Below are positions 1 to 64,000 of a DNA stretch of 64,000 bases, in pieces. The notes under the pieces are model-generated. The model made no database searches. It was not told the origin of the DNA and worked only from the letters and a program-made list of their open reading frames with translations. The stretch comes from Nocardia farcinica (GTDB lineage Bacteria; Actinomycetota; Actinomycetes; Mycobacteriales; Mycobacteriaceae). The DNA lies in contig NZ_LN868938.1 of the NCBI RefSeq assembly GCF_001182745.1, positions 2,976,001 to 3,040,000 on the forward strand, read 5' to 3'. Numbering within the stretch: position 1 is the stretch's first letter; every line of letters begins with the position of its first letter. The position numbers were made by a program, and so were the translations under genes.

Positions 1-541
1 GGTCGTCGAGCAGGTTCCCGGTGCCGGCGATGAAGGCGTGCGACCAGCGCCGCATGTCTTCGGGCGCAACGTCTTTCATACCGAGCAGATCCACCAGGTT
101 CTGCGCGGCGACGGGGGCGGCGTAGTCGCGATCGAGGTCGGCCGCGTCCGGGCCGCGCTCGCGCAGCCGGTCCAGATATCGGCGTGCGGTGCGTTCGAAG
201 ACCGGAACCCACTGCTCCCGGAGGTTCTTCGGTCGCAGCGCCGGGTTGACCGCCCCGCGTTCGCGTGCGTGTTCCGGGTCGTCCTTGCGCAGCATCGGCA
301 CCCCGCCGAGGGCGCGCCGCATGGTGGCGCCGCCACCGGACACCGCGGCGCTGAAGGTCTGCTGGTCGTCCTCGACGGCGCGGCACCCGGCGAACGAGGT
401 GACCAGGTAGCGGCCCAGCGCGGGCGCCCACGCCACCGGGCTCTCGGCGAGCAGCCGGCGATAGGACGGGTAGGGGTCGGCCGCGAGTTCGGCGGGGTCG
501 AGCCAGTCGGCGACCGGGGCGGGCGTTGACGTCGTTGTCAT
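1..541 (-). CDS. Cytochrome P450 (N-terminal part, cut by window edge)
   Basis: About 180 N-terminal residues are visible; from the ATG at 541 the frame stays open to base 1, so the I-helix, ExxR and haem-cysteine regions lie outside the window. Visible P450 landmarks are ADPYPSYRRL at residues 21-30 and LRKDDPEH at 84-91. The same blocks occur in the complete P450 at 2175-3365, so the two are paralogues. It is the last visible gene of a minus-strand set (P450, ferredoxin, reductase, P450) and starts 20 bp after the reductase stop, which suggests that it draws electrons from the same redox partners. The family inserts one oxygen atom into organic substrates; the substrate cannot be told from sequence. 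Confidence 0.9.
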   Translation of the reverse strand, partial: MTTTSTPAPVADWLDPAELAADPYPSYRRLLAESPVAWAPALGRYLVTSFAGCRAVEDDQQTFSAAVSGGGATMRRALGGVPMLRKDDPEHARERGAVNPALRPKNLREQWVPVFERTARRYLDRLRERGPDAADLDRDYAAPVAAQNLVDLLGMKDVAPEDMRRWSHAFIAGTGNLLDD

Positions 542-561
542 CCGGGACTCCTGGGGATCGC

Positions 562-1812
562 TCAGCGAGCGGGGGCGAGTGCCGCGGCGCAGCGCTTCAG
601 GCTGAACGCCGGATCGGTCAGGTCGGGCGGTGCGGGCACCGGGCCTGCGGCGAGGAGCCTGCGGGCGGCCATGTGGTCGGCGGGGCGGCCGACGGATTCC
701 ACCGCGACGAGGTCGCCCTCGCGCAGGCAGCAGACCGAGAACCGGCCGGTGGCCGGGTCACCCAGGGTCACGGTGTCGTCACCGGGCCTGCGCAGGCCGG
801 CGATCTGCACTTTCACCGCGCCCTGGTGACTCCAGAACCACGGCAGGTCGGCGTAGTCGTGCTCGGCGCCGAGGAGGCCGGCGGCGACATGCCTGGCCTG
901 ATCGGTGGCGTTCTGCACCGATTCCAGCCGGATGCGGGTCCCGGCGTGCGGGTGCGGGTGCGCGGCGCAGTCGCCGACGGCGTAGATCGCCGGGTCGGCG
1001 GTGCGCAGGCGCCCGTCGACGACGATCCCGTCGGCCACTGCCAGCCCGGCCCGCTCGGCCAGCTCGACCCGTGGCGCCGCGCCGATCCCCACCAGCACCA
1101 GATCGGCCCGGTACTCGGTCCCGCCGGTGCCGACCGCGCCGCGCACCCGCCCGTCCGCGCCGACGAACCGGGCCACCGATTCGCCCAGGCGCAGATCGAT
1201 GCCCGCGGCCCGGTGAGCCGCCGCGACGTGCGCCGAGATCGGTTCGGACACCGCGCGGGCCAGCGGCCGCGAACCGGCGTCGAGCACCGTCACGGGCAGG
1301 CCGCGGGCACGGGCGACGGCGGCGAATTCGAGCCCGACGAAGCCGGCGCCCACCACCAGCACCGCACTCGCCGCGGCCAGCGCCGCCCGCAGTGCCCGCG
1401 CGTCGGCGAGGGTGCGCAGCGCGTACACGCCGGCCAGTTCCGCGCCGGGCACCCGCAGCGGCCGGTTGACCGAACCGGTCGCCAGAACCAGTGCGTCGTA
1501 GCCGATCTCGCGGCCGTCCGCGAGCCCGACGAGCCGCGCCCGCCGGTCCACCGCGACCGCCACGGTACCGGTGCGCAGGTCGATCCCGTGGTCGGCGAAG
1601 TAGCGCGCCCCGCGCAGCGGCAACGGCTCGGCGCCGGGTTCGGCCGCCAGGTGTTCCTTGGACAGCGGCGGGCGCTGGTAGGGCAGGCACGGTTCGTCGC
1701 CGACGAGCGTCAGCCGGCCGGTGTGCCCGCCCGCGCGCAGCGCGTCGGCGACCTGCACCCCGGCGTGCCCGGCCCCGACGATCACCACCCGCGTCGCCTC
1801 AGATCTGGGCAT
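562..1812 (-). CDS. FAD-dependent ferredoxin reductase
   Basis: This 416-residue protein has an N-terminal FAD-binding fingerprint (VVIVGAGHAGVQ), a central NAD-binding fingerprint (VLVVGAGFVGLE, about residue 150) and the late FAD motif YAVGDCA. That is the layout and length of rhodocoxin/putidaredoxin reductases, which pass electrons from NAD(P)H to a [2Fe-2S] ferredoxin. Its first 14 bases overlap the end of the ferredoxin gene, so the two are probably translationally coupled. With the flanking P450s it forms a complete class I P450 system. The family assignment is firm; the exact P450 partner is inferred from position. Confidence 0.93.
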   Translation of the reverse strand: MPRSEATRVVIVGAGHAGVQVADALRAGGHTGRLTLVGDEPCLPYQRPPLSKEHLAAEPGAEPLPLRGARYFADHGIDLRTGTVAVAVDRRARLVGLADGREIGYDALVLATGSVNRPLRVPGAELAGVYALRTLADARALRAALAAASAVLVVGAGFVGLEFAAVARARGLPVTVLDAGSRPLARAVSEPISAHVAAAHRAAGIDLRLGESVARFVGADGRVRGAVGTGGTEYRADLVLVGIGAAPRVELAERAGLAVADGIVVDGRLRTADPAIYAVGDCAAHPHPHAGTRIRLESVQNATDQARHVAAGLLGAEHDYADLPWFWSHQGAVKVQIAGLRRPGDDTVTLGDPATGRFSVCCLREGDLVAVESVGRPADHMAARRLLAAGPVPAPPDLTDPAFSLKRCAAALAPAR

Positions 1813-2125
1813 CGGGCACCTCGACCTCGACCTCCGCGAGGTCGGCGGGCAGGGACAGCTGGCAGCCCAGCCTGCTGCGCCGCTCGTCGCGGGGTGCGGC
1901 GGTGCAGTCGAGCATCTCCTCCTCGTCGTCGCTGATCGGCGCGAACCGCGACAGGAACGGTTCGCGCACGTAGACGTGGCAGGTGGCGCACATCGCCTGG
2001 CCGCCGCACTCCCCCACGATGCCGGGCACGCCGTTGCGCACCGCCGCGTGCATGACGGTGCTGCCCGCGTCGGCGTCGACGACGGTGTCGGTGCCGTCGG
2101 GATGGTGGTAGGTCACCTTGGGCAT
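1799..2125 (-). CDS. [2Fe-2S] ferredoxin of a P450 system
   Basis: A 108-residue adrenodoxin/rhodocoxin-type ferredoxin. The cluster ligands fit C40-x5-C46-x2-C49 with a distal Cys88; Cys74 is extra. The acidic stretch DDEEEMLDC (residues 66-74) matches the partner-docking helix of this family. A GAGGAG ribosome site lies just before the ATG. It is placed between the reductase (14-bp overlap) and the P450 at 2175-3365 (49 bp away) and should shuttle single electrons from the reductase to the P450s. Confidence 0.95.
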   Translation of the reverse strand: MPKVTYHHPDGTDTVVDADAGSTVMHAAVRNGVPGIVGECGGQAMCATCHVYVREPFLSRFAPISDDEEEMLDCTAAPRDERRSRLGCQLSLPADLAEVEVEVPDAQI

Positions 2126-2174
2126 GGCTCTCCTCGATTCGCTGGTCGGGGGTTCACAGGGTGGGCAGGGGTGC

Positions 2175-3365
2175 TCAGCCCCAGTGGACGGGCAGGCTCA
2201 GCACGCCCCGGAAGACCCAGCCGCCGACGGTGGCGGGGCGGTCGGGATCGGGGCGCAGGCCCGGGAAGTCGGCGAACAACCGCGGCAGCGCGACCCCGAC
2301 GACCGAGGCGCGCGCCACCCACGCACCCGCGCAGAAGTGGTTGCCGCCACCGAAGGCCAGGTGCGGTTTGCGCGGGCGGTCGATGTCGTAGGACTCCGGG
2401 TCGGTGAACGCCGCCGGGTCCCGGTTGGCCGCCGCGACCACCACCCCCAGCCGGGCGCCCGCGGGCACCGCCATGCCCGCCACCTCGGTGTCGGCGGTGG
2501 CCTCGCGCGGGTACATGCTGATCGGCGCGACCCAGCGCACCGACTCCTCGAACGCGTCCGACCAGCGCGCGCCCGCCCGCACGGCCGCCAGCTGCGCCGG
2601 ATGGGTCAGCAGCGCCCACACCGTGGTGGCGATCGCGTCGCGGGGCTCGTTCAGGCCGCCGCCGATGGTCATCTTGAGATTGGCCCGCAGCGACTCGATC
2701 GGCATGCCCGAGGCGCCGAGCACCGCGAGCAGGCTGCCGTCCGGCTCGGCGCGCAGGGCGGGCAGCATCTCGTCGATCGCCGCGTCGACCTCCCGCGAGG
2801 ACCGCTCGGCCCGCGCCCACACGTCGGGGTCGTCGGCGTAGTTGCCGGTGCCGTCGATCAGCGTCTGCGACCAGCGCTGCAGGTCCTGTTCGGTGGCGTT
2901 GGCGAAACCCAGGATCATCCGCAGGTTCTCCGCCGCGTAGGGCGCGGCGAACTCGGCGACCAGGTCGGCGCCCGGCCCGGCGGCCCGCAGTCGCGCGGCG
3001 TAGGTGGCGTAGTTGCGGGCGAACAGCGCGTTCCAGTGGTCCTTGATCGCCTTCGGGCGCAGCACGCCGCCGTAGGCGCGGCGTTCGGCGTCGTGCTCGG
3101 GGTCGTCCTTGCGGAGCATGCTGTGGCCCATCGAGCGCTTCATCAACGAGCCCGTCTCGTCGGCGCTGAACCGCTGCTGATCCAGCTCGATCTCGTGGCA
3201 GGCCTCGTAGCCGAGCACCAGGAAGCGGTTGACGGCCGGTACCCAGTGGATCGGGGCCTGGGCGCGCAACCGCTGATAGATCGGGTACGGATCCGCGTAC
3301 AGTTGCGCGATCGTCACGTCCTCCGCGGTCGGGATCGCCCGTGCCGCAGCGGTTTTCACAGTCAT
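2175..3365 (-). CDS. Cytochrome P450
   Basis: A complete 396-residue bacterial P450. The I-helix reads GGGLNEPRDAI instead of the common AGxDTT, the K-helix has an intact ExxR (ESVR in EESVRWVAP), and the haem loop is FGGGNHFCAG with the cysteine ligand. The proline/glutamate I-helix variant also occurs in other actinobacterial P450s. It is the first gene of the P450-ferredoxin-reductase-P450 set and is divergent from a LysR regulator 104 bp away, the likely controller. The substrate is unknown. Confidence 0.93.
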   Translation of the reverse strand: MTVKTAAARAIPTAEDVTIAQLYADPYPIYQRLRAQAPIHWVPAVNRFLVLGYEACHEIELDQQRFSADETGSLMKRSMGHSMLRKDDPEHDAERRAYGGVLRPKAIKDHWNALFARNYATYAARLRAAGPGADLVAEFAAPYAAENLRMILGFANATEQDLQRWSQTLIDGTGNYADDPDVWARAERSSREVDAAIDEMLPALRAEPDGSLLAVLGASGMPIESLRANLKMTIGGGLNEPRDAIATTVWALLTHPAQLAAVRAGARWSDAFEESVRWVAPISMYPREATADTEVAGMAVPAGARLGVVVAAANRDPAAFTDPESYDIDRPRKPHLAFGGGNHFCAGAWVARASVVGVALPRLFADFPGLRPDPDRPATVGGWVFRGVLSLPVHWG

Positions 3366-3469
3366 CCTCGCTCACCTTCCTCGATACCCGATGGGACACA
3401 GTGTGGGCCCGGTCACCTCCACAGGTAAAGTTCAAAAAACCTTCCAAACACCACAGAAATGGTTCGCAT

Positions 3470-4402
3470 ATGCCCGGCTACACCCTGCGCCAGCTGGAGT
3501 ACTTCGCCGCCGTCGCGCAGGCGCGCTCGATCTCCGCCGCAGCCGCCGCGCTGCACGTCACCCCCACCGCGGTGGCCTCGGCACTCACCGATCTCGAGCG
3601 CGTGCTCCGCACCCAGCTGGTGGTCCGGCGCAAAGCGCACGGCATCACCCTCACCCCGACCGGCAGCTACCTGCACCAGCGCGTCGCCGGGCTGTTACGC
3701 GAGGCCGACGAGCTCGAACTCGCGGCGGCCGGTGGCGGCACCGAGCTGGTCGGCCCGCTGCTGCTGGGTTGCTACTCCACCATCGCCCCCACCGTGGTGC
3801 CGCTGCTGATGGAGTGGATGCGCGAACACCACCCCAGGGTCGACCTGACCGTGGTCACCGGCAGCCAAGCCGAACTCCCGCAACGCCTGCTCGTCGGCGG
3901 CCTCGACCTGGCCATCGGGTACGACATCGGCCTGCCCGACGGCCTCGACTCGGTGCTGCTCTACCGCGCACCCCCGTACGCGATCCTGCCGACCGACCAC
4001 CCGCTCACCCGCCGCGACACGGTCACCATCGCCGAGCTGGCCCGCGAGCCGATGATCCTGCTCGACCTACCGCCCGCGGCGCAGCACACCCTGCAACTGT
4101 TCACCGACGTCGGCGTGGAACCGCGTATCGGACAACGTATTTCGGATTTCGAACTCACCCGCGCACTGGTCGCCCGCGGCTTCGGCTACTCGGTGCTGAT
4201 CCAGCGGCCCGCCATCAGCCGCTCCTACGAGGGCCTGCCGATCGCGCTGCGCGAGATCGAATCCCCCAGCCACAGCGGCCATGTGCTGATGATGTGGCCG
4301 CGCCAGGTCCGCCTCACCGACCGCGCCGCCGCCCTCGTCGACTTCGCCACCCGCCACGCCGACCACCTGGACCCGCGCAATCACCACAGCGCACCGGCCT
4401 AG
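3470..4402 (+). CDS. LysR-family transcriptional regulator
   Basis: A 310-residue protein with an N-terminal winged helix-turn-helix (YTLRQLEYFAAVAQARSISAAAAALHVTPTAVASALTDLE begins at residue 3) and a type-2 periplasmic-binding-like effector domain from about residue 90. The ATG at 3470 places the HTH at the usual distance from the N-terminus; the frame is open further upstream to 3341 but that stretch does not look like protein. It is divergent from the P450 operon. LysR proteins usually act on the divergent promoter, so it probably senses the P450 substrate or a related compound. The 104-bp gap is A/T-richer than its surroundings (near 3431-3465), as expected for a promoter. Confidence 0.93.
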   Translation: MPGYTLRQLEYFAAVAQARSISAAAAALHVTPTAVASALTDLERVLRTQLVVRRKAHGITLTPTGSYLHQRVAGLLREADELELAAAGGGTELVGPLLLGCYSTIAPTVVPLLMEWMREHHPRVDLTVVTGSQAELPQRLLVGGLDLAIGYDIGLPDGLDSVLLYRAPPYAILPTDHPLTRRDTVTIAELAREPMILLDLPPAAQHTLQLFTDVGVEPRIGQRISDFELTRALVARGFGYSVLIQRPAISRSYEGLPIALREIESPSHSGHVLMMWPRQVRLTDRAAALVDFATRHADHLDPRNHHSAPA

Positions 4403-4518
4403 TCCCGAACCCCGAACAGCGCCCGATCGGCGGGCGGCGCCCAGCAGCCGGTGGCGATCTCGGCGGCCCTGCTGGGGGAGTTGAAGGCCCTGCTCGGGCC
4501 CGGAGGTGTGCGGACCGA

Positions 4519-4893
4519 TCAGCCGTCGCCGCGGGCGTCGTAGGCCTGCTGGGCGGCGCGGATGGCGGGGGCGTTGGCCTCGGCCCAGCGGCGCATGGCG
4601 ATCAGGGGGACGAGGGCGTCGCGGCCCAGCGGGGTGAGCGCGTATTCGACGCGGGGCGGGATCTCGGGGTAGTGGGTGCGGGTGAGCAGGCCGTCGCGTT
4701 CCAGGCTGGTCAGGGTTTGGGTGAGCACTTTCGGGGTGATTCCGGCAACGGTGGCGCGTAGGCCGGTGAAGCGCAGCGGACCGTCGGCCAGTGCCTGCAG
4801 GACCAGCATCGACCATTTGCCGCCGAGCCGTTGCAGGATCGGCCGCGATGGGCAGTCGGGATCCATGACGTCGTAGACCAGGTCACTTTCCAC
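4519..4893 (-). CDS. HxlR-family transcriptional regulator
   Basis: A winged-helix regulator of the HxlR/DUF24 type: CPSRPILQRLGGKWSMLVL near the N-terminus, then LRATVAGITPKVLTQTLTSLERDGLL and the wing PRVEYALTPLG. Three starts are possible: ATG 4920, GTG 4893 and ATG 4866. A good promoter (TTGATA, 18 bp, CATAGT at 4929-4900) overlaps the 4920 start and predicts transcription from about 4893, so a leaderless GTG at 4893 (124 residues) is chosen; ATG 4866 is the alternative. It is divergent from the reductase at 4979. HxlR proteins often sense quinones or aldehydes through the conserved N-terminal cysteine, which is present here. Confidence 0.88.
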   Translation of the reverse strand: MESDLVYDVMDPDCPSRPILQRLGGKWSMLVLQALADGPLRFTGLRATVAGITPKVLTQTLTSLERDGLLTRTHYPEIPPRVEYALTPLGRDALVPLIAMRRWAEANAPAIRAAQQAYDARGDG

Positions 4894-4938
4894 AAGGAAA
4901 CTATGGCACGTTGAAGTCATCGGTATCAATCGGATACC
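4887..4938. promoter_or_regulatory. Two operator-like inverted repeats between HxlR gene and reductase
   Basis: Site 1 is TTTCC-ACAA-GGAAA (4887-4900), at the predicted start of HxlR transcription. Site 2 is GGTATC-N5-GATACC (4922-4938), over the predicted -35 box and between the divergent genes. Both are perfect palindromes with short spacers, suited to a dimeric repressor. TTTCC/GGAAA-type dyads are a plausible HxlR site; which protein binds which site is inferred. Confidence 0.45.
4900..4929 (-). promoter_or_regulatory. Predicted promoter of the HxlR gene
   Basis: Reading the minus strand, TTGATA (4929-4924) and CATAGT (4905-4900) are separated by 18 bp, close to the vegetative sigma-factor consensus. 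Transcription would begin near 4893, at the GTG chosen as start. This is a prediction from sequence only. Confidence 0.5.
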
Positions 4939-4978
4939 AATGTCGGCAGCAGGTTCACGACTACTCGAAAGGAAGCAC

Positions 4979-5572
4979 ATGAAGATCGCCGTCTTCGGGG
5001 CCACCGGCATGGTCGGCTCCGCCATCGTCGACGAAGGTCGCAGCCGCGGGCACGAGGTGCGCACCGTCTCCTCGCGGCCGGGCGCGGCCGACGTGACCGC
5101 CGACCTGACCCGGTTCGAGGACGTGGCCGGGCTGGCCGAGGAGGTCGACGCGATCGTGGTGTCGGTGCCACCGTCGCGCACCGGCGAATCGCACGAGCCG
5201 TGGGTCGCCGCGCACGAGCGGCTGGCGCGCACCCCGCTGCCCACCCGCCTGGTACTCGTCGGCGGCGCGGGCAGCACCCTGGTCGAGGGCACTCCCCTGC
5301 TCCAGACGCCGGACTTCCCCGCCGACTACCTGCCCGAAGCGACCTCCGCGGCGCGGGTGCTCGAGCTGTTCCGCGCGGCCGACCCCGGCGTCGACTGGAC
5401 CATCCTGTCGCCCGCGCCGGTGATCGCCCCCGGCGAGCGCACCGGCAACTACCGGCTCGGCGGCGACGAACTGGTCGGCGAGCGGGTCTCCACGCAGGAC
5501 TACGCGGTGGCGCTGTGGGACGAGCTCGAGCAGCCGAAGCACCGCAGGACCCGGTTCACGGTCGCCAACTGA
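4979..5572 (+). CDS. NAD(P)-binding Rossmann reductase (NmrA/YwnB-like)
   Basis: A 197-residue protein beginning MKIAVFGATGMVGSAIVDEG, the GxxGxxG nucleotide-binding turn of atypical short-chain dehydrogenases. It lacks the usual YxxxK catalytic pair and is short, as in NmrA/YwnB-type NAD(P)H-binding proteins that act as quinone or flavin reductases or as redox sensors. The ATG at 4979 follows GAAAGGAAGC, a good ribosome site. It is divergent from the HxlR gene and probably its regulatory target; this pairing is common in actinobacteria. The substrate is unknown. Confidence 0.87.
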   Translation: MKIAVFGATGMVGSAIVDEGRSRGHEVRTVSSRPGAADVTADLTRFEDVAGLAEEVDAIVVSVPPSRTGESHEPWVAAHERLARTPLPTRLVLVGGAGSTLVEGTPLLQTPDFPADYLPEATSAARVLELFRAADPGVDWTILSPAPVIAPGERTGNYRLGGDELVGERVSTQDYAVALWDELEQPKHRRTRFTVAN

Positions 5573-5644
5573 ACGGGTTGCCCGGCGTTCGCCGGTCGGC
5601 CGCTTTCGCTGCGCCGCGCGGGTGCGGCATGGAACCATGAGCCT

Positions 5645-6853
5645 GTGGCGCACGACATCGCGGCGGAGGACACGGCGGCGATCCGGCGACCGATCCGGCG
5701 GCGCACAAGGGTCGTGCGCAACGCATACGGCAGCGCGGCCGCGGAAGCGTTCCTGATCATCGCCATCACGACGATCCTGGTGACCCGCCTCTACCTGGCC
5801 TTGACGAACTACCCCCAGGTCGGCGGCGGGTCACTGCACATCGCGCACGCCCTCTACGGCGGCGCGGCGATGATGGTCGCGCTGCTGGTCGGCTGGCTCG
5901 TGCTCGGCGAGACCGCCCGCGGCGTCGCGGTGCTGATCGGCGGCATCGGGTTCGGACTGTTCCTCGACGAGGTCGGCAAATTCGTCACCGCCGACAACGA
6001 CTACTTCTACGGCCCCGCCGCCGAGATCATGTACGTGCTCGTGCTGGTGGTGCTGGTGGCGAACCGGGCGGTGCGCCTGGTCCGCGCGCCCACCGTCGAG
6101 GAGTACCTGGCCAACGCCGCCGCCATCGCCGCGGCGGGTGCGGCGGGCGGCCTGCCCGAGCACCGGCGCGCGGCTGCCGAGCGGATGCTGGCCCGCGCCG
6201 AGCTGGGCGGCGCCGACCCGCGCGCCGTGCGGGGAGTGCGGTTGCTGCTCGATTCCGCCGGGCACCGGGTCGACCGCCTGTACGCGGTCAGGCAGCGTCT
6301 GCCCCGGCTGGTTCCCGCGATGTTCCGCAGTCCGCGGTGGGTGCCGGTGCTCGGCTGGTTGCTCGTGGTGTCCGCGGCGGTGGGCATCGCGGTCGGCATC
6401 CTGCAACTCGCGCTGGGCGGCCTCGAACTCGACACCGCCGACACCACTCTCGACATCGGACGGATGGGCATCGCCGAGGCCATCCTGTTCACCAGCGCCT
6501 GCCTGACCTTCCTGGTGGCCGCGCCCGCGATCGTGCGCTACCGCCCCGACGGGCCGCTGTGGCCGTTGCACGCGCTGCGCATCGCCGCGCTGATCTTCAC
6601 CGTCCTCAACGCCTTCGCCGACTTCGCGACCGAAGGGTTCGGCGCGCTGGTCGGTGTCGCGCTCGGCCTGTTCACCATGGCGATGTTGTCCTACCGGATC
6701 GGCGTGCGGCTCGGCGGGCAGGTCGTGCCCGGGTCAGGCCAGGGCGAGCCCGAACCAGAGGCAGGCCGCGAGCAGGAGCACGGTGATCACCCACACGGCG
6801 CGGGTGGTGTAGGTGTGGCGCATGACGGGGCCTCCCGGGTCAGACGAAGGTGA
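5645..6853 (+). CDS. Conserved multi-pass membrane protein, unknown function
   Basis: A 402-residue protein with about eight hydrophobic segments (roughly residues 29-48, 60-83, 90-109, 125-145, 237-262, 275-297, 306-328 and 332-352) and a central soluble stretch (about 150-230). No enzymatic motif is recognised. The start is a GTG at 5645. The last ~40 residues are low-complexity (Gly, Glu, His, Arg) and lie opposite a 29-codon gene on the other strand (6734-6823), so that tail may be weakly constrained. The stop overlaps the end of the convergent flavocytochrome gene by 14 bp. Confidence 0.78.
   Translation: MAHDIAAEDTAAIRRPIRRRTRVVRNAYGSAAAEAFLIIAITTILVTRLYLALTNYPQVGGGSLHIAHALYGGAAMMVALLVGWLVLGETARGVAVLIGGIGFGLFLDEVGKFVTADNDYFYGPAAEIMYVLVLVVLVANRAVRLVRAPTVEEYLANAAAIAAAGAAGGLPEHRRAAAERMLARAELGGADPRAVRGVRLLLDSAGHRVDRLYAVRQRLPRLVPAMFRSPRWVPVLGWLLVVSAAVGIAVGILQLALGGLELDTADTTLDIGRMGIAEAILFTSACLTFLVAAPAIVRYRPDGPLWPLHALRIAALIFTVLNAFADFATEGFGALVGVALGLFTMAMLSYRIGVRLGGQVVPGSGQGEPEPEAGREQEHGDHPHGAGGVGVAHDGASRVRRR
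6734..6823 (-). CDS. 29-residue single-span membrane peptide
   Basis: A short frame from ATG 6823 to TGA 6734. It has a basic N-terminus (MRHTYTTR) followed by one hydrophobic span (AVWVITVLLLAACLWFGLAL), so it should be a type II single-pass membrane peptide. A strong GGGAGG ribosome site lies 7 bp before the ATG (6836-6831 on the minus strand). It begins 16 bp after the stop of the ferric-reductase-like gene on the same strand, suggesting co-transcription and perhaps a small accessory subunit. It lies entirely antisense to the tail of the membrane protein at 5645-6853. Function unknown. Confidence 0.6.
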   Translation of the reverse strand: MRHTYTTRAVWVITVLLLAACLWFGLALA

Positions 6854-8155
6854 AGCGTTCGGTGTGCACGCGTTCGGCCGGGACGTCCAGGGCGGCGAGG
6901 GCGTCCTCCACGGCGGTCACCATCGGCGCCGGGCCGCAGATGAAGTACTGCCGGCGCTCGTGCCGGTCGGGCAGGTGCCGCCGCAGCAGCGCGGCGTCGA
7001 CGAACCCCGACTCGCCCGGCCATCCGGGCGGCGGGTCCTGCGGCACGAGCACGACGGTGAGGTCCAGACGGCGGGAGAGGGCGTCGATCTCGGCGTCGAA
7101 GGTCTGCTCGGCCACCGTGCGCACCGCGTAGAGCAGCAGGAACGGGCGCCGGTCGCCGCGGTCGGCCATGGTCCGCAGGATGGAGACAATCGGGGTGATG
7201 CCGACACCGCCCGCGATCAGCACGAAGCCGGGACCTTCGTTGCGGTCGGGGGTGAACACCCCGTGCGGACCGTCGAGGTAGGCGCGGGTGCCGGGGGCGA
7301 TGTCGCCGACGGTGGCGGTGAAGTCGCCGAGCGCCTTGATGGTGATCGCCACCCGGTCGTGGTCCTCGGCGCTGGAGGAGAACGAGAACGGATGCGCGGT
7401 GATCGCGAAGGGGGAACGGTCGACGGTGAGCCAGCCGAACTGTCCCGGCGCGAACCGGATTCCCGGGTGCCCGACCGGCGCCAGGGTCAGGGTGGTGGCA
7501 TCACCGCGTTCGGGGGTGACCGCCTCGATGCGCCACGGCCGCCGCATCCGCCGCACGGGCGCCACCACCCGCACCCATACCAGGAGTCCGACCAGCGCCA
7601 GCGTCATCGCGACCCACAACCACACCTTCCACACCGCGTCGAGGTAGTAGCCGACCAGCAGCATGTGGCCCAGCGCGAACCCCACCACCGCCACCGACAG
7701 CACCCCGTGCACGACCTGCCACACCTCGTAGCGGATACGGAGGCGCCGCCGCCACACCGAGGTCGCGACCCGATCAGCAGCAGCACCGTCGAGGTGACCG
7801 CGAAGCGGGCCCGCCACGGCGCCTCGGCGAGGTTCAGCAGCGCCACGATGTCGATGCCGCCGATCTGCAACAGGACCGGGTGGGCCAGCACGAACGCCAG
7901 CGCCACGGCGGAGATCTGGCGGTGGAACTGCACCAGCGCGTCCTCACCGAAAGGCGCCGCCATCGACCGGAACCGGGCGACCAGCGCGAACTGCGCCCCG
8001 AGCATCGACATGCCGACGAATCCCAGCGCCACCGAGAACTCCACCCAGAAGCCGCGCCCGCCCTCGACCGGCCCGACGACGGCGAAGATCAGCGGCACCA
8101 CCGCCACCGCCACGTACAGCGTGATCCACCCGATACCCCGAACAACCACAGACAC
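6840..8155 (-). pseudogene. Ferric-reductase-like flavocytochrome, split by a one-base frameshift
   Basis: Two overlapping frames encode one protein. Bases 8155 to about 7771 give the N-terminal half: six-helix ferric-reductase-like membrane domain with haem-type histidines (VQFHRQISAVALAFVLAHPVLL). Bases about 7769 to 6840 give the rest: the remaining helices (WQVVHGVLSVAVVGFALGHMLL), an FAD domain (HPFSFSS) and an NAD(P) domain (GGVGITPIVSILR, YFICGPAPMV). The frame breaks in a GGG run at 7769-7771; restoring one G gives a continuous reading (LLLIG joined to VATSVWRRRLR). The family moves electrons from NAD(P)H across the membrane to haem. Either the gene is inactivated or one G was missed in sequencing. 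The 29-residue peptide follows downstream. Confidence 0.85.
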
Positions 8156-8304
8156 CGCGACCTCCGATCGAAGGGCGTTCCGCCGCGCTCGGCCGGCGCT
8201 CGTTCCACGCTAGCCCGCCCGGCCGATGCCGAAGCCGTTCGACCCGGCGTGTTCCCCGGGACCGCGGCGTCACGGCGACGACGATGCGGGTTGTCGGGAG
8301 CCGC

Positions 8305-8338
8305 AGGTGCCACTCCCCCCTCATCAGGAGTGGCACCT
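8305..8338. terminator. 12-bp perfect hairpin between amidase and flavocytochrome genes
   Basis: AGGTGCCACTCC (8305-8316) and its exact complement GGAGTGGCACCT (8327-8338) are separated by a 10-nt loop. It lies 89 bp downstream of the amidase stop and 150 bp upstream of the flavocytochrome start, where a terminator is expected, but it lacks a T-run. It could instead be an operator. The rest of the 271-bp gap (8156-8426) shows nothing else that I recognise. Confidence 0.5.
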
Positions 8339-8426
8339 CGGCGCGTGCGGTACCCGGTGCGGCCGACCGTGCGACGCCTGCCTGGTCGTGGGGCGACGAC
8401 GGTGCGGCGGTCGCGCGAACGCGGGG

Positions 8427-9845
8427 TCAGACGCCGGCTTCGCTGACGTCCGCGATCAGGTCCGGCGCGCGGCGCGTCCAGTCGGTGGCCGATTCGTAGG
8501 TGTGGCCGACCCGCAGGACCGTCGCTTCGTCGAACGGCTTGCCGATGATCTGCATGCCGATCGGCAGACCGGTGGCGGTGAAACCGCACGGCACCGACAT
8601 GGCGGGCAGGCCGGTGAGATTGCCCGGCGCGCACGTGCGCACGTAGGCGTTGATCAGCGGCTCGCTCATCCCGTCCGGCCAGGTGAACTCACCCTGTCCG
8701 GCGGGCGCGGCCGCGCGCGGAACGGTCGGCGCCAGCACCGCGTCGAGGCCGTCGAACATCTCCCGCCAGCCCTGCTGCAACAACGTCCTGGCCCGCAGCG
8801 CCCGGATGTAGTCGGTGGCGAGCACCATCTCGCCCGCCTCCAGCATCAGCCGCACGTCCGCCTCGTAGCGGTCGGCCCGCTCGCGCAGCGCCTCCTGGTG
8901 GTAGGCGCTGGCCTCGGCCACGAAGACGGCGTACTCGACCGGCATGTACTGCTCCGGCAGCGGCAGCGCGACCTCGCGCACGTGCGCGCCCGCGTCGGCG
9001 AGGACGTGCACGGCGGCGCGGTAGGCGGCCTCCACCTCGGGATCGATGTGGTCGAAGAAGTAGTTCGTCGGCACCCCGACGGTCATGCCGCGCACGTCGG
9101 CGACCAGGCTCGCGCGGTAGTCGGGCACCTCGGCGTCCACGGTGGCGGGATCGCGCGGGTCGAAACCGGCGAGTTCGCCCAGCAACAGCGCGTTGTCGGC
9201 GACGGTGCGGCCCATCGGCCCGATGTGGTCCAGCGACCAGCTCAGCGAGGTGGTGCCGTAGCGGGAGACCCGCCCGTAGGTCGGCTTGATGCCGGTGACG
9301 CCGCAGAGGGCGGACGGGATGCGGATGGACCCGCCGGTGTCGGTGCCGATCGCGCCGAGCACCATGCGCGCGGCCAGCGCCGCGCCGGACCCGCCGCTGG
9401 ATCCACCCGGGATGTGGTCCGGATGCCAGGGGTTGCGCGTCGTGGGAGTCACCACCCCGTAGGCGAATTCGTGGGTGTGGGTCTGGCCGACGAGCACCGC
9501 GCCCGCGCGGTCGAGCCGTTCGACGACCGCCGCGTCGTCCTCGGGGACGTGCCCGGCGCGGCTGCGCGAACTCGAGGTCGTCTCCACTCCGGCGCGGTTC
9601 ACCAGCGCCTTGACCCCGATCGGGATGCCGTGCAGCGGTCCGCGGCGCCGGCCCGCCGCGATCTCCTCGGCCGCCCGCGCGGCCTGCACGGTCGCGGCCT
9701 CGGCGGTGACCACCGAGAACGCGCCGATGACGGGTTCGTGCCGCGCCACCTGGTCGAGCACCGACTCGGTCAGCTCGACCGGGGACAACCGGCCGGCGGC
9801 GATCTCCTCGCTCGCCTCGCTCAGCGTCAGATCACAGGGCCGCAC
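8427..9845 (-). CDS. Amidase-signature hydrolase
   Basis: A 472-residue amidase-signature enzyme with the Lys-Ser-cisSer triad blocks: IGVKALVNRAG (Lys), GGSSGGSGAAL (cis-Ser) and GTDTGGSIRIPSALCG (nucleophile Ser). The start is a GTG at 9845, four bases after the stop of a GatC/AtzG-like small protein, so the two should form a two-subunit amidase. Related pairs include AtzE-AtzG and GatA-GatC. The substrate is some amide, carbamate or biuret-like compound and is not determined. GatB is absent, which argues against the tRNA amidotransferase itself. Confidence 0.92.
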   Translation of the reverse strand: MRPCDLTLSEASEEIAAGRLSPVELTESVLDQVARHEPVIGAFSVVTAEAATVQAARAAEEIAAGRRRGPLHGIPIGVKALVNRAGVETTSSSRSRAGHVPEDDAAVVERLDRAGAVLVGQTHTHEFAYGVVTPTTRNPWHPDHIPGGSSGGSGAALAARMVLGAIGTDTGGSIRIPSALCGVTGIKPTYGRVSRYGTTSLSWSLDHIGPMGRTVADNALLLGELAGFDPRDPATVDAEVPDYRASLVADVRGMTVGVPTNYFFDHIDPEVEAAYRAAVHVLADAGAHVREVALPLPEQYMPVEYAVFVAEASAYHQEALRERADRYEADVRLMLEAGEMVLATDYIRALRARTLLQQGWREMFDGLDAVLAPTVPRAAAPAGQGEFTWPDGMSEPLINAYVRTCAPGNLTGLPAMSVPCGFTATGLPIGMQIIGKPFDEATVLRVGHTYESATDWTRRAPDLIADVSEAGV

Positions 9846-9848
9846 GGC

Positions 9849-10046
9849 TCACCTCCACCGCGCGTCGAAGGCGGTAGCCGGCGGCGTGTCGCCGAGCTCG
9901 AGCTCGCGCAGCCGGTCGATCTCGCCGTAGACGGAATCCAGTGCCGCGCCGACGATGTCGTGCCGCTCGTCCGGCAACGGCAGCCGGGCGAAGGCCGCCA
10001 GTTCCGCGACCCGCGCGGGCGGACGGGCCGTTGATCGATCACCCAC
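9849..10046 (-). CDS. GatC/AtzG-like small amidase partner
   Basis: A 65-residue protein from GTG 10046 preceded by an AGGAG site six bases upstream. Its sequence (VAELAAFARLPLPDERHDIVGAAL, then a second helix containing LRELELGDTPPA) has the two-helix plus proline-rich tail layout of AtzG/GatC subunits, which wrap around and stabilise the amidase. It ends three bases before the amidase start. Identification rests on size, pattern and position rather than on strong identity. Confidence 0.72.
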   Translation of the reverse strand: MGDRSTARPPARVAELAAFARLPLPDERHDIVGAALDSVYGEIDRLRELELGDTPPATAFDARWR

Positions 10047-10179
10047 AATCCACTCCTGACCTCGGATGTGTCCCTGATCACAGGGCTGCGGTGACCGTAT
10101 CGATCGCGTTCCCCCGCCTCCACCCCCGAAAAGGGGTAGACCCCGCCCCGCGCGCGGGCGGTGGCGGGGTCGGCGCGGC

Positions 10180-11703
10180 TCACAACTGCGCGTTGATCGT
10201 CTTCTGCTCGGTGTAGGCGTCGATGGCGGAGGCGCCGAGTTCGCGGCCCCAGCCGGACTGCTTGTAGCCGCCGAACGGCAGCGCCGCGTCGAAGGCGTTG
10301 TGCGCGTTGACCCACACGGTGCCCGCCTTGATCTGCCGGGCGGTGCGGTGCGCCTTGGAGATGTCGCGGGTCCACACGCTCGCGGCCAGGCCGTAGGGGG
10401 TGTCGTTGGCCGCGGCCGCGACACCGTCCTCGGCGTCGAACGGGGTGGCGACCACGACCGGGCCGAAGATCTCCTCCCGGTACACGCTGAAGGAGGACTG
10501 CACGTCCACCAGCACCGTCGGCTCCACGTAGAACCCGGAGTCGCCGTGCCTGCGCCCACCGCACAGGGCACGGGCGCCGTCGCGCAGGCCCTGGTCGATG
10601 TAGCCGGTCACCCGCTCGAGCTGCTCCTGCGAGACGAGCGGGCCCACCTCGGTGGTCGGGTCGAGGCCGGGGCCGAGCTTGCTGGCCGCGGCGATGTCGG
10701 CGACGCGCTGGGTGAACTCGTCGAAGATGCCGCGCTCCACCAGGATCCGGGTGCCGCTGGTGCAGGTCTGGCCGTGGTTGAACAGGAAGCCCGAGGCCAC
10801 CCCGGGCACCGCGAGGTCCAGATCCGCGTCGGCGAACACGACCTGCGGGCTCTTGCCGCCCAGTTCCAGGGTGACGCGCTTGAGGTTGCCCTTGGCCGCG
10901 TCCACGATCAGCTTGCCCACCTCGGTGGAGCCGGTGAAGGCGATCTTGTCCACGTCCAGGTGTCCGGCCAGCGCCGCACCGGCGTCGCCGTAGCCGGTCA
11001 CCACGTTGAGCACGCCGTCGGGCAGCCCGGCCTCGGCCATGATCTCGGCCAGGCGCAGCGTGGTCAGCGGGGTCTGCTCGGCGGGCTTGACGACGATGGT
11101 GTTGCCGCACGCCAGCGCCACCGGCAGCTTGAAGGCCACCATCAGCAGCGGGAAGTTCCACGGCGTGATCGCCCCGCAGACGCCGACCGGCTCGCGCAGC
11201 GTGTAGGCGTGCCACTGGGTGCCCGGCGCCCACGGCATCGACACCGGAATGGTCCGGCCCTCGATCTTGGTGGCCCAGCCCGCGTAGTACTGGAACAGTT
11301 CGGCGACCCAGGTGATGTCCACCGCCTGGGCGACCGCGGCGGACTTGCCGTTGTCCAGCGATTCCAGCTGCGCCAGTTCCTCGGCGTGCTCGAAGATGGC
11401 CTCGCCGATCCGGAACAGCAGCCGCTGGCGCTGCGCGGGCGTCCACAGCGACCATTCACCCTCGAACGCGGTGCGGGCGGCGCGCACCGCGCGGTCGACA
11501 TCCTCGGCGCCGCCGTGCGCGACGGTGGTCAGCACCTGCCCGGTGGCCGGGTCGACGGTCTCGAAGCTCCGGCCCGAGGCGGCGTCCACCCACCGGCCGC
11601 CGATGAACAACTGCTTGGGGCGGGCGAGCCAGTCGCGCACCTGGGGCAGAACGGGGGTCAGCGTCGAGGCGGACGCCTCGGAAAGCGTGTCGGTCACGGT
11701 CAC
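10180..11703 (-). CDS. NAD(P)-dependent aldehyde dehydrogenase
   Basis: A 507-residue aldehyde dehydrogenase. The general base is Glu280 in TLELGGKSP and the catalytic nucleophile is Cys314 in FNHGQTCTSGTR; the nucleotide-binding FTGSTEVGK lies at 256-264 and PWNFPLLM at 181-188. It oxidises an aldehyde to the acid. It is divergent from an AcoR-like activator, with two matched palindromic sites between them, an arrangement typical of inducible alcohol/aldehyde catabolism. The NDMA-type alcohol dehydrogenase at 19290-20405 could supply its substrate, though this is inferred. Confidence 0.95.
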   Translation of the reverse strand: MTVTDTLSEASASTLTPVLPQVRDWLARPKQLFIGGRWVDAASGRSFETVDPATGQVLTTVAHGGAEDVDRAVRAARTAFEGEWSLWTPAQRQRLLFRIGEAIFEHAEELAQLESLDNGKSAAVAQAVDITWVAELFQYYAGWATKIEGRTIPVSMPWAPGTQWHAYTLREPVGVCGAITPWNFPLLMVAFKLPVALACGNTIVVKPAEQTPLTTLRLAEIMAEAGLPDGVLNVVTGYGDAGAALAGHLDVDKIAFTGSTEVGKLIVDAAKGNLKRVTLELGGKSPQVVFADADLDLAVPGVASGFLFNHGQTCTSGTRILVERGIFDEFTQRVADIAAASKLGPGLDPTTEVGPLVSQEQLERVTGYIDQGLRDGARALCGGRRHGDSGFYVEPTVLVDVQSSFSVYREEIFGPVVVATPFDAEDGVAAAANDTPYGLAASVWTRDISKAHRTARQIKAGTVWVNAHNAFDAALPFGGYKQSGWGRELGASAIDAYTEQKTINAQL

Positions 11704-11758
11704 TCCGTTCGGAAGGGAACTATGTCGCAGACCACATTCCCCGGCACCGCACCGCCCG

Positions 11759-11821
11759 ACTGTTCAAGTACTGGACAAGCGCGGCGGCCCCGAACGGCCC
11801 GGTGTCCAGTTCCTGAACAGT
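11759..11821. promoter_or_regulatory. Pair of inverted 19-bp operator sites
   Basis: ACTGTTCAAGTACTGGACA (11759-11777) and TGTCCAGTTCCTGAACAGT (11803-11821) are reverse complements at 17 of 19 positions, 25 bp apart. Each copy is itself an imperfect dyad (TGTTCA-N5-TGGACA and TGTCCA-N5-TGAACA). They lie in the 188-bp gap between the aldehyde dehydrogenase and the AcoR-like activator. The natural reading is a pair of activator sites bound by the adjacent regulator's Fis-type domain. Confidence 0.68.
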
Positions 11822-11891
11822 GCGCGCCGACGCGGGCACGGTACCGTGATCTGGGACACATCGAGGAGGTCGTGCTATCTACACCACTGAG

Positions 11892-13493
11892 TTGATCGAG
11901 CGCCGCCGATTCCGCGAACCCATCGCGCGCTCCTGGCGGCGGGCCGCCCTGGCGGGCCTGGCACCCGACACCGTGCTGCGCGACGTGCGGGTGGTCGACG
12001 TCGATCCGCGCAGCCATCTGCTCGCCGCCGCCGCGCCGGTCATCGAGGAACTCAACGACCGGCTGGCCGAGACCGGGATGTGCACGGTGCTGGTCGACCG
12101 CGAGGGCCGGGTGGTGCACCGCTGGTGCGGCGACCCGCGCGCCGAGAACATCTTCGACGACCTGGCGATCGGGGTGGGCACCTCGCTGCTCGAGGAGGCC
12201 ATCGGCACCAACGCGCTGGGCACGGCGCTGGAGATGCGCACCGGCATCGCCGTGCACGGCGGCGAGCACTTCGCCGAGCGGCTGCGCGCGTTCAGCTGTT
12301 ACGGCCACCCGATCTTCCATCCGACCACCCGCCGCATCGAGGGCGTCCTGGACATCACCGTGCTGGCCCGGTCGGCGAGCCCGCTGCTGTCACCGCTGGT
12401 CGCCAAGGCCGTGGCCGACATCGAGCAGCAGTTGCTCGAGGGCAGCCGGATCTCCGAGCGGGTGCTGCTGGCCGCCTTCCAGACCGCCTCGCGCCGCAGC
12501 AGGCCGGTGGTCGCCGTCGGCGACGACATGTTCGTCACCAACATGGCCGCCTCCGATCTGCTCGACACCAGCGACATGGCGTTGCTGCGCAACCTGGCCG
12601 GCGACCTGTCCGGCAGCACCGAACTCGAACTCGAACTGCGCTCCGGGCAGGCGGTGCTCACCGCCGAGCGGGTGCCGGGCAGCCGCGGCGGGGTGCTGAT
12701 CTACATCCAGCCCACCGAGCGCCGCACTCCGCGCACACCCACCACCGGCGCGGCGCCGGTCGGACACGTGTGCATCTCCGGCCAGTCCGGCACCGGCCGG
12801 ACGACGGCGGCCAGGCAGCACGCGCCGCAGCGCCCGTACTCCGTGCTCACCGGCGGGCAGGCGATCATCGGCGGCTCGGCGGCCTGGGCCGAGCAGTTCG
12901 CCTCCATCGTCCGCGCCGAGCAGGGCACGCTGTGCATCGACGGCGTGGATCTGCTGCCGCCCGAGCTGATCGAGATCGTCACCCGGCACGCCCGCTCGGG
13001 CACCGCGCCGCACCTGGTGCTGACCTGCGGCCCGCTGGACGGGTTGCCCGGCCACGTGCGCGCCCTGCCCGCGCTGTGCGCGTCGACGGTCGAACTGCTG
13101 CCGCTGGCCAACCGCCTCGGCGAGCTGCCCGCCATCGCCGAGGCCATGCTCGCCGAGCTCGGTGCCGACAAGACCCATCACCTCACCCCGGGCGCCCTGC
13201 GCGCGCTCGGCGGGTACTGGTGGCCGGGCAACCTCAGCGAGCTGCACGCCGTGCTGGAACGGGCGGTGCGCGCGCACGCGGGCGGCGCCATCACCCCGGC
13301 CGACTTCCCCGCCCACCTGGCCCCGGACGGGCCGCCACGCGATCTGGCCCGGCTGGAGCGCGCCGAGCGCGACGCGATCGTCGCCGCGCTGCGCGGCTGC
13401 GGCGGCAACAAGGTCCGCGCCGCCCAGCAGCTCGGCATCTCCCGCACCACGCTCTACGCGAAGATGCGCACCCTGCGGATCCAGACCTACTGA
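11892..13493 (+). CDS. AcoR-like activator with degenerate ATPase domain
   Basis: About 533 residues. It opens with the AcoR-type helix FREPIARSWRRAALAGL, followed by a GAF sensor domain (about residues 60-190), a central NtrC-like ATPase region with a weak Walker A (GQSGTGRTT, near 295) and a C-terminal Fis HTH (NKVRAAQQLGISRTTLYAKM). The GAFTGA sigma-54 contact motif is not seen, so it probably works with other sigma factors, as proposed for similar actinobacterial proteins. The in-frame stop at 11847 leaves no ATG or GTG start; the choices are TTG 11892 or an unusual ATC at 11877, seven bases after AGGAGG. It likely activates the divergent aldehyde dehydrogenase gene. Confidence 0.86.
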   Translation: MIERRRFREPIARSWRRAALAGLAPDTVLRDVRVVDVDPRSHLLAAAAPVIEELNDRLAETGMCTVLVDREGRVVHRWCGDPRAENIFDDLAIGVGTSLLEEAIGTNALGTALEMRTGIAVHGGEHFAERLRAFSCYGHPIFHPTTRRIEGVLDITVLARSASPLLSPLVAKAVADIEQQLLEGSRISERVLLAAFQTASRRSRPVVAVGDDMFVTNMAASDLLDTSDMALLRNLAGDLSGSTELELELRSGQAVLTAERVPGSRGGVLIYIQPTERRTPRTPTTGAAPVGHVCISGQSGTGRTTAARQHAPQRPYSVLTGGQAIIGGSAAWAEQFASIVRAEQGTLCIDGVDLLPPELIEIVTRHARSGTAPHLVLTCGPLDGLPGHVRALPALCASTVELLPLANRLGELPAIAEAMLAELGADKTHHLTPGALRALGGYWWPGNLSELHAVLERAVRAHAGGAITPADFPAHLAPDGPPRDLARLERAERDAIVAALRGCGGNKVRAAQQLGISRTTLYAKMRTLRIQTY

Positions 13494-13566
13494 CCGGCGC
13501 GGCGCAGTTGCGATCGCGCTGAATGTAACCGGTGACCGGGGCGCCGAACACGGGCAGCCTTTCGGG

Positions 13567-15018
13567 GTGACTCGTGTGATCCGCTTCAACGCCTTCGACA
13601 TGAACTGCGTCGCCCACCAGTCCCCCGGGCTGTGGAAGCACCCCGAGGACCAGTCCTGGCGCTACAAGGACCTGGACTACTGGACCGAGCTGGCCCGGCT
13701 GCTCGAACGCGGCCGCTTCGACGGCCTGTTCATCGCCGATGTCCTGGGCACCTACGACGTCTACGGCGCCGGTGACGAGGCCGCGATCCGGCAGGCCGCG
13801 CAGATCCCGGTCAACGATCCGATGCTGCTGGTCTCGGCGATGGCGCTGGTGACCGAGCACCTGGGCTTCGGGGTCACCACGGGCACCGGTTTCGAGCACC
13901 CGTATCCGTTCGCCCGCCGGATGTCCACCCTCGACCACCTCACCAAGGGCCGCATCGGCTGGAACGTGGTCACCGGCTATCTGCCCGCGGCGGCACGCAA
14001 CATGGGCCAGACCGACCAGCCGGCGCACGACGCCCGCTACGACCACGCCGACGAATATCTCGAGGTGCTCTACAAGCTGTGGGAGGGTTCCTGGGAGGAC
14101 GACGCGGTGGTCCGCGACGCCGCGAACGGGGTGTTCACCGACCCGGCCAAGGTGCACCACATCGGCCACGAAGGCACCCACTTCCGGGTGCCGGGCGTGC
14201 ACCTGTCCGAGCCGTCCCCGCAGCGCACGCCGGTGATCTACCAGGCCGGGTCGTCGCCCCGCGGGGTGCGGTTCGCCGCGGAGAACGCCGAGGCGATCTT
14301 CACCGCCGCCCCGACCAAGGCGATCCTGCGCGAGACGGTCGGCACGATCCGCCGGGAACTCGAGATCGCCGGGCGCGACCCGTATTCGGTGCGGATCTTC
14401 AATCTGTCCACCGTCATCACCGCCGCCACCGACGAGGAGGCCGCGGCCAGGCACGCCGAGTACCTGTCCTACGGCGACCCCGAGGGCGCGCTGACCTTCA
14501 TGTCCGGCTGGATGGGCGTGGACCTGGCGCGCTACGGCCTCGACGAACCGGTCGGCAACGTCGATTCCAACGCGATCCTCTCGGCGGTCGCGGCGTTCCG
14601 CTCGGCCGATCCCGCGGGCGGTGAGTGGGCGATCCGCGACATCGCCGAGTGGGGCAAGATCGGCGGCATGGGACCGCTGTTCGTGGGTTCCGGTGTGCGC
14701 GTGGCCGACACGTTGCAGGAGTGGGTCGAGGAGACCGACGTGGACGGGTTCAATCTCGCCTACGCGATCACGCCCGGCTCGTTCGCCGAGTTCATCGAGC
14801 ACGTGGTGCCGGTGCTCACCGCGCGCGGCGCCTACCAGTCGGCGTACACGCCGGGCACGTTGCGGCACAAGCTGCTCGGCCGGGGCGACCGCCTGCCCGC
14901 CGACCACCGCGGCTCCCGCTACCGGGTCGGCGGGCCGCTGTCGACGATCATCGAGCGGCCGTCGACGGTGCCGTCGTCCTCGGCGTCCACCGCGACCCAA
15001 CCCGCGCGCGGGCGATAG
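13567..15018 (+). CDS. DszA/NtaA/SnaA-family flavin monooxygenase
   Basis: A 483-residue member of the luciferase-like monooxygenase superfamily, NtaA/SnaA/DszA branch: RFNAFDMNCVAHQSPGLWKHP at the N-terminus, YWTELARLLERGRFDGLFIAD, GRIGWNVVTGYLPAAARNMG and YQAGSSPRGVRFAAENAEAIF. These enzymes use reduced flavin supplied by a separate reductase to cleave C-S or C-N bonds. The GTG at 13567 is chosen; GTG 13576 is nearly equal. It is the first of three genes (next start 10 bp after its stop) that together look like organosulfur scavenging. No flavin reductase is encoded nearby. Confidence 0.9.
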   Translation: MTRVIRFNAFDMNCVAHQSPGLWKHPEDQSWRYKDLDYWTELARLLERGRFDGLFIADVLGTYDVYGAGDEAAIRQAAQIPVNDPMLLVSAMALVTEHLGFGVTTGTGFEHPYPFARRMSTLDHLTKGRIGWNVVTGYLPAAARNMGQTDQPAHDARYDHADEYLEVLYKLWEGSWEDDAVVRDAANGVFTDPAKVHHIGHEGTHFRVPGVHLSEPSPQRTPVIYQAGSSPRGVRFAAENAEAIFTAAPTKAILRETVGTIRRELEIAGRDPYSVRIFNLSTVITAATDEEAAARHAEYLSYGDPEGALTFMSGWMGVDLARYGLDEPVGNVDSNAILSAVAAFRSADPAGGEWAIRDIAEWGKIGGMGPLFVGSGVRVADTLQEWVEETDVDGFNLAYAITPGSFAEFIEHVVPVLTARGAYQSAYTPGTLRHKLLGRGDRLPADHRGSRYRVGGPLSTIIERPSTVPSSSASTATQPARGR

Positions 15019-15028
15019 GAGACCCGAC

Positions 15029-16198
15029 ATGACGATCCGTTTGCACTGGTTCCTGCCCACCTACGGCGACAGCCGCCTGATCGTCGGCGGCGGCCACGGC
15101 ATGCCCGCCGGGGCCGCGCACGGCGACCGGGACGCCTCGATCGACTACCTGGGTTCGATCGTGCGGGCCGCCGAGTCGTTCGGCTTCACCGGCGCGCTGA
15201 TCCCGACCGGCGCGTGGTGCGAGGACGCCTTCGTCACCGCCGCGCTGCTGGCCCGCGAGACCACCTCGCTGGCGTTCCTGGTGGCGTTCCGGCCCGGTCT
15301 GGTCAGCCCGACGCTCTCGGCGCAGATGGCGGCCACCTTCGCCCGTCACGCGCCAGGGCGCATCCTGCTCAACGTGGTGGTCGGCGGGGAGGCACACGAG
15401 CAGCGCGCCTTCGGCGACCACCTCGACAAGGACGCCCGCTACCGGCGCTGCGACGAATTCCTCGACGTCGTGCGCAGGCTGTGGGCGGGCGAGACGGTGA
15501 CGCTGGACGGCGAGCACATCAGGGTCGAGCAGGCCGCGCTGCCGACGCTGCCTGACCCGGTTCCGCCGCTCTACTTCGGCGGCAGTTCGGCCGCCGCGGG
15601 CCCGGTCGCCGCGCGGCACGCCGACGTCTACCTCACCTGGGGCGAGCCACCGGCGGCCGTGCGCGAGAAGATCGAGTGGGTCCGCGGCCTCGCCGAGCGG
15701 CAGGGCAGGCAGGTGCGGTTCGGCATCCGGTTGCACACCATCTCCCGGGACACCGCCGACGAGGCGTGGGCGCAGGCCGACCGCCTCGTCGCCGCCCTCG
15801 ATGACGACACCGTCCGCAGCGCCCAGCACGGCCTGCACCGCAGCCAGTCCGAAGGCCAGCGGCGCATGCTGGCGTTGCACGAGCAGCAGCGGCGCGAGGG
15901 CAGCTGGCACGACGCGCGCGCCCTGGAGGTGGCGCCCAACCTGTGGGCGGGGGTGGGTCTGGTGCGCGGCGGGGCGGGTACGGCGCTGGTCGGCAGCCAC
16001 ACCGAGGTGGCCGACCGCATCGCCGAGTACGCCGTGATCGGCATCGACGAGTTCATCTTCTCCGGCTACCCGCACCTCGAGGAGCTGTACTGGTTCGGCG
16101 AAGGGGTGGTGCCGATCCTGCGTGAGCGCGGGCTGTTCGCGGGTGCGGCGACGACGGTGGCGCCCGCGTCGATCCCGTTCGTCGGCGCGGCGCGATGA
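15029..16198 (+). CDS. SsuD-like FMNH2-dependent alkanesulfonate monooxygenase
   Basis: A 389-residue luciferase-like monooxygenase beginning MTIRLHWFLPTYGDSR, with GHGMPAGAA, ARHAPGRILLNVVVGGE and the C-terminal YAVIGIDEFIFSGYPHLEELYWFGEGV, all typical of SsuD and close relatives. SsuD releases sulfite from alkanesulfonates. GGAGACCC precedes the ATG. It sits between a DszA-like enzyme and an SfnB/DszC-like protein, overlapping the latter by four bases (ATGA). The exact sulfonate or sulfone substrate is unknown. A second SsuD-like gene begins at the right edge of the window. Confidence 0.9.
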   Translation: MTIRLHWFLPTYGDSRLIVGGGHGMPAGAAHGDRDASIDYLGSIVRAAESFGFTGALIPTGAWCEDAFVTAALLARETTSLAFLVAFRPGLVSPTLSAQMAATFARHAPGRILLNVVVGGEAHEQRAFGDHLDKDARYRRCDEFLDVVRRLWAGETVTLDGEHIRVEQAALPTLPDPVPPLYFGGSSAAAGPVAARHADVYLTWGEPPAAVREKIEWVRGLAERQGRQVRFGIRLHTISRDTADEAWAQADRLVAALDDDTVRSAQHGLHRSQSEGQRRMLALHEQQRREGSWHDARALEVAPNLWAGVGLVRGGAGTALVGSHTEVADRIAEYAVIGIDEFIFSGYPHLEELYWFGEGVVPILRERGLFAGAATTVAPASIPFVGAAR

Positions 16199-17394
16199 CG
16201 ACGATCGTCGCGGCCGCGGAGGCGATCGACGTCGCGGCCGCGCTCGCCGCGGATTTCGCGGCGGGCGCGGCGGCGCGGGACGCGCAGCGGCGGTTGCCGG
16301 ACGAGCAGGTGGCGGCGTTGAAGACCTCGGGTCTGCTGGCGCTGTCGGTGCCGGTCGAGTACGGCGGGCCCGCCGCCCCGGCCACGGTGCTGGCCGAGGT
16401 GTTCCGCATCCTCGCGCACGCCGACCCGTCGCTGGCGCAGATCCCGCACTCGCACTTCGTGTTTCTCGAAGCGCTGCGCCTCCAGGGCACCGACGAGCAG
16501 TGCGCCCGCTTCTACGAGCAGGTCCGCGCGGGCGCGCTGCTGGCCAACGCGCAATCCGAACGCGGCCCGCACCCCATCGACGTCGACACCACCACGCTGG
16601 TGCGCCGACCGTCCGGCGACTACCTGCTGTCCGGGCGCAAGTTCTACGCCACCGGTGCGCTGTTCGCCGACTGGGTGGTGGTGCGGGCGTCGCTGAGCGA
16701 GGGCGCCGAGGCACCGACCGCGGCCACGCCGAAGGCGATCGCGTTCGTCCCCCGCGACGCCACGGGCCTGACGGTGCTCGACGACTGGGGCGGCATGGGC
16801 CAGCGCACCACCGCCTCGGGCACGGTCACCCTCGACGACGTCGCGGTGCCCGCCGCCGATGTGGTGCCGTTCTCGCCGATCTTCACCCGCCCCACCGTCT
16901 ACGGCGCGCGAGCCCAGTTGCTGCACACCGCGATCGACGTCGGTATCGCCACCGGCGCCCTGGCGGCCGGCGTGTGCCAGGCGCGGCGCGCCCGCCCGCA
17001 TTTCGAGGCCGGGGTGGCCGCGGCGGTCGACGATCCGACCTTGCTGACCGTGGCCGGTGAGCTGGCCGTGACGGTGCGCGGCGCCGAGGCCCTGCTGGCC
17101 GCGGCGGCCCGCGCCGTGGACGCCGCCGCGGCGAATCCCACCGAGGAGAGCGCCGCGGAGGCGTCGATCGCCGTCGCCGCGGCGAAGGTGGCCGCCGTCC
17201 GGGCCGCGCTGGCCGCCACCAACGGGTTGTTCGAGCTCGGCGGCACCAGCAGCGCGACGGCGGCGGCGAACCTGTCCCGGTACTGGCGCGACGCCCGCAC
17301 CCACACCCTGCACGATCCGACGCGGTGGAAGGTGCAGCACATCGGCCGCCACACCCTCACCGGCGCGCCGCCACCGCGCCACGGCCAGATCTAG
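16195..17394 (+). CDS. SfnB/DszC-like flavin oxidase (acyl-CoA dehydrogenase fold)
   Basis: A 399-residue acyl-CoA-dehydrogenase-fold protein of the sulfur-acquisition (SfnB) / DszC branch: LPDEQVAALKTSGLLALSVPVEYGGPAAP, ADPSLAQIPHSHFVFLEAL, NAQSERGPHP and SGRKFYATGALFADWVVV. In this branch the flavin activates oxygen to oxidise sulfur compounds rather than desaturating acyl-CoA. Its ATG overlaps the stop of the SsuD-like gene. It ends 16 bp from the end of the convergent VWA gene. The role in sulfur scavenging follows from family and context. Confidence 0.88.
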   Translation: MTTIVAAAEAIDVAAALAADFAAGAAARDAQRRLPDEQVAALKTSGLLALSVPVEYGGPAAPATVLAEVFRILAHADPSLAQIPHSHFVFLEALRLQGTDEQCARFYEQVRAGALLANAQSERGPHPIDVDTTTLVRRPSGDYLLSGRKFYATGALFADWVVVRASLSEGAEAPTAATPKAIAFVPRDATGLTVLDDWGGMGQRTTASGTVTLDDVAVPAADVVPFSPIFTRPTVYGARAQLLHTAIDVGIATGALAAGVCQARRARPHFEAGVAAAVDDPTLLTVAGELAVTVRGAEALLAAAARAVDAAAANPTEESAAEASIAVAAAKVAAVRAALAATNGLFELGGTSSATAAANLSRYWRDARTHTLHDPTRWKVQHIGRHTLTGAPPPRHGQI

Positions 17395-17410
17395 CGGCGG
17401 CCACCCGGAG

Positions 17411-18370
17411 TCAGTGCCGCAGCAGCGATTCCAGCACCTCGGGCAACCCGTCGACCGAATCCAGCACCGCCACCCTGGCATCCGCGAGGGCCGCGAACCG
17501 CTGCGCCTCGGCCGGATCGCTGCCCGGCGCGATCACGGCGAGGTCGGGCACCCCGCGGGCGGCCGGGATCGGGTCGACGTCGTCGGTGACGCGGCAGTCC
17601 GAGAGCAGCACCGTGACCGAACGCGCCGAACGGGCCCGCGCCAGTTGGCCCGCCGCCGCGCCGAATGCCGCGTGCAACGACGTGGTGCCGTGGCCGCGCA
17701 GACCGAGCACCGCGTCCACCACGGCGTCGGGGTCCACGGTGGCGGCGATGTCGTGCAGCACCCGCGCCCGCGCGTCGAAGGCGATCACCGCCAGTTCGGT
17801 GCCGGTCTGCCTGGCACGCGTCGCGCAGGCCGCGGCGGCCAGCGCGGCGGTGGCCAGCCGCTCGCCCTCCATCGATCCGGACCGGTCGATCAGCAGGCAC
17901 AACGCCGCACCCGGCCGGTGCCAGCGGGCGGCGGTGAGTTCGGCCAGGCCGGGCTCCCTGCCCGCGGCGCGGGCGGCGGCGATGGCCTCCAGGGAGGCAT
18001 CGACGTCCAGATCCCCGCCGTGGTCGGCGCGCTGCCGTCGCATCCGCGGCCTGCCGCCGCCGTGGTGTCGACCGGCCGCGGCGCGTTCGAGCAGCAGGCG
18101 CGGCACCAGTGCGTTGATCTTGTCCCGCAATCCGGTGTCGGTGGCCCGCCGCATCGCCATGAGCAGCGGCAGCACCGCGTCCGGGTCGGCGGCGACCGCC
18201 GCGCGCACCGCCGCCTCGTCGAGTTCACCGACCTCCGGGGACAATTCGGCGAAACGCTCGGCGCGGCCCAGTTCCGAGCGCGGGAGCGTCCGTTCTCCGC
18301 GAGCCCGGCGCGGCCCGCGGTCCTGTTCGGGTGACCGGGAAGCGCCCGCCCCGGCCGGGGGCGGGCTCAG
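17411..18370 (-). CDS. VWA-domain protein partnered with MoxR ATPase
   Basis: About 319 residues. The C-terminal half is a von Willebrand A domain with the MIDAS motif DRSGSMEGE, then FDARARVLHD and GHGTTSLHAAF; the layout resembles magnesium-chelatase ChlD or CoxE/NorD C-termini. The N-terminal half is helical with no identified domain. No ATG, GTG or TTG exists at the expected start; CTG at 18370 overlaps the MoxR stop as CTGA and has GGGGGA upstream, so it is proposed. A GTG within the frame near 18200 is the alternative. MoxR-VWA pairs act as chaperones for cofactor or metal insertion; here the likely client is the dehydrogenase of the same operon. Confidence 0.78.
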   Translation of the reverse strand: MSPPPAGAGASRSPEQDRGPRRARGERTLPRSELGRAERFAELSPEVGELDEAAVRAAVAADPDAVLPLLMAMRRATDTGLRDKINALVPRLLLERAAAGRHHGGGRPRMRRQRADHGGDLDVDASLEAIAAARAAGREPGLAELTAARWHRPGAALCLLIDRSGSMEGERLATAALAAAACATRARQTGTELAVIAFDARARVLHDIAATVDPDAVVDAVLGLRGHGTTSLHAAFGAAAGQLARARSARSVTVLLSDCRVTDDVDPIPAARGVPDLAVIAPGSDPAEAQRFAALADARVAVLDSVDGLPEVLESLLRH

Positions 18371-19293
18371 CGTTCCCCCGGACCACCCGCCTCCGAGGGC
18401 TCCGGCGTGTCCGGCGCGGGACCGAAGACGGCGGTATAGATCTCCTCGATCACGTCCTCGGCGGTGCGGCCCGCCGATCGGTGCACCTGCACCCGACCGC
18501 TCAGCGCGACCCGCGCCGCGTCCAGCCCCACGTGCCAGTCCGCCGTGGGCGCGCCGCGCGCCGCCGCCAGATGGTGGGCGACACCGACCAGATCGATCGC
18601 CCCGCGCACCGAGGACCCCACCCGCAGATCGGGGTGCGACCGCGTCGCCCGCACCAACTCCACCGCCCGCGACCGCCACTCGTCGGACACGCGCGGGGCC
18701 CGCCGCGCCACGATGGTCTGCTCGGCCTCGGCCGACTGGTAGTCCATCGCGACCCGGCACATCCGGTCGTGCACCGCGCTCGAGATGCGCGCGGTGCCCA
18801 CCGCGTCGAACGGGTTCATCGCCGCGACCAGCGCGAAGCCGGGCGCGGCGGCGATCGTGCCGAGCCGTGGCACCGCGATCTCCCGCTCGGACATCACCGT
18901 GATCAGCGTGTTGAGGGTTTCCTCCGGCACCCGGTTGATCTCCTCGACGTAGAACAGCCCGCCCTCGCGCATCGCGGTGAGCAGCGGTCCGTCCACGAAG
19001 ATCGCCGGGTCGTAGCCGCGCTGCAACACCTGCGCGGGGTCGAACTGGCCGACGATGCGCGCCGGGGTCAGCTCCGCATTGCCCTCCACCAGCACGAACG
19101 AGCTGGCGCGGCGCACCGCCAGATCACGCAGCAGCGTGCTCTTGCCGGTGCCGGGCGGGCCTTCCAGGACGACGTGCGCGCCACTGGCCAGGGCGGCCTC
19201 CACGAGCTGGATCTCCCTGGCGCGGTCGACGACGACGTCGGCGGGCGCGAGCGCGCCGCCCGCCGACGTGGCACACCCGTCGGTGAGGGTCAC
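18367..19293 (-). CDS. MoxR-family AAA+ ATPase
   Basis: A 308-residue AAA+ ATPase: Walker A GPPGTGKST (near residue 44), Walker B LFYVEEINR, then VALMNP-type sensor 1 (LVAAMNPFD) and ISSAVHDRMCRVAMDY. It belongs to the MoxR/CoxD/NorQ type that works with VWA proteins to mature metalloenzymes or cofactor-dependent enzymes. The GTG start overlaps the alcohol-dehydrogenase stop by four bases, and its own stop overlaps the VWA start. The three genes are therefore tightly coupled. Confidence 0.92.
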   Translation of the reverse strand: MTLTDGCATSAGGALAPADVVVDRAREIQLVEAALASGAHVVLEGPPGTGKSTLLRDLAVRRASSFVLVEGNAELTPARIVGQFDPAQVLQRGYDPAIFVDGPLLTAMREGGLFYVEEINRVPEETLNTLITVMSEREIAVPRLGTIAAAPGFALVAAMNPFDAVGTARISSAVHDRMCRVAMDYQSAEAEQTIVARRAPRVSDEWRSRAVELVRATRSHPDLRVGSSVRGAIDLVGVAHHLAAARGAPTADWHVGLDAARVALSGRVQVHRSAGRTAEDVIEEIYTAVFGPAPDTPEPSEAGGPGER

Positions 19294-20405
19294 GAGTGGT
19301 CGTGCACGAGCACGCCGCGCACGTTCTTGCCGTTGAGCAGGTCGTCGTAGCCCTCGTTGACCTGTTCCAGGGTGTAGGTCTTGGTGATCAGCTCGTCGAG
19401 CTTGAGGTCGCCGGACTGGTACAGGCCCAGGATGCGCGGGATGTCGACGGTCGGGTTGCAGTCACCGAACAGGCTGCCGCGCAGTTGCTTACGGAACAGC
19501 GTCATCACCGAGCCGGACAGCTGGACGGTGGTCTCCTCGAGCTTGTTCAGGCCGGTGAGCACCACCACGCCGCCCTTGCCGACCGCGTCGAAGCCGCCCT
19601 GCACGATCTCGGAGGTCATCAGGCCGGGGGTCAGGATCGCCGAGTCCGCCATCTGGCCGCGGGTCAGGTCGGTGATGGTCTGCATGGCCTCGTCGGCGCT
19701 GGCGAAGGCGTGCGTGGCGCCCAGCTCCATCGCCTTCTCCCGCTTGTTCGGCAGCGGGTCGATCGCGATGACGTTCTTCGCCCCGGCCAGCGCCGCGCCC
19801 TGCACGGCGTTGATGCCGATGCCGCCGATCCCCATCACCACGACGGTCTGGCCCGCCTTGACCTCGGCGGTGTTGACCGCCGCGCCCCAGCCGGTGGGCA
19901 CACCGCAGCCGACCAGCACCGCCTTGTCCAGGGGCAGGTCGTCGTCGACCTTCACGCACGAGTTCTGGTGGATCACGCCGTACTGGCTGAACGTGCCGAG
20001 CATGCACATCGCACCGTACCGGCCCAGCGGGCCGGTGATCGGGAACCGCTCGCCCGGCAGGTAGCCGTCCAGAATCGTGGCGCCCATGTCGCAGATCGAC
20101 TGCTGGCCGCTCGAGCAGTAGCGGCAGGTGCCGCAGTTGGGGATGAACGAACAGACGACGTGGTCGCCGGGCTTGACGCGGGTGACCCCGGGCCCGACCT
20201 CCTCGATGATGCCCGCGCCCTCGTGTCCGAGCACCATCGGCAGCCGCGCCTCGAGATCACCGTGGGCGATGTGCACGTCGGAATGGCACAACCCGCCGTA
20301 GAGGTAGCGGATGAGCACTTCGCCCTCGCGCGGCTTGTCGAGCTCCAGCTCCTCGATCTCGATCGGCTTGCCCGCCTGACGGACCACAGCGGCCTTGGTT
20401 TTCAT
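19290..20405 (-). CDS. NDMA-dependent (mycofactocin-type) zinc alcohol dehydrogenase
   Basis: A 371-residue medium-chain alcohol dehydrogenase starting MKTKAAVVRQAGKPIEIEEL. Catalytic zinc residues are in LCHSDVH and GHEGAG; the structural zinc cysteines are in PNCGTCRYCSSGQQSIC; the nucleotide turn is GIGGIG. The sequence type matches the NDMA-dependent Rxyl_3153-like family and M. tuberculosis AdhD, whose bound nicotinamide is thought to be recycled by mycofactocin. ATG 20405 has GAGGAG eight bases upstream. It heads an overlapping operon with MoxR and VWA genes. No mycofactocin biosynthesis gene lies in the window. Confidence 0.9.
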   Translation of the reverse strand: MKTKAAVVRQAGKPIEIEELELDKPREGEVLIRYLYGGLCHSDVHIAHGDLEARLPMVLGHEGAGIIEEVGPGVTRVKPGDHVVCSFIPNCGTCRYCSSGQQSICDMGATILDGYLPGERFPITGPLGRYGAMCMLGTFSQYGVIHQNSCVKVDDDLPLDKAVLVGCGVPTGWGAAVNTAEVKAGQTVVVMGIGGIGINAVQGAALAGAKNVIAIDPLPNKREKAMELGATHAFASADEAMQTITDLTRGQMADSAILTPGLMTSEIVQGGFDAVGKGGVVVLTGLNKLEETTVQLSGSVMTLFRKQLRGSLFGDCNPTVDIPRILGLYQSGDLKLDELITKTYTLEQVNEGYDDLLNGKNVRGVLVHDHS

Positions 20406-20498
20406 GAGCACTCCTCGCGACGTTCGGTTGTGCGACAACCTTCGCGGCTCACGAAAGCCCGTGGTGTTCGGAAACTGCACAATCCGTCGCGGCGGGGC

Positions 20499-21752
20499 CT
20501 AGCGGATCAGCGGTGCCATCGGGGGGAAGGTGACGGGTAGTTCGGCCAGGGCGCGGTGGAATGGGCCGGGGCGCCAGTTCGGCTTGCCGTCGGGCAGGTC
20601 CAGGCGCATCTCCGGCAGCGCGTCGAGCAGCTGGTCGATGGCGTCCTTGGCGATGAGGTAGGCCAGCGACTGCGCCGGGCAGGCGTGCTGGCCCACGCCC
20701 CAGGCCAGGTGCGAGCGGTTGCCGGTGAGGTCGCCGCCGCGGATGGCGGGGTCGTTGTTGCAGGCGGCCATGCTGATGACCACCGGCTGGTGGGCGGGCA
20801 ACCAGACGTCGTCGATGAGGACGGGCTGGCGGGGGTAGGTGATCAACAGGTTCGCCAGCGGCGGGTCGTTGAACAGCACCTCGTCGAGCGCGTCGCGCGA
20901 GCTGAGATTGCCGCCGAGCACGCTGTCGCCGAAGCGGTGATCGGTGAGGATCAGCAGCAGCGTGTTGACGATCAGATTGAGCTCGAATTCGATCCCGGTG
21001 CCGTAGACCTGCGAGACGTGGTGGGAGACCTCCACGTCGTCGAGCCCGGACGGATGCTGCAGCAGCATCGAGGTGATGTCGCGGCGCGGCTCGGAGCGCT
21101 TGAGCGTCACCAGTTTCCGCAGCGCCTCGCCGAGCAGTTGGTTGCCCTTCTCCGCGTCCACGCCCTCGAGCAGCGCGGCGGTGCCCGCGGCGACCTGCTG
21201 GCCGATCTCCGGCGGGCAGCCGAGCATCGCGTTGACCACGGCGAAGACCAGCGGGAAGACGTACTGGCGGATGAGGTCGGCGTGCCCGTCCTGGCAGAAC
21301 GCGTTGATCAGCGGAACGGCGACCTCCTCCACGATGTCGTGCATCGCGTACAGGTCGACCTGGTCGATGCTCGCGGTGATGGCCTGCCGGTAGCGCACGA
21401 ACTCCGCACCGGTGCTGCGGCTGGCCATCGGCCGCCACTCGAGCAGCGGCAGGATCGGGCAGTCGGCGGGCACCGTCTTCTGCCAGGTGCGCGGATCGGC
21501 GGGAAAGTGCTCGGGGTCGTTGAGGATGCGCAGGGCGGTGCCGTAGCCGATCACCAGCGTGGCGGGCACGCCGGGCGCCAGCTCCACCGGCGCGAGGGAG
21601 CCGTAGCGGGCCCGCATCTCGCGGTAGACCCGATGCGGGTCGGCGGCGAACTCCGGTGTGTAGAGCGGCACCGAAGCCTCGTCGAAGGTGACCGGCGAAC
21701 CGTGCGCAACCGGGCAGGACTGGACCGGCACCCGGGACTGGGGCGTACTCAA
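20499..21752 (-). CDS. Cytochrome P450 lacking the ExxR arginine (CYP157-like)
   Basis: A 417-residue protein with a clear P450 haem loop (WGVGQHACPA, Cys358) and overall P450 length. The K-helix, however, reads E291-V-L-F294 in DEVLFNDPPLANLL, so the near-invariant ExxR arginine is phenylalanine. The I-helix region (GTGIEFELNLIVNTL, 251-265) also lacks the usual acid/threonine pair. Loss of this arginine is known in the Streptomyces CYP157 family. It is transcribed alone, 93 bp from the alcohol-dehydrogenase start and 213 bp from the phosphotransferase, with no ferredoxin beside it. It may be a specialised P450 or have a non-oxygenase role. Confidence 0.88.
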   Translation of the reverse strand: MSTPQSRVPVQSCPVAHGSPVTFDEASVPLYTPEFAADPHRVYREMRARYGSLAPVELAPGVPATLVIGYGTALRILNDPEHFPADPRTWQKTVPADCPILPLLEWRPMASRSTGAEFVRYRQAITASIDQVDLYAMHDIVEEVAVPLINAFCQDGHADLIRQYVFPLVFAVVNAMLGCPPEIGQQVAAGTAALLEGVDAEKGNQLLGEALRKLVTLKRSEPRRDITSMLLQHPSGLDDVEVSHHVSQVYGTGIEFELNLIVNTLLLILTDHRFGDSVLGGNLSSRDALDEVLFNDPPLANLLITYPRQPVLIDDVWLPAHQPVVISMAACNNDPAIRGGDLTGNRSHLAWGVGQHACPAQSLAYLIAKDAIDQLLDALPEMRLDLPDGKPNWRPGPFHRALAELPVTFPPMAPLIR

Positions 21753-21965
21753 AGGAAGAACTCCAGACTGTTCACGTGTACTGCGAGTGTGGCACCACGC
21801 TGTGCCGGGACGCTGCTCTGGAAGCGCGTGACGCGGCCTCCACCGGAACTCGTCGAATGGTATAGCCGACCGCGCGCGGATGGGTATCCAACCCGAAAAC
21901 CATCTGCGCAGAATCTTTTTCGCGTCCAGACCGGTCGGTCGCGATCCGGCCCGGACGCGGCGCGA

Positions 21966-23138
21966 TCAGACGCCCAGGGCGCCCAGGGAATCGTGATCGT
22001 CGATGGCGGTGGTGATCCGGCGCAGCAGCGTCAGACAGGTCTCCTCCGACTGCATCTTCGGCTGGTAGGCGGCGCGGCCGATGGTGAAAGCCCATGCCGC
22101 GTAGGCGAACATTGATTGCTGCCGGTACGCCAGCCACGCCTCGTCGAACGAGGGCGCCTTACCCCCCAGCTCGCCGAGCTCGTCGAGATAGGCGGTGAGC
22201 AGCTCGCGATCCCACTCCCGCCGGTCCGCCGGCTCGCACCCGGAGTTGACCGTGTAGGCGAAATCGTGCGCCCAGCCGCCGCGCATCACCACCTGCCAGT
22301 CCACGAATCCCATCCGGCCGGTGTCGGTCCGGTAGGTCTGCCCGATGTGCGGGTCACCGTGCAGCAGGGTCTGCGGCATCTCGTCGGTGGCGATGTCGAT
22401 GGCGCGGGCGACACCGGCCCACAGCCGCTCGCTCTGTCCGTGCAGCGCTTCCGGCACCACCGAGGCGGCGCGCCGCAATCCCACCGCGCAGCGCTTCTTC
22501 ATGTCGATCGCGGCCAGATACGCCTGCAACGCCTCGGTGGTCGTCTTGAGCACCGCGATGTCGGGATGCGTCCAGAATGTGCGGTGCAGCCGGGCCAGAT
22601 TGCGCACCAGATCCTCCATCTGGTCGCGCCCGATCCTGGCGTTGGGCTCGATGAACTGCGCGCCCCGGGTGGCGGCGATGTCCTCCATCAAGGCGATCGA
22701 ACGCCACGATCCCGCATCGGCGGCGCCCCAGTAGCCGATCGGCGCCTCCATCTCCACCTGGGGACGGAAGTCGCGGAAGAAACGGGTCTCGCCGTCGATC
22801 ATCTTGCCGCCGCCGAGCAGGATGCGCTGCGAGAAGGCGGTGGTGGTCTTGGCGAACAGCCGCGTCGGCAGCCCCGCCACCGCACCGGTCTCGTTGTACT
22901 GCACGCGGATCGCCACCCGGGTGGAGGTGCCGACGCTGCCGTCGGCGGTCTCGAACGAAACCGCCTCCGCCCCGGGCACATCCCGGCACAGCACGGCCGT
23001 CAGCCACTCCGGCGTGATGGTCTCCCCAGAGACCGGTACGTCGTCGATGGTGCGCGCCTTCGGCCGGGTGATCTTCTCCCCCAGCATGCGTGTGCCGACC
23101 GTCAGGGAACGCCCGAGCAACCAGAGCTTGTGGTTCAT
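21966..23138 (-). CDS. Aminoglycoside-phosphotransferase/ecdysteroid-kinase-like protein
   Basis: A 390-residue kinase-fold protein. The catalytic loop is LLHGDPHIGQTY (HGDxHxxN-like, with Gln in place of Asn) followed by the metal-binding GFVDWQVVMRGGWAHDFAY. The N-terminal lobe carries VGTSTRVAIRVQY and RLFAKTT. This is the APH/EcKL group that phosphorylates small molecules. ATG 23138 is chosen over an upstream ATG at 23201 because the upstream residues look non-coding and a GGCAGG site precedes 23138. The substrate is unknown and resistance should not be assumed. Confidence 0.85.
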   Translation of the reverse strand: MNHKLWLLGRSLTVGTRMLGEKITRPKARTIDDVPVSGETITPEWLTAVLCRDVPGAEAVSFETADGSVGTSTRVAIRVQYNETGAVAGLPTRLFAKTTTAFSQRILLGGGKMIDGETRFFRDFRPQVEMEAPIGYWGAADAGSWRSIALMEDIAATRGAQFIEPNARIGRDQMEDLVRNLARLHRTFWTHPDIAVLKTTTEALQAYLAAIDMKKRCAVGLRRAASVVPEALHGQSERLWAGVARAIDIATDEMPQTLLHGDPHIGQTYRTDTGRMGFVDWQVVMRGGWAHDFAYTVNSGCEPADRREWDRELLTAYLDELGELGGKAPSFDEAWLAYRQQSMFAYAAWAFTIGRAAYQPKMQSEETCLTLLRRITTAIDDHDSLGALGV

Positions 23139-23275
23139 ACACCTGCCTCGATTCGCCGAACACGACCGTTGCCGCACCGGGCAACCGATCGCCAGGTGCA
23201 CGGGACCGCCCGACAGTACCGCATCCTACGGTCGGGGTAACCGGTTGTATCCCAACGAATTCCGGAATCAGCAGG

Positions 23276-25042
23276 TCAGCTGGTGTGGTCGTCGTCTTTC
23301 GTGGCCACGGTGGACGGCACGGAGAGCTCCGCGCCCGCGCCGTGCCCGGCGCGCCTGCCCGCGTGCGCCTCGGCGCGCATCCGCTCGGCCATGTGCGGAT
23401 AGTGCAGCTCGAAAGCCGGTCGCTCGGAGCGGATCCGGGGCAGCTCGTAGAAGTTGTGCCGCGGCGGCGGGCAGGTGGTGGCCCACTCCAGCGAATTCCC
23501 CGCACCCCACGGGTCGTCCACCGTCACCACCTCGCCGTAGCGGAAACTCTTGAAGCCGTTCCACACGAAGGTGACCATCGAGATGCCCAGCAGGAACGAT
23601 CCGATGGTGGACACCGTGTTCAGGCCGGTGAAGCCGTCGGACGGCAGGTAGTCGGCGTAGCGGCGCGGCATGCCCTCGTTGCCGAGCCAGTGCTGCACCA
23701 GGAACGTCAGGTGGAAGCCGAGGAACGTGGTCCAGAAGTGCAGCCTGCCCAGCCGCTCGTCCATGAAGCGGCCGGTGAGCTTGGGGAACCAGAAGTAGAT
23801 GCCGGCGAAGGTGGCGAACACGATGGTGCCGAAGAGCACGTAGTGGAAGTGCGCCACCACGAAGTAGGAGTCGGTGACGTGCCAGTCCAGCGGCGGGCTG
23901 GCCAGGATGACCCCGGACAGGCCGCCGAGCAGGAACGTCACGATGAAGCCGATCGCGAACAGCATCGGTGTCTCGAAGGTGATCTGACCCTTCCACATGG
24001 TGCCGATCCAGTTGAAGAACTTCACCCCGGTGGGCACCGCGATGAGGAAGGTCATCATCGAGAAGAACGGCAGCAGCACCGCGCCGGTGGCGTACATGTG
24101 GTGCGCCCACACCGCCATCGACAGCGCCGCGATCGCCAGCGTCGCGTAGACCAGCGCCGTGTAGCCGAAGATCGGCTTGCGGCTGAACACCGGGATGACC
24201 TCGCTGATGATCCCGAAGAACGGCAACGCGATGATGTAGACCTCGGGGTGGCCGAAGAACCAGAACAGGTGCTGGTAGAGGATCGCCCCACCGTTGGCGG
24301 GGTCGTAGATGTGCCCGCCGAGGTGCCGGTCGTAGGCCAGCGCCATCAGCGCCGCGGTGAGGATCGGGAATGCCAGCAGCACCAGGATGCTGGTGATCAG
24401 GATGTTCCAGGTGAAGATCGGCATCCGGAACATCGTCATGCCGGGCGCGCGCAGGCACACCACGGTCGTGATCATGTTGACCGCGCCGAGGATGGTGCCC
24501 AGGCCCGACACCGCCAGGCCGAGAATCCACAGATCCGCGCCCACACCCGGCGAGTGCTCGCTCAGGCTCAGCGGGGTGTAGGCCGTCCAGCCGAAGTCGG
24601 CGGCGCCGCCGGGGGTGAGGAAGCCCGCGGTGGCCATCGTCGCGCCGAACAGGTACAGCCAGTAGCTGAAGGCGTTCAGGCGCGGGAACGCCACGTCGGG
24701 GGCACCGATCTGCAACGGCAGCACCGCGTTGGCGAATCCGAACACCACCGGTGTCGCGTAGAACAGCAGCATGATCGTGCCGTGCATGGTGAACAACTGG
24801 TTGTACTGCTCGGCCGAGAGGAACTGCAGCCCCGGCCGGGCCAGCTCGCCGCGCATGAGCAGGGCCAGCAGCCCGCCGATGAGGAAGAACCCGGTGGCCG
24901 AGACCAGATACAGGACACCGAGGTCCTTGGGATCGGTGGTGGTGACCATCTTGCGCAGGTAGGAGCCCTTGGGTCCGTGCCGCGCCGGGTAGGGGCGAGT
25001 CGCCGGGAGAGCGGGACGGCGCTGAGCGGGTGTTGCGGTCAC
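23276..25042 (-). CDS. ctaD: Cytochrome c oxidase subunit I
   Basis: A 588-residue haem-copper oxidase subunit I with twelve membrane spans. Visible ligands and channel blocks are [22 protein letters not shown] (haem a His), [12 protein letters not shown] (CuB His and cross-linked Tyr), AHHMYATG (CuB His pair) and [16 protein letters not shown] (haem a3/a His). It catalyses oxygen reduction to water and proton pumping in the aa3 terminal oxidase of the plasma membrane. Other subunits are not encoded here, as is usual in actinobacteria. The start is the ATG at 25042, after a purine-rich GGAGGAG site. Confidence 0.97.
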
Positions 25043-25116
25043 GGCTCCTCCTCACCACACCGGATCCCCCCGTTCCGGCCCGTCGTACCCGTTCTAGGCG
25101 CGGCTAAACCCGCATG

Positions 25117-25491
25117 TCAGGAATGTTCCCGCGCAATCTGGCGGGCCCAGGCCGCCAGCCAGCCCACCTCCATCGCCGCGTCCAGCAGATAGGTCGGGGG
25201 TATCCGCCCGGCGGGCACGAACACGAGGTCGATGGCGAGCAGCCAGACCGCCGGAACCAGCCCGGCGCGGCGCGCGGCCCGCACACCGGCCGGAGTCGGC
25301 TCGGCCAGCAACTGCACCACGCCGGTGCCCGCCAGCAGGCCGCCCACGGTGTACTGCAGCCACCGGTCCTGCTTGGGGCCGAACACGGCCTCGAAACTGC
25401 GGACACTCACCAGCGGCCACAGCCCGCCGACCAGGTTGAACGCCCCGTGCGCGCGGGCCAGCGCGAGCCCGCGCACCTGCGGGCCACTCAT
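25117..25491 (-). CDS. Small four-span membrane protein
   Basis: A 124-residue protein, start ATG 25491, with about four hydrophobic segments (AHGAFNLVGGLWPLV; LQYTVGGLLAGTGVVQLL; AGLVPAVWLLAIDLVFV; LLDAAMEVGWLAAWA). No functional motif is seen. It lies upstream of ctaD on the same strand with a 74-bp gap and may be co-transcribed. A conserved actinobacterial membrane protein of unknown function is the safest call. Confidence 0.75.
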   Translation of the reverse strand: MSGPQVRGLALARAHGAFNLVGGLWPLVSVRSFEAVFGPKQDRWLQYTVGGLLAGTGVVQLLAEPTPAGVRAARRAGLVPAVWLLAIDLVFVPAGRIPPTYLLDAAMEVGWLAAWARQIAREHS

Positions 25492-25792
25492 CGGCGCGGC
25501 TTCGTGACGGGGGCCTTCGCGCGATCCGTCCCGGCGGCGGACGAACCGGCCACAACGCCGGCGGTCGAATCGATCGTGGGTGCTCGCATGGGCGGACTTC
25601 TCCTCGGATGTCGGCGGCTGACGCATCGCCGGAGACCGTTCGTCGGTGACGGCGTCGGTCGAGGCGGTACCCGGGGCGGCGCGGGGCAAACCGTCACGGC
25701 GCGTGGTGGGCGGCGGCGGTAGTCTGGCGCAGAGCAGTCCGGGGCGGTGTCGGGCCCCGAGTCCATGTCCCGCCCCACCGAGAGGATGCGCG
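25492..25792. other. 301-bp divergent intergenic region without recognised gene
   Basis: This gap separates the small membrane protein (minus) from the NAD-binding protein (plus). Frames crossing it give arginine/proline-rich translations without domain character. I see no clear hairpin, repeat or consensus promoter, though both gene promoters must lie here. Confidence 0.5.
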
Positions 25793-26689
25793 ATGGACGT
25801 GCTCGTCGCGGGAGCCACCGGATTCATCGGGCAACGGCTGTGCCCGAAGCTGGTGACGGCCGGGCATCGGGTGCGGGCGATGACGCGGGCCCCGATGAGC
25901 TATCGCGGCGTGGGCACCCCGGTCGGCGCCGACGTCGCCGACCCGGCCTCGCTGCGCGCGGCCCTCGACGGCTGCGACAGCGCCTACTACCTGGTCCATT
26001 CGCTGACGAAGACCGACTTCCGCGCCCGCGATGCGACCGCGGCCCGCAATTTCGGCACCGCCGCGGCCGCGGCGGGCGTGGACCGGATCATCTATCTCGG
26101 CGGGCTGGGCGACGACAACGACGACCTGTCCGAGCACCTGCGCAGCCGCCGGGAAGTGGAGAGCCTGCTGGCCGACGGCGGCGTTCCGGTCACCACGCTG
26201 CGGGCGGGAATCATCGTGGGGCACGGCGGGATCTCGTGGGAGATCACCCGCCAGCTGGTGGAGCACCTGCCGGTGATGGTGGCCCCGCGCTGGGTGCGCA
26301 CCCGCACCCAGCCGATCGCCGCCGACGATGTCATCCGCTATCTCGTCGGCGTGCTCGAGATCCCCGGGACCGCCGGACGCACCTTCGACATCGGCGGTCC
26401 CGACGTGCTGGCCTACCTCGACATGCTGCGCCGGGTGGCGCGCATCGAGGGCAGGCCCGCGCTGATCCTGCCGGTGCCGCTGCTGTCGCCGCGGTTGTCG
26501 GCCCAGTGGCTGGCGCTGGTCACCGATGTCGACGTGCGCACCGGCCGGTCCCTGGTCGATTCGATGGTCAACGAGGTGCTGGTGCGCGACACCGCCATTC
26601 GCGAGTTCCTGCCCTTCGAGCCGATGGGCTACGACGCGGCGGTGCTGCGGGCGCTCGGCGAGCGCGTCGGCCTCCGGGACGGGACGTGA
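25793..26689 (+). CDS. NAD(P)-binding epimerase-like protein (YbjT type)
   Basis: A 298-residue extended-SDR-like protein: MDVLVAGATGFIGQRLCPKL (nucleotide turn), a DVADPASLRAALDGCDSAYYLVHSL block, then RIIYLGGLGDD. The catalytic YxxxK of true dehydrogenases is not evident, which fits YbjT/NmrA-like NAD(P)H-binding proteins, often linked to quinone or ubiquinone biology. ATG 25793 follows GAGAGGATGCG. Its stop overlaps the GTG of the next gene (GTGA), so the two are coupled. The substrate is unknown. Confidence 0.85.
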   Translation: MDVLVAGATGFIGQRLCPKLVTAGHRVRAMTRAPMSYRGVGTPVGADVADPASLRAALDGCDSAYYLVHSLTKTDFRARDATAARNFGTAAAAAGVDRIIYLGGLGDDNDDLSEHLRSRREVESLLADGGVPVTTLRAGIIVGHGGISWEITRQLVEHLPVMVAPRWVRTRTQPIAADDVIRYLVGVLEIPGTAGRTFDIGGPDVLAYLDMLRRVARIEGRPALILPVPLLSPRLSAQWLALVTDVDVRTGRSLVDSMVNEVLVRDTAIREFLPFEPMGYDAAVLRALGERVGLRDGT

Positions 26690-27306
26690 ACCGCCGCGAC
26701 CGAGCCCCGGTCGTGCTGGTGGGCGCGCTCGGCACCGGCCTGCTCGGCGTCTCGTTGACCGCGCCGCCGGACAGCGCCCGTTTCTACGGCCTGACGCTCG
26801 CCACCGCCGCGACGTTCACCGCGGGCGGGCTGGCCGCCACCCCGCCCGGGCCGCCCGGCGATCGGCGGGTGCTGCCCCCGGTGCTGCTCGGCGTGGGCGC
26901 CTTCGGCGTGTTCTACGGCTGCGCGCTGGTGGCCCGGCGGATTCCGCTGCTGCGCAGGGCCATCGCGCACCTGCTGCGCTACGCCGACCGCGGCCGCACC
27001 CCGGCGGTGCTGCTGACCGCGCTCGCCAACGGCGCCGCCGAGGAGGTGTTCTTCCGCGGGGCCGTCTACGCGGCGGCGGGCACCCATCCGGTCGCGGTCT
27101 CGACCGGCGTGTACGTGCTCACCACGACGGCGACCCGCAACCCCGCGCTGGTGCTCGCCGCGGCCGTCATGGGGTCGCTGTTCGGCCTGCAACGCCGCCG
27201 CACCGGCGGCATCACCGCGTCGCTGCTGACCCACCTGACCTGGTCGACGTTGATGCTGCACTACCTGCCGCCGCTGTTCCTGCCCGAGCCGGGCAGGAAC
27301 AGCTGA
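26686..27306 (+). CDS. CPBP-family intramembrane metalloprotease
   Basis: A 206-residue membrane protein with the CPBP (CAAX/Abi) signature: ANGAAEEVFFRGAVYAAAG contains EExxFRG, and a later block SLFGLQRRRTGGITASLLTHLTW contributes the H-x-x-x-W motif. Six hydrophobic spans are visible. Such proteins are membrane-embedded glutamate/histidine metalloproteases. The GTG start overlaps the upstream stop. It ends six bases from the convergent membrane protein gene. Confidence 0.86.
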   Translation: MNRRDRAPVVLVGALGTGLLGVSLTAPPDSARFYGLTLATAATFTAGGLAATPPGPPGDRRVLPPVLLGVGAFGVFYGCALVARRIPLLRRAIAHLLRYADRGRTPAVLLTALANGAAEEVFFRGAVYAAAGTHPVAVSTGVYVLTTTATRNPALVLAAAVMGSLFGLQRRRTGGITASLLTHLTWSTLMLHYLPPLFLPEPGRNS

Positions 27307-27312
27307 CCGGAC

Positions 27313-28464
27313 TCACGCCGGTTGCGGCTGCGCCTCGGCGCTGTCGGTGGCCGAGCTGGGCCGCACCCGCGGGATCGTGAACACCGCGAGCACGCAGGCG
27401 ATCGCGATCGCGAAGCACAGCAGCGTGTACCAGAGGTTGCCGATCGGGTCGCCGTTGTCGGTGATGCCGTCGACCGCCCCGAAGTAGGCGGGCAGCGCGG
27501 TCACCCACAGCAGCGCCATCACGGCCAGATACACCACCGCGTACCAGCGGGCGAAGTCGTCGACGAAGCCCGGTCCCTGTGCCGGATCCCGGCGCAGCAG
27601 CGACCACTGGCGGGTCAGCGCCCACACCGCCACCGCGCTGACGGCCAGCAGTTCCAGGCCGTACACCACGCCGCGCACCGGCGTGCCCGCCAGGCCGAGC
27701 ACGGTCGCGGGCAGCGGCAGCAGGAAGGTGCCGACCGAGGCCAGCAGCCCGATCACCACGGTCCGCCAGACCAGTTCGACGCCGCCGAACTCGCGGCCGC
27801 GGTCGACGTGCCTGCCCACGAACCACTGCACGCAGAACGCCAGCGACATCGGCCACAGCGCGGCGAAGACGACCACGCTCGGGAACGGCACGGAATCGAA
27901 CATCGGCTGGTTGATCGGATTGGTCGTCGACCACTCCCACCACCGCAGCTGCGGCCCCAGGTGATCGAAGATCTCGTAGAAGGCGTGGTGCACGAAGCCC
28001 ACGCAGGCCGCGCCGATCACCGGGCCGTACCGGCGGAACACCCCGAGCATCCGGACGATCTCGAAGGCGATGGTGGCCATGAGCGGGTAGATCGCCACGA
28101 TGTAGAGCGGCAGCCTGCCCCACAGGAAATCGACGGTGAACACGTTGTGCGCGAACATCGTGTCCACGTGTTCCTCGATGCCGAACGCGGCCGGGAAGTA
28201 CAGCGGCGGCTCGATGACGAACAGGTAGGCGGTCGCGCCGAACCACAGCACCAGGTTGGTGGGGTCGCCCTGGCGGCGCAGCCGCAGCACGGCCAGCACC
28301 AGGGCCAGGACCGCGCCGACGACGATGGTCAGCTCCAGCACCGGCAGGGTCCAGTTCTCCAGCGCGAACGGGCTGCGGAATTCCACGAGGCCGCCGGCTT
28401 CGGCGCAGGAGAAGCCCAGCTCCTCGGCGAGTTGGGCGAAGGTGGGCGAACAGCGATCGGACAT
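27313..28464 (-). CDS. Polytopic membrane protein of unknown function
   Basis: A 383-residue protein with about nine membrane spans, for example LELTIVVGAVLALVLAVL, LPLYIVAIYPLMATIAFEIV, VVVFAALWPMSLAFCVQWFV and LCFAIAIACVLAVFTIP. Histidines and acidic residues recur between spans (GFVHHAFYEIFDHLG). I do not recognise a named family. It follows the di-iron-like hydrolase gene after 14 bp on the same strand, so the two probably act together, perhaps on a lipid. ATG 28464 is preceded by GGGAGTGGCC. Confidence 0.75.
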   Translation of the reverse strand: MSDRCSPTFAQLAEELGFSCAEAGGLVEFRSPFALENWTLPVLELTIVVGAVLALVLAVLRLRRQGDPTNLVLWFGATAYLFVIEPPLYFPAAFGIEEHVDTMFAHNVFTVDFLWGRLPLYIVAIYPLMATIAFEIVRMLGVFRRYGPVIGAACVGFVHHAFYEIFDHLGPQLRWWEWSTTNPINQPMFDSVPFPSVVVFAALWPMSLAFCVQWFVGRHVDRGREFGGVELVWRTVVIGLLASVGTFLLPLPATVLGLAGTPVRGVVYGLELLAVSAVAVWALTRQWSLLRRDPAQGPGFVDDFARWYAVVYLAVMALLWVTALPAYFGAVDGITDNGDPIGNLWYTLLCFAIAIACVLAVFTIPRVRPSSATDSAEAQPQPA

Positions 28465-28478
28465 GGTGCGGCCACTCC

Positions 28479-29417
28479 CTACGACGCGGTGGTCGAATTG
28501 TTCGATTCGGCGGTGTACCAGCGCTGCACGTCGTAGCCCGCCTCGTAGCGCCGGAACCACTCGTCGGCCAGCGCGGGCAGCTTCTCGTGGGCGGGATTGT
28601 GCTTGGGCAGCTGGCTGCGCACGATGCCGACCAGCGCGATCAGCTGCTCACGCAGCGGCAGTTCGTCGAACGCGCGCAGCATCGGCCCGTCGTTGGTCGG
28701 TGTCAGCCCCGGCACCCACTTGCGCAGCGTCTGCATGCGCCGGTACCTGGCGAACATGGCCAGCGCGTCGACCTGCCGTTCGGCCAGCGGCACATGCTTG
28801 TTGAAGCCCGCCGAGGCGATCTTGATGACGTCGAGCACGTGCTTGAAGATCGAGGGCGCCACCCGCATCCGGTACAGGTCGCTGCCCACCACCGAGTCGA
28901 AGATGATCAGCGCCGAGCTGCGGTGTTCGACCTCCTCGACGAAGTGCCAGATGAACAGCGAGGCCACCCGGTCGTCGCCGGGGCGGAACAGCGCGGCCTC
29001 GTTGTCGAGCATGAGTTTGAAGACGGGGGTGAAGGTGGCCTCGAGGTCGGCGGTGTAGGCGAGGCGGTACTCGAGGGAGGTGTCGCGGGTGAGCTGGTCG
29101 AAGGCGCCGATCACCTCGTCGAGGGTTTCCTGCAGGCCCGGGTAGTGCCGGATCAGGCCCTTCACGTGCTGGCGGTGCGCGGTGGAGTGCTGGCCCTCCT
29201 GGCGCATGAACGCCTCGGCCTCCTCGGCCACCGCCGGATCGGTGATCAGCGGCTTGGCCTGCAGGATCATGTTCACGATCATCTTCTCGAAACCGATGGC
29301 CAGGAACGACACCGCGTTGGCCATGCTCGAGAACGCCGGATTGCGCGGGTTCCACAGGAACGGCACTTCGTGATCCTCGAAGGCGAAGTTCATCTTTCGG
29401 ACTACCAGGTCGGTCAT
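28479..29417 (-). CDS. Metal-dependent hydrolase-family protein (di-iron-like)
   Basis: A 312-residue helical protein of the bacterial metal-dependent-hydrolase family (PF10118-like). Putative metal ligands appear in EEAEAFMRQEGQHSTAHRQH and FIWHFVEEVEHRSSA, two E/H-rich helices arranged like a ferritin-type di-iron site. Start ATG 29417 is preferred; residues upstream do not fit the family. It shares an operon with the nine-span membrane protein and is divergent from a TetR regulator, with a palindromic site between. The reaction is unknown. Confidence 0.82.
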   Translation of the reverse strand: MTDLVVRKMNFAFEDHEVPFLWNPRNPAFSSMANAVSFLAIGFEKMIVNMILQAKPLITDPAVAEEAEAFMRQEGQHSTAHRQHVKGLIRHYPGLQETLDEVIGAFDQLTRDTSLEYRLAYTADLEATFTPVFKLMLDNEAALFRPGDDRVASLFIWHFVEEVEHRSSALIIFDSVVGSDLYRMRVAPSIFKHVLDVIKIASAGFNKHVPLAERQVDALAMFARYRRMQTLRKWVPGLTPTNDGPMLRAFDELPLREQLIALVGIVRSQLPKHNPAHEKLPALADEWFRRYEAGYDVQRWYTAESNNSTTAS

Positions 29418-29477
29418 GGCTACCTCGTCTGACGGAAGCGGGTGGCCGCGCCCACGGCGAGCCACTGTCAGCACAAC

Positions 29478-29503
29478 CATACACAGACCGCCCAATGTGT
29501 ATG
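29478..29503. promoter_or_regulatory. Operator-like inverted repeat for the TetR gene
   Basis: CATACACA (29478-29485) and TGTGTATG (29496-29503) form a perfect 8-bp inverted repeat with a 10-bp spacer. It lies 61 bp upstream of the hydrolase start and 116 bp upstream of the TetR gene. Size and position suit a TetR-dimer operator controlling both genes. It is A/T-rich in a GC-rich background, which makes chance less likely. Confidence 0.62.
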
Positions 29504-29618
29504 ATCACTTTGCCGAGATTCGGCACCACCGGCGGTCGCGGGCGCTGTGATAGCGTCGAGCCCTTGATCTGGAGATGAGCGGCTGATCCGGAGACGAGCG
29601 GAGCCGAGGAAGCGGGCG

Positions 29619-30245
29619 GTGGCACGAAGGCGCGGGTGGGGCGGTAGTCCGCCGGACAGCGACGAGGAGGCCACGCGCCGGATCGTCGCCACCGCGGTCG
29701 ATCTCATCGCGCGCACCGGAGCCGAGATCAGCATCGCCGACGTCGCCGAATCGCTCGGGGTCATCCGCCAGACCGTCTACCGCTACTTCCCCAGCGCCGA
29801 GGCCCTGATGAAGGCCGCGGCGATCGCCTCGGTGGACGGCTTCCTCGACCGCCTCGCCGCCCACGTCGCGGGGCTGGAGGATCCGGTGGAGGCGATGACC
29901 GAGGGCGTGGTGTTCACCCTCACCGAGGTGCGCCGCACCCCGCACCTGGGCATCCTGATCACCGGCAGCTACGCCAACGTGCACAGCGACGGCATCACCT
30001 CCGAAGAGGCCAAGGCCTTCGGCCTCACCATGATCCGCCGCTTCGACGTGGACTGGGAACGCTACGGCTACGACGACGAATCACTGCCCGAACTCGTCGA
30101 GTACATCCTGCGCACCATGCAGTCGTTCTTCGTCTCCCCCGGCCATCCGCCGCGCACCGAGGACGAGCTGCGCCGGTATCTGCGCCGCTGGATGGGCTCG
30201 GCGATCATCGCCCAGACCCGGCAGCCTGCCGCGCCGCGCGGATAG
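29619..30245 (+). CDS. TetR-family transcriptional regulator
   Basis: A 208-residue TetR regulator. The N-terminal HTH is ATRRIVATAVDLIARTGAEISIADVAESLGVIRQTVYRYFPSAEAL; the rest is the helical ligand-binding domain. The GTG start at 29619 gives the usual short N-terminal arm. It is divergent from the hydrolase/membrane-protein operon and is the likely binder of the inverted repeat at 29478-29503. Confidence 0.93.
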   Translation: MARRRGWGGSPPDSDEEATRRIVATAVDLIARTGAEISIADVAESLGVIRQTVYRYFPSAEALMKAAAIASVDGFLDRLAAHVAGLEDPVEAMTEGVVFTLTEVRRTPHLGILITGSYANVHSDGITSEEAKAFGLTMIRRFDVDWERYGYDDESLPELVEYILRTMQSFFVSPGHPPRTEDELRRYLRRWMGSAIIAQTRQPAAPRG

Positions 30246-30248
30246 CCC

Positions 30249-30782
30249 TCACGGGCCCGACTCCCCGCCGGGCAGCGGGTGCGCGAGGAACCCGTCGGCG
30301 AAGAACTGCATCGAGCCGCACCCGTCGCACCGATAGGCGTGCTGGTCGAGAACCTGCTGCCCGAGCTCGCTCGGATGGTCGGTGAGGAACCCGCGGTGGC
30401 CGGTGAGGAAGCCGAGCACGCCCAGGTAGGTGCGCTGCCGGTGACACCAGGGGCAGGTGAGATCGATCGATTCGCGTAAGCGGCGAATCCGGTCCTCCCG
30501 CTCGGCGATCCGGGCGCGCACCTGGCGCAGGTAGTGATCGGCCTCCGACAGCGACAGCCGGGCAGGCTCGCTCCACGGGCCCTCGTAGACGCCGTCGACG
30601 GCGGTGCGCAGGTGCGCGAACTCGGCCTGCGAGCGGCGCACGACGCGGGTGCCGCCGATCCCGCCGGGCACCCGGTAGGTGAGTTCCGCGCGGGAGACAT
30701 CGGCGGGCAGCCCGCGGCTGATCCTGATCCGCTTCGGATCCTCGGCGTCCGGCTTGTGGTCGATCCCCCGCACACCGCGCAC
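30249..30782 (-). CDS. Zinc-ribbon protein of unknown function
   Basis: About 177 residues from GTG 30782 (GTG 30773 also possible). The C-terminal part has two CxxC pairs, CPWCHRQ and CDGCGSMQFF, about 50 residues apart, which probably bind one zinc ion. The middle contains a heptad-like helix (LSLSEADHYLRQVRARIAEREDRIRRLRESI). No enzymatic domain is recognised. It ends three bases from the convergent TetR gene and is divergent from another TetR gene. Confidence 0.72.
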   Translation of the reverse strand: MRGVRGIDHKPDAEDPKRIRISRGLPADVSRAELTYRVPGGIGGTRVVRRSQAEFAHLRTAVDGVYEGPWSEPARLSLSEADHYLRQVRARIAEREDRIRRLRESIDLTCPWCHRQRTYLGVLGFLTGHRGFLTDHPSELGQQVLDQHAYRCDGCGSMQFFADGFLAHPLPGGESGP

Positions 30783-30879
30783 GATACCGCCCACCGGCCG
30801 TACTCGCGCGCCGCCGAACGCGGCCCGACCGCACCGGCGCCCCACTCGACCCGCCGCATCCGGCCTAGGATGAGGCACC

Positions 30880-31545
30880 GTGGCGAGGAGGGCGGTCGAC
30901 CAGGAGCGCGCGGACACCGTGAGCGCCCCCAAACTGTGGCGGGGCCAGACCCTCGACGACCGCAGCGCCGACCGGCGCGAGCAGTTGCTCGCGGTCGGCA
31001 CACAGCTGCTGGGCACCGCGGGCGCCGCGGCGGTGACCATGCGGGCGGTGACCCGGCAGGCCGCGCTGAGCCCGCGCTATTTCTACGAGAGCTTCGAGAC
31101 CAGGGAAGACCTGCTGCGCACGGTGTACGACCGGGTGGAGGCGGGACTACTGGCGCGGGTCGAGGACGTGGTGCCGAGTGGTGACCTGCGCGCCGACGTG
31201 CGCGAGGTGGTCGACCGCTGCGCGCGGTACTTCGAGGAGGATCCGCGGCGGGCGCGGATCCTGTTGCGCGAACCGCTGGGTGACGACACCCTGCACGAGC
31301 ACAGCGCCGCGCGGGCGCCGGCCTTCATCCGCGCGCTGGTGGGACTGCTCGGCGCGGAGGCGGATGCGCTGCTGCCCGCCGACGAGGAGGCCCTCGCCGT
31401 TCAGGCGACCGCGCTGGGCGGCGCTCTGATCGCGCTCTACCTGGACTGGGCCGACGGCCGCCTGGCGCTCGCGCGCGAGCGGCTGGCGGCCGCGGCGGTC
31501 GACATCGTGTTCGCCCTCACGAGCGTCGGGCGGGCGCGCGGCTGA
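30880..31545 (+). CDS. TetR-family transcriptional regulator
   Basis: A 221-residue TetR regulator with HTH RREQLLAVGTQLLGTAGAAAVTMRAVTRQAALSPRYFYESFETREDLL. The GTG at 30880 is used; an internal GTG about 14 codons later is possible because the first residues are not conserved-looking. The ligand-binding domain is unremarkable. The target is not obvious; the divergent zinc-ribbon gene is closest. Confidence 0.9.
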   Translation: MARRAVDQERADTVSAPKLWRGQTLDDRSADRREQLLAVGTQLLGTAGAAAVTMRAVTRQAALSPRYFYESFETREDLLRTVYDRVEAGLLARVEDVVPSGDLRADVREVVDRCARYFEEDPRRARILLREPLGDDTLHEHSAARAPAFIRALVGLLGAEADALLPADEEALAVQATALGGALIALYLDWADGRLALARERLAAAAVDIVFALTSVGRARG

Positions 31546-31609
31546 CGGCGGCGGCGCGGTGCGTTGTCGCGGCCGTGCCGCTGTTGACCTTCAGCGCCAC
31601 TGTCCCCGC

Positions 31610-32152
31610 TCAGCCGATGGGCGAATCCGTTTCGTCCGCTTCCGGTTTCGGCGGAGTCCAGAACAGCGCCAGCTGGGCGGCCGCCGCGGCGATGCCGAGA
31701 CCGGCGGCGAGCGCGGCGGCCTTGGCGCCGGAGATCCTGCCGTCCAGGCCGGTCGCGCGATCCACGCTGAAACGGCCGGGGCCGATGCCGGCCAGCGCGA
31801 CCGCCGCGGTCGCCAGGTTCGCCACGTACTCCCAGCCCTGATCGGTGATGAAGAAACCGTTGGGCGCGTGCACCGACCTGGCCGCCACGCCCATCGTGCC
31901 GACCACCGCCGCGGCCGCCACCGGTGTGCCCGCGCCCGCCACCAGCAGTGCGCCCGAGCCGACCTCCACGGCCGCGCTCGCCTGCGCCTGGAGTCGAGGA
32001 CGCCGGAACCCGATGGCACCGAACCACCCGGCGGTCCCGTCCAGGGTGCGGGCGTGCTTGACGCCGTGGGCGATCATGGTGCCGCCCACGACGCCGCGCA
32101 GCAGCAGGCTCGCGATCTCCCGTCCCGTGGTCCCCCGTTCACGCCTGGCCAT
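31610..32152 (-). CDS. DoxX-family membrane protein
   Basis: A 180-residue protein with four membrane spans and the DoxX start pattern LLLRGVVGGTMIAHGVKHARTLDGTAGWFGAIGF. DoxX-like proteins are small redox-associated membrane proteins; in mycobacteria one pairs with superoxide dismutase and a thiol oxidoreductase. The ATG at 32152 follows a GGAGGAGACGA site. It is 72 bp from the yaeQ-like gene on the same strand. The specific partner is unknown. Confidence 0.85.
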   Translation of the reverse strand: MARRERGTTGREIASLLLRGVVGGTMIAHGVKHARTLDGTAGWFGAIGFRRPRLQAQASAAVEVGSGALLVAGAGTPVAAAAVVGTMGVAARSVHAPNGFFITDQGWEYVANLATAAVALAGIGPGRFSVDRATGLDGRISGAKAAALAAGLGIAAAAAQLALFWTPPKPEADETDSPIG

Positions 32153-32224
32153 TCGTCTCCTCCTCGTCTCGGTTCCCGGTGTGTAGTGCGAAGTCTGGCA
32201 GGCCCGGCCCGGCGGCCGGGGAGG

Positions 32225-32767
32225 CTAGCCGAGTCGGTGCTCGGTGACGGCGGTCTCGAATCCGGTGCCGTTGACATCCAGGTAGAGCCGCCGCTCGGTG
32301 ACCGACAGGGTGAGCGTGTTGCGCCGCTCGATCGCGGCCACCGCGGCATCGATGAACGCGCGGTCGAGGGCGTACAGCGGGATCTGCTCGGCGCGATGGA
32401 TGCGCTTGCCGCGCAGTTGCGCCAGCACCTTGGCGGGATCGCGGTGGGTGTAGATCGCGACCCGCTCGGCGGCTTTGCTGCCGCGATGCACGCGTTCGGC
32501 ATCCGGGGCGCCGATCTCGATCCAGCACAGCAGCCGGCCGGTGGCGTCGCGGACCGCGACCGCGGGCTCGTCGGTGGCCGACACACCGCCGTCACTGAAG
32601 GCGATGCCCTCGGTGTACTCCAGGCAGTAGGCCAGCAGGCGGGTGAGCATGAATTCCGCGGTCTCGGACGGATGCCGGGCGACGCGCACCTCCATGTCGG
32701 TGTAGACGCCGCGGTCGACGTCGGCGAGTTGGATGGCGAAGGAGTGCATCGTCGCGTTGAGAGCCAT
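32225..32767 (-). CDS. YaeQ-family protein
   Basis: A 180-residue YaeQ-family protein, start MALNATMHSFAIQLADVDRGVYTDMEVRVARHPSET, with SDGGVSATDEPAVAVRDATGRLLCWIEIG and the C-terminal LYLDVNGTGFE. The fold is nuclease-like (PD-(D/E)XK relatives), and the E. coli member can compensate for loss of RfaH. Enzymatic activity is not established. Length matches the family. Confidence 0.9.
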   Translation of the reverse strand: MALNATMHSFAIQLADVDRGVYTDMEVRVARHPSETAEFMLTRLLAYCLEYTEGIAFSDGGVSATDEPAVAVRDATGRLLCWIEIGAPDAERVHRGSKAAERVAIYTHRDPAKVLAQLRGKRIHRAEQIPLYALDRAFIDAAVAAIERRNTLTLSVTERRLYLDVNGTGFETAVTEHRLG

Positions 32768-32995
32768 AGACGCAGCAGCTTAGCCACTCGCCGACTACCA
32801 TTCCGTCTGGGAAGGTCACCGGTGCCCTGGTCACCGAAGCCCTGGTCACCGATGCCCTCCCGGCGATGGGCCCGCCCGTCGACCGCTTCGGCAGTACCCC
32901 TCACGTCCCCGACACCGACCCGACCGGCGCCCTGACCCAAGGGCGTCTTCGCCGCCCGGGCCTCGCGCTCGGCAGTGCAGAGACGGAGTACGACG

Positions 32996-33892
32996 ATGCT
33001 CTCTCGATGGACGAACGCCACGGTATGCGCGGTTGCGATGGTCGCGGCCGTGCTACCCATCGGCGCCGCATCCACCGCCCAGGCCGCCCCCGGCCCCTGC
33101 CCGGATCTCCACGTGGTGGCGATCCCCGGCACCTGGGAGACCTCCAAGAACGAACCCGGCAAGGGCATGCTCGCCGCGGTCGCGGACGGTTTGCCGGGCG
33201 ACGTCCGCACCGACTACGTCGCCTATCCGGCCACGGCCTTCCCCTGGGAGGGCGAGGTCTACGGTCGCTCCAAGCGCGAGGCCACCGACATCGCCCGCGC
33301 GTTGATCCGCGACGTCGGCGCCCAGTGCCCCGAGACGCGTTTCGCGCTGCTCGGCTACAGCCAGGGCGCCGACGCGGCCGGTGATCTCGCGGCCCAGATC
33401 GGTACGGGCCTCGGCGTCGTCGCTCCGAACCGGGTCGGGTTGGTCGGGCTCATCGCCGACCCGCGCCGTTCGCCCACCGACCAGCTCATCGGCCCCCCGG
33501 TGCCCGGCGCGGGCGCGGGTGGTCCGCGGGTGGGCGGCTTCGGCTGGCTCACCCCGGTCACCTACACCTTCTGCGCGCCCGGTGACCTCTACTGCGCCAC
33601 TCCGGAGGGCGATTTCGCCGCCCGCATCGCCGGAATCCTCGCCCAGGCCTCCGATCCTTCCCAGTTCGACCAGTTGCCCGCAGGCGACCTGGTCGGCGAC
33701 GTGCTGGCCGCGGGCGGGCTCGGGCTGCTGCACGATCAGCTCAACAACTCCGCCTACGAGGAGCGCAGGCGCCAGATCGACAACTTCCTCGAATCCGGCG
33801 CGCATCAGAGTTACCCGTCCTACCCGGTGGCCGGTGGCGACACCTCGCTCACCTGGCTGCGCCGGCACCTGGTCGCTCTGGCGAACGGGTAG
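32996..33892 (+). CDS. Secreted cutinase-family serine esterase
   Basis: A 298-residue protein with an N-terminal signal peptide (basic start, hydrophobic core, cleavage near AQAA-PGPCPD) and a cutinase/CULP domain. The nucleophile elbow is GYSQGAD, and a C-terminal YPVAGGDTSLTWLRRHL may carry the histidine region. Cysteine pairs fit the disulfides of the family. ATG 32996 has GGAG seven bases upstream; a GTG at 32975 is less likely. These actinobacterial enzymes hydrolyse cell-wall or host lipids outside the cell. Confidence 0.88.
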   Translation: MLSRWTNATVCAVAMVAAVLPIGAASTAQAAPGPCPDLHVVAIPGTWETSKNEPGKGMLAAVADGLPGDVRTDYVAYPATAFPWEGEVYGRSKREATDIARALIRDVGAQCPETRFALLGYSQGADAAGDLAAQIGTGLGVVAPNRVGLVGLIADPRRSPTDQLIGPPVPGAGAGGPRVGGFGWLTPVTYTFCAPGDLYCATPEGDFAARIAGILAQASDPSQFDQLPAGDLVGDVLAAGGLGLLHDQLNNSAYEERRRQIDNFLESGAHQSYPSYPVAGGDTSLTWLRRHLVALANG

Positions 33893-33930
33893 CGCCCGGC
33901 GCACCGGTGCTGCGGTGACCGAGCCGGGGC

Positions 33931-34842
33931 TCAGGGCTTGTTGGGATCGAGCGCGTCCTTGACCTTGCCCATCAGCCCCGCCTCGGTGCCGAAGGCCGCC
34001 GAGCGCGGCTCGCCCTGCGAACCGTCGTAGGTGGCGTAGAGCTTGGGGTCCGGCGGCGGCGCGGAGGCCTTGTCGCCCAGCGGCTGTGGATCGGCGAGGA
34101 AGCCGTTCTGGTGCACCCCGTCCGGCGCCACGCCGCCCGCCCACCGGCCCTGATCGGACTGGGTGCCGTCGGACAGGTGCCACAGGCTGGTGGCGTGCTC
34201 GGAGTACTCCTCGTCGAACAGCGCGTCCGGGGTGACGGTGCCCTCGAGACCGTCCTCCTTCAACTGCTCGATGGCCGCGAGCCAGAGGTTCTGGTGATAG
34301 GTGTCGCGGGCGAGGTTGAACTTGAGCATGTTCTTCACGCCCGGGTCGTCGGTCATGTTGTACAGGCGCGCGGTCTGGATGCGGCCCTGCGACTCGGCGG
34401 TGACGTTGGCGCGGAAGTCGGCGAGCAGGTTGCCGCTGGCGACGATGTAGCGGCCGTTCCAGGGCACGCCGTTGGCGTCGGACAACGTCGGCCCGCCGCC
34501 GGAGACGATCGCCTGCTGCGGATCCATGCCACCGAGCACGGCGGCGACCACGGGATCGGCGGCGGCCTCCTGGGTGGCGCGGGTGGCGGGCGCACCTTCG
34601 AGCAGCCGCGCGACCATGGTCGCGATCATCTCGACGTGCCCGATCTCCTCGGTGGCCACGTCCATGATCATGTCCTTGTACTTGCCCGGCATCCGGCAGT
34701 TCCAGCCTTGGAACAGGTACTGCATGGTGACGGTCATCTCGCCGAAGGCCCCGCCGATGAGCTCTTGGAGCTTGCGCGCGTACACGGGGTCGGGCTTCTC
34801 GGGTTTCACATCGAACTGCAGGTAATCGGTATGACGGAACAT
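33931..34842 (-). CDS. Manganese catalase
   Basis: A 303-residue non-haem (dimanganese) catalase. Metal-binding blocks are ELIGGAFGEMTVTMQYLFQGWNC and DVATEEIGHVEMIATMVARLLEG near the N-terminus and KFNLARDTYHQNLWLAAIEQL later, together giving the E/ExxH pairs. It breaks hydrogen peroxide down to water and oxygen in the cytoplasm. ATG 34842 follows a GGGAGG site. Next upstream is a hemerythrin-domain protein, suggesting a stress-defence neighbourhood. Confidence 0.94.
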   Translation of the reverse strand: MFRHTDYLQFDVKPEKPDPVYARKLQELIGGAFGEMTVTMQYLFQGWNCRMPGKYKDMIMDVATEEIGHVEMIATMVARLLEGAPATRATQEAAADPVVAAVLGGMDPQQAIVSGGGPTLSDANGVPWNGRYIVASGNLLADFRANVTAESQGRIQTARLYNMTDDPGVKNMLKFNLARDTYHQNLWLAAIEQLKEDGLEGTVTPDALFDEEYSEHATSLWHLSDGTQSDQGRWAGGVAPDGVHQNGFLADPQPLGDKASAPPPDPKLYATYDGSQGEPRSAAFGTEAGLMGKVKDALDPNKP

Positions 34843-35017
34843 CCACGCCTCCCAGCGAAGTGAACGGGACTTCCCCTCCCCTGGCGGCAGTACCTCGCCC
34901 TCGCACCCACAAACCTGAGAATTTCCGCCTGGCAATTTCCGGAACTGTTTGGGCGCCACCGTGTTTCGCGCACCCGAAAATGGAGCGGCGGGCCACGCCG
35001 CTCCATCGCGCCGTGGA

Positions 35018-35725
35018 TCAGGTGCGGGTGGACGGATGCTCGCCGCGGCGCAGCGGCGGCAGGTGCTCCACCGCGCCGGCGACCTGCGCCAGCGCCCGGC
35101 TGGCGCGCACACATCCGGTCGCCCACCGGCCGGGCGCCCGCCGGGCCACCTGATCGAGCCGGTCCCGCGACCGATCCAGCGGCGCCAGCGGCACCGCCGC
35201 CAGGGCGTTGCCCGGCAGCCTGCGCGCGACCGTCGGGTGCGGCCGGGTGGGCGCGGTCCGGCGCACCGCCAGCCATGCCCAGCCGATCCGGCGCAGCGTG
35301 TCGGCGCCGACCGCCTCCTGCAACTTCGGCAACAACACGTCCTCCTCGTCGCGGACGTCCTCGCGCAGCAATTGCGCGATCCGGGCGAAGAGCAGGTGGT
35401 GCTCCCGGCTGTCGACATCCATCGTCTCCAGGCGGGTGAACAGTTCGTTGATCTCCTGGTGCTCCTGTTCGACCCGCAGCGTCAGTTCCTCGCCGTCGGG
35501 CAGCACCCGGCGCAGCAGCGGCCACAGCACCGCCTCCTCGGCGAAGGCGTGCGGGAACACCAGGCGGCACAGTTCGGTGAGCGCCGCCGCGCGCTCGTCG
35601 CCCGCGCTGCTGCCGATGCGCTCGAGCAGCGCCTCCAGGTCCTGATGGTCGCGGCGCTGCATGGTGAGCACGCTGCGCGCACCGCCCAGTTCCGTCTCGG
35701 TCTGATCGGCCAGTGAACGCGCCAT
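35018..35725 (-). CDS. Hemerythrin HHE domain protein
   Basis: A 235-residue protein whose N-terminal ~150 residues form a hemerythrin-like four-helix bundle: DHQDLEALLERI, VFPHAFAEEAVLWPLLRR, RVEQEHQEINELF and LLREDVRDEEDVLLPKL supply the H/E iron ligands. The C-terminal 80 residues are basic and arginine/proline-rich without a known domain. Such proteins sense or buffer oxygen, peroxide or nitric oxide. The Mn-catalase gene lies 175 bp downstream; the intervening stretch shows no other gene. Confidence 0.88.
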   Translation of the reverse strand: MARSLADQTETELGGARSVLTMQRRDHQDLEALLERIGSSAGDERAAALTELCRLVFPHAFAEEAVLWPLLRRVLPDGEELTLRVEQEHQEINELFTRLETMDVDSREHHLLFARIAQLLREDVRDEEDVLLPKLQEAVGADTLRRIGWAWLAVRRTAPTRPHPTVARRLPGNALAAVPLAPLDRSRDRLDQVARRAPGRWATGCVRASRALAQVAGAVEHLPPLRRGEHPSTRT

Positions 35726-35798
35726 GGTCGGCTCCTTCGTCGAACGGGGTCTCGCCCCGCCTACCCGGGCGCCGTCCTGCTCAAACGACCCGTGCCGC

Positions 35799-35948
35799 TC
35801 AGTCGCGGGATTCCTCCGGCTCGGTGAGCTCGGGCGCGAGCTCCCGCGTGGCCATTCCGCCGTCGCGGCCCTGATCGGTCGGCCCGGGCCTGCCGCCCTT
35901 CGGTTCGTCCTCGTCGCGGGTGTCCGCGTCGTCGCGCTCGCGTGTCAT
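35799..35948 (-). CDS. 49-residue acidic, disordered small protein
   Basis: A short frame from ATG 35948 to TGA 35799. The composition is rich in Asp, Glu, Arg, Gly and Pro (RERDDADTRDEDEP at residues 3-16; PELTEPEESRD at the C-terminus) with almost no hydrophobic residues, so it is probably disordered. An AAGGGG ribosome site lies about 8 bases upstream. It is upstream of the hemerythrin and catalase genes on the same strand. Similar small stress-related proteins exist in actinobacteria, but I do not recognise a family. Confidence 0.55.
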   Translation of the reverse strand: MTRERDDADTRDEDEPKGGRPGPTDQGRDGGMATRELAPELTEPEESRD

Positions 35949-36034
35949 GGCCGGCCCCTTTCGTCGTCGGCTTCGAGCTACCCCGCCCGGGACGGATCAA
36001 TCGGGGCGGCCTCCGGCCCGTGCGGCCCGGCCGG

Positions 36035-36670
36035 TCAGCGCCGTGCGGGCCGGGAGTGTTCGAGGTAGGCGACGATGGCGGCGGCCAGCCCGCGGCGGGC
36101 CTCGGCGAGGTCCACGTAGGTGCCCAGCTGCTGTTCGGAGACGATGCCGCGCATGGCGCCGGGCAGGAAGGCCGCGACCTCGCGCACCCGCTCGGGATCG
36201 ACGTCGAGATCGGCGAAGGCCTTCTGGCACGCGCGCACCCACGCCTTGTTCCAGGAGGCCAGTTCGGCGGCGGTCCGGGGGTAGAGCCGTTCGAGTTCGG
36301 CGTGTTCCCGCGGCAGCGCGGCGCGCAGGGTCTCGATCGCGCGTGAGTCGGTGCCGGTGAGCCCACGGAAGAGCGTGTCGACCGTGGCCGCGACACGTTC
36401 GCGCAGCGGTCCGCCCGGGGCGAGGCCGACCGGCAGTTCCCCGCGGCGCTCGGCGGTGCGGCGTAACACGGCGGCCCACAGGCCGTCGATGTCGCCGAAC
36501 TGGTATTTCAGCGCACCCCAGGTCGCGCCGATGTCCTTGGCGATGCGGTTACCCGAGACCGAGCCGGGGTCTCCGGTGGCCAGCGAGCGCAGCGCGGCGT
36601 CGAGCATGCTCTCCCGGGTCGCCATGCCGCGCCGGTTGGCGCGCCGATTGCTGGAGTCGGCCTCGGTCAT
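36035..36670 (-). CDS. TetR-family transcriptional regulator
   Basis: A 211-residue TetR regulator with HTH TRESMLDAALRSLATGDPGSVSGNRIAKDIGATWGALKYQFGDIDGLW. The ATG at 36670 gives a 16-residue basic arm before the HTH. It is divergent from the Rieske oxygenase gene, 96 bp away, and so probably controls the oxidation gene set at 36767-38898. No clean palindrome was found in the gap. Confidence 0.92.
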   Translation of the reverse strand: MTEADSSNRRANRRGMATRESMLDAALRSLATGDPGSVSGNRIAKDIGATWGALKYQFGDIDGLWAAVLRRTAERRGELPVGLAPGGPLRERVAATVDTLFRGLTGTDSRAIETLRAALPREHAELERLYPRTAAELASWNKAWVRACQKAFADLDVDPERVREVAAFLPGAMRGIVSEQQLGTYVDLAEARRGLAAAIVAYLEHSRPARR

Positions 36671-36766
36671 GGGTCGGATGGTAGCGGCAGGCCGATTTCA
36701 TAGAAGTCTCTGCCAAACTTTCACAGAGCCCACTACGATTCCTTTCGAACGAGGAAGGGGCTCCCG

Positions 36767-37762
36767 ATGGCCAAACCGCCGCTACCGATGAATCCCACCG
36801 GCTGGTTCCAGGTCGCCTGGTCGGCCGAGGTCGGCGTCGGCGAGGTCCGCCGGATGAGCTATTTCGGGCGCGAGATGATCTGCTGGCGCAGCGCCTCCGG
36901 CGCCGTCGCGGTGATGGACGCCTATTGCGAGCACCTCGGCGCCCACCTGGGCCACGGCGGCACCGTCGACGGCGAGCGGATCGTGTGCCCGTTCCACGGC
37001 TGGGAATGGAACCGCGAGGGCCGCAACGTCTGCATCCCCTACGAGGACCGCCCCAATCCGGTGCGCCGCATCCGCAGCTACCCCGTCGTCGAGCGCAACG
37101 AGTCGATCTACCTCTGGCACGACGTGCACGGCAGGGCACCGTATTTCGAGGTGCCCGACGTGTTCACCGGATTCGGCGACGGGCGCACCGAAGCCGACTA
37201 CCACCGCGCCCACCCGCACGGCACCCTGTTCCGCGAACGGCTGGAACTGCATCCGCAGTACGTGCTCGAAAACGGCGTGGACTTCGCGCATTTCACATAC
37301 GTGCACAAGGTGCCGATCGTGCCGGTGTTCACCCGTCAGGAGTTCGACGCGCCGATCTCCCGGGTGGATTTCACCATCGATTTCGGCGAGGGCGCCCGAT
37401 CCGCCGACGACGTGCGCAGCGGCGTGCAGGCGATCAACGCCGGACTCGGCGTCGCGGTCACCAAGAGCTGGGGCATGGTCGACAACCGCACCGTCTCGGC
37501 GGTGACCCCGGTCGACGACGCCACCTGCGACGTGCGGTTCACCGTGTGGATCGGCTGCCCGCCGGGCAAGGACCGCGACAACCCGTCGGACAAGGCGCTG
37601 ATGTTCGGACAGGCGGTGATCGATCAGTTCCTCGCCGACATCCACATCTGGTCACACCAGCGCTATTCCGATCCGCCCGCGCTGGCCCGCGCCGAATACG
37701 CGGGATTCAAGGCACTGCGCACCTGGGCGCGGCAGTTCTATCCCGCCGACCGGGTGCGCTGA
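36767..37762 (+). CDS. Rieske non-haem iron oxygenase (KshA-like)
   Basis: A 331-residue terminal oxygenase. The Rieske cluster ligands are C54-x-H56 and C74-x2-H77 (YCEHLG and CPFHGW). The mononuclear iron site is in ENGVDFAHFTYVH. Size and order resemble KshA, the oxygenase of 3-ketosteroid 9-alpha-hydroxylase. A ferredoxin reductase partner is not encoded next to it. ATG 36767 has GAGGAAGGGG upstream. With the following reductase gene (44 bp later) it forms a likely operon under the divergent TetR. Steroid or terpenoid substrate is inferred from family and neighbours. Confidence 0.9.
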   Translation: MAKPPLPMNPTGWFQVAWSAEVGVGEVRRMSYFGREMICWRSASGAVAVMDAYCEHLGAHLGHGGTVDGERIVCPFHGWEWNREGRNVCIPYEDRPNPVRRIRSYPVVERNESIYLWHDVHGRAPYFEVPDVFTGFGDGRTEADYHRAHPHGTLFRERLELHPQYVLENGVDFAHFTYVHKVPIVPVFTRQEFDAPISRVDFTIDFGEGARSADDVRSGVQAINAGLGVAVTKSWGMVDNRTVSAVTPVDDATCDVRFTVWIGCPPGKDRDNPSDKALMFGQAVIDQFLADIHIWSHQRYSDPPALARAEYAGFKALRTWARQFYPADRVR

Positions 37763-37806
37763 ATGTTCGCACCGAACAACCATTCTCGACAGAAGGACGG
37801 ACGACG

Positions 37807-38898
37807 ATGACCGAGCGCACCCGACCACCGATCCGCGTCTTCCAGGTGGCCACCGGCAATGTCGGCACCGAGATGATCAAGCGCATCGGCAATCATCCCG
37901 ACCTGGAGCTGATCGGCGTGCACTGCTACACACCGGAGAAGATCGGCCGCGACGTCGGCGAGCTGGCCGGACTTGCCCCGATCGGGGTGGTGGCGACCGG
38001 TTCGGTGGACGAGATCCTCGCCGCCCGGCCCGATGTGCTGACCTTCCACGGCGTCTTCCCCGACGAGGACCTCTACGTGCGGGTGCTCGAGGCCGGGATC
38101 GACGTGGTCACCACCGCCGACTGGATCACCGGCCACCACCGCGACGCCAATCACCCGCACCCCTCCGGCCGCCGGACCAGCGAGGTGATCGCCGAGGCGT
38201 GCCGGAAGGGCGGCTCGACCTTCTACGGCACCGGGATGAATCCCGGCCTGTGCCAGATCCTCGGCATCGTGCACACTTGCGACGTGGCCGACATCGAGAA
38301 CGTCACCGTCATCGAGTCGGTGGACGTGTCGTGTCACCACTCGGCCGAGACCTGGCGCGCGGTGGGTTACGGCCTGCCGGTGGACGATCCGTCGATCCCC
38401 GGCTCGCTGGAGAAGTACACCAGCGTCTTCGCCGACTCCGTGCACCTGATGGCCGACTGCTTCGACCTGACCCTCGACGAGGTCACCTTCGACTACCGGC
38501 TCGGCGCGTGCACCAAGGACGTCGACCTGGGCTGGTACCACCTGCCCGAGGGCTCTCTCGGCGGCAGTTACATCCGCTACCGCGGCATGGTCGACGGGGT
38601 GGCGCGGGTGGAATCGCACCTGGAATGGCAGATGACCCCGCACACCGACCCGAAGTGGGAGATCAAGGGCTGCTACATCACCCGGATCACCGGCGACCCG
38701 AACGTGTACAGCAAGCACATGATCTTCCCCAGGGCCGGTGTCGATCTCACCGACCCGTCCTCGTTCGCGTCCATCGGCATGACCGTGACCGGCCTGCCCG
38801 CCCTCAACGCGATCCGGTCGGTCGTCGCGGCCCCGTCGGGGATACTCACCAGCGCCGATCTGCCCTTGCGCGCGTTCGCCGGACGCTTCGCGCGCTGA
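37807..38898 (+). CDS. Dihydrodipicolinate-reductase-like NAD(P) dehydrogenase
   Basis: A 363-residue protein with an N-terminal Rossmann fold (IRVFQVATGNVGTEMIKRI) followed by GVVATGSVDEILAARPDVLTFHG and a long C-terminal domain containing STFYGTGMNPGLCQILG. It belongs to the DapB-fold dehydrogenase group common in mycolic-acid actinobacteria, some of which act on amines or diaminopentanoate. The role here is unknown; position after the Rieske gene suggests a function in the same catabolic route. ATG 37807 is chosen by the fold start. Confidence 0.82.
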   Translation: MTERTRPPIRVFQVATGNVGTEMIKRIGNHPDLELIGVHCYTPEKIGRDVGELAGLAPIGVVATGSVDEILAARPDVLTFHGVFPDEDLYVRVLEAGIDVVTTADWITGHHRDANHPHPSGRRTSEVIAEACRKGGSTFYGTGMNPGLCQILGIVHTCDVADIENVTVIESVDVSCHHSAETWRAVGYGLPVDDPSIPGSLEKYTSVFADSVHLMADCFDLTLDEVTFDYRLGACTKDVDLGWYHLPEGSLGGSYIRYRGMVDGVARVESHLEWQMTPHTDPKWEIKGCYITRITGDPNVYSKHMIFPRAGVDLTDPSSFASIGMTVTGLPALNAIRSVVAAPSGILTSADLPLRAFAGRFAR

Positions 38899-38965
38899 GA
38901 ACCGCGCCGCCGCCGCGGTTCTCGTCGTCGGGTGCCGATCCGAACCGGCTGCGGGCGGGTCCGGT

Positions 38966-39808
38966 TCAGCTCCGGAACGGCGGCACCGGCAGGTCGTCGC
39001 CGAAGATGTCGGGCAGGTCCCGCACGCTGTCCGGGAACCGGGCGGGGCGCTTCTCCAGGAAGGCGGTGACCCCTTCGCGCGCATCGGCACTGGCGCCGCG
39101 GTGGTGCAGGCCGCGCGATTCCACGCGGTGGGCGATCATCGGGTGGTCGGCGCCGAGGCCGCGCCAGAGCATCTGCCGCGACAGCGCCACCGAGACCGGC
39201 GCCGACTGCTCGGTGACCCGCTTGGCCAGGGCATACGCCTCGTCCAGCAGCTTCTCCGGCGCGTGCAGGGCGGCGAAGAGTCCGGCGCGGTGCGCTTCGT
39301 CGGCGTCCACCAGCCGCCCGGAATACACCCAGTCCAGCGCGGTCTGCATGGGCACCAGGCGGGGCAGGAACCAGCTCGAGCAGGATTCGGGGACGATACC
39401 GCGGCGGTTGAAGACGAAGCCGATGCGCGCGGTCTCGACGGCGAGGCGGAAATCGGCCGCCAGCGTCATGGTGATGCCGACGCCGACGGCGGGCCCGTTC
39501 ACCGCGGCGATGATCGGCTTGCGGGACTCGAACATCCGCAGCACCACCTCACCACCGGCGTCCCGGTAGGAGTCGGCGTCCTCGGGCGCGGCGAAGGTCT
39601 CCGCGCCCAGGGACAGATCGGCCCCCGCGCAGAACGCGCGCCCGGCGCCGGTGATCACGACGGCGCGCACCGCGTCGTCGTTGTCGCAGGTGTCGAACGC
39701 CTCGATCAGCTCACGGCTCATCGCGAGGGTGAACGCGTTGAGTTGCTCGGGACGGTGCAGGGTGATGGTGGCGATGGCGTCGGTGACGTCCAGGCGAATA
39801 TCGGCCAT
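38966..39808 (-). CDS. Enoyl-CoA hydratase/isomerase (crotonase family)
   Basis: A 280-residue crotonase: MADIRLDVTDAIATITLHRPEQLNAF, oxyanion blocks AFCAGADLSLG and NGPAVGVGITMTLAADFRLA, and the catalytic-region FVFNRRGIVPESCSSWFLPRLV. It hydrates or isomerises enoyl-CoA intermediates in beta-oxidation-like pathways. It is convergent with the dehydrogenase at 37807-38898 and divergent from the cholesterol-oxidase homologue. ATG 39808 is the family start. Confidence 0.92.
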   Translation of the reverse strand: MADIRLDVTDAIATITLHRPEQLNAFTLAMSRELIEAFDTCDNDDAVRAVVITGAGRAFCAGADLSLGAETFAAPEDADSYRDAGGEVVLRMFESRKPIIAAVNGPAVGVGITMTLAADFRLAVETARIGFVFNRRGIVPESCSSWFLPRLVPMQTALDWVYSGRLVDADEAHRAGLFAALHAPEKLLDEAYALAKRVTEQSAPVSVALSRQMLWRGLGADHPMIAHRVESRGLHHRGASADAREGVTAFLEKRPARFPDSVRDLPDIFGDDLPVPPFRS

Positions 39809-39948
39809 AGCGGACAGCATGCCATCGGCGACCCGGCGCCGGCATCCCCCGTCTTCCCGCGAAACTCTTGACGCCCAGGGCTCCTCGGCGGCAGACTCCC
39901 ACCGACCGGACAACGGTGTCCGGTCATCCTCGTGACACAAGGTGGCGA

Positions 39949-41541
39949 ATGTCGGAGATCACGCGCCGGTCCCTGCTGACCGGAGCCGCGGCGGCGGGCG
40001 TGCTGCTCGCCGCCGCGCACAGCACAGGGCGGCAACCCGTGGCCGCCCGCGTCAACCAGATCCCCCTGACCAGGGAAGAACACCGCGCCGTCGTGGTCGG
40101 CTCCGGGTTCGGCGGCGGCGTGAGCGCGCTGCGGCTGGCCCAGGCCGGCGTGCCCGTGCTGCTGCTCGAGCGCGGCATGCGCTGGCCGACCGGCCCCAAC
40201 GCCGAGACCTTCCCGCGCGCCTCGGCGCCGGACAAACGGCTGCTGTGGTACCGGTCCAATCCCAACCTGTTCGGCCAACCGCTGGCGTTCGAGCCCTACA
40301 CCGGCCTGATCGAGGCCGTCGCCGGGGCGAACATGACCGCGCTGTGCGCCGCCGGCCTGGGCGGCGGATCGCTGGTCTACCAAGGGATGTCGCTGCAACC
40401 GGCGCGAGCGGTGTTCGAACTGCACTTCCCGGCCGAACTCGACTGGGACGTGCTGGACCGGGTGCATTTCCCGCGGGTCGCGCGGATGCTCGGCCTCGCG
40501 GTCGCCCCGGACGAACTGATCGACTCCCCCAACTATCTCGCGGCCCGGGTCTTCGCCGACCACGTCCGCAAGGCCGGCCTACCGCTGGACAAGATCCCCA
40601 TGCCGATCGACTGGAACTACGCGCTGGCCGAGTTGCGCGGGGAGATGAAGCCCTCCTACACCAACGGCGACGGCGCGATGGGCGTCAACAACGGCGGCAA
40701 GAACTCCGTCGACGTCACCTACATCGCCGCCGCCGAGGCCACCGGACTGGTCCGGGTGGAAACCCTGCACCAGGTGACCGACGTCGAGCGCGCCGCCGAC
40801 GGCCGCTGGACGGTCCACGTCGACCGGCTCGACACCACCGGCGCGGTGCTCGAGCAGAAGATCATCACCACCGGGGCGCTGATCATGGCCGCGGGCAGCC
40901 TCAACACCACCAAACTGCTGGTGCGAGCCGCCGCCACCGGCCGCATCCCGGACCTGCCCGACGCGCTCGGCCACGGCTGGGGCACCAACGCCGACCGCAT
41001 CTACGCATGGTTCAACCCGGCGGCGAACTTCGGTCGCGCGCAGGGCGGTCCGGTGGTCTACGGCAGCAAGATCTGGGACGACCCACACCGGGCGTGCACG
41101 CTCATCCAGGCCTCCATCCCGCCACTGCAGGTGGATCCGATGAGCACCATGATGGTCGGCTACGGCGTCAGCGCCGACCGCGGGCACTTCGCCTACGACC
41201 ACGCCGCCGAAGAGGCGGTGCTGCACTGGCCCGCGACCGGCGACGCCACCATCCAGAACACCCGCATCGGCCCGCTCGCGCACCGCATCGCCGGACCGGG
41301 CACGGTACTGATCGACACCAACGAGCTCTTCCCCTCCACCTGGCACGCCCTGGGCGGCGCCTGCATGGGCACGGTGTGCGACGTGTACGGACGGGTGCAC
41401 GACCAGCCCGGCCTGTACGTACTCGACGGCGCGCTGATGCCCGGCAACACCGCGGCCTGCAACCCGTCCATGACGATCGCCGCGGTGGCCGAACACGCCC
41501 TCGACACCCTCGTCGCCGAGGACGTCGGCACCGTCATCTGA
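39949..41541 (+). CDS. Tat-exported GMC oxidoreductase (cholesterol-oxidase homologue)
   Basis: A 530-residue flavoprotein. It begins with a twin-arginine signal (TRRSLLTGAAAAGVLLAAA), then the FAD fold AVVVGSGFGGGVSALRLAQAG and GLGGGSLVYQGMSLQP. The C-terminus carries TWHALGGACMGTVCD (catalytic His) and PGNTAACNPSMTIAAVAEHAL (catalytic Asn), as in class I cholesterol oxidases. It would oxidise and isomerise 3-beta-hydroxysterols outside the cell; other sterol-like alcohols are possible. ATG 39949 begins the Tat peptide at the right distance. It ends 22 bp before a palindromic repeat array. Confidence 0.9.
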   Translation: MSEITRRSLLTGAAAAGVLLAAAHSTGRQPVAARVNQIPLTREEHRAVVVGSGFGGGVSALRLAQAGVPVLLLERGMRWPTGPNAETFPRASAPDKRLLWYRSNPNLFGQPLAFEPYTGLIEAVAGANMTALCAAGLGGGSLVYQGMSLQPARAVFELHFPAELDWDVLDRVHFPRVARMLGLAVAPDELIDSPNYLAARVFADHVRKAGLPLDKIPMPIDWNYALAELRGEMKPSYTNGDGAMGVNNGGKNSVDVTYIAAAEATGLVRVETLHQVTDVERAADGRWTVHVDRLDTTGAVLEQKIITTGALIMAAGSLNTTKLLVRAAATGRIPDLPDALGHGWGTNADRIYAWFNPAANFGRAQGGPVVYGSKIWDDPHRACTLIQASIPPLQVDPMSTMMVGYGVSADRGHFAYDHAAEEAVLHWPATGDATIQNTRIGPLAHRIAGPGTVLIDTNELFPSTWHALGGACMGTVCDVYGRVHDQPGLYVLDGALMPGNTAACNPSMTIAAVAEHALDTLVAEDVGTVI

Positions 41542-41563
41542 CCGGCGAAAGGACCGGCCGCTT

Positions 41564-41651
41564 GACCCGTCAGGCTGTGCTCAATTCGCCTGAGCGGGGC
41601 GGCCTCCGTGGTCACGCTGCGCTACCGCCTCCGGCCGCTGACCCGTCTAGG
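41564..41651 (+). repeat. Palindromic repeat array A (one partial and one full unit)
   Basis: A partial unit end (GACCCGTCAGG, 41564-41574) is followed by a full 63-bp unit at 41589-41651 that starts CCTGAGCGGGG and ends CCCGTCTAGG. The right end contains the TAG stop codon of gnd (41647-41649, minus strand). The internal sequence (GCGGCC ... GGCCGC) matches the units at 45365-45585 in reverse orientation and 52148-52287 in the same orientation. It lies between two convergent genes and can fold into a long hairpin. Confidence 0.82.
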
Positions 41652-43089
41652 CGGTGACTTCGCTGCGGTCGCCGCTCCAGAGGGTGTGGTACTTGCCGTC
41701 GGCGTCGATGCGTTCGTAGGTGTGGGCGCCGAAGTAGTCGCGCTGGGCCTGGGTGAGCGCGGCGGGCAGCCGCGGCGAGCGCAGCGCGTCGTAGTAGGAC
41801 AGCGAGGAACCGAACGCGGGCACCGGGATACCGAGCAGGGTCGCGGTGGACACCACGCGGCGCCAGCTGTCGATACCCGCCTCGATGGCCTCGCGGAAGT
41901 ACGGGTCCAGGATCAGGCTCGGCAGCTGCGGATCCTTGTCGTAGGCCTCCTTGATCCGGTTGAGGAACCGGGCGCGGATGATGCAGCCGCCACGCCAGAT
42001 GGTCGCCAGGTCGCCCGGGCGCAGGTTCCAGCCGTATTCGGCGCTGCCCGCGGCGATCTGGTCGAAGCCCTGCGCGTAGGCCACCACCTTGGAGGCGTAG
42101 AGCGCGCGGCGGATGTCCTCGGTGAACTGCTCGACATCGGTGGGGCGGTCGGCGAGGGTGCCCGCGGCCAGGCCCGTGGCGGCCTTGCGCTGGGCGCGCG
42201 AACCCGACAGCGCCCTGGCGAACACCGCCTCGGCGATGCCGGTGACCGGAACCCCCAGATCCAGCGCCGACTTCACCGTCCAGCGGCCGGTGCCCTTCTG
42301 CTCGGCGGCGTCGACGATCACGTCCACCAGCGGGCGGCCGGTCTTGGCGTCGACCTGGTTCAGCACCTCGGCGGTGATCTCCACCAGGTAGCTCTCCAGG
42401 TCGCCGCTGTTCCACTGCGTGAACACCGCGGCGATCTGCCCGGCGTCGAAGCCGAGCGCGTCGCGGAACAGGTGGTAGGCCTCGCCGATCAGCTGCATGT
42501 CGGCGTACTCGATGCCGTTGTGCACCATCTTCACGAAATGACCCGAACCGTCGGGGCCGATGTGGGTGCAGCAGGGGGTGCCGTCGACCTTCGCCGCGAT
42601 GGATTCCAGCAGCGGGCCGAGCGATTCATAGGACTCGGCCGGGCCGCCCGGCATGATCGCCGGGCCGTTGAGCGCGCCCTCCTCGCCGCCGGAGATGCCG
42701 GCGCCGACGAAGTTCAGCCCGCGCTCGCGCAGGGCGGCCTCGCGGCGGATGGTGTCGGTGTAGAGGGCGTTGCCGCCGTCGATGATGATGTCGCCCGGCT
42801 CCATCGCCGCGGCCAGTTCCTCGATCACCGCGTCGGTCGCCTCGCCCGCCTTGACCATGATCAGCACCCGCCGCGGCCGCTCGAGCGCCGCCACGAACTC
42901 CTCGATGGTCTCGGTGCGGACGAAGTCGCCGTCGCCGCCGTGTTCGGCCAGCAGCGCGTCGGTCTTGGCCACCGAGCGGTTGTGCAGCGCGACGGTGTAG
43001 CCGTGCCGGGCGAAATTGCGGGCGATGTTGCTGCCCATGACAGCCAGTCCGGTCACACCGATGTGTGCCCGCGCGGTAGAGGTCGGCAT
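41647..43089 (-). CDS. gnd: 6-phosphogluconate dehydrogenase
   Basis: A 480-residue decarboxylating 6-phosphogluconate dehydrogenase: nucleotide turn GVTGLAVMGSNIARNFARHG, substrate blocks DGGNALYTDT and GISGGEEGALNGPAIMPGG, and the catalytic-region HFVKMVHNGIEYADMQLIGEAY. It converts 6-phosphogluconate to ribulose 5-phosphate with NADP reduction in the pentose phosphate pathway. The length fits the long (480-residue) form. Its stop codon TAG lies inside a repeat unit. ATG 43089 is the family start. Confidence 0.97.
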   Translation of the reverse strand: MPTSTARAHIGVTGLAVMGSNIARNFARHGYTVALHNRSVAKTDALLAEHGGDGDFVRTETIEEFVAALERPRRVLIMVKAGEATDAVIEELAAAMEPGDIIIDGGNALYTDTIRREAALRERGLNFVGAGISGGEEGALNGPAIMPGGPAESYESLGPLLESIAAKVDGTPCCTHIGPDGSGHFVKMVHNGIEYADMQLIGEAYHLFRDALGFDAGQIAAVFTQWNSGDLESYLVEITAEVLNQVDAKTGRPLVDVIVDAAEQKGTGRWTVKSALDLGVPVTGIAEAVFARALSGSRAQRKAATGLAAGTLADRPTDVEQFTEDIRRALYASKVVAYAQGFDQIAAGSAEYGWNLRPGDLATIWRGGCIIRARFLNRIKEAYDKDPQLPSLILDPYFREAIEAGIDSWRRVVSTATLLGIPVPAFGSSLSYYDALRSPRLPAALTQAQRDYFGAHTYERIDADGKYHTLWSGDRSEVTA

Positions 43090-43181
43090 CGATCAGCTCT
43101 CTTCGTTCGACGGTCCGGTGGGTGCGATCAGCCCGGATGCCAAGCTACTAAACGGCGCGTCCCGCGCCGCGACACCCCCGC

Positions 43182-44888
43182 TCAGTCGCAGACCGCGCCG
43201 ACCGAGGCCGAACCGACCAGCTTGGTGTACTTGGCGAGCACGCCGCGGGTGTAGCGCGGCGGCAGCGGTCGCCAGTCCTGTTTGCGCCGCTCGAGTTCGG
43301 CGGGCTCCACCAGCAGGTCCAGGGTGCCCGCGGCCACGTCGAGCCGGATGCGATCGCCGTCGCGGACGAACGCGATCGGACCGCCGTCCACCGCCTCGGG
43401 CGCGACGTGCCCGACACACAGTCCGGTGGTGCCACCGGAGAAGCGGCCGTCGGTGAGCAGCAGCACGTCCTTGCCCAGGCCCGCGCCCTTGATGGCGGCG
43501 GTGATGGCCAGCATCTCGCGCATGCCGGGTCCACCCTTGGGGCCCTCGTAGCGGATGACCACCACGTCGCCTGCGGTGATGGTGCCGTCCTCGAGGGCGT
43601 CCATCGCGGCGCGTTCGCGATCGAAGACCCTGGCCGTGCCGGTGAAGACGTCCTCGTCGAAACCGGCGGATTTCACCACCGCCCCGCCGGGCGCCAGCGA
43701 GCCGGACAGGATGGTGATGCCGCCGGTGGGATGGATCGGATCGTTCAGCGCCCGCACCACCTTGCCGTCCGGGTCGGGCGGGGCGATGTGGGCGAGGTTC
43801 TCCGCGACGGTGCGGCCGGTGACGGTGAGGCAGTCACCGTGCAGCAGTCCGGCGTCGAGCAGGGTCTTCATCATCACCGGCACGCCGCCGATGCGGTCGA
43901 CATCGGTCATCACATGCGCGCCGAACGGCTTGACGTCGGCCAGGTGCGGCACCCGCCTGCCCACCCGCGCGAAATCGTCGAGGGTGAGCTCCACCCGTGC
44001 CTCGTGCGCGATCGCGAGCAGGTGCAGCACCGCGTTGGTCGAGCCGCCGAAGGCCATCACCACCGCTATGGCGTTCTCGAACGCCTCCTTGGTGAGGATG
44101 TCGCGGGTGGTGATGCCGCGGCGCAGCAGCTCGACCACGGCCTGACCGCTGCGGCGGGCGTACCCGTCGCGGCGGCGGTCGGTGGCGGGCGGTGCGGCGC
44201 TGCCGGGCAGCGACATGCCCAGCGCCTCGGCCGCGCTGGCCATCGTGTTGGCGGTGTACATGCCGCCGCAGGCGCCCTCGCCGGGACAGATCGCGCGTTC
44301 GATGGCGTCGACGTCGGCCCGGCTCATCAGCCCGCGCGCGCACGCTCCGACCGCCTCGAACGCGTCGATGATCGTCACCTCGCGCTCGGTGCCGTCGGAG
44401 AGCTTGGCGATGCCGGGCAGGATCGAGCCCGCGTAGAGGAACACGCTGGCCAGGTCGAGGCGGGCCGCGGCCATCAGCATGCCGGGCAGCGACTTGTCGC
44501 ACCCGGCCAGCAGCACCGAGCCGTCGAGCCGCTCGGCCTGCATCACCGTCTCCACGCTGTCGGCGATCACCTCGCGCGACACCAGCGAGAAGTGCATGCC
44601 CTCGTGGCCCATCGAGATGCCGTCGGAGACCGAGATGGTGCCGAACTGCATCGGGAAGCCACCGGCGGCGAACACGCCGTCCTTGCAGCCCTGCGCGAGC
44701 CGGTCCAGCGACAGGTTGCACGGGGTGATCTCGTTCCAGGAGGAGGCGACGCCGATCTGCGGCTTCTCCCAGTCGTCGTCGCCCATGCCCACCGCGCGCA
44801 GCATGCCGCGGGCGGCGGTGCGTTCCAGCCCGTCGGTGACGTCACGGCTGCGGGGCTTGAGGTCGGGGGTGTTCGTCTGCTCGGCCAC
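43182..44888 (-). CDS. ilvD: Dihydroxy-acid dehydratase
   Basis: A 568-residue IlvD-family iron-sulfur dehydratase: [78 protein letters not shown] and [19 protein letters not shown]. It makes 2-oxo acids in isoleucine and valine synthesis. GTG 44888 ([14 protein letters not shown]) is chosen as in relatives. It is divergent from the XRE regulator. Other ilv genes are not in the window. Confidence 0.95.
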
Positions 44889-44997
44889 GGCCCCATCATG
44901 CTCGCTGCGACCGCGCGCCGCCGACGGCCACGCCGAATTCGTCCGCCCAGAGCGTAATCGAGCGCTCGCACCGGGGGCCGGATCGTAGGCTGCGAGC

Positions 44998-45369
44998 ATG
45001 ACCGAGCATCCGAGACTGCACTCGATCCCGGGCGGGCGCGCGGACCGGCGGCCCGAACCCGACACCGCTGCCGAGCCGCTATGGCGGGAGGTGCTCGGCG
45101 AACGCCTGCGCCTGCTGCGCCGCGAACAGGACGAGACGCTGGCCGAGACCGCCGCGCGCGCGGGCATCTCCCCGCAGTACCTCTCCGAGGTCGAGCGCGG
45201 GCGCAAGGAGCCCTCCAGCGAGATGATCGCGGCGCTGGCCGGCGCCCTGGGCACCACCCTGGGCGGGCTGACCGAACTGGTCGCCGACGAGCTGCGGATG
45301 CGGCGGCGCCGCGCCGCCTTCGCCCGGCGCAGCAGCGCGGGCCCCACCCTCACCCTGCGCGCCGCCTGA
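44998..45369 (+). CDS. XRE-family regulator (ClgR/PopR-like)
   Basis: A 123-residue protein with one HTH domain ([53 protein letters not shown], about residues 33-85) and a basic C-terminus. Size and sequence are like ClgR/PopR, activators of clp protease genes in actinobacteria. It is convergent with a clpP2-clpP1-like pair 211 bp away, which supports that role. Its last codons GCC TGA fall inside the first unit of a palindromic repeat array. Confidence 0.85.
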
Positions 45370-45428
45370 GCGGGTCAGCGGCCGAAGGGGGTAGCGCAGC
45401 GTCACCCCCGCAGGCCGCCCCGCTCAGG
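45365..45428 (-). repeat. Palindromic repeat array B, unit 1
   Basis: A 64-bp unit starting CCTGAGCGGG and ending CCCGCTCAGG, a perfect 10-bp terminal inverted repeat. The TGA stop codon of the XRE regulator (45367-45369) lies in its left end. The interior carries GCGGCC and GGCCGC, giving a long imperfect hairpin. It is separated from unit 2 by a 15-bp spacer. Confidence 0.85.
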
Positions 45429-45443
45429 CGAAATCCGACACAG

Positions 45444-45507
45444 CCTGAGCGGGTCAGCGGCCGGAGGCGGCAGCGCAGCGTCACCCCCGCAGGCCGCCCC
45501 GCTCAGG
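45444..45507 (-). repeat. Palindromic repeat array B, unit 2
   Basis: A 64-bp unit nearly identical to units 1 and 3, with the same 10-bp inverted ends. A 14-bp spacer follows. Units are in the opposite orientation to arrays A and C. Confidence 0.85.
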
Positions 45508-45521
45508 CACATCCAACACAG

Positions 45522-45585
45522 CCTGAGCGGGTCAGCGGCCGGAGGCGGCAGCGCAGCGTCACCCCCGCAGGCCGCCCCGCTCAAC
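45522..45585 (-). repeat. Palindromic repeat array B, unit 3
   Basis: A 64-bp unit with left end CCTGAGCGGG. Its right end is altered to CCCGCTCAAC, and the TCA within it (45581-45583) is the stop codon of the minus-strand clpP gene. The outer ends of array B thus supply the stop codons of both convergent genes. Confidence 0.85.
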
Positions 45586-46174
45586 CCCGCGGACTCAGCA
45601 CCGTGTCGATCAGCCCGTATTCGAGGGCGGCGGTCGCGGTGAAGACGCGGTCGCGGTCGGTGTCCTCGCGCAGCTGCTCCGGGGAGCGGCCGGTGTGCCT
45701 GGACAGGATCGCCTCGATCTCGGACCGCATCCGCACCAGCTCGTCGGCCTGCAGGATCAGGTCCGGGATCGGCCCCTGGCCGCGCGCGGCGGGCTGGTGC
45801 AGCACGACGCGGGCGTGCGGCAGCATCGCGCGCTGCCCCGGCGCGCCGCCCGCCAGCAGCACCGCCCCGACCGCGATGGCCTGCCCGACGCAGGTGGTGT
45901 GCACCGGCGCGCCGATGTGCTGCATGGTGTCGTAGACGGCCAGCATCGACGGCAGGTCGCCGCCCTCGCAGTTGATGTAGAAGTTGATCTCCTGGTCGGG
46001 GCTCTCCGATTCCAGGTGCAGCAGCTGCGCGATCAGCGCGTTGGCGACCCCGGAGTCGATCGGCGTGCCCAGGTAGACGATCCGCTCGGCGAGCAGGTGC
46101 GAGTAGATGTCGGTGATGCGCTCGCCACCGCGGGGATGCTGGGCGATGACGTTGGGAATGGTGTAGGTGCTCAT
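45581..46174 (-). CDS. ClpP2-like subunit with catalytic serine replaced
   Basis: A 197-residue ClpP-fold protein, closest in pattern to ClpP2 (DTDRDR, then ALEYGLIDTVL at the C-terminus). The serine block GQAxS is GQAIAVGA, so the nucleophile position is Ala101; the oxyanion-loop SPGG is CEGG (residues 69-72). His126 (VVLHQP) and Asp175 remain. It should be unable to cleave peptides itself but may assemble with the active partner encoded just upstream, whose stop overlaps its ATG. ATG 46174 is chosen. Confidence 0.88.
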   Translation of the reverse strand: MSTYTIPNVIAQHPRGGERITDIYSHLLAERIVYLGTPIDSGVANALIAQLLHLESESPDQEINFYINCEGGDLPSMLAVYDTMQHIGAPVHTTCVGQAIAVGAVLLAGGAPGQRAMLPHARVVLHQPAARGQGPIPDLILQADELVRMRSEIEAILSRHTGRSPEQLREDTDRDRVFTATAALEYGLIDTVLSPRG

Positions 46175-46776
46175 AGCGTGATCCCCACTCGCGGCCGCTG
46201 CGGGACGACCTGGCCGAAGCTGTCGACGATGTGGTCGATGAAGCCGTATTCCTTGGCCTGCGCGGCGGTGAACCAGCGGTCGTGCAGGGAGTCCTCGTAG
46301 ATCCGGGCGTAGGGCTGGCCGGTGTCGGCGGCGATCAACCCGAGCACCGTCTCGACCGTGTGGCGCAGGTCGTCGGCCTGCACCTCCACGTCGACGGCGG
46401 TGCCGCCGATGCCCGCCGATCCCTGGTGCATCAGCACGCGCGCGTGCGGCAGCGCGAACCGTTTGCCCCGGCTGCCCGCCGAGAGCAGGAATTGTCCTGC
46501 GCTGCAGGCCAATCCGAGCGCGAGCGTGGACACCTCGCAGGGCACGAGGCGCATCACGTCGCGGATCGCCAGCATCGCGGGCACCGAACCGCCCGGCGAG
46601 TGGATCCACAGCGAGATCGGCGCCTCGTCGTTCTCGGCGGCCAGCGTGAGCAACTGGGTGGCGAGCAGGGTGCCGTTGTCGTCGTCGAGCGGTCCGTCGA
46701 GCACCAGGATGCGCCTGCTCAGCAGCTGTTCCCGTGCCCGCCAACCGAACAGCGGGGTCTTGTCGTCGTGAGCCAT
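46171..46776 (-). CDS. ClpP1-like serine protease subunit
   Basis: A 201-residue ClpP with an intact triad: Ser92 in LGLACSAGQFLL, His117 in VLMHQGS and Asp166 in LHDRWFT; the SPGG oxyanion loop is present at 60-63. The C-terminal AKEYGFIDHIVDSFG is ClpP1-like. It forms the barrel protease that degrades unfolded proteins handed over by Clp ATPases. It heads an overlapping operon (ATGA) with the dead ClpP2-like gene. This pair is probably a second clp locus besides the housekeeping one, which is not in the window. Confidence 0.93.
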   Translation of the reverse strand: MAHDDKTPLFGWRAREQLLSRRILVLDGPLDDDNGTLLATQLLTLAAENDEAPISLWIHSPGGSVPAMLAIRDVMRLVPCEVSTLALGLACSAGQFLLSAGSRGKRFALPHARVLMHQGSAGIGGTAVDVEVQADDLRHTVETVLGLIAADTGQPYARIYEDSLHDRWFTAAQAKEYGFIDHIVDSFGQVVPQRPRVGITL

Positions 46777-46900
46777 GCCTCCACCCTGCCCCCGCTCGCG
46801 GCCCGCGCGGGGGCCACGCTGCCGTGGGCGGATCTGCTCACAGCAGCGCGACGGTGGGGTACGCGCCGTGCTGCGAGGTATGTCCGAAAACTGCTGGCAA

Positions 46901-46922
46901 GTGCCCCCGGTTCCGGGGGCAC
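46901..46922. promoter_or_regulatory. 22-bp palindrome upstream of the clpP operon
   Basis: GTGCCCCCGG (46901-46910) and CCGGGGGCAC (46913-46922) flank TT, a perfect dyad in the 225-bp gap between the clpP1-like gene and the Tat amidase. With only two loop bases it suits a protein-binding operator better than an RNA hairpin. The ClgR/PopR-like regulator next door is one candidate binder; this is inferred. The rest of the gap shows nothing else recognised. Confidence 0.5.
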
Positions 46923-47001
46923 CGGGTGCTGCTCTGATAGGTTCTGCGCATCGGTTCCGGCCGGTGCATGCTCGTCGTCCGACGAACACTCAGGGGGTCA
47001 C

Positions 47002-48663
47002 GTGCAGTCACCCGTTTCGCGCAGGTCCTTCCTCCGAGGCGCGAGCGTGGGGGCCGCGGTGGGCGCCACGGCGCTGCCCGGCCTCGCGCACGGCGTGCCG
47101 CTGCCGCGCCGGCCCGCGCCCCGGCTGCCCGACCCGGCCACCGTGGCGGCCACCGACCCAGCCATGCTGACCGCGCTGGAGGCCGCGAGCCTGTTGCAGG
47201 CACGCACCCTGCATCCGGTCGATCTGCTCGACGCCTGCCTGCGCCGCAGCGCCGACTACGACGGCGCCACCAACGCCTGGATCCGCACCTACCCCGAGCT
47301 GGCGCACGACCAGGCCGAACAGGCCGCGCAGCGGCTGGCCGCGGGCGACGCGCCGCTGCTGTGCGGACTGCCGATCGCGGTCAAGGATCTCTACGCGGTG
47401 GCCGGATTGCCGCTCACCGCGTCCAGCCGGGTCCTCGACGGCAACATCGCCGCCGGTGACGCGACGGTGTGGCGGCGGCTGCGGGAGCACGGCGCGGTAC
47501 TGCTCGGCCACACCCACACCGACGAGTTCGCCATCATGACCGCCACCCCGCAGGTCGGCAATCCGTGGAAGACCGACGACACCGCGGGCGGCTCCTCCGG
47601 TGGCAGCGCGGCGGCGCTGGCGGCGCGGTACGCGCCCCTGGCGCTGGGCACCGACACCGGCGGTTCGGCGCGGTTGCCCGCCTCCCGCTGCGGCGTGAGC
47701 GCGATCAAGCCGACCTTCGGCCGGTGCAGCAAGTACGGTGTCATCCCGGTGATGTGGACCAGGGACCATCCCGCGGCGATGGGCCGCACGCTCGCCGACG
47801 CGGCGCTGCTGCTGTCGTTCATGGCGGGCGCCGACGCCAACGATCCGGTCACCGGCACCGCGCCGCCGCTGCCCGCGGCCGGGTTCCCGTTCACCGCGCC
47901 GGAGGCGGCGAAACCGCTGGGCGGCAGGGTGTTCGGCGTCCCGGTCGCCGCCGACCGGCTGCCCGCGGAGCTGGGCAGGCTGTTCACCGAATTCCTCGGC
48001 GTCGTCACCGATCTCGGCGGCGAGCTGCGCGAGGTGCGGATGCCCGCCGAGCCGGAGGGCCTGGCCACCGGCGACGCGGTGGAACTCGGCATGTACCACC
48101 GGCAGTGGATCGAGCAGCTCGGGTTGTTCCGGCCGCTCAGCGCGGCCGTGGTCGAGGTCGGGCTGGCCTCACTCGGCATCCCGTCCACGGACTACCTGCA
48201 GTACAGCCGGGCCCGTGCCACCTATCAGCGCGCCTACAACCGCCTCTTCGACGAGGACGGGATCGACGCCCTGGTGCTGCCCGGCGCCGCCACCGACGGC
48301 ATGCCGCGCAGCACCGCCGCCGCGGCCTCCATCCTGGGCGCCGACCATGTCCCGGTCACCTGGGCGAACTACTCCGGCGCACCGGCACTCTCGCTCCCGG
48401 CGGGCCGCTCCCGGGTGACCGGCCTGCCGTTCGGCGTCCAACTGGGTGGGCGGCCGTGGGGCGAGGCCGATCTGCTCCCGCTCGGGCTCGCGATCGAGGC
48501 GGCCGCCCCGCACTGGCGCGATGTGCCGCCCCTGCGACCGAATCCGCGACCGTTGCCGCAGGTGGGGCTCGGCACGCCCGGCCCGGGCCCCGACCCCACC
48601 AACACCGACGCCGCGGCGCCCGCGTTCAGCTTCATCCCCACCACGACCGCCGCGCCGGTCTAG
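47002..48663 (+). CDS. Tat-exported amidase-signature hydrolase
   Basis: A 553-residue amidase beginning with a twin-arginine signal (VSRRSFLRGASVGAAVGATA). The catalytic blocks are PIAVKDLYAVAG (Lys), DTAGGSSGGSAAALAAR (cis-Ser) and GTDTGGSARLPASRCG (Ser). The last ~40 residues are proline- and threonine-rich and may be a linker or anchor region. It would act outside the membrane on amide bonds of unknown substrates. GTG 47002 starts the Tat peptide. It shares no operon with neighbours. Confidence 0.9.
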   Translation: MQSPVSRRSFLRGASVGAAVGATALPGLAHGVPLPRRPAPRLPDPATVAATDPAMLTALEAASLLQARTLHPVDLLDACLRRSADYDGATNAWIRTYPELAHDQAEQAAQRLAAGDAPLLCGLPIAVKDLYAVAGLPLTASSRVLDGNIAAGDATVWRRLREHGAVLLGHTHTDEFAIMTATPQVGNPWKTDDTAGGSSGGSAAALAARYAPLALGTDTGGSARLPASRCGVSAIKPTFGRCSKYGVIPVMWTRDHPAAMGRTLADAALLLSFMAGADANDPVTGTAPPLPAAGFPFTAPEAAKPLGGRVFGVPVAADRLPAELGRLFTEFLGVVTDLGGELREVRMPAEPEGLATGDAVELGMYHRQWIEQLGLFRPLSAAVVEVGLASLGIPSTDYLQYSRARATYQRAYNRLFDEDGIDALVLPGAATDGMPRSTAAAASILGADHVPVTWANYSGAPALSLPAGRSRVTGLPFGVQLGGRPWGEADLLPLGLAIEAAAPHWRDVPPLRPNPRPLPQVGLGTPGPGPDPTNTDAAAPAFSFIPTTTAAPV

Positions 48664-48687
48664 GCAGCTCTCACTCCACCACTTCTC

Positions 48688-49197
48688 TCACTCCACCACT
48701 TCGACGACGTCGCCGGGCCACAGGTATTCGTAGAAGGCCTTGGCGCCCTCGTGCGTCATCCGGACGCAGCCGTGCGACTCCTTCTCGATGGGGCCGACGT
48801 GGAAGGCGATGTCGCCGTTGAAGAACGTGGCGTACGGCATCGGAGCGTTGTGCATGGTGCTCCAATGGAATTCGCGCTTGAACGACACCTTGAAGACCCC
48901 GGGCGGTGTCTCGTAGCCGGGCATGCCGTGTGAGACCGGGGTCGGCCCGTACGTGACGCGGCCGTTGTCCATCAGCCATGCCTCGTTGGTCGACAACCGC
49001 ATGCAGGCCCTGGCCTGGGCCGAACACGGCGCCACCGGGGGCGGCGGCTGGATGATCGCCGGGACGCCGGGAATGTCGGGACCGCCGGGCCACAGGGGCT
49101 CGGCCTGGGCGACGCCGGTGCCGAAACCGGCGGCGGACGCGAGGCCGAGGACGACCGCGAGGCGTCCCGCCCAGTGCCGCTTACGCAATCTGCTCAT
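48688..49197 (-). CDS. Exported L,D-transpeptidase (YkuD domain)
   Basis: A 169-residue secreted protein with a signal peptide (cleavage near AQA, residue 32) and a short YkuD domain. The active site is SHGCVRM with Cys144, preceded by AFHVGP (His133). It forms or remodels 3-3 cross-links in peptidoglycan, or is a related cell-wall enzyme. It lacks the Ig-like domains of the large mycobacterial LdtMt2 type. ATG 49197 is chosen; a GTG precedes it directly. Confidence 0.9.
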   Translation of the reverse strand: MSRLRKRHWAGRLAVVLGLASAAGFGTGVAQAEPLWPGGPDIPGVPAIIQPPPPVAPCSAQARACMRLSTNEAWLMDNGRVTYGPTPVSHGMPGYETPPGVFKVSFKREFHWSTMHNAPMPYATFFNGDIAFHVGPIEKESHGCVRMTHEGAKAFYEYLWPGDVVEVVE

Positions 49198-49325
49198 CAC
49201 GCACCTGCCCTCTCTGCCGGGCGGGCTCCGTTGCACCGCCGGCTGCCGGGAACACCTCGAGGTGTCAGACGATCATGACGACAGCCGGATACCCCGGTCA
49301 AGAGCGCGGTAACGCGCCCCCGACG

Positions 49326-49838
49326 TCAGCGCAGCGGCGGACGCCTGCGAAAGGAGATGTGGCGGTGCCCGAAGAAGCTGGCGACCGCGACCACCGCCAT
49401 CACCCCGAGCGCGGCCGGGATGCGCGGCAGATGCGCGACCTGCACGGCCAGCTGCAACAGCACCATGTTCATCAGCAGCCCACCGGAATTCACCACCACG
49501 AAGGCCACGAAGTCGCGGACCAGCCGCCCGCGCACCCGGAACACCAGCGTGCGGTGCAGGGTGAAGGCGACGACGATGCTCACCGCGTAGGCCAGCGCGG
49601 GCGCGACGGCCGGGCTCACCCCGGCACCGAGCACCAGCAGCCACGCCACGGTCAACGCCATGCCGAGGGCGGTGTTGAACGCACCGACCACCGCGAACGC
49701 CAGCTCCTGCCGCCGCACCACCCGCAACAGCGGGCCGGGATCGGCGCCCGCGTCGCGGGTCTCCGCCGTCGCGGTGGCGGACCGCGGCGGTGGCCAGGCG
49801 GCGGGGGCGTCCGGCGCGCGGACGGCGTCGGCGGTCAT
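49326..49838 (-). CDS. GtrA-family membrane protein
   Basis: A 170-residue protein with four membrane spans in GtrA layout: QELAFAVVGAFNTALGMALTVAWLLVL, APALAYAVSIVVAFTLHRTLVFRVRG, FVAFVVVNSGGLLMNMVLLQLAV and GVMAVVAVASFFGHRHISFR. GtrA proteins help move polyprenyl-linked sugars across the membrane for cell-wall glycan building. Its start overlaps the stop of the large membrane protein (ATGA). About 40 N-terminal residues are disordered. Confidence 0.9.
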   Translation of the reverse strand: MTADAVRAPDAPAAWPPPRSATATAETRDAGADPGPLLRVVRRQELAFAVVGAFNTALGMALTVAWLLVLGAGVSPAVAPALAYAVSIVVAFTLHRTLVFRVRGRLVRDFVAFVVVNSGGLLMNMVLLQLAVQVAHLPRIPAALGVMAVVAVASFFGHRHISFRRRPPLR

Positions 49839-52078
49839 GGTCGCGCGCCGACCAGATCGGGTTCGCGTTCGACGTCCGGCGGGGAGGCGTCGGCGTCGCC
49901 CGAGTCGCCGCGGTCGCGGCGGTCGCGCCGGTACAGCCACTGCAGGAGCGCCACGCCGAGCAGGCCGAGCGCGGCCGCGCCCATCCCCAGCGGCCGACCC
50001 GGCGGCGACCAGGTCAGCTCCAGCTCGGCGTTCTCGGTTCCCGCCGGGATGTCCACCGCGGCGAAGACATTGCCGACCAGGTCGACCGGCACGTCCCGGC
50101 CGTCGAGGGTGGCGCGGTAGCCGGGCCAGCCGAGCCGCGCGAACACCACCCGGCCGCCCTCGGCGCTGCTCACCCGCACCCGGCTGGCGGTGTCGGATTC
50201 GGCGAGCGAGGTGGCCGTGACGCCGGGGGCGGCGGCGACGCGGCCGTCCCGGGTGGACACCGGGCCGTCGATTCGCTCGAGCACCGCGATGTAGCGCTCG
50301 TGGCCCGGGTAATCGACCCACTGCCAGCCCGGCGGCGCGGGCTGGTCGCGCGCGTCCGGATAGAGCGCGCGCTGGAGCACCACACGGTCGATCTTCATCA
50401 GATCGACGATCGTACGGCCGGTGCTCGGCTCGGTGGCGAAGGCGCGGCGGTAGGCGTCGGGACAGACGCTGGTGTCCCAGCGCATGCACAACGTCTCCCC
50501 GAACCAGAAGTGCCCGTTCGGGGTGTAGCCGCCGACGTAGCTGCGCTCCAGGTTCTTGGCGTAATTGCCGAACACCAGCGATCCGTACGCGCCGTCGAGG
50601 CTGCGTTCCTCGGGGCGGATCAGCGCGCGGTCGGCCAGTTGCAGGGTGGTGCCGTCGAAGTCCGGGAAGGCGGCCTTCATCTCCGAACGATGGGTCGGCA
50701 GATTCCAGCCGAGCGGCGTCGGCTGCGCGGCCGACACCTGCGCGTAGGCGATGGGGACCACCGAGACGATCACCACCGCGCAGGCCGCGGTGGCCCGCCC
50801 GCGACGGGCCAGCGCCACCACTCCCGCGCCGAGGACGGCGAGCACGACGACCCAGACCACGTGCCACACCGTCTCGTCGGGCGCCGCGGCGGCCGAACGG
50901 ACCAGCAGCACGCCGAGCAGGCCGCCCGCCACGAGCAGCCGCTTGCGCGCGTCGGCGACGGTGCCGTAGCGGCCGAGCAGCACGCACACCAGGATCAGCA
51001 ACCCGAGTGCCAGCATCGGCAACACCCGGGCGGGCCAGCGCAGCGGACCGATCGCCCCCGGGCCCGCGGTCCACATCAGCACCGCCACCGAGAACAGCGC
51101 GGGAGCGGTGAGTTCCCGCAGTCCCGCCCGCGCCGCGCGCCAGTCCACGAAGGCCAGCCCCGGGATCAGGAACCAGGCGATGTAGACCACCGGCATCGGC
51201 TGCACATACCCCCACCACGAGGTGAAGGCGGGCAGTGTGCTCGGCAGACCGGCATTCAACGACTCCGACCACGGCACGGCCAGCAACTGCTCGTTGTTGA
51301 TCTGCGCGGTGCCGCGCCAGGTGGCCTTGGCCGACAGCAGGCTCGGCAGGTAGGTCATCAACCCGGCCGCGGCCGCGCACACCGACACCAGCGCCAGGCG
51401 CAGCGGACCGCGCCGGTCGCGCTGGTGGATCAGCTCGCCGACGAGCACCGCGCCGATCACCAGCCCCGCCTCCACGGCCGGGAAGATGTACTGCACCGAC
51501 ATCACCAGGTACAGGAACACGAACGTGGGGATCGGCCCGCTGCGGCCACGCGCGTAGCGCACCCCCGAGGCCCAGGCGTGCACCAGCCAGGCGGTGCCGG
51601 TCAGCGCCGTCCACCAGCTGGCCTCGTCGAAGAACAACAGCCAGCCGCTGAACGGCATCGCCACGCCCGCGACCGCCGCCCACGCCGCCCGCGCACCGTA
51701 GACCAGGCACACCCGGTAGACACCGAGCGCGAGGATCACCGCGAAGATCAACTTCACGACGGTGGCGTAGAGCGCCAGGTTGTCCATCGACGGCGCGAGC
51801 AGGTCGATCAGCAACTGTGGCGGGTTGAGCAGACCCGCCTCCTCGATCGTGTAGTTACCCGCCAGCCAGTGCTCGGGCACCATGGTCGGAAACCGGCCCT
51901 CGCGCAGGCTGCGCCCGAGCATGACCCACAGTGGGGCGTACTGGGATTCGGTGTCGTCGGTGTAGAAGTGCCGCGGGTTGGCCGCCAGCACCGCGGCGTA
52001 CCCCGCCACGACACCGAGCGCGGTGATGATGCCCCATGTATAGATGCCTCGCGGAGCGAGCGTTCCCCTGTCCGCCAC
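49835..52078 (-). CDS. Large membrane protein (YfhO/GT-C glycosyltransferase-like)
   Basis: A 747-residue protein with about 12-13 spans in its first ~470 residues and a folded extracytoplasmic C-terminal domain before a last span (LGMGAAALGLLGVALLQWLY). The first loop has HFYTDDTESQYAPLW, where acidic residues sit as in GT-C transferases. The arrangement is like YfhO-type membrane proteins involved in lipoteichoic or arabinan sugar transfer. Its pairing with GtrA suggests a step in lipid-linked sugar use. The acceptor is unknown. It begins just beyond repeat array C. Confidence 0.75.
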   Translation of the reverse strand: MADRGTLAPRGIYTWGIITALGVVAGYAAVLAANPRHFYTDDTESQYAPLWVMLGRSLREGRFPTMVPEHWLAGNYTIEEAGLLNPPQLLIDLLAPSMDNLALYATVVKLIFAVILALGVYRVCLVYGARAAWAAVAGVAMPFSGWLLFFDEASWWTALTGTAWLVHAWASGVRYARGRSGPIPTFVFLYLVMSVQYIFPAVEAGLVIGAVLVGELIHQRDRRGPLRLALVSVCAAAAGLMTYLPSLLSAKATWRGTAQINNEQLLAVPWSESLNAGLPSTLPAFTSWWGYVQPMPVVYIAWFLIPGLAFVDWRAARAGLRELTAPALFSVAVLMWTAGPGAIGPLRWPARVLPMLALGLLILVCVLLGRYGTVADARKRLLVAGGLLGVLLVRSAAAAPDETVWHVVWVVVLAVLGAGVVALARRGRATAACAVVIVSVVPIAYAQVSAAQPTPLGWNLPTHRSEMKAAFPDFDGTTLQLADRALIRPEERSLDGAYGSLVFGNYAKNLERSYVGGYTPNGHFWFGETLCMRWDTSVCPDAYRRAFATEPSTGRTIVDLMKIDRVVLQRALYPDARDQPAPPGWQWVDYPGHERYIAVLERIDGPVSTRDGRVAAAPGVTATSLAESDTASRVRVSSAEGGRVVFARLGWPGYRATLDGRDVPVDLVGNVFAAVDIPAGTENAELELTWSPPGRPLGMGAAALGLLGVALLQWLYRRDRRDRGDSGDADASPPDVEREPDLVGARP

Positions 52079-52111
52079 GAGTTCCAGACCCTACAGGCAC
52101 CCCCGCACCCC

Positions 52112-52287
52112 TCCGGGCGCTGACCCGCTCAGGCGGTGTCGACTGTGCCTGAGCGGGGCGCCCTCCGTGGCCACGCTCCGCTACCGCCTCCGGGCGCTGA
52201 CCCGCTCAGGCGGTGTCGACTGTGCCCGAGCGGGGCGCCCTCCGTGGCCACGCTCCGCTACCGCCTCCGGGCGCTGACCCGCTCAAG
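52112..52287 (+). repeat. Palindromic repeat array C (one partial and two full units)
   Basis: A partial unit end (52112-52133) is followed by full 63-bp units at 52148-52210 and 52225-52287, with 14-bp spacers. Unit ends are CCTGAGCGGG/CCCGCTCAGG in the first and CCCGAGCGGG/CCCGCTCAAG in the second. The right end of the last unit contains the TGA stop codon of the wax-ester synthase (52283-52285, minus strand). The whole 204-bp gap to the large membrane protein gene is repeat apart from about 33 bp next to its start. Confidence 0.85.
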
Positions 52288-53629
52288 CGGCTTTCTCCAG
52301 GTCCGTGAGGCCGTCCTCGAGATGGCCGAGCAGGCGTTGCAGGTGCGGGACGCTGCGGCGGCAGCCGACGATGCCGAAGTCGAGGTAGGCGTCGCGGCTG
52401 CTCACGGTGATGTTGACGGCCTGCCCGTCGAGCACGATCGACAGCGGATAGTTCCCGTCCAGCCGGGCGCCCTGCCAGTACATCGGCACCCGCGGGCCGG
52501 GCACGTTGGAGATGACGATGTTGAACGCGGGCCGGGTCGCGGTGACGAAGCCGGGCAGGCCGACGAGTCCGAGCGGCGCGATCATCAACGCCGACACCGC
52601 CAGCGCGAGCGGCCGGGGCAGGGCGCTCATCTGTTCCTTGCCGATGCGGGCCGATTCGCTGATCGCGGTCAGCCGGGCGGCGGGGTCGGCCAGATCGGTG
52701 GCCAGGTTGCACAGGATGGTGCCCACCCGGTTGCCGCCCTCGTCGGACTCGTCCTCGGTGCGCAACGACACCGGGACCATCGCCACCAGCGGGGTGTCGG
52801 GCAGCGCGTCGTTCTCGATCAGGTAGGCGCGCAGCGCCGCGGCGCACATGGCCAGCACCACGTCGTTGAGGGTGACGCCGGTCCGTTCCCGGATCGCGGC
52901 GATCCGCTCCAACGGCCAGGACTGGGCCGCGCAGCGCCGTGCGCCGCCGATGCGGACGTTGAGCATGGTCTTCGGTGCGGAGAACGGCAGCAGCACCTCG
53001 TGTTCGGCCAGTGCCGTCCTGGCCAGCGCCAGCGTGGCGGGCGGGGTGCGGGCCACGTCCCTGGCCAGCCCGGTCAACCACGAGCGGTCCCCGCCGCGGC
53101 CACCGGATTCGCGCGGCGGGAGGTTCCAGGGCACTCGCAGCTCCGGCGAGTCCGGATCCTCGTCGAGGGTGCGTTGCAGCATCCGCAGCGCCGACACGCC
53201 GTCCATCAGCGCGTGGTGCAGCTTGGTGTATACCGCGAAGCGGCCGTCGGCCAGCCCTTCCACCAGATGCGCTTCCCACAGCGGCCGATGCCGGTCCAGC
53301 AGGGTGCTGTGCAATTGCGAGGTGAGCTCGAGCAGTTCGCGCACGCGGCCGGGCCGGGGCAGGGCCGAGCGGCGCAGGTGATAATCCAGATCGACGGTGT
53401 CGTCGGTGGTCCACGCGATATTTCCGAATCCGCCGAAAATTCGCGCCGGGTGTTTACGGAAGGTGGGCCGGAATTCGGTTGCCTGGCACACTTTCTCGTA
53501 CATCGACCGCACGTAGTCCGGATCGCCGTCCGGCGGCGGGCTGTACAACTGCAACGCTCCGACGTGCATGGGATGTTCGCGGGACTCCGCCAGCAGGAAC
53601 ATCGAATCGGTCGGCGACATCCACTGCAT
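52283..53629 (-). CDS. Wax ester synthase/diacylglycerol acyltransferase
   Basis: A 448-residue WS/DGAT: MSPTDSMFLLAESREHPMHVGALQLY at the N-terminus, the catalytic HHALMDG (residues 138-144), and later ISNVPGPRVPMYWQGARL and the NITVSSRDAYLDFGIVGCR block. It transfers acyl groups from acyl-CoA to fatty alcohols or diacylglycerol to make storage lipids at the membrane. GGAGGACGTC precedes ATG 53629. It is divergent from a LuxR-type regulator. Its stop lies inside repeat array C. Confidence 0.94.
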   Translation of the reverse strand: MQWMSPTDSMFLLAESREHPMHVGALQLYSPPPDGDPDYVRSMYEKVCQATEFRPTFRKHPARIFGGFGNIAWTTDDTVDLDYHLRRSALPRPGRVRELLELTSQLHSTLLDRHRPLWEAHLVEGLADGRFAVYTKLHHALMDGVSALRMLQRTLDEDPDSPELRVPWNLPPRESGGRGGDRSWLTGLARDVARTPPATLALARTALAEHEVLLPFSAPKTMLNVRIGGARRCAAQSWPLERIAAIRERTGVTLNDVVLAMCAAALRAYLIENDALPDTPLVAMVPVSLRTEDESDEGGNRVGTILCNLATDLADPAARLTAISESARIGKEQMSALPRPLALAVSALMIAPLGLVGLPGFVTATRPAFNIVISNVPGPRVPMYWQGARLDGNYPLSIVLDGQAVNITVSSRDAYLDFGIVGCRRSVPHLQRLLGHLEDGLTDLEKAA

Positions 53630-53837
53630 GACGTCCTCCACGACGCAGACAACCGGTACGCCCACGGTATCGGGTGCCGCCACGCGCGCGGGCCGAACCT
53701 GGGATGAAATTTGAATAACAAGATCCGGCGGGTCGAAACCGCAGGTGGGAGTATCCGGTAAATTCCCGTCTCTGAGTGTGCTCGTGGTGAATCGCGTTTT
53801 TTCGGTCCGGGAGGAACATCGAAAAGGCAGGGCAGGC

Positions 53838-56336
53838 GTGAACACTTCGCACGACCCGGGACGGCCACGGCGTTCACCTGTGCCGGTGCCGCCGTTCACT
53901 CCGATCGCCAGGCCGGTCCTGTTCGAGGCCGTCGACGCCGCGATGGCGGCGCGGTCCGGACGGGTGCTGTTGGTCAGCGCACCGGCGGGCGCCGGGAAGA
54001 CGGTCCTGCTCGCCGACTGGGCGACGCACCGTAGTGATCTCGCCGTCCACTGGGTGGGCGCCGCCGACGAGTTCACCGCGGCGGCCGAACCGGCGGCGGC
54101 CGTGCGCGCCCGGCTCGCCACCACCACACCGGGAGTGTTGATCCTCGACGACGCGCATCTGCTGGACGATCCGGCGGCGCTGGCCGGTCTGGAGCGGTTC
54201 CTGCTCGAGGCCCCGCCGGAACTCACCGTGGTGGTCTGTGCCCGGTTCGATCCGCCGATCCGCTGGCATCTGCTCGAACTACAGGCCCGGTTGACCCGGC
54301 TGGGCGCGGCCGAACTGGCCCTCACCCCGGAGGAGATCAGCGGGCTGTGCGCCGAGCACGGCGTCACCCTCGACGAGGCGGGCCGGACGGCGCTGTCCGA
54401 GCTGACCGGCGGCTGGGCCGCGCTGGTCCGTATCACGGCCGTGCACCTGGCCGCGCACCGCGACGAACTCGCGGTGCTGGCGACCCGGCTGCCGCACGCG
54501 GTGGTGGACTATCTGGGCGCCGAACTCCTGGACGGCCTGTCCCCCACCCTGCGCGAGTTCCTCACCGTCACCGGCGTGCCCGCGACGTTCACCGAGAAGC
54601 TGGCCGACGACCTCGTGGGCGGCGGCGCAGGCCACTGCCTCGACGAGCTGGACCGGCTCGGCTTCCCGCTCGTCCGCACGCCCCGCGGCACCGAACTGTG
54701 GTTCAGCTATCACCCGATGCTGCGCGCGCACTTCCGCGCCGAGGCCGACCGCCTCGGCCGCGACCGGATCCGCGCGCTGCACCTGCGCGCGGCGCGCTGG
54801 TTGCACGCCGCCGGGCACCTGCCCGCCGCGCTGACCCACCTGTGCGCGGCCGGTGACCGGGCGCCACTGCTGGATTTCGTGACCGCCGCAGGCCCGACAC
54901 TGGTTCTCGACGGCGCGGGCTCGGTGCTGTTCGCCGAACTCACCCGCACGGCCAACGACGTGCTCGACGACCCGTACGTGTGGGCGCTGCGGGTGCTCGA
55001 CGCGCTCGTGCACGGCGACACCGCCGACGCCGTCGCCTGCCTCGACCTGGCCCTGGCCCGGCGCACCCACCGCACCTCCTTCGCCCCGCGGGCCTGGACG
55101 GACGCGCTGCTGCGCGCCCTCGCCGTCGACGTGGCGGCGGCCACCGGACGGCTGCCCGAGCCGCCGGGCCCGGTGGAACCGACCGGCCACGCGGACATCG
55201 ACTGCTACACCGCGATCCAGGTGGCGACCGCGGCCATCGTGCGCGGGCAACTCGCCGACGGTGAGGAGCTGCTGCACCGCGGGCTCGCCCTGGCCGACCA
55301 TGCCTGCCACCCGCGCCTGGCAGTGCGGGCGGCGGCCCGGCTGGCGTTCGCGGCGGGCGCCGCGGAATCGACCACCGCGATGCGGCAGCGCGCCGGCCGG
55401 GCGCTGGCGCTGGCCCGCGAGCACGACCTGCTCGACTCACCCGACGCCGCACAGGCGATGACGGTCGCCGCGGCCGCGGCCTACCTGCGCGGGGAGCAGC
55501 CCGAGCCCACCCAGCTGGCGGCGGCGCTGGCCATGCACCGCGACCGGGACGGCGCGCACAGTCCGCTCGTCGGCAGGCACGGCCACCTCGTCGGGCAACT
55601 GCTGGCCGCCGAGACCGGCACGGCGGTGGACGCCCTGCACCGCGACATGATCGCCCTGCTCGATCACGACGGGATCGCCGCCAGCACGGCGGCGCTGCTC
55701 CCGCACGTGGTGTGGGCGCTGCTGCGCAGGCACGAACCGCGGACCGCGCGACTGCTGGTGGACCGGGCCCGCAACCTGCTCGGTGACGTGCCCGACGTCA
55801 CGCTGGCGCGCGGAGCGTGCGCGCACGCCGAGGAGAAGCCGCGCCAGACCCTGGAGCTGGTCGAGCCGCTGTTGCGTGAGCCCGCGGCGCTGCGGCCGAG
55901 CAGCCGGGTCACCGCGCGCCTGCTGTGCGCGATCGCCCGCTACCGCCTCGACCGCCCGCGCGCCGCGGGCGACATGCTCGACCGCGCGGTGCGGGACGCG
56001 GCCGACGAGGAATTCGTGCGGCCGTTCCTCGACGTGCCGGGCGCGGTCGCCCTGCTCGACGTCTTCTCGGGCCGGTTCGGCCGTGACGAACCGTTCGTCG
56101 CCCGCGTGCGCGCCAACCCCGCGGCCCGCAGGGAGATCGCGCGGCCGGCGTTGACCGACACCGAACTGCTCGTGCTCAAACAGTTGCCGACCGGCCGCAC
56201 CGTCGGCCAGATCGCCGCGGACCTCGGCGTGTCGATCAATACGGTGAAGACCCACCTCCGCGGCATCTATGGCAAACTCGGCGCGAATTCCCGCGTCGGC
56301 GCGCTCGACACGGCCCGGCGCAGCGGCCTGCTCTGA
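53838..56336 (+). CDS. Large ATP-binding LuxR-type regulator (MalT-like)
   Basis: An 832-residue regulator: N-terminal ATPase with Walker A SAPAGAGKTVLL (about 47-58) and Walker B GVLILDDAHLL, a long helical repeat middle region, and a C-terminal LuxR HTH (LTDTELLVLKQLPTGRTVGQIAADLGVSINTVKTHLRGIYGKLG). This is the MalT/LAL type, which senses a ligand through the helical arm. GTG 53838 is chosen; the frame is open to a GTG at 53745. It is divergent from the wax-ester synthase and 15 bp upstream of galT, so either could be a target. Confidence 0.92.
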   Translation: MNTSHDPGRPRRSPVPVPPFTPIARPVLFEAVDAAMAARSGRVLLVSAPAGAGKTVLLADWATHRSDLAVHWVGAADEFTAAAEPAAAVRARLATTTPGVLILDDAHLLDDPAALAGLERFLLEAPPELTVVVCARFDPPIRWHLLELQARLTRLGAAELALTPEEISGLCAEHGVTLDEAGRTALSELTGGWAALVRITAVHLAAHRDELAVLATRLPHAVVDYLGAELLDGLSPTLREFLTVTGVPATFTEKLADDLVGGGAGHCLDELDRLGFPLVRTPRGTELWFSYHPMLRAHFRAEADRLGRDRIRALHLRAARWLHAAGHLPAALTHLCAAGDRAPLLDFVTAAGPTLVLDGAGSVLFAELTRTANDVLDDPYVWALRVLDALVHGDTADAVACLDLALARRTHRTSFAPRAWTDALLRALAVDVAAATGRLPEPPGPVEPTGHADIDCYTAIQVATAAIVRGQLADGEELLHRGLALADHACHPRLAVRAAARLAFAAGAAESTTAMRQRAGRALALAREHDLLDSPDAAQAMTVAAAAAYLRGEQPEPTQLAAALAMHRDRDGAHSPLVGRHGHLVGQLLAAETGTAVDALHRDMIALLDHDGIAASTAALLPHVVWALLRRHEPRTARLLVDRARNLLGDVPDVTLARGACAHAEEKPRQTLELVEPLLREPAALRPSSRVTARLLCAIARYRLDRPRAAGDMLDRAVRDAADEEFVRPFLDVPGAVALLDVFSGRFGRDEPFVARVRANPAARREIARPALTDTELLVLKQLPTGRTVGQIAADLGVSINTVKTHLRGIYGKLGANSRVGALDTARRSGLL

Positions 56337-56351
56337 TCGAAAGAGGCGCGA

Positions 56352-57437
56352 ATGCACAGGACCCGGCGCAGCCTGGCCGACGGCCGGGAGATCTACTACT
56401 ACGACGCCGAGCCGGTCCCGCGGACCGCCGTGGACAGCCGCGAGCTGCCCACGACGTCGACCCATTCCCAGGCGCGATTCGATCCGTTGCTGGGCGAATG
56501 GGTCGTGATCGCCTCACACCGCCAGACCCGGACCTTCCTGCCGCCCGCCGATCTGTGCCCGCTGTGCCCCTCCACGCCGGACCGGGCCACCGAGATCCCC
56601 GAGGCGGACTACCAGGTGGCGGTGTTCGAGAACCGCTTCCCCTCGCTGTCCACCGACCGCATCGAGCTGCCGGAGACGGTCACCGGGGCGCCGCTGTCGG
56701 CCCTGCGCAACGGATTCGGCCGCTGCGAGGTGGTCTGTTTCACCAGCGATCACGACGCGTCGTTCGCCGATCTGGATCCGGCCCGGGCGCGCCTGGTGGT
56801 CGACGTGTGGGCCGACCGGACCGCGGAGCTGGCCGCGATCGAGGGCATCGAGCAGGTGTTCTGTTTCGAGAACCACGGCGCCGAGATCGGCGTGACGCTG
56901 ACCCATCCGCACGGCCAGATCTACGCCTACCCGTTCGTCACCCCCCGAGTGGCGAAGATCGCCGGTAACGTCCGGCGTTACCGGGAAGCCCACGCGCGCA
57001 ATCTCTTCGGCGACATCCTCGACGCCGAGCGGCGCGCGGAGCTGCGTGTCGTGGGCGCCAACGACGAGTGGACGGCGTTCGTGCCGCCGTTCGCGCGCTG
57101 GCCCTACGAGGTACAGCTCTACCCGCACCGGCAGGTCGCCGACCTGCCCGACCTCGACGACGCCCAGCGCGACGGCTTCGCCGCCCTGTACCTCGACGTC
57201 CTCGGCCGCTTCGCCCGCCGGTTCGACGCGCCGATGCCCTATGTCGCCGCCTGGAACCAGGCGCCGACCGCGGATGCCGCTGTGCCGCGCGAGGATTGGT
57301 GGCTGCACCTGCAACTGTTCTCGATCCGGCGGGCCCCGGGCAAGCTGAAGTATCTGGCCGGGTCGGAGTCGGGCATGCACGTGTTCGTCAACGACACCAC
57401 CCCCGAGACCGTCGCCGCCGAACTCCGCGACGTCTGA
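56352..57437 (+). CDS. galT: Galactose-1-phosphate uridylyltransferase
   Basis: A 361-residue GalT with the active-site HPHGQ in [12 protein letters not shown] (about residue 188), FENHGAEIG upstream, zinc-type cysteines in LCPLCPS, and late [10 protein letters not shown]. It exchanges UMP between UDP-glucose and galactose 1-phosphate in the Leloir pathway. It follows the LuxR-type regulator after 15 bp and may be co-transcribed. galK and galE are not in the window. Confidence 0.94.
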
Positions 57438-57446
57438 CCGCGCCGG

Positions 57447-57716
57447 CTACGCCGCGACGCCCGCCGACCCGGTCTCGGCCAGCGGCCGCACCGCCACGGC
57501 CTCCGCGCGGCCCGCCGAACGGACGAATCGCACCGGCTGGCCCTCGACCAGGGTCCGGTAGCCGCTCATCTCGATACTGGAGAAGTCGACGAAGACGGGG
57601 CCGCGCGGCCCCTCGGCCGGTTCGATGAATCCGAACCCCTTCGGCGCGTCGAACCACGCGACCGTGCCGTGGTACCAGGTCGACGCCTCCGGCGGCGCGG
57701 GCATCGCACAGGTCAT
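57447..57716 (-). CDS. Cold-shock-domain protein
   Basis: An 89-residue protein with a cold-shock domain: [18 protein letters not shown] contains RNP1 (KGFGFI) and [12 protein letters not shown] contains RNP2. The C-terminal 25 residues are an extension beyond the usual 67-residue domain. It binds single-stranded nucleic acid. It is convergent with galT (9-bp gap) and divergent from pncC. Confidence 0.92.
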
Positions 57717-57841
57717 GGCTTCCCTCCTGATCGTGTCCCGCCGCGGCGTCGGCGGCGAGTCCAGGCGGATTTCCCGCTTCCGCGCCGCCGAAACACCGCG
57801 CGCAGCCGAGGAGCCTGCCGCCCGCAGACACGGTAGCGTCG

Positions 57842-58348
57842 ATGGACGAGAACCGCAGAAGGGAGTACCGGGTGACCGACGAATCGCAGCGGGCGGAGGA
57901 ACTCGCCGAAGTGGCTCTGCGCCAGGGCATCACGATCGCCGTCGCCGAATCGCTCACCTCCGGCAAACTGTCGGCCGCGCTCGGCGCGGCGGGTGATTCC
58001 GCCGAGTGGTTCCGCGGCGGCATCGTCTCCTACAGCGCCCAGGTCAAACACCGGCTGCTCGACGTGCCCGATGTACCGGTGGTCTCCGCGACGGCCGCCG
58101 CCGCGATGGCCGCGGGTGCCCGGCGCCTGCTCGAGGCGGACGTGGCGGTGGCGGTGACCGGTGTCGGTGGGCCGGACCCGCAGGATGGCGAGCCCGCCGG
58201 GTCGGTGTGGTTCGGGGTCGTCTCCGGCGACGGCGAGCTCACCCGGCACCACGTGTTCGACGGCGAACCCGTCGAGGTGCTCGAGCAGACCGTCGACCGG
58301 GCGGTCGAACTCCTGCTCGAGGTCGTGCGCGGGGACGCCGCGCAGTAG
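57842..58348 (+). CDS. pncC: Nicotinamide-nucleotide amidase (CinA C-terminal domain)
   Basis: A 168-residue stand-alone CinA C-terminal domain: [44 protein letters not shown] and [25 protein letters not shown]. It deamidates NMN in pyridine-nucleotide recycling. The ATG at 57842 is used; a GTG 10 codons later ([11 protein letters not shown]) is equally plausible. It is divergent from the cold-shock gene. Confidence 0.92.
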
Positions 58349-58392
58349 CCCGAGCGGGCAGGCCGCCCCCGGCCAGGCGCATCCCCCGTCGG

Positions 58393-58662
58393 TCAGTCGT
58401 GCGCGTGCAGGCGCGCCACCACCTCGGGGCGGCGCAGGGGCGGCACGGTCTTGGGCGGAACCTTGCGCTCGGGTAGACGTTCCAGCAGGCGGGTGGTCGC
58501 CGCCGCGATCTCGGCCACGGCCTCGTCGACCGCGGGCCGGGTGGCCGCGGAAATGCTGGACAGCCCGCCGACCTTGCGCACGTACTGCAACGCCGCGGCC
58601 TGGATCTCCTCGGGCGTCGCGGCGGGCTCCAGCCCGCGCAGAGCGGTGATGTTTCGGCACAT
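58393..58662 (-). CDS. DUF2277-family small protein
   Basis: An 89-residue protein starting MCRNITALRGLEPAATPEEIQAAALQYVRKVGG, the signature of the DUF2277 family. The conserved Cys-Arg-Asn start and a helical ALQYVRKV segment are present. Function is unknown. It is convergent with pncC and divergent from the STAS protein. The 160-bp gap to the right holds no gene. Confidence 0.9.
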   Translation of the reverse strand: MCRNITALRGLEPAATPEEIQAAALQYVRKVGGLSSISAATRPAVDEAVAEIAAATTRLLERLPERKVPPKTVPPLRRPEVVARLHAHD

Positions 58663-58822
58663 ACCCCGAGGCTAGCGCGCCCCGCGCGACGAACTGGTCG
58701 GTCGACGAATTCGGCTGCGGCACAAGCGCGCAAACTCCGCCGATGCGCCCGCACGGGGGTATACGATGCGGCGGGGCGGGCCGACGCGCGCCGCCGTGGC
58801 GTCTCGATCGATGGAGGACCCG

Positions 58823-59731
58823 GTGTCGGAAGTGTTCAGCCCCGCGCAGGCGCAGCCGGGCGTGGGCGGCAACGGTGAACGCCTGCTCTCGGAACTGGTG
58901 GAGCACCTGCGGCAGAACCGCACCGCCCTGCGCGAGGAGTGGGCGCGGCGCATCACCGACGCCCAGCTGCTCACCGCCATGACCCCGGAGGAGATCTTCT
59001 CCGAGGCCACCTCCATCTACGACAACTACGTCGAGGTGCTCGAGACCGGCAGCGTCGAGGCACTCCAGGCCTACGCCCGCGACCTGTCCGAACGCATCAT
59101 CCCCCGGGGCGTGGAGACCGACGAGGTGCTCGGCATCGTGCTGCTGCTGCGCGACGTGCTCGCGCGCTCGCTGTTCGAGAAGTACCAGTCCAACTTCGAA
59201 CTGCTCAACCACGCGCTCGACGCCTACGAACCCGCCGCCAACCGGATCGCGAGCACCGTGGCGATCTCCTTCGTCGAGGAGCGGGAACGGATCATCCGCC
59301 AGCAGCAGGAGGCCATCCGCGAGCTGTCCACGCCGGTGCTGCAGGTGCGCGAGCAGTTGCTGATCCTGCCGATCATCGGCGTGCTCGACAGCCAGCGCGC
59401 CCGCCAGCTCACCGAGCAACTGTTGCGCGCCATCCGAGCGAACCGTGCCAAGGTGGTGGTCATCGACATCACCGGCGTGCCCGACATCGACTCCACCGTG
59501 GCCAACCATCTCGTCCAGACCGTCGACGCGTCGGGCCTGATGGGCGCGAACGTGATCATCACCGGCCTGTCCTCGGAGATCGCGCTGACGCTGGTGACGA
59601 TCGGGCTGGACCTGTCGAAGATGAACGCCGTCGGCGACCTGCAGGGCGGCATCGAGGAGGCCGAGCGGCTGCTCGGCTACGCGGTGACCCGCACGGGCGA
59701 GCACGGCGGGCGCGCCGAGCCCGCCCACTGA
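58823..59731 (+). CDS. RsbR-like STAS-domain stress-signalling protein
   Basis: A 302-residue protein with an N-terminal RsbR-type helical sensor domain (about 20-155), a linker helix (SFVEERERIIRQQQEAIRELSTPVLQV) and a C-terminal STAS domain (about 180-290) with VVVIDITGVPDIDSTVANHL; the serine after PDID sits at the phospho-acceptor site. It resembles RsbR/RsbRD stressosome proteins that gate general-stress sigma factors. GTG 58823 has GGAGGA directly upstream and is preferred to ATG 58811. RsbS and RsbT are not nearby. It is convergent with a MerR gene. Confidence 0.9.
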   Translation: MSEVFSPAQAQPGVGGNGERLLSELVEHLRQNRTALREEWARRITDAQLLTAMTPEEIFSEATSIYDNYVEVLETGSVEALQAYARDLSERIIPRGVETDEVLGIVLLLRDVLARSLFEKYQSNFELLNHALDAYEPAANRIASTVAISFVEERERIIRQQQEAIRELSTPVLQVREQLLILPIIGVLDSQRARQLTEQLLRAIRANRAKVVVIDITGVPDIDSTVANHLVQTVDASGLMGANVIITGLSSEIALTLVTIGLDLSKMNAVGDLQGGIEEAERLLGYAVTRTGEHGGRAEPAH

Positions 59732-59735
59732 CCGG

Positions 59736-60071
59736 TCAGGATTCCGACCGCAGGCTCTCGTTGTCGGCGCGTAGCCGCTGGTTGTCCTCGTGCAACGCGG
59801 CGTTGTCGTCCTCGAGTGCCAGGATGCGGCGCACGCCCGCCAGGTTCACCCCGGAGGCCACCAGCGAGGTGATGCGCCGCAACCGCGCCAGATCGTCGCC
59901 GCTGTACCGACGGGTGCCGCCATCGCTGCGCGCGGGAGTGAGCAGCCCGTGACGCTCGTACAGGCGCAGGGTCTGCACGCCGATACCCGCCAGTCCGGCG
60001 GCGACGGAGATGCCGTACACGGCCTCGTCGGGGGCGGGCAGATGTGACGCCCGGCCCTGATCGTCGTCCAT
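59736..60071 (-). CDS. MerR-family regulator (HspR-like)
   Basis: A 111-residue MerR protein: YGISVAAGLAGIGVQTLRLYERHGLLTPARSDGGTRRYSGDDLARLRRITSLVASGVNLAGVRRIL, then a leucine-rich coiled coil (ALEDDNAALHEDNQRLRADNESL). The winged HTH with RLYERHGLL resembles HspR, repressor of heat-shock genes, but no HspR-type CTTGAGT dyad was seen nearby. The ATG at 60071 is preceded by GGAAGAGGGATCC. It is divergent from a 53-residue gene with a strong promoter. Confidence 0.9.
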   Translation of the reverse strand: MDDDQGRASHLPAPDEAVYGISVAAGLAGIGVQTLRLYERHGLLTPARSDGGTRRYSGDDLARLRRITSLVASGVNLAGVRRILALEDDNAALHEDNQRLRADNESLRSES

Positions 60072-60110
60072 GGATCCCTCTTCCGTGTTCCCTTCTGCGC
60101 TCAGATTACA

Positions 60111-60151
60111 TATTGGTGGGGGTTGAACTCTATTGGTGGCACTGCTATAAG
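60111..60151 (+). promoter_or_regulatory. Promoter with direct repeats upstream of the 53-residue gene
   Basis: TTGAAC (60123-60128) and TATAAG (60146-60151) are 17 bp apart, a near-consensus vegetative promoter. TATTGGTGG occurs twice (60111-60119 and 60131-60139), 20 bp or two helical turns apart, overlapping the -35 region and spacer. The area is unusually AT-rich for this window. A regulator, perhaps the divergent MerR protein, may bind the direct repeats. Confidence 0.6.
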
Positions 60152-60203
60152 AAATCTATATCTACGGGCATAGGTTATCTGACATCGCGAGAGGGAGGTG
60201 CCC

Positions 60204-60365
60204 GTGTCGGCAACCGAGAGCTCGACCACCCCGACAGCACGGCCGGCCATCGAGGGCGAGAGTCCGGTCGTCTGGCCCGATCCCAGCCCGCTCACCGGAT
60301 GGTGGGAGCGCGTCATGCGGGGTGGCCCCGTCGACCGCACCCCGGCCCGCCGCGACGCCGCGTGA
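60204..60365 (+). CDS. 53-residue hypothetical protein
   Basis: A short frame from GTG 60204 to TGA 60363-60365 with a perfect GGGAGG site six bases upstream and a strong promoter further up. The protein is Ser/Thr/Pro-rich at the N-terminus and has a central VVWPDPSPLTGWWERVMRGG segment with three tryptophans. No signal peptide or membrane span is seen. A terminator-like hairpin follows at 60393-60421. The expression signals make it a convincing gene of unknown function. Confidence 0.7.
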   Translation: MSATESSTTPTARPAIEGESPVVWPDPSPLTGWWERVMRGGPVDRTPARRDAA

Positions 60366-60392
60366 GGAGTCCGCGCCCGAGCGGTGCCGAGG

Positions 60393-60421
60393 AAGGCGAT
60401 CAGCGTTCGGCTGGTCGCCTT
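60393..60421 (+). terminator. Hairpin terminator after the 53-residue gene
   Basis: AAGGCGATCAGC (60393-60404) pairs with GCTGGTCGCCTT (60410-60421) over 12 positions with one G-T pair; the loop is GTTCG. It lies 28 bp after the stop. No long T-run follows, as is common in this GC-rich group. Confidence 0.62.
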
Positions 60422-60480
60422 CGTCGTGTCCGGGTGTGGGTGATTGCGTCCGCACCGAGGCAGCCGCTATTGTCGGCCAT

Positions 60481-60531
60481 CGATACCAACTAGTCTCTTT
60501 TTGTTCATCGACTGGTCGATCTTCGGTATCG
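60481..60531 (+). promoter_or_regulatory. Nested inverted repeats upstream of the GGDEF gene
   Basis: CGATACC (60481-60487) and GGTATCG (60525-60531) enclose a second perfect dyad ATCGAC-TG-GTCGAT (60507-60520). They lie 109-159 bp before the ATG of the GGDEF protein, where promoter elements are expected. The pair could be operators or an RNA fold; evidence is only the symmetry. The rest of this 274-bp gap holds no gene. Confidence 0.4.
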
Positions 60532-60639
60532 GCACCTCGGGCAGGTGGATCGCGGCGCAGGGTGGGCATTCGCCGGATCTGGCGGGGTGGCAGGAGCAGT
60601 TCCGGGCACGAGCCGCATCGTTCGACGAACAGGATTCGC

Positions 60640-61905
60640 ATGAACGAGGACACCAGGACACCGGGCGGTACCGCGGTGGCGCAGCTGGCGCAGCGCTATC
60701 GCGCGCTCGTCGAGCACTCCCCCGACGCGATCTGCGTGCACGACGGAGACGCCATCGCCTATCTCAATCCCGCCGGTGTCCGGCTGTTCGCGGCCGATGC
60801 CGCCGAGCAGGTCCTCGGACGACCGCTGTCCCAGTTCCTCATCCCCGAGGGCGCACCGCCGCGCACCGAACCCGTCCGGCCGGCCCAGCGCACCCTCGCC
60901 ACGTTGGTCCGCGTCGACGGGGTGCGGGTACCGGTGCAGGCCGCGACCGTGCTCACGGTGTGGCAGGGCCGCCGCGCCTACCAGGTCGTGCTGCACGACC
61001 TCAGCGCCCAGCGCGCCGCCGAGGCCGCCCGGCAGCGCATGGAACGACATTTCGCGGCGGTGGTCGCCCAGCTCGAGGAGGGCGTCGTCGTCATCGGCAG
61101 GCACGGCCGCATCGAGTCGATCAATCCGGCCGCGCTGCGGCTGTTCGGTTGCGAGGGAGCCGAACTCGTCGGCGCGAGCTATCAGGCGCTGTCGCTGTGC
61201 ATGGTGGACGCCGACGGCGCGCCGTTGGCCGCGACCGCGCATCCGGTGGCGCGCACCATGCGCACCGGCGAAGCGGTCACCGGCTTCGTCTTCGGCATCG
61301 ACGGCCACCACCGGGGCAGGCGCTGGCTGGCGGGCAACTGCCGGCTGCTCGATCCCGCGGACCGGCACTCGGCCGTGGTGGCCTCCTTCACCGACATCAC
61401 CGAGAGCCGGGCCAGGCACCGCAGGCTGCGATACCAGGCCACCCACGACGACCTCACCGGACTGGAGAACAGATCGACGATCCTGGCGCGCCTCGAGCGC
61501 GCACTCGCCGATCCGTCCGCCGAACAGGTGGCGGCCGTGCTGTTCGTCGACCTCGACCGGTTCAAATCGGTCAACGACCGGCTCGGGCACTTGGCCGGCG
61601 ACGAGGTGCTGCGGGTCACCGCGCGACGGTTGCGCCGCGCGGTACGCGACCGCGACCCGATCGGCAGGCTCGGCGGCGACGAGTTCCTGATCCTGCTGCG
61701 CGGCGCCGACGTGGATCTGGGCGCGGTACTCGACCGCCTGCACGCGGTGATCGCCGAGCCGATCCGCCTGCCCGGCCACCGCATCGACCTCGCCGCCTCG
61801 GTGGGGGCGACGCGGCTCCGGCCCGGCGATCGCCGGACGGTCACCGAGGTGCTGCACGATGCCGACACCGCGATGTATCGGGCCAAGGCCGCCGAGAGCG
61901 CCTGA
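60640..61905 (+). CDS. PAS-PAS-GGDEF diguanylate cyclase
   Basis: A 421-residue protein: PAS 1 (about 18-120, YRALVEHSPDAICVHDGD), PAS 2 (about 135-255, VVAQLEEGVVVIGRHGRIESINPAALRLFG) and a GGDEF domain (about 265-415) with intact RLGGDEFLIL near residue 345. The intact GGDEF predicts c-di-GMP synthesis. No inhibitory RxxD site is obvious. No EAL domain is present. It lacks membrane spans, so it is a soluble sensor, perhaps binding haem or flavin in PAS. ATG 60640 is chosen. Confidence 0.92.
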   Translation: MNEDTRTPGGTAVAQLAQRYRALVEHSPDAICVHDGDAIAYLNPAGVRLFAADAAEQVLGRPLSQFLIPEGAPPRTEPVRPAQRTLATLVRVDGVRVPVQAATVLTVWQGRRAYQVVLHDLSAQRAAEAARQRMERHFAAVVAQLEEGVVVIGRHGRIESINPAALRLFGCEGAELVGASYQALSLCMVDADGAPLAATAHPVARTMRTGEAVTGFVFGIDGHHRGRRWLAGNCRLLDPADRHSAVVASFTDITESRARHRRLRYQATHDDLTGLENRSTILARLERALADPSAEQVAAVLFVDLDRFKSVNDRLGHLAGDEVLRVTARRLRRAVRDRDPIGRLGGDEFLILLRGADVDLGAVLDRLHAVIAEPIRLPGHRIDLAASVGATRLRPGDRRTVTEVLHDADTAMYRAKAAESA

Positions 61906-61964
61906 TCATTCCGGACCATCGAGGACGCGCGATTGTCCACGATGTCACCGGCCGGAGACCGGGT

Positions 61965-62032
61965 GCCCGCGCACCGGCCAGCGTACGATCGGCAACCGCG
62001 TCAGCTATCCCTGAGCTGACCGGTGCGCGGGC
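61965..62032 (+). ncRNA. Candidate structured RNA of unknown class
   Basis: GCCCGCGCACCGG (61965-61977) pairs perfectly with CCGGTGCGCGGGC (62020-62032), 13 bp. Inside, TCAGCT (62001-62006) pairs with AGCTGA (62014-62019), stacked directly on the outer helix, leaving a 23-nt 5' bulge region. It sits in the 209-bp gap between two convergent genes and is followed by a strong terminator-like hairpin. It could be an independent small RNA or the 3' end of the GGDEF transcript. No known family fits convincingly. Confidence 0.42.
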
Positions 62033-62062
62033 CGTCCCCCTGCGGTGCGCGCACAGTCGAGT

Positions 62063-62096
62063 CGATGCCGCCGGGCTCCCCTTCCCGGCGGCATCG
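62063..62096. terminator. Strong bidirectional terminator-like hairpin
   Basis: CGATGCCGCCGGG (62063-62075) and CCCGGCGGCATCG (62084-62096) form a 13-bp perfect stem with an 8-nt loop; TTCGTTGT follows on the plus strand. It lies between the convergent GGDEF gene and the binding-protein-like gene and probably terminates plus-strand transcription. Confidence 0.7.
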
Positions 62097-62114
62097 TTCG
62101 TTGTCCGGCTCCGA

Positions 62115-63056
62115 TCAGGAGGGTACGGCGGTGCCCGTCACCGCGTCCGCGACCCACGGCAGCACCGCGTCGCGCACCCGCACCGTGCGTGGCAGCAACC
62201 CGTTGGCGGCCAACAGGTCCGCCGCCCGCTGCTGCTCGTCGAGGAAGGACTCGTCCACCGGCCGCACCCCGAAGGGCCTGCCGCGCAGAGCCGCCTCCCA
62301 CGCGTCGAGGTCGGCGGCCGCGCCGCGCGCGTGGGCGTCGTCGACGAAGTACCGAGCCGCCGCGCGCGGGTTCTCGGTGATCCACGCATCGGATTCCTGG
62401 AGTGCGGCGAGGATTTCGGTGACCGCCGCGCGGTTGTGCTCGGCGAAGTCGCGGCGGGTGAACCACAGCGAGGGATGGCTGAACAGCGGCTCGGTCGCCA
62501 CCAGGGTGTGCAGCTCGGTGGCGGCCTCCACCGCCGCCAGTCCCGGATACGCGCCCACCCACGCGTCGAGCGAGCCGTCCAGCAGCGCCGCTCCGCCGTC
62601 GTGCACGTCGGTGTCGACCGGGACGACGTCCGACCAGCGCAAGCCGGCCCGGTCCAGGGCGAACAGCAGCAGCGTGGTCTGCCAGGAACCGTGCGCGATG
62701 CCGACCCGCTTGCCGCGCAGATCGGCGGGGGTGCGAATACCGCTGTCGGCCTTGGTGACCAGCCTGCCGTTCTCCACCCGCGGGCCGGAGATGCCCAGGT
62801 AGACCAGATCGCGGCCGTGCGCCAGGCCGGTGATCGGCGGGGTGAAACCGGTGCCGATCACGTCGTAGCCGCCCTCGGTGAACAGCCAGTCCGAATGCAG
62901 GGTCGGCAGCCCGGACCGGGGGTCGACCCGGGCGGCGGCGGGCAGCGCGCGCAGGTCGACCCATTCCACTTCGGGCAGCCGCCGCTCGAGGATGCCGCGG
63001 TGGCGCAGGACGAACAGTGAATTGTTGTGCGGGAAGTACCCGACGCGAATGCTCAT
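62115..63056 (-). CDS. Binding-protein-fold protein without signal peptide (SsuA/DszB-like)
   Basis: A 313-residue protein of the SsuA/TauA/NMT1 periplasmic-binding fold: MSIRVGYFPHNNSLFVLRHRG, TPADLRGKRVGIAHGSWQTTLLL and DAWVGAYPGLAAVE. It begins directly with the first beta-strand, so there is no signal or lipobox, and no ABC permease or ATPase is next to it. It contains no cysteine at all, which excludes the Cys-dependent mechanism of DszB desulfinase. It lies 19 bp after a class II aldolase-like gene and near an SsuD-like monooxygenase. A cytoplasmic enzyme or binding role in organosulfur use is inferred. Confidence 0.8.
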   Translation of the reverse strand: MSIRVGYFPHNNSLFVLRHRGILERRLPEVEWVDLRALPAAARVDPRSGLPTLHSDWLFTEGGYDVIGTGFTPPITGLAHGRDLVYLGISGPRVENGRLVTKADSGIRTPADLRGKRVGIAHGSWQTTLLLFALDRAGLRWSDVVPVDTDVHDGGAALLDGSLDAWVGAYPGLAAVEAATELHTLVATEPLFSHPSLWFTRRDFAEHNRAAVTEILAALQESDAWITENPRAAARYFVDDAHARGAAADLDAWEAALRGRPFGVRPVDESFLDEQQRAADLLAANGLLPRTVRVRDAVLPWVADAVTGTAVPS

Positions 63057-63075
63057 GGGAGTGCTCTCCTGGGGG

Positions 63076-63783
63076 TCAGATCAGGCCGCGGCGGCGGGCC
63101 TCGTCGGCCAGGCCGGTACGGCCCCACTGCACGGCGAGGTTGGACGGATCGAATTCGACGGAGCCGCCGAGGGTTTCGGCGATGGCCTGGTATTGCGCGC
63201 CCTCTTCCAGCAGCACCACGAACTTCGCCAGCTCGAGCAGACCGGACCGGCCGATCACGTTCGCGCCGCCGTTGGCCTCGAAGATGGCGACCAGGTCGGG
63301 GTCCTCGGCCAGCCGCTGGAGGATGAACTCGCCCGCACCGATGCTGCGGTCGATGTGCGGCGGGATCTCCCGGGAGAGCGTGAGCCGCTGCGCCGCGGCG
63401 TAGCGGATGGGCAGGGTGCGGTGGGTCTGCGCCCAGCCGCCCAGCCACGGGCTGTGCACGTGCACCACCGAGGTGATCTCGGGATGGCGGCGGAACACCT
63501 CGGCGTAGCCGGTGACGAATCCCGCGGGGCCTGCACCGTCGAGCACGGTGCCGTCGAAGGTGGCCACGATCGGGCGCACGGTCGGGTCATCGGCCCAGGG
63601 CCCCGGTGCGTTGAGTGCGACCGCGATCTCCTCGCCGGGCACCCGCTCGACGAAATTGACGGTGCCGTTGCCGGTGACGGTGCCGGTCTCGCGGAACACC
63701 CGCAGGGCCCGTTCGGCGTCACGGGCGGCGGCCGCGGCGAAGTCGGCGACGGCGGCGGGCAGCCGGGTCTCGGTGGTGGTCAT
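63076..63783 (-). CDS. Class II aldolase/adducin-like protein
   Basis: A 235-residue class II aldolase-like protein: GTVTGNGTVNFVERVPGEEI (phosphate-loop-like) and the metal motif SVVHVHSPWLGGWAQ (HxH). Some family members cleave carbon-carbon bonds; others are decarboxylases or isomerases. ATG 63783 with AGGAG five bases upstream is chosen; ATG 63798 overlaps the stop of the SsuD-like gene and would add five residues. It lies between the SsuD-like gene and the binding-protein-like gene, so it may process the carbonyl product of desulfonation. Confidence 0.85.
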   Translation of the reverse strand: MTTTETRLPAAVADFAAAAARDAERALRVFRETGTVTGNGTVNFVERVPGEEIAVALNAPGPWADDPTVRPIVATFDGTVLDGAGPAGFVTGYAEVFRRHPEITSVVHVHSPWLGGWAQTHRTLPIRYAAAQRLTLSREIPPHIDRSIGAGEFILQRLAEDPDLVAIFEANGGANVIGRSGLLELAKFVVLLEEGAQYQAIAETLGGSVEFDPSNLAVQWGRTGLADEARRRGLI

Positions 63784-63794
63784 GAGGTCTCCTG

Positions 63795-64000
63795 TCATCG
63801 GACGACGGTGAGGGTGTCGGTACGGGCCTGCGGGGTGAGGCGGGAGCGGCCGAGCAGCGGCAGCACCTCCTCGCCGACGCGGTAGGCCTCCTCGAGATGC
63901 GGGTTGCCCGCGAGGATGAACGCGTCGACGCCGAGATCGATGAGCTGGTCGAGCCGTTCGGCCACCTGCTCGTAGCTGCCGACCAGCCCGAAGGCGGGTC
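63795..64000 (-). CDS. SsuD-like flavin monooxygenase (C-terminal part, cut by window edge)
   Basis: The visible frame from 64000 to the TGA at 63795 codes for about 67 residues: PAFGLVGSYEQVAERLDQL, then GVDAFILAGNPHLEEAYRVGEEVLPLLGR, the conserved C-terminus of SsuD-type luciferase-like monooxygenases (compare residues near the end of the gene at 15029-16198). Its stop overlaps an ATG of the aldolase-like gene. The active-site part lies outside the window. Confidence 0.87.
   Translation of the reverse strand, partial: PAFGLVGSYEQVAERLDQLIDLGVDAFILAGNPHLEEAYRVGEEVLPLLGRSRLTPQARTDTLTVVR

Follow-up and report, generated by a model that had tools for sequence, protein, structure and literature searches.

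A probable MIRU-like family of small mobile repeats targeted to stop codons in Nocardia

Mycobacterial interspersed repetitive units (MIRUs), which are used to type tuberculosis bacteria, are defined as repeats that have inserted, oriented with the gene, into NTGA stop/start sites. Supply et al. in 1997 reportedly gave a DTGA target rule for MIRUs, along with their orientation with the gene; to our knowledge, the mechanism by which they move is an open question. Many short hairpins at gene ends are also characteristic of REP/BIME and RAYT systems, and MITEs and the enterobacterial RU elements are likewise short and mobile, have palindromic ends and in some cases carry ORFs. One account (PMC4213456) gives MIRU copies as 53-77 bp in length and arranged in tandem, and confines them to M. 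leprae and the M. tuberculosis complex; a second (PMC12548453) describes an insertion wherein the ORF of the unit is coupled to the next gene. These two and PMC2734929 and PMC4128351 depict a MIRU architecture resembling that of the Nocardia repeat described below.

Three arrays of one hairpin repeat were located at 41.6, 45.4 and 52.2 kb of the window (the whole 64-kb stretch of DNA that was analysed) by repeat search, genome BLAST and a covariance model, R1, built from 58 units. Gene ends were taken from a codon-model caller trained on stretches of the host genome (G000) and applied also to the other genomes; gene names were taken from Pfam. The features of the three arrays are:

41647..43056, minus strand: gnd (6-phosphogluconate dehydrogenase; Pfam PF00393/PF03446), host gene of array 1
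41588..41652, minus strand: full unit of the gnd array, beginning at the gnd TAG (41649..41647); R1 81.0 bits, E 3.4e-13
41554..41577, minus strand: partial second unit (~23 nt, read from the sequence) that ends the gnd array and faces a convergent GMC oxidoreductase gene (39949-41541)
44998..45369, plus strand: XRE-type regulator (Pfam HTH_3), host gene of array 2
45364..45429, plus strand: unit 1 of the XRE/clpP array, beginning at the XRE TGA (45367-45369); R1 81.2 bits
45443..45508, plus strand: unit 2 of the XRE/clpP array; R1 83.6 bits
45521..45586, plus strand: unit 3 of the XRE/clpP array; R1 72.7 bits
45581..46174, minus strand: clpP (Pfam CLP_protease), converging on array 2
46171..46174, minus strand: ATGA overlap of two clpP genes, empty here and filled in other Nocardia
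52283..53629, minus strand: wax-ester synthase/DGAT (Pfam WS_DGAT_cat, WS_DGAT_C), host gene of array 3
52224..52288, minus strand: unit 1 of the wax-ester synthase array, beginning at the TGA (52285..52283); R1 82.3 bits
52147..52211, minus strand: unit 2 of the wax-ester synthase array; R1 87.0 bits
52110..52133, minus strand: partial third unit (~23 nt) of the wax-ester synthase array, preceding a co-directional 747-aa gene (49835-52078)

The window contains five full units, one nearly full unit and two partial units; the arrays of the preliminary description are real, and its count of five full and two partial units fell short by the one near-full unit. Its statement that the unit begins at the stop codon of the upstream gene held for all three arrays (gnd TAG, XRE TGA and wax-ester synthase TGA). 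The units run head-to-tail in tandem with a period of 77-79 bp in the window, composed of the hairpin plus a ~14 nt spacer; across the family the period is mostly 75-79 bp. The far arm of unit 3 in the XRE/clpP array (TCA 45581-45583) is at the same time the TGA stop (45583..45581, minus strand) of the convergent clpP gene. A known Rfam RNA family was rejected as the identity of the repeat: the search of 41400-52500 with 4227 Rfam models gave two sub-threshold matches, neither of them at the arrays. The host genome was taken to be Nocardia, the closest named relatives by gnd among the 80 loci kept being N. carnea at 90% and N. rhamnosiphila at 89%.

About 100 repeat units are present in the 6.46 Mb host genome. 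The R1 model gave 101 matches with E no higher than 1 (among 150 scored of 15535 first-look candidates), and 59 stretches of this genome yielded 105 units in 58 arrays, with units of nhmmer E at least 0.02 left out of the array counts; six stretches (L185, L187-L191) were without a repeat match. The T of the first unit was the first base of the upstream gene's stop in 42 of the 58 arrays (41 TGA, one TAG), whereas gene stops accounted for 268 of the 1279 non-coding TGAs (0.21) in the same stretches plus the window (P = 6e-17 for the array excess). Sixteen arrays were off a called stop, five of them starting 16-42 nt past it; among the other 11, L178 begins 5 nt and L182 8 nt ahead of a called stop and the remaining ones have none near. 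Inspection by eye of L031 and L062 showed a decayed unit that begins on the stop itself. For other genomes, where 67 arrays were reduced to 60 by removing seven arrays on six duplicate loci, 39 began exactly on a stop (27 ATGA, 10 CTGA, 2 GTGA) and 21 were not on a called stop. The placement of arrays on stop codons is beyond chance; the preliminary description had set itself against random placement or an absence of further copies, and neither was found genome-wide.

Variant units were seen at several loci. Changed unit starts (TGGGCG in L065, L069 and L089; TGAGCGA in L066) begin 10 nt past the stop (43 nt in L065), and L066, L069, L089 and the second array of L065 have in common a tail around ATGTACGCAGCGA, possibly a distinct element. 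A four-unit array at L175:3035-3310 has a divergent core (GTTTCC replacing GTCACC) and no TCA bulge; it is a subfamily within the host genome and likewise begins on a stop. In one unit, at L177:3382-3456, 25 bp of the core are duplicated internally.

The apparent target of the repeat is GCNTGA, because the last sense codon was GCN in 34 of 42 array genes compared with 44 of the 305 other genes that end in TGA (P 9e-22). In non-coding DNA this sequence is often an alanine codon plus a TGA stop. GCCTGA occurs 152 times outside the arrays, 30 of these being non-coding or stops, and 23 of the 30 are gene stops. Since non-coding GCCTGA sites are mostly gene stops anyway, a sequence target combined with selection against insertion within genes may account for the preference for stops with no need for the stops themselves to be recognised. 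GCATGA is the empty state of the clpP junction in several species, and 15 of the 24 XRE relatives listed end with GCC TGA, with several of these relatives, including the nearest two, aligned in part only. Six array genes of the host genome were matched in the 1.19 Mb examined of the near relative G032: gnd and L039 end there with GCC TGA and have no unit (the L039 ortholog is 95% identical and lacks the unit that the host genome has), and the other four (L036, XRE, L041 and a weak match, L288) have, between them, CTC, GGC, TCC and CGA before the TGA. As just two of the six end with GCC TGA, the alignments indicate GCN before insertion at a few sites only.

Filled and empty sites were compared at the clpP2-clpP1 junction, readable in 28 of 30 loci. 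Thirteen were empty (an overlap or at most 5 nt, the host genome being counted among them), eight had a unit (including the weak L232, E 0.013) and seven had other spacers. Single copies were present in L235 and L236, with ATG-to-ATG distances of 74 and 71 nt, and tandem copies in L229 (three), L237 (four) and L245 (three). There was no unit directly past the gnd stop in 31 other Nocardia loci, nor directly past the XRE stop in 24 of 24 relatives listed, some of them aligned partly. Core copies, counted with up to 3 mismatches, numbered 0-78 per genome (median 11) and totalled 1820 against 4 control matches; 114 of 118 Nocardia genomes had them, the exceptions being G026, G035, G058 and G504. 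The host genome has 78 core copies; the two nearest of 58 sampled genomes by gnd (95%), G032 and G054, have 5 and 2. Of the roles suggested in the preliminary description, that of a mobile repeat specific for its target site and inserting at gene ends is supported by these filled and empty sites between species, by the expansion in one lineage, and by the recurrent GCNTGA target. Units were more alike within an array than between arrays (94.6% versus 83.3% identity), which fits local tandem multiplication.

The proposal that the unit folds into a long hairpin was borne out: the stem is long and, like its core, conserved, and it is interrupted by a TCA bulge. For 58 units, 95.6% of the cells of the helix were paired compared with 88.9% after shuffling, and 9 pairs were changed on both sides compared with 2.9 in shuffles; slid controls gave 36-46%, a comparison biased towards the structure because it was derived from the same sequences. 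RNAalifold alone predicted a related stem in which the outer pairs are fewer. Such a strong conserved hairpin, and the enrichment of arrays between convergent genes in the host genome (26 of 42 versus a baseline of 168 of 416, Fisher P 0.009), would suit an element acting in cis at 3' ends, be it a terminator, an attenuator or a hairpin for RNA stability, that selection retains at gene ends. However, a search of 41400-52500 for intrinsic terminators (GC hairpin plus T-tract) gave one site, at 43258, away from the three arrays, and in other genomes the gene that comes after a stop-starting array mostly runs the same way (35 co-directional, 8 convergent, 2 with none, before duplicate removal), with the relay frames described below retained. 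A terminator before a co-directional gene would cut off the next gene, so a classical terminator is unsupported; moreover, a given site may be filled in one species and empty in another, and copy number varies from 0 to 78 within one genus. A terminator was among the roles that the preliminary description had offered; a terminator-only function was set aside owing to the co-directional arrays and the filled and empty sites. We consider a selected 3'-end element improbable; the conserved stem, as modelled, would be compatible with an RNA-stability role.

How mobile repeats of this kind might be moved was considered from the enzymes encoded in the genomes. The Nocardia repeat resembles REP/BIME in consisting of many short hairpins at gene ends, and being bulged, abundant and oriented to the gene, it might be an element of REP type whose mobility comes from a REP-associated transposase of the Y1 (HUH) class. 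Y1_Tnp (PF01797) matches were indeed present in 9 of 59 Nocardia genomes searched, including the near relative G054, but were absent from the host genome, with its 78 core copies, and from 49 of the others; it also differs from REP/RAYT systems in that the unit begins on the stop codon and is repeated head-to-tail in tandem. A Y1/RAYT enzyme as resident mobiliser was largely refuted by the lack of a PF01797 match in the host genome, and we hold this explanation to be extremely unlikely, though a lost HUH enzyme, or a divergent one outside PF01797, could conceivably be involved. With MITEs and RU elements the repeat has in common that it is short and mobile with palindromic ends; it differs in the stop-codon target, in an arm that mirrors the host codon, and in having no identified transposase partner.

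The far ends of arrays are often partial, and clean two-ended transposition is therefore not seen at many sites of the host genome. A fixed start together with many truncated last units is the pattern that would be expected of target-primed copying of a small RNA, with its fixed junction at the stop and variable far end; yet the truncations may be later decay, two of the clpP sites (L235 and L236) look like complete single inserts, and RVT_1 (PF00078), found in 18 of the 59 Nocardia genomes, was absent from the host genome and 40 others. An RVT_1 retroelement was rejected on the lack of a PF00078 match in the host genome, and target-primed copying appears very unlikely.

Units match the end of the gene next to which they lie in two respects. 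The base before the TGA of the second unit was that of the host gene in 50 of 51 arrays; for the host genome alone this was so in 23 of 24, although 22 of these have C throughout and the match there therefore says little. In 59 of 68 arrays, the last codon of the host gene reappeared as its reverse complement in the three bases past the far-arm TCA, a result reached by 0 of 20000 permutations (which ignore the relatedness of sites); the corresponding numbers were 27 of 33 arrays in the host genome, reached by 10 of 20000 permutations, and 7 of 11 arrays where the host codon is neither GCC nor GCA. Copying of the target at insertion, later correction of the palindrome, or selection on the helix could each produce the mirrored codon. 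More speculatively, the repeat may exemplify a class of elements that use stop codons as landing sites and capture the last codon of the host gene, with an enzyme outside Y1 and RVT_1 copying the target into the element; we offer this as a tentative idea that is rather doubtful at present.

At ATGA-type arrays an ORF of the unit begins on the ATG of the ATGA. Twenty-eight such arrays were identified, and 26 had a co-directional next gene, one of these 26 (L260) coming from another family of the order. The stop of the ORF overlapped an in-frame ATG or GTG of the next gene in 16 of the 26 (in 6 of these 16 the in-frame start sits 14-137 nt upstream of the start chosen by the caller), the ORF was fused in frame to the next gene in 8, and 2 showed neither. 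A relay in 24 of 26 arrays, compared with the two thirds expected for a random frame (P ~0.003), is suggestive, not overwhelming, as a sign from the reading frames that the relays are kept open beyond chance. The relay would be irrelevant at most arrays of the host genome, because 36 of its 42 stop-starting arrays are CTGA-type and 26 of 42 are convergent; the window arrays, too, are not ATGA-type.

We compared these properties with those of MIRUs. The two are alike in the exact starts on stops in the gene's orientation (42 of 58 arrays in the host genome, one on TAG, and 39 of 60 elsewhere), in the small ORF overlapping the neighbours (overlap in 16 and fusion in 8 of 26 ATGA-type arrays) and in tandem arrays whose copy number differs between genomes (one, three or four at the clpP site). 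They differ in that the Nocardia unit is a longer bulged palindrome with covarying arms and a GCNTGA bias, without detected sequence homology to MIRU, and is also common at convergent ends in the host genome, where coupling is irrelevant. The MIRU core pattern used as query was found in 20 of 397 genomes of the order, all in genus g2 (probably Mycobacterium), and many of the sites read there adjoin or sit on TGA stops. The 20 genomes (L354-L373) are of ~4.4-7.3 Mb and have this MIRU-type core despite the restriction stated in PMC4213456.

Descent of the Nocardia repeat from the mycobacterial MIRU family was weighed against these data. Like behaviour in unit length, NTGA sites, orientation, tandem arrays and an ORF overlapping both neighbours speaks for it, as does AGCGNAGCG, which is common to the Nocardia and MIRU cores. 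On the other hand, a Nocardia profile gave no match below E 0.25 in the 20 MIRU-core loci, with none of the 10 matches listed lying at the MIRU core; the score of one MIRU-type site aligned to the Nocardia unit was reached by 76 of 500 shuffles; and R1, run against 298 genomes with 17 candidates scored per genome under strict filters, matched only in genera g1 and g39 (seven g1 genomes and one genome of another family). A clear Nocardia-type unit, of ATGA type and fused in frame to the next gene, lies at L260:1501-1563 in G327, which belongs to a different family of the order. Identity with MIRU by sequence was rejected after the profile search and the shuffle-tested alignment, and membership by descent seems unlikely. 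Judged from the sequences, the Nocardia repeat would work like MIRU, a likeness that does not by itself imply descent from it.

We conclude that the arrays most probably represent a new, MIRU-like Nocardia family of stop-codon-targeted small mobile repeats with the apparent target GCNTGA. Insertion would take place at GCNTGA, presumably by a dedicated activity, and as the unit itself opens with TGA, the upstream gene would retain its own C-terminus and stop. At overlapping ATGA stop/start junctions the small ORF would end in the start of the next gene or fuse to it in frame, so that translational coupling can be retained, and the relay, open as a reading frame, may be translated. Copies would then multiply in tandem in place, and their survival may mainly reflect harmlessness.

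No description of this repeat was found in the titles and abstracts of the literature searched, a search outside which many subscription papers lie. In 114 of 118 Nocardia genomes, then, a second family, not recognisably related to MIRU in sequence, follows a similar rule. With 78 core copies in one genome and 5 and 2 in its nearest relatives, pairs of filled and empty sites are available from which target, junctions and the copying of the host codon can be read off directly. The repeat suggests a near-harmless strategy for a mobile element, which is to land on a stop codon, restore the stop, and pass the ribosome on.
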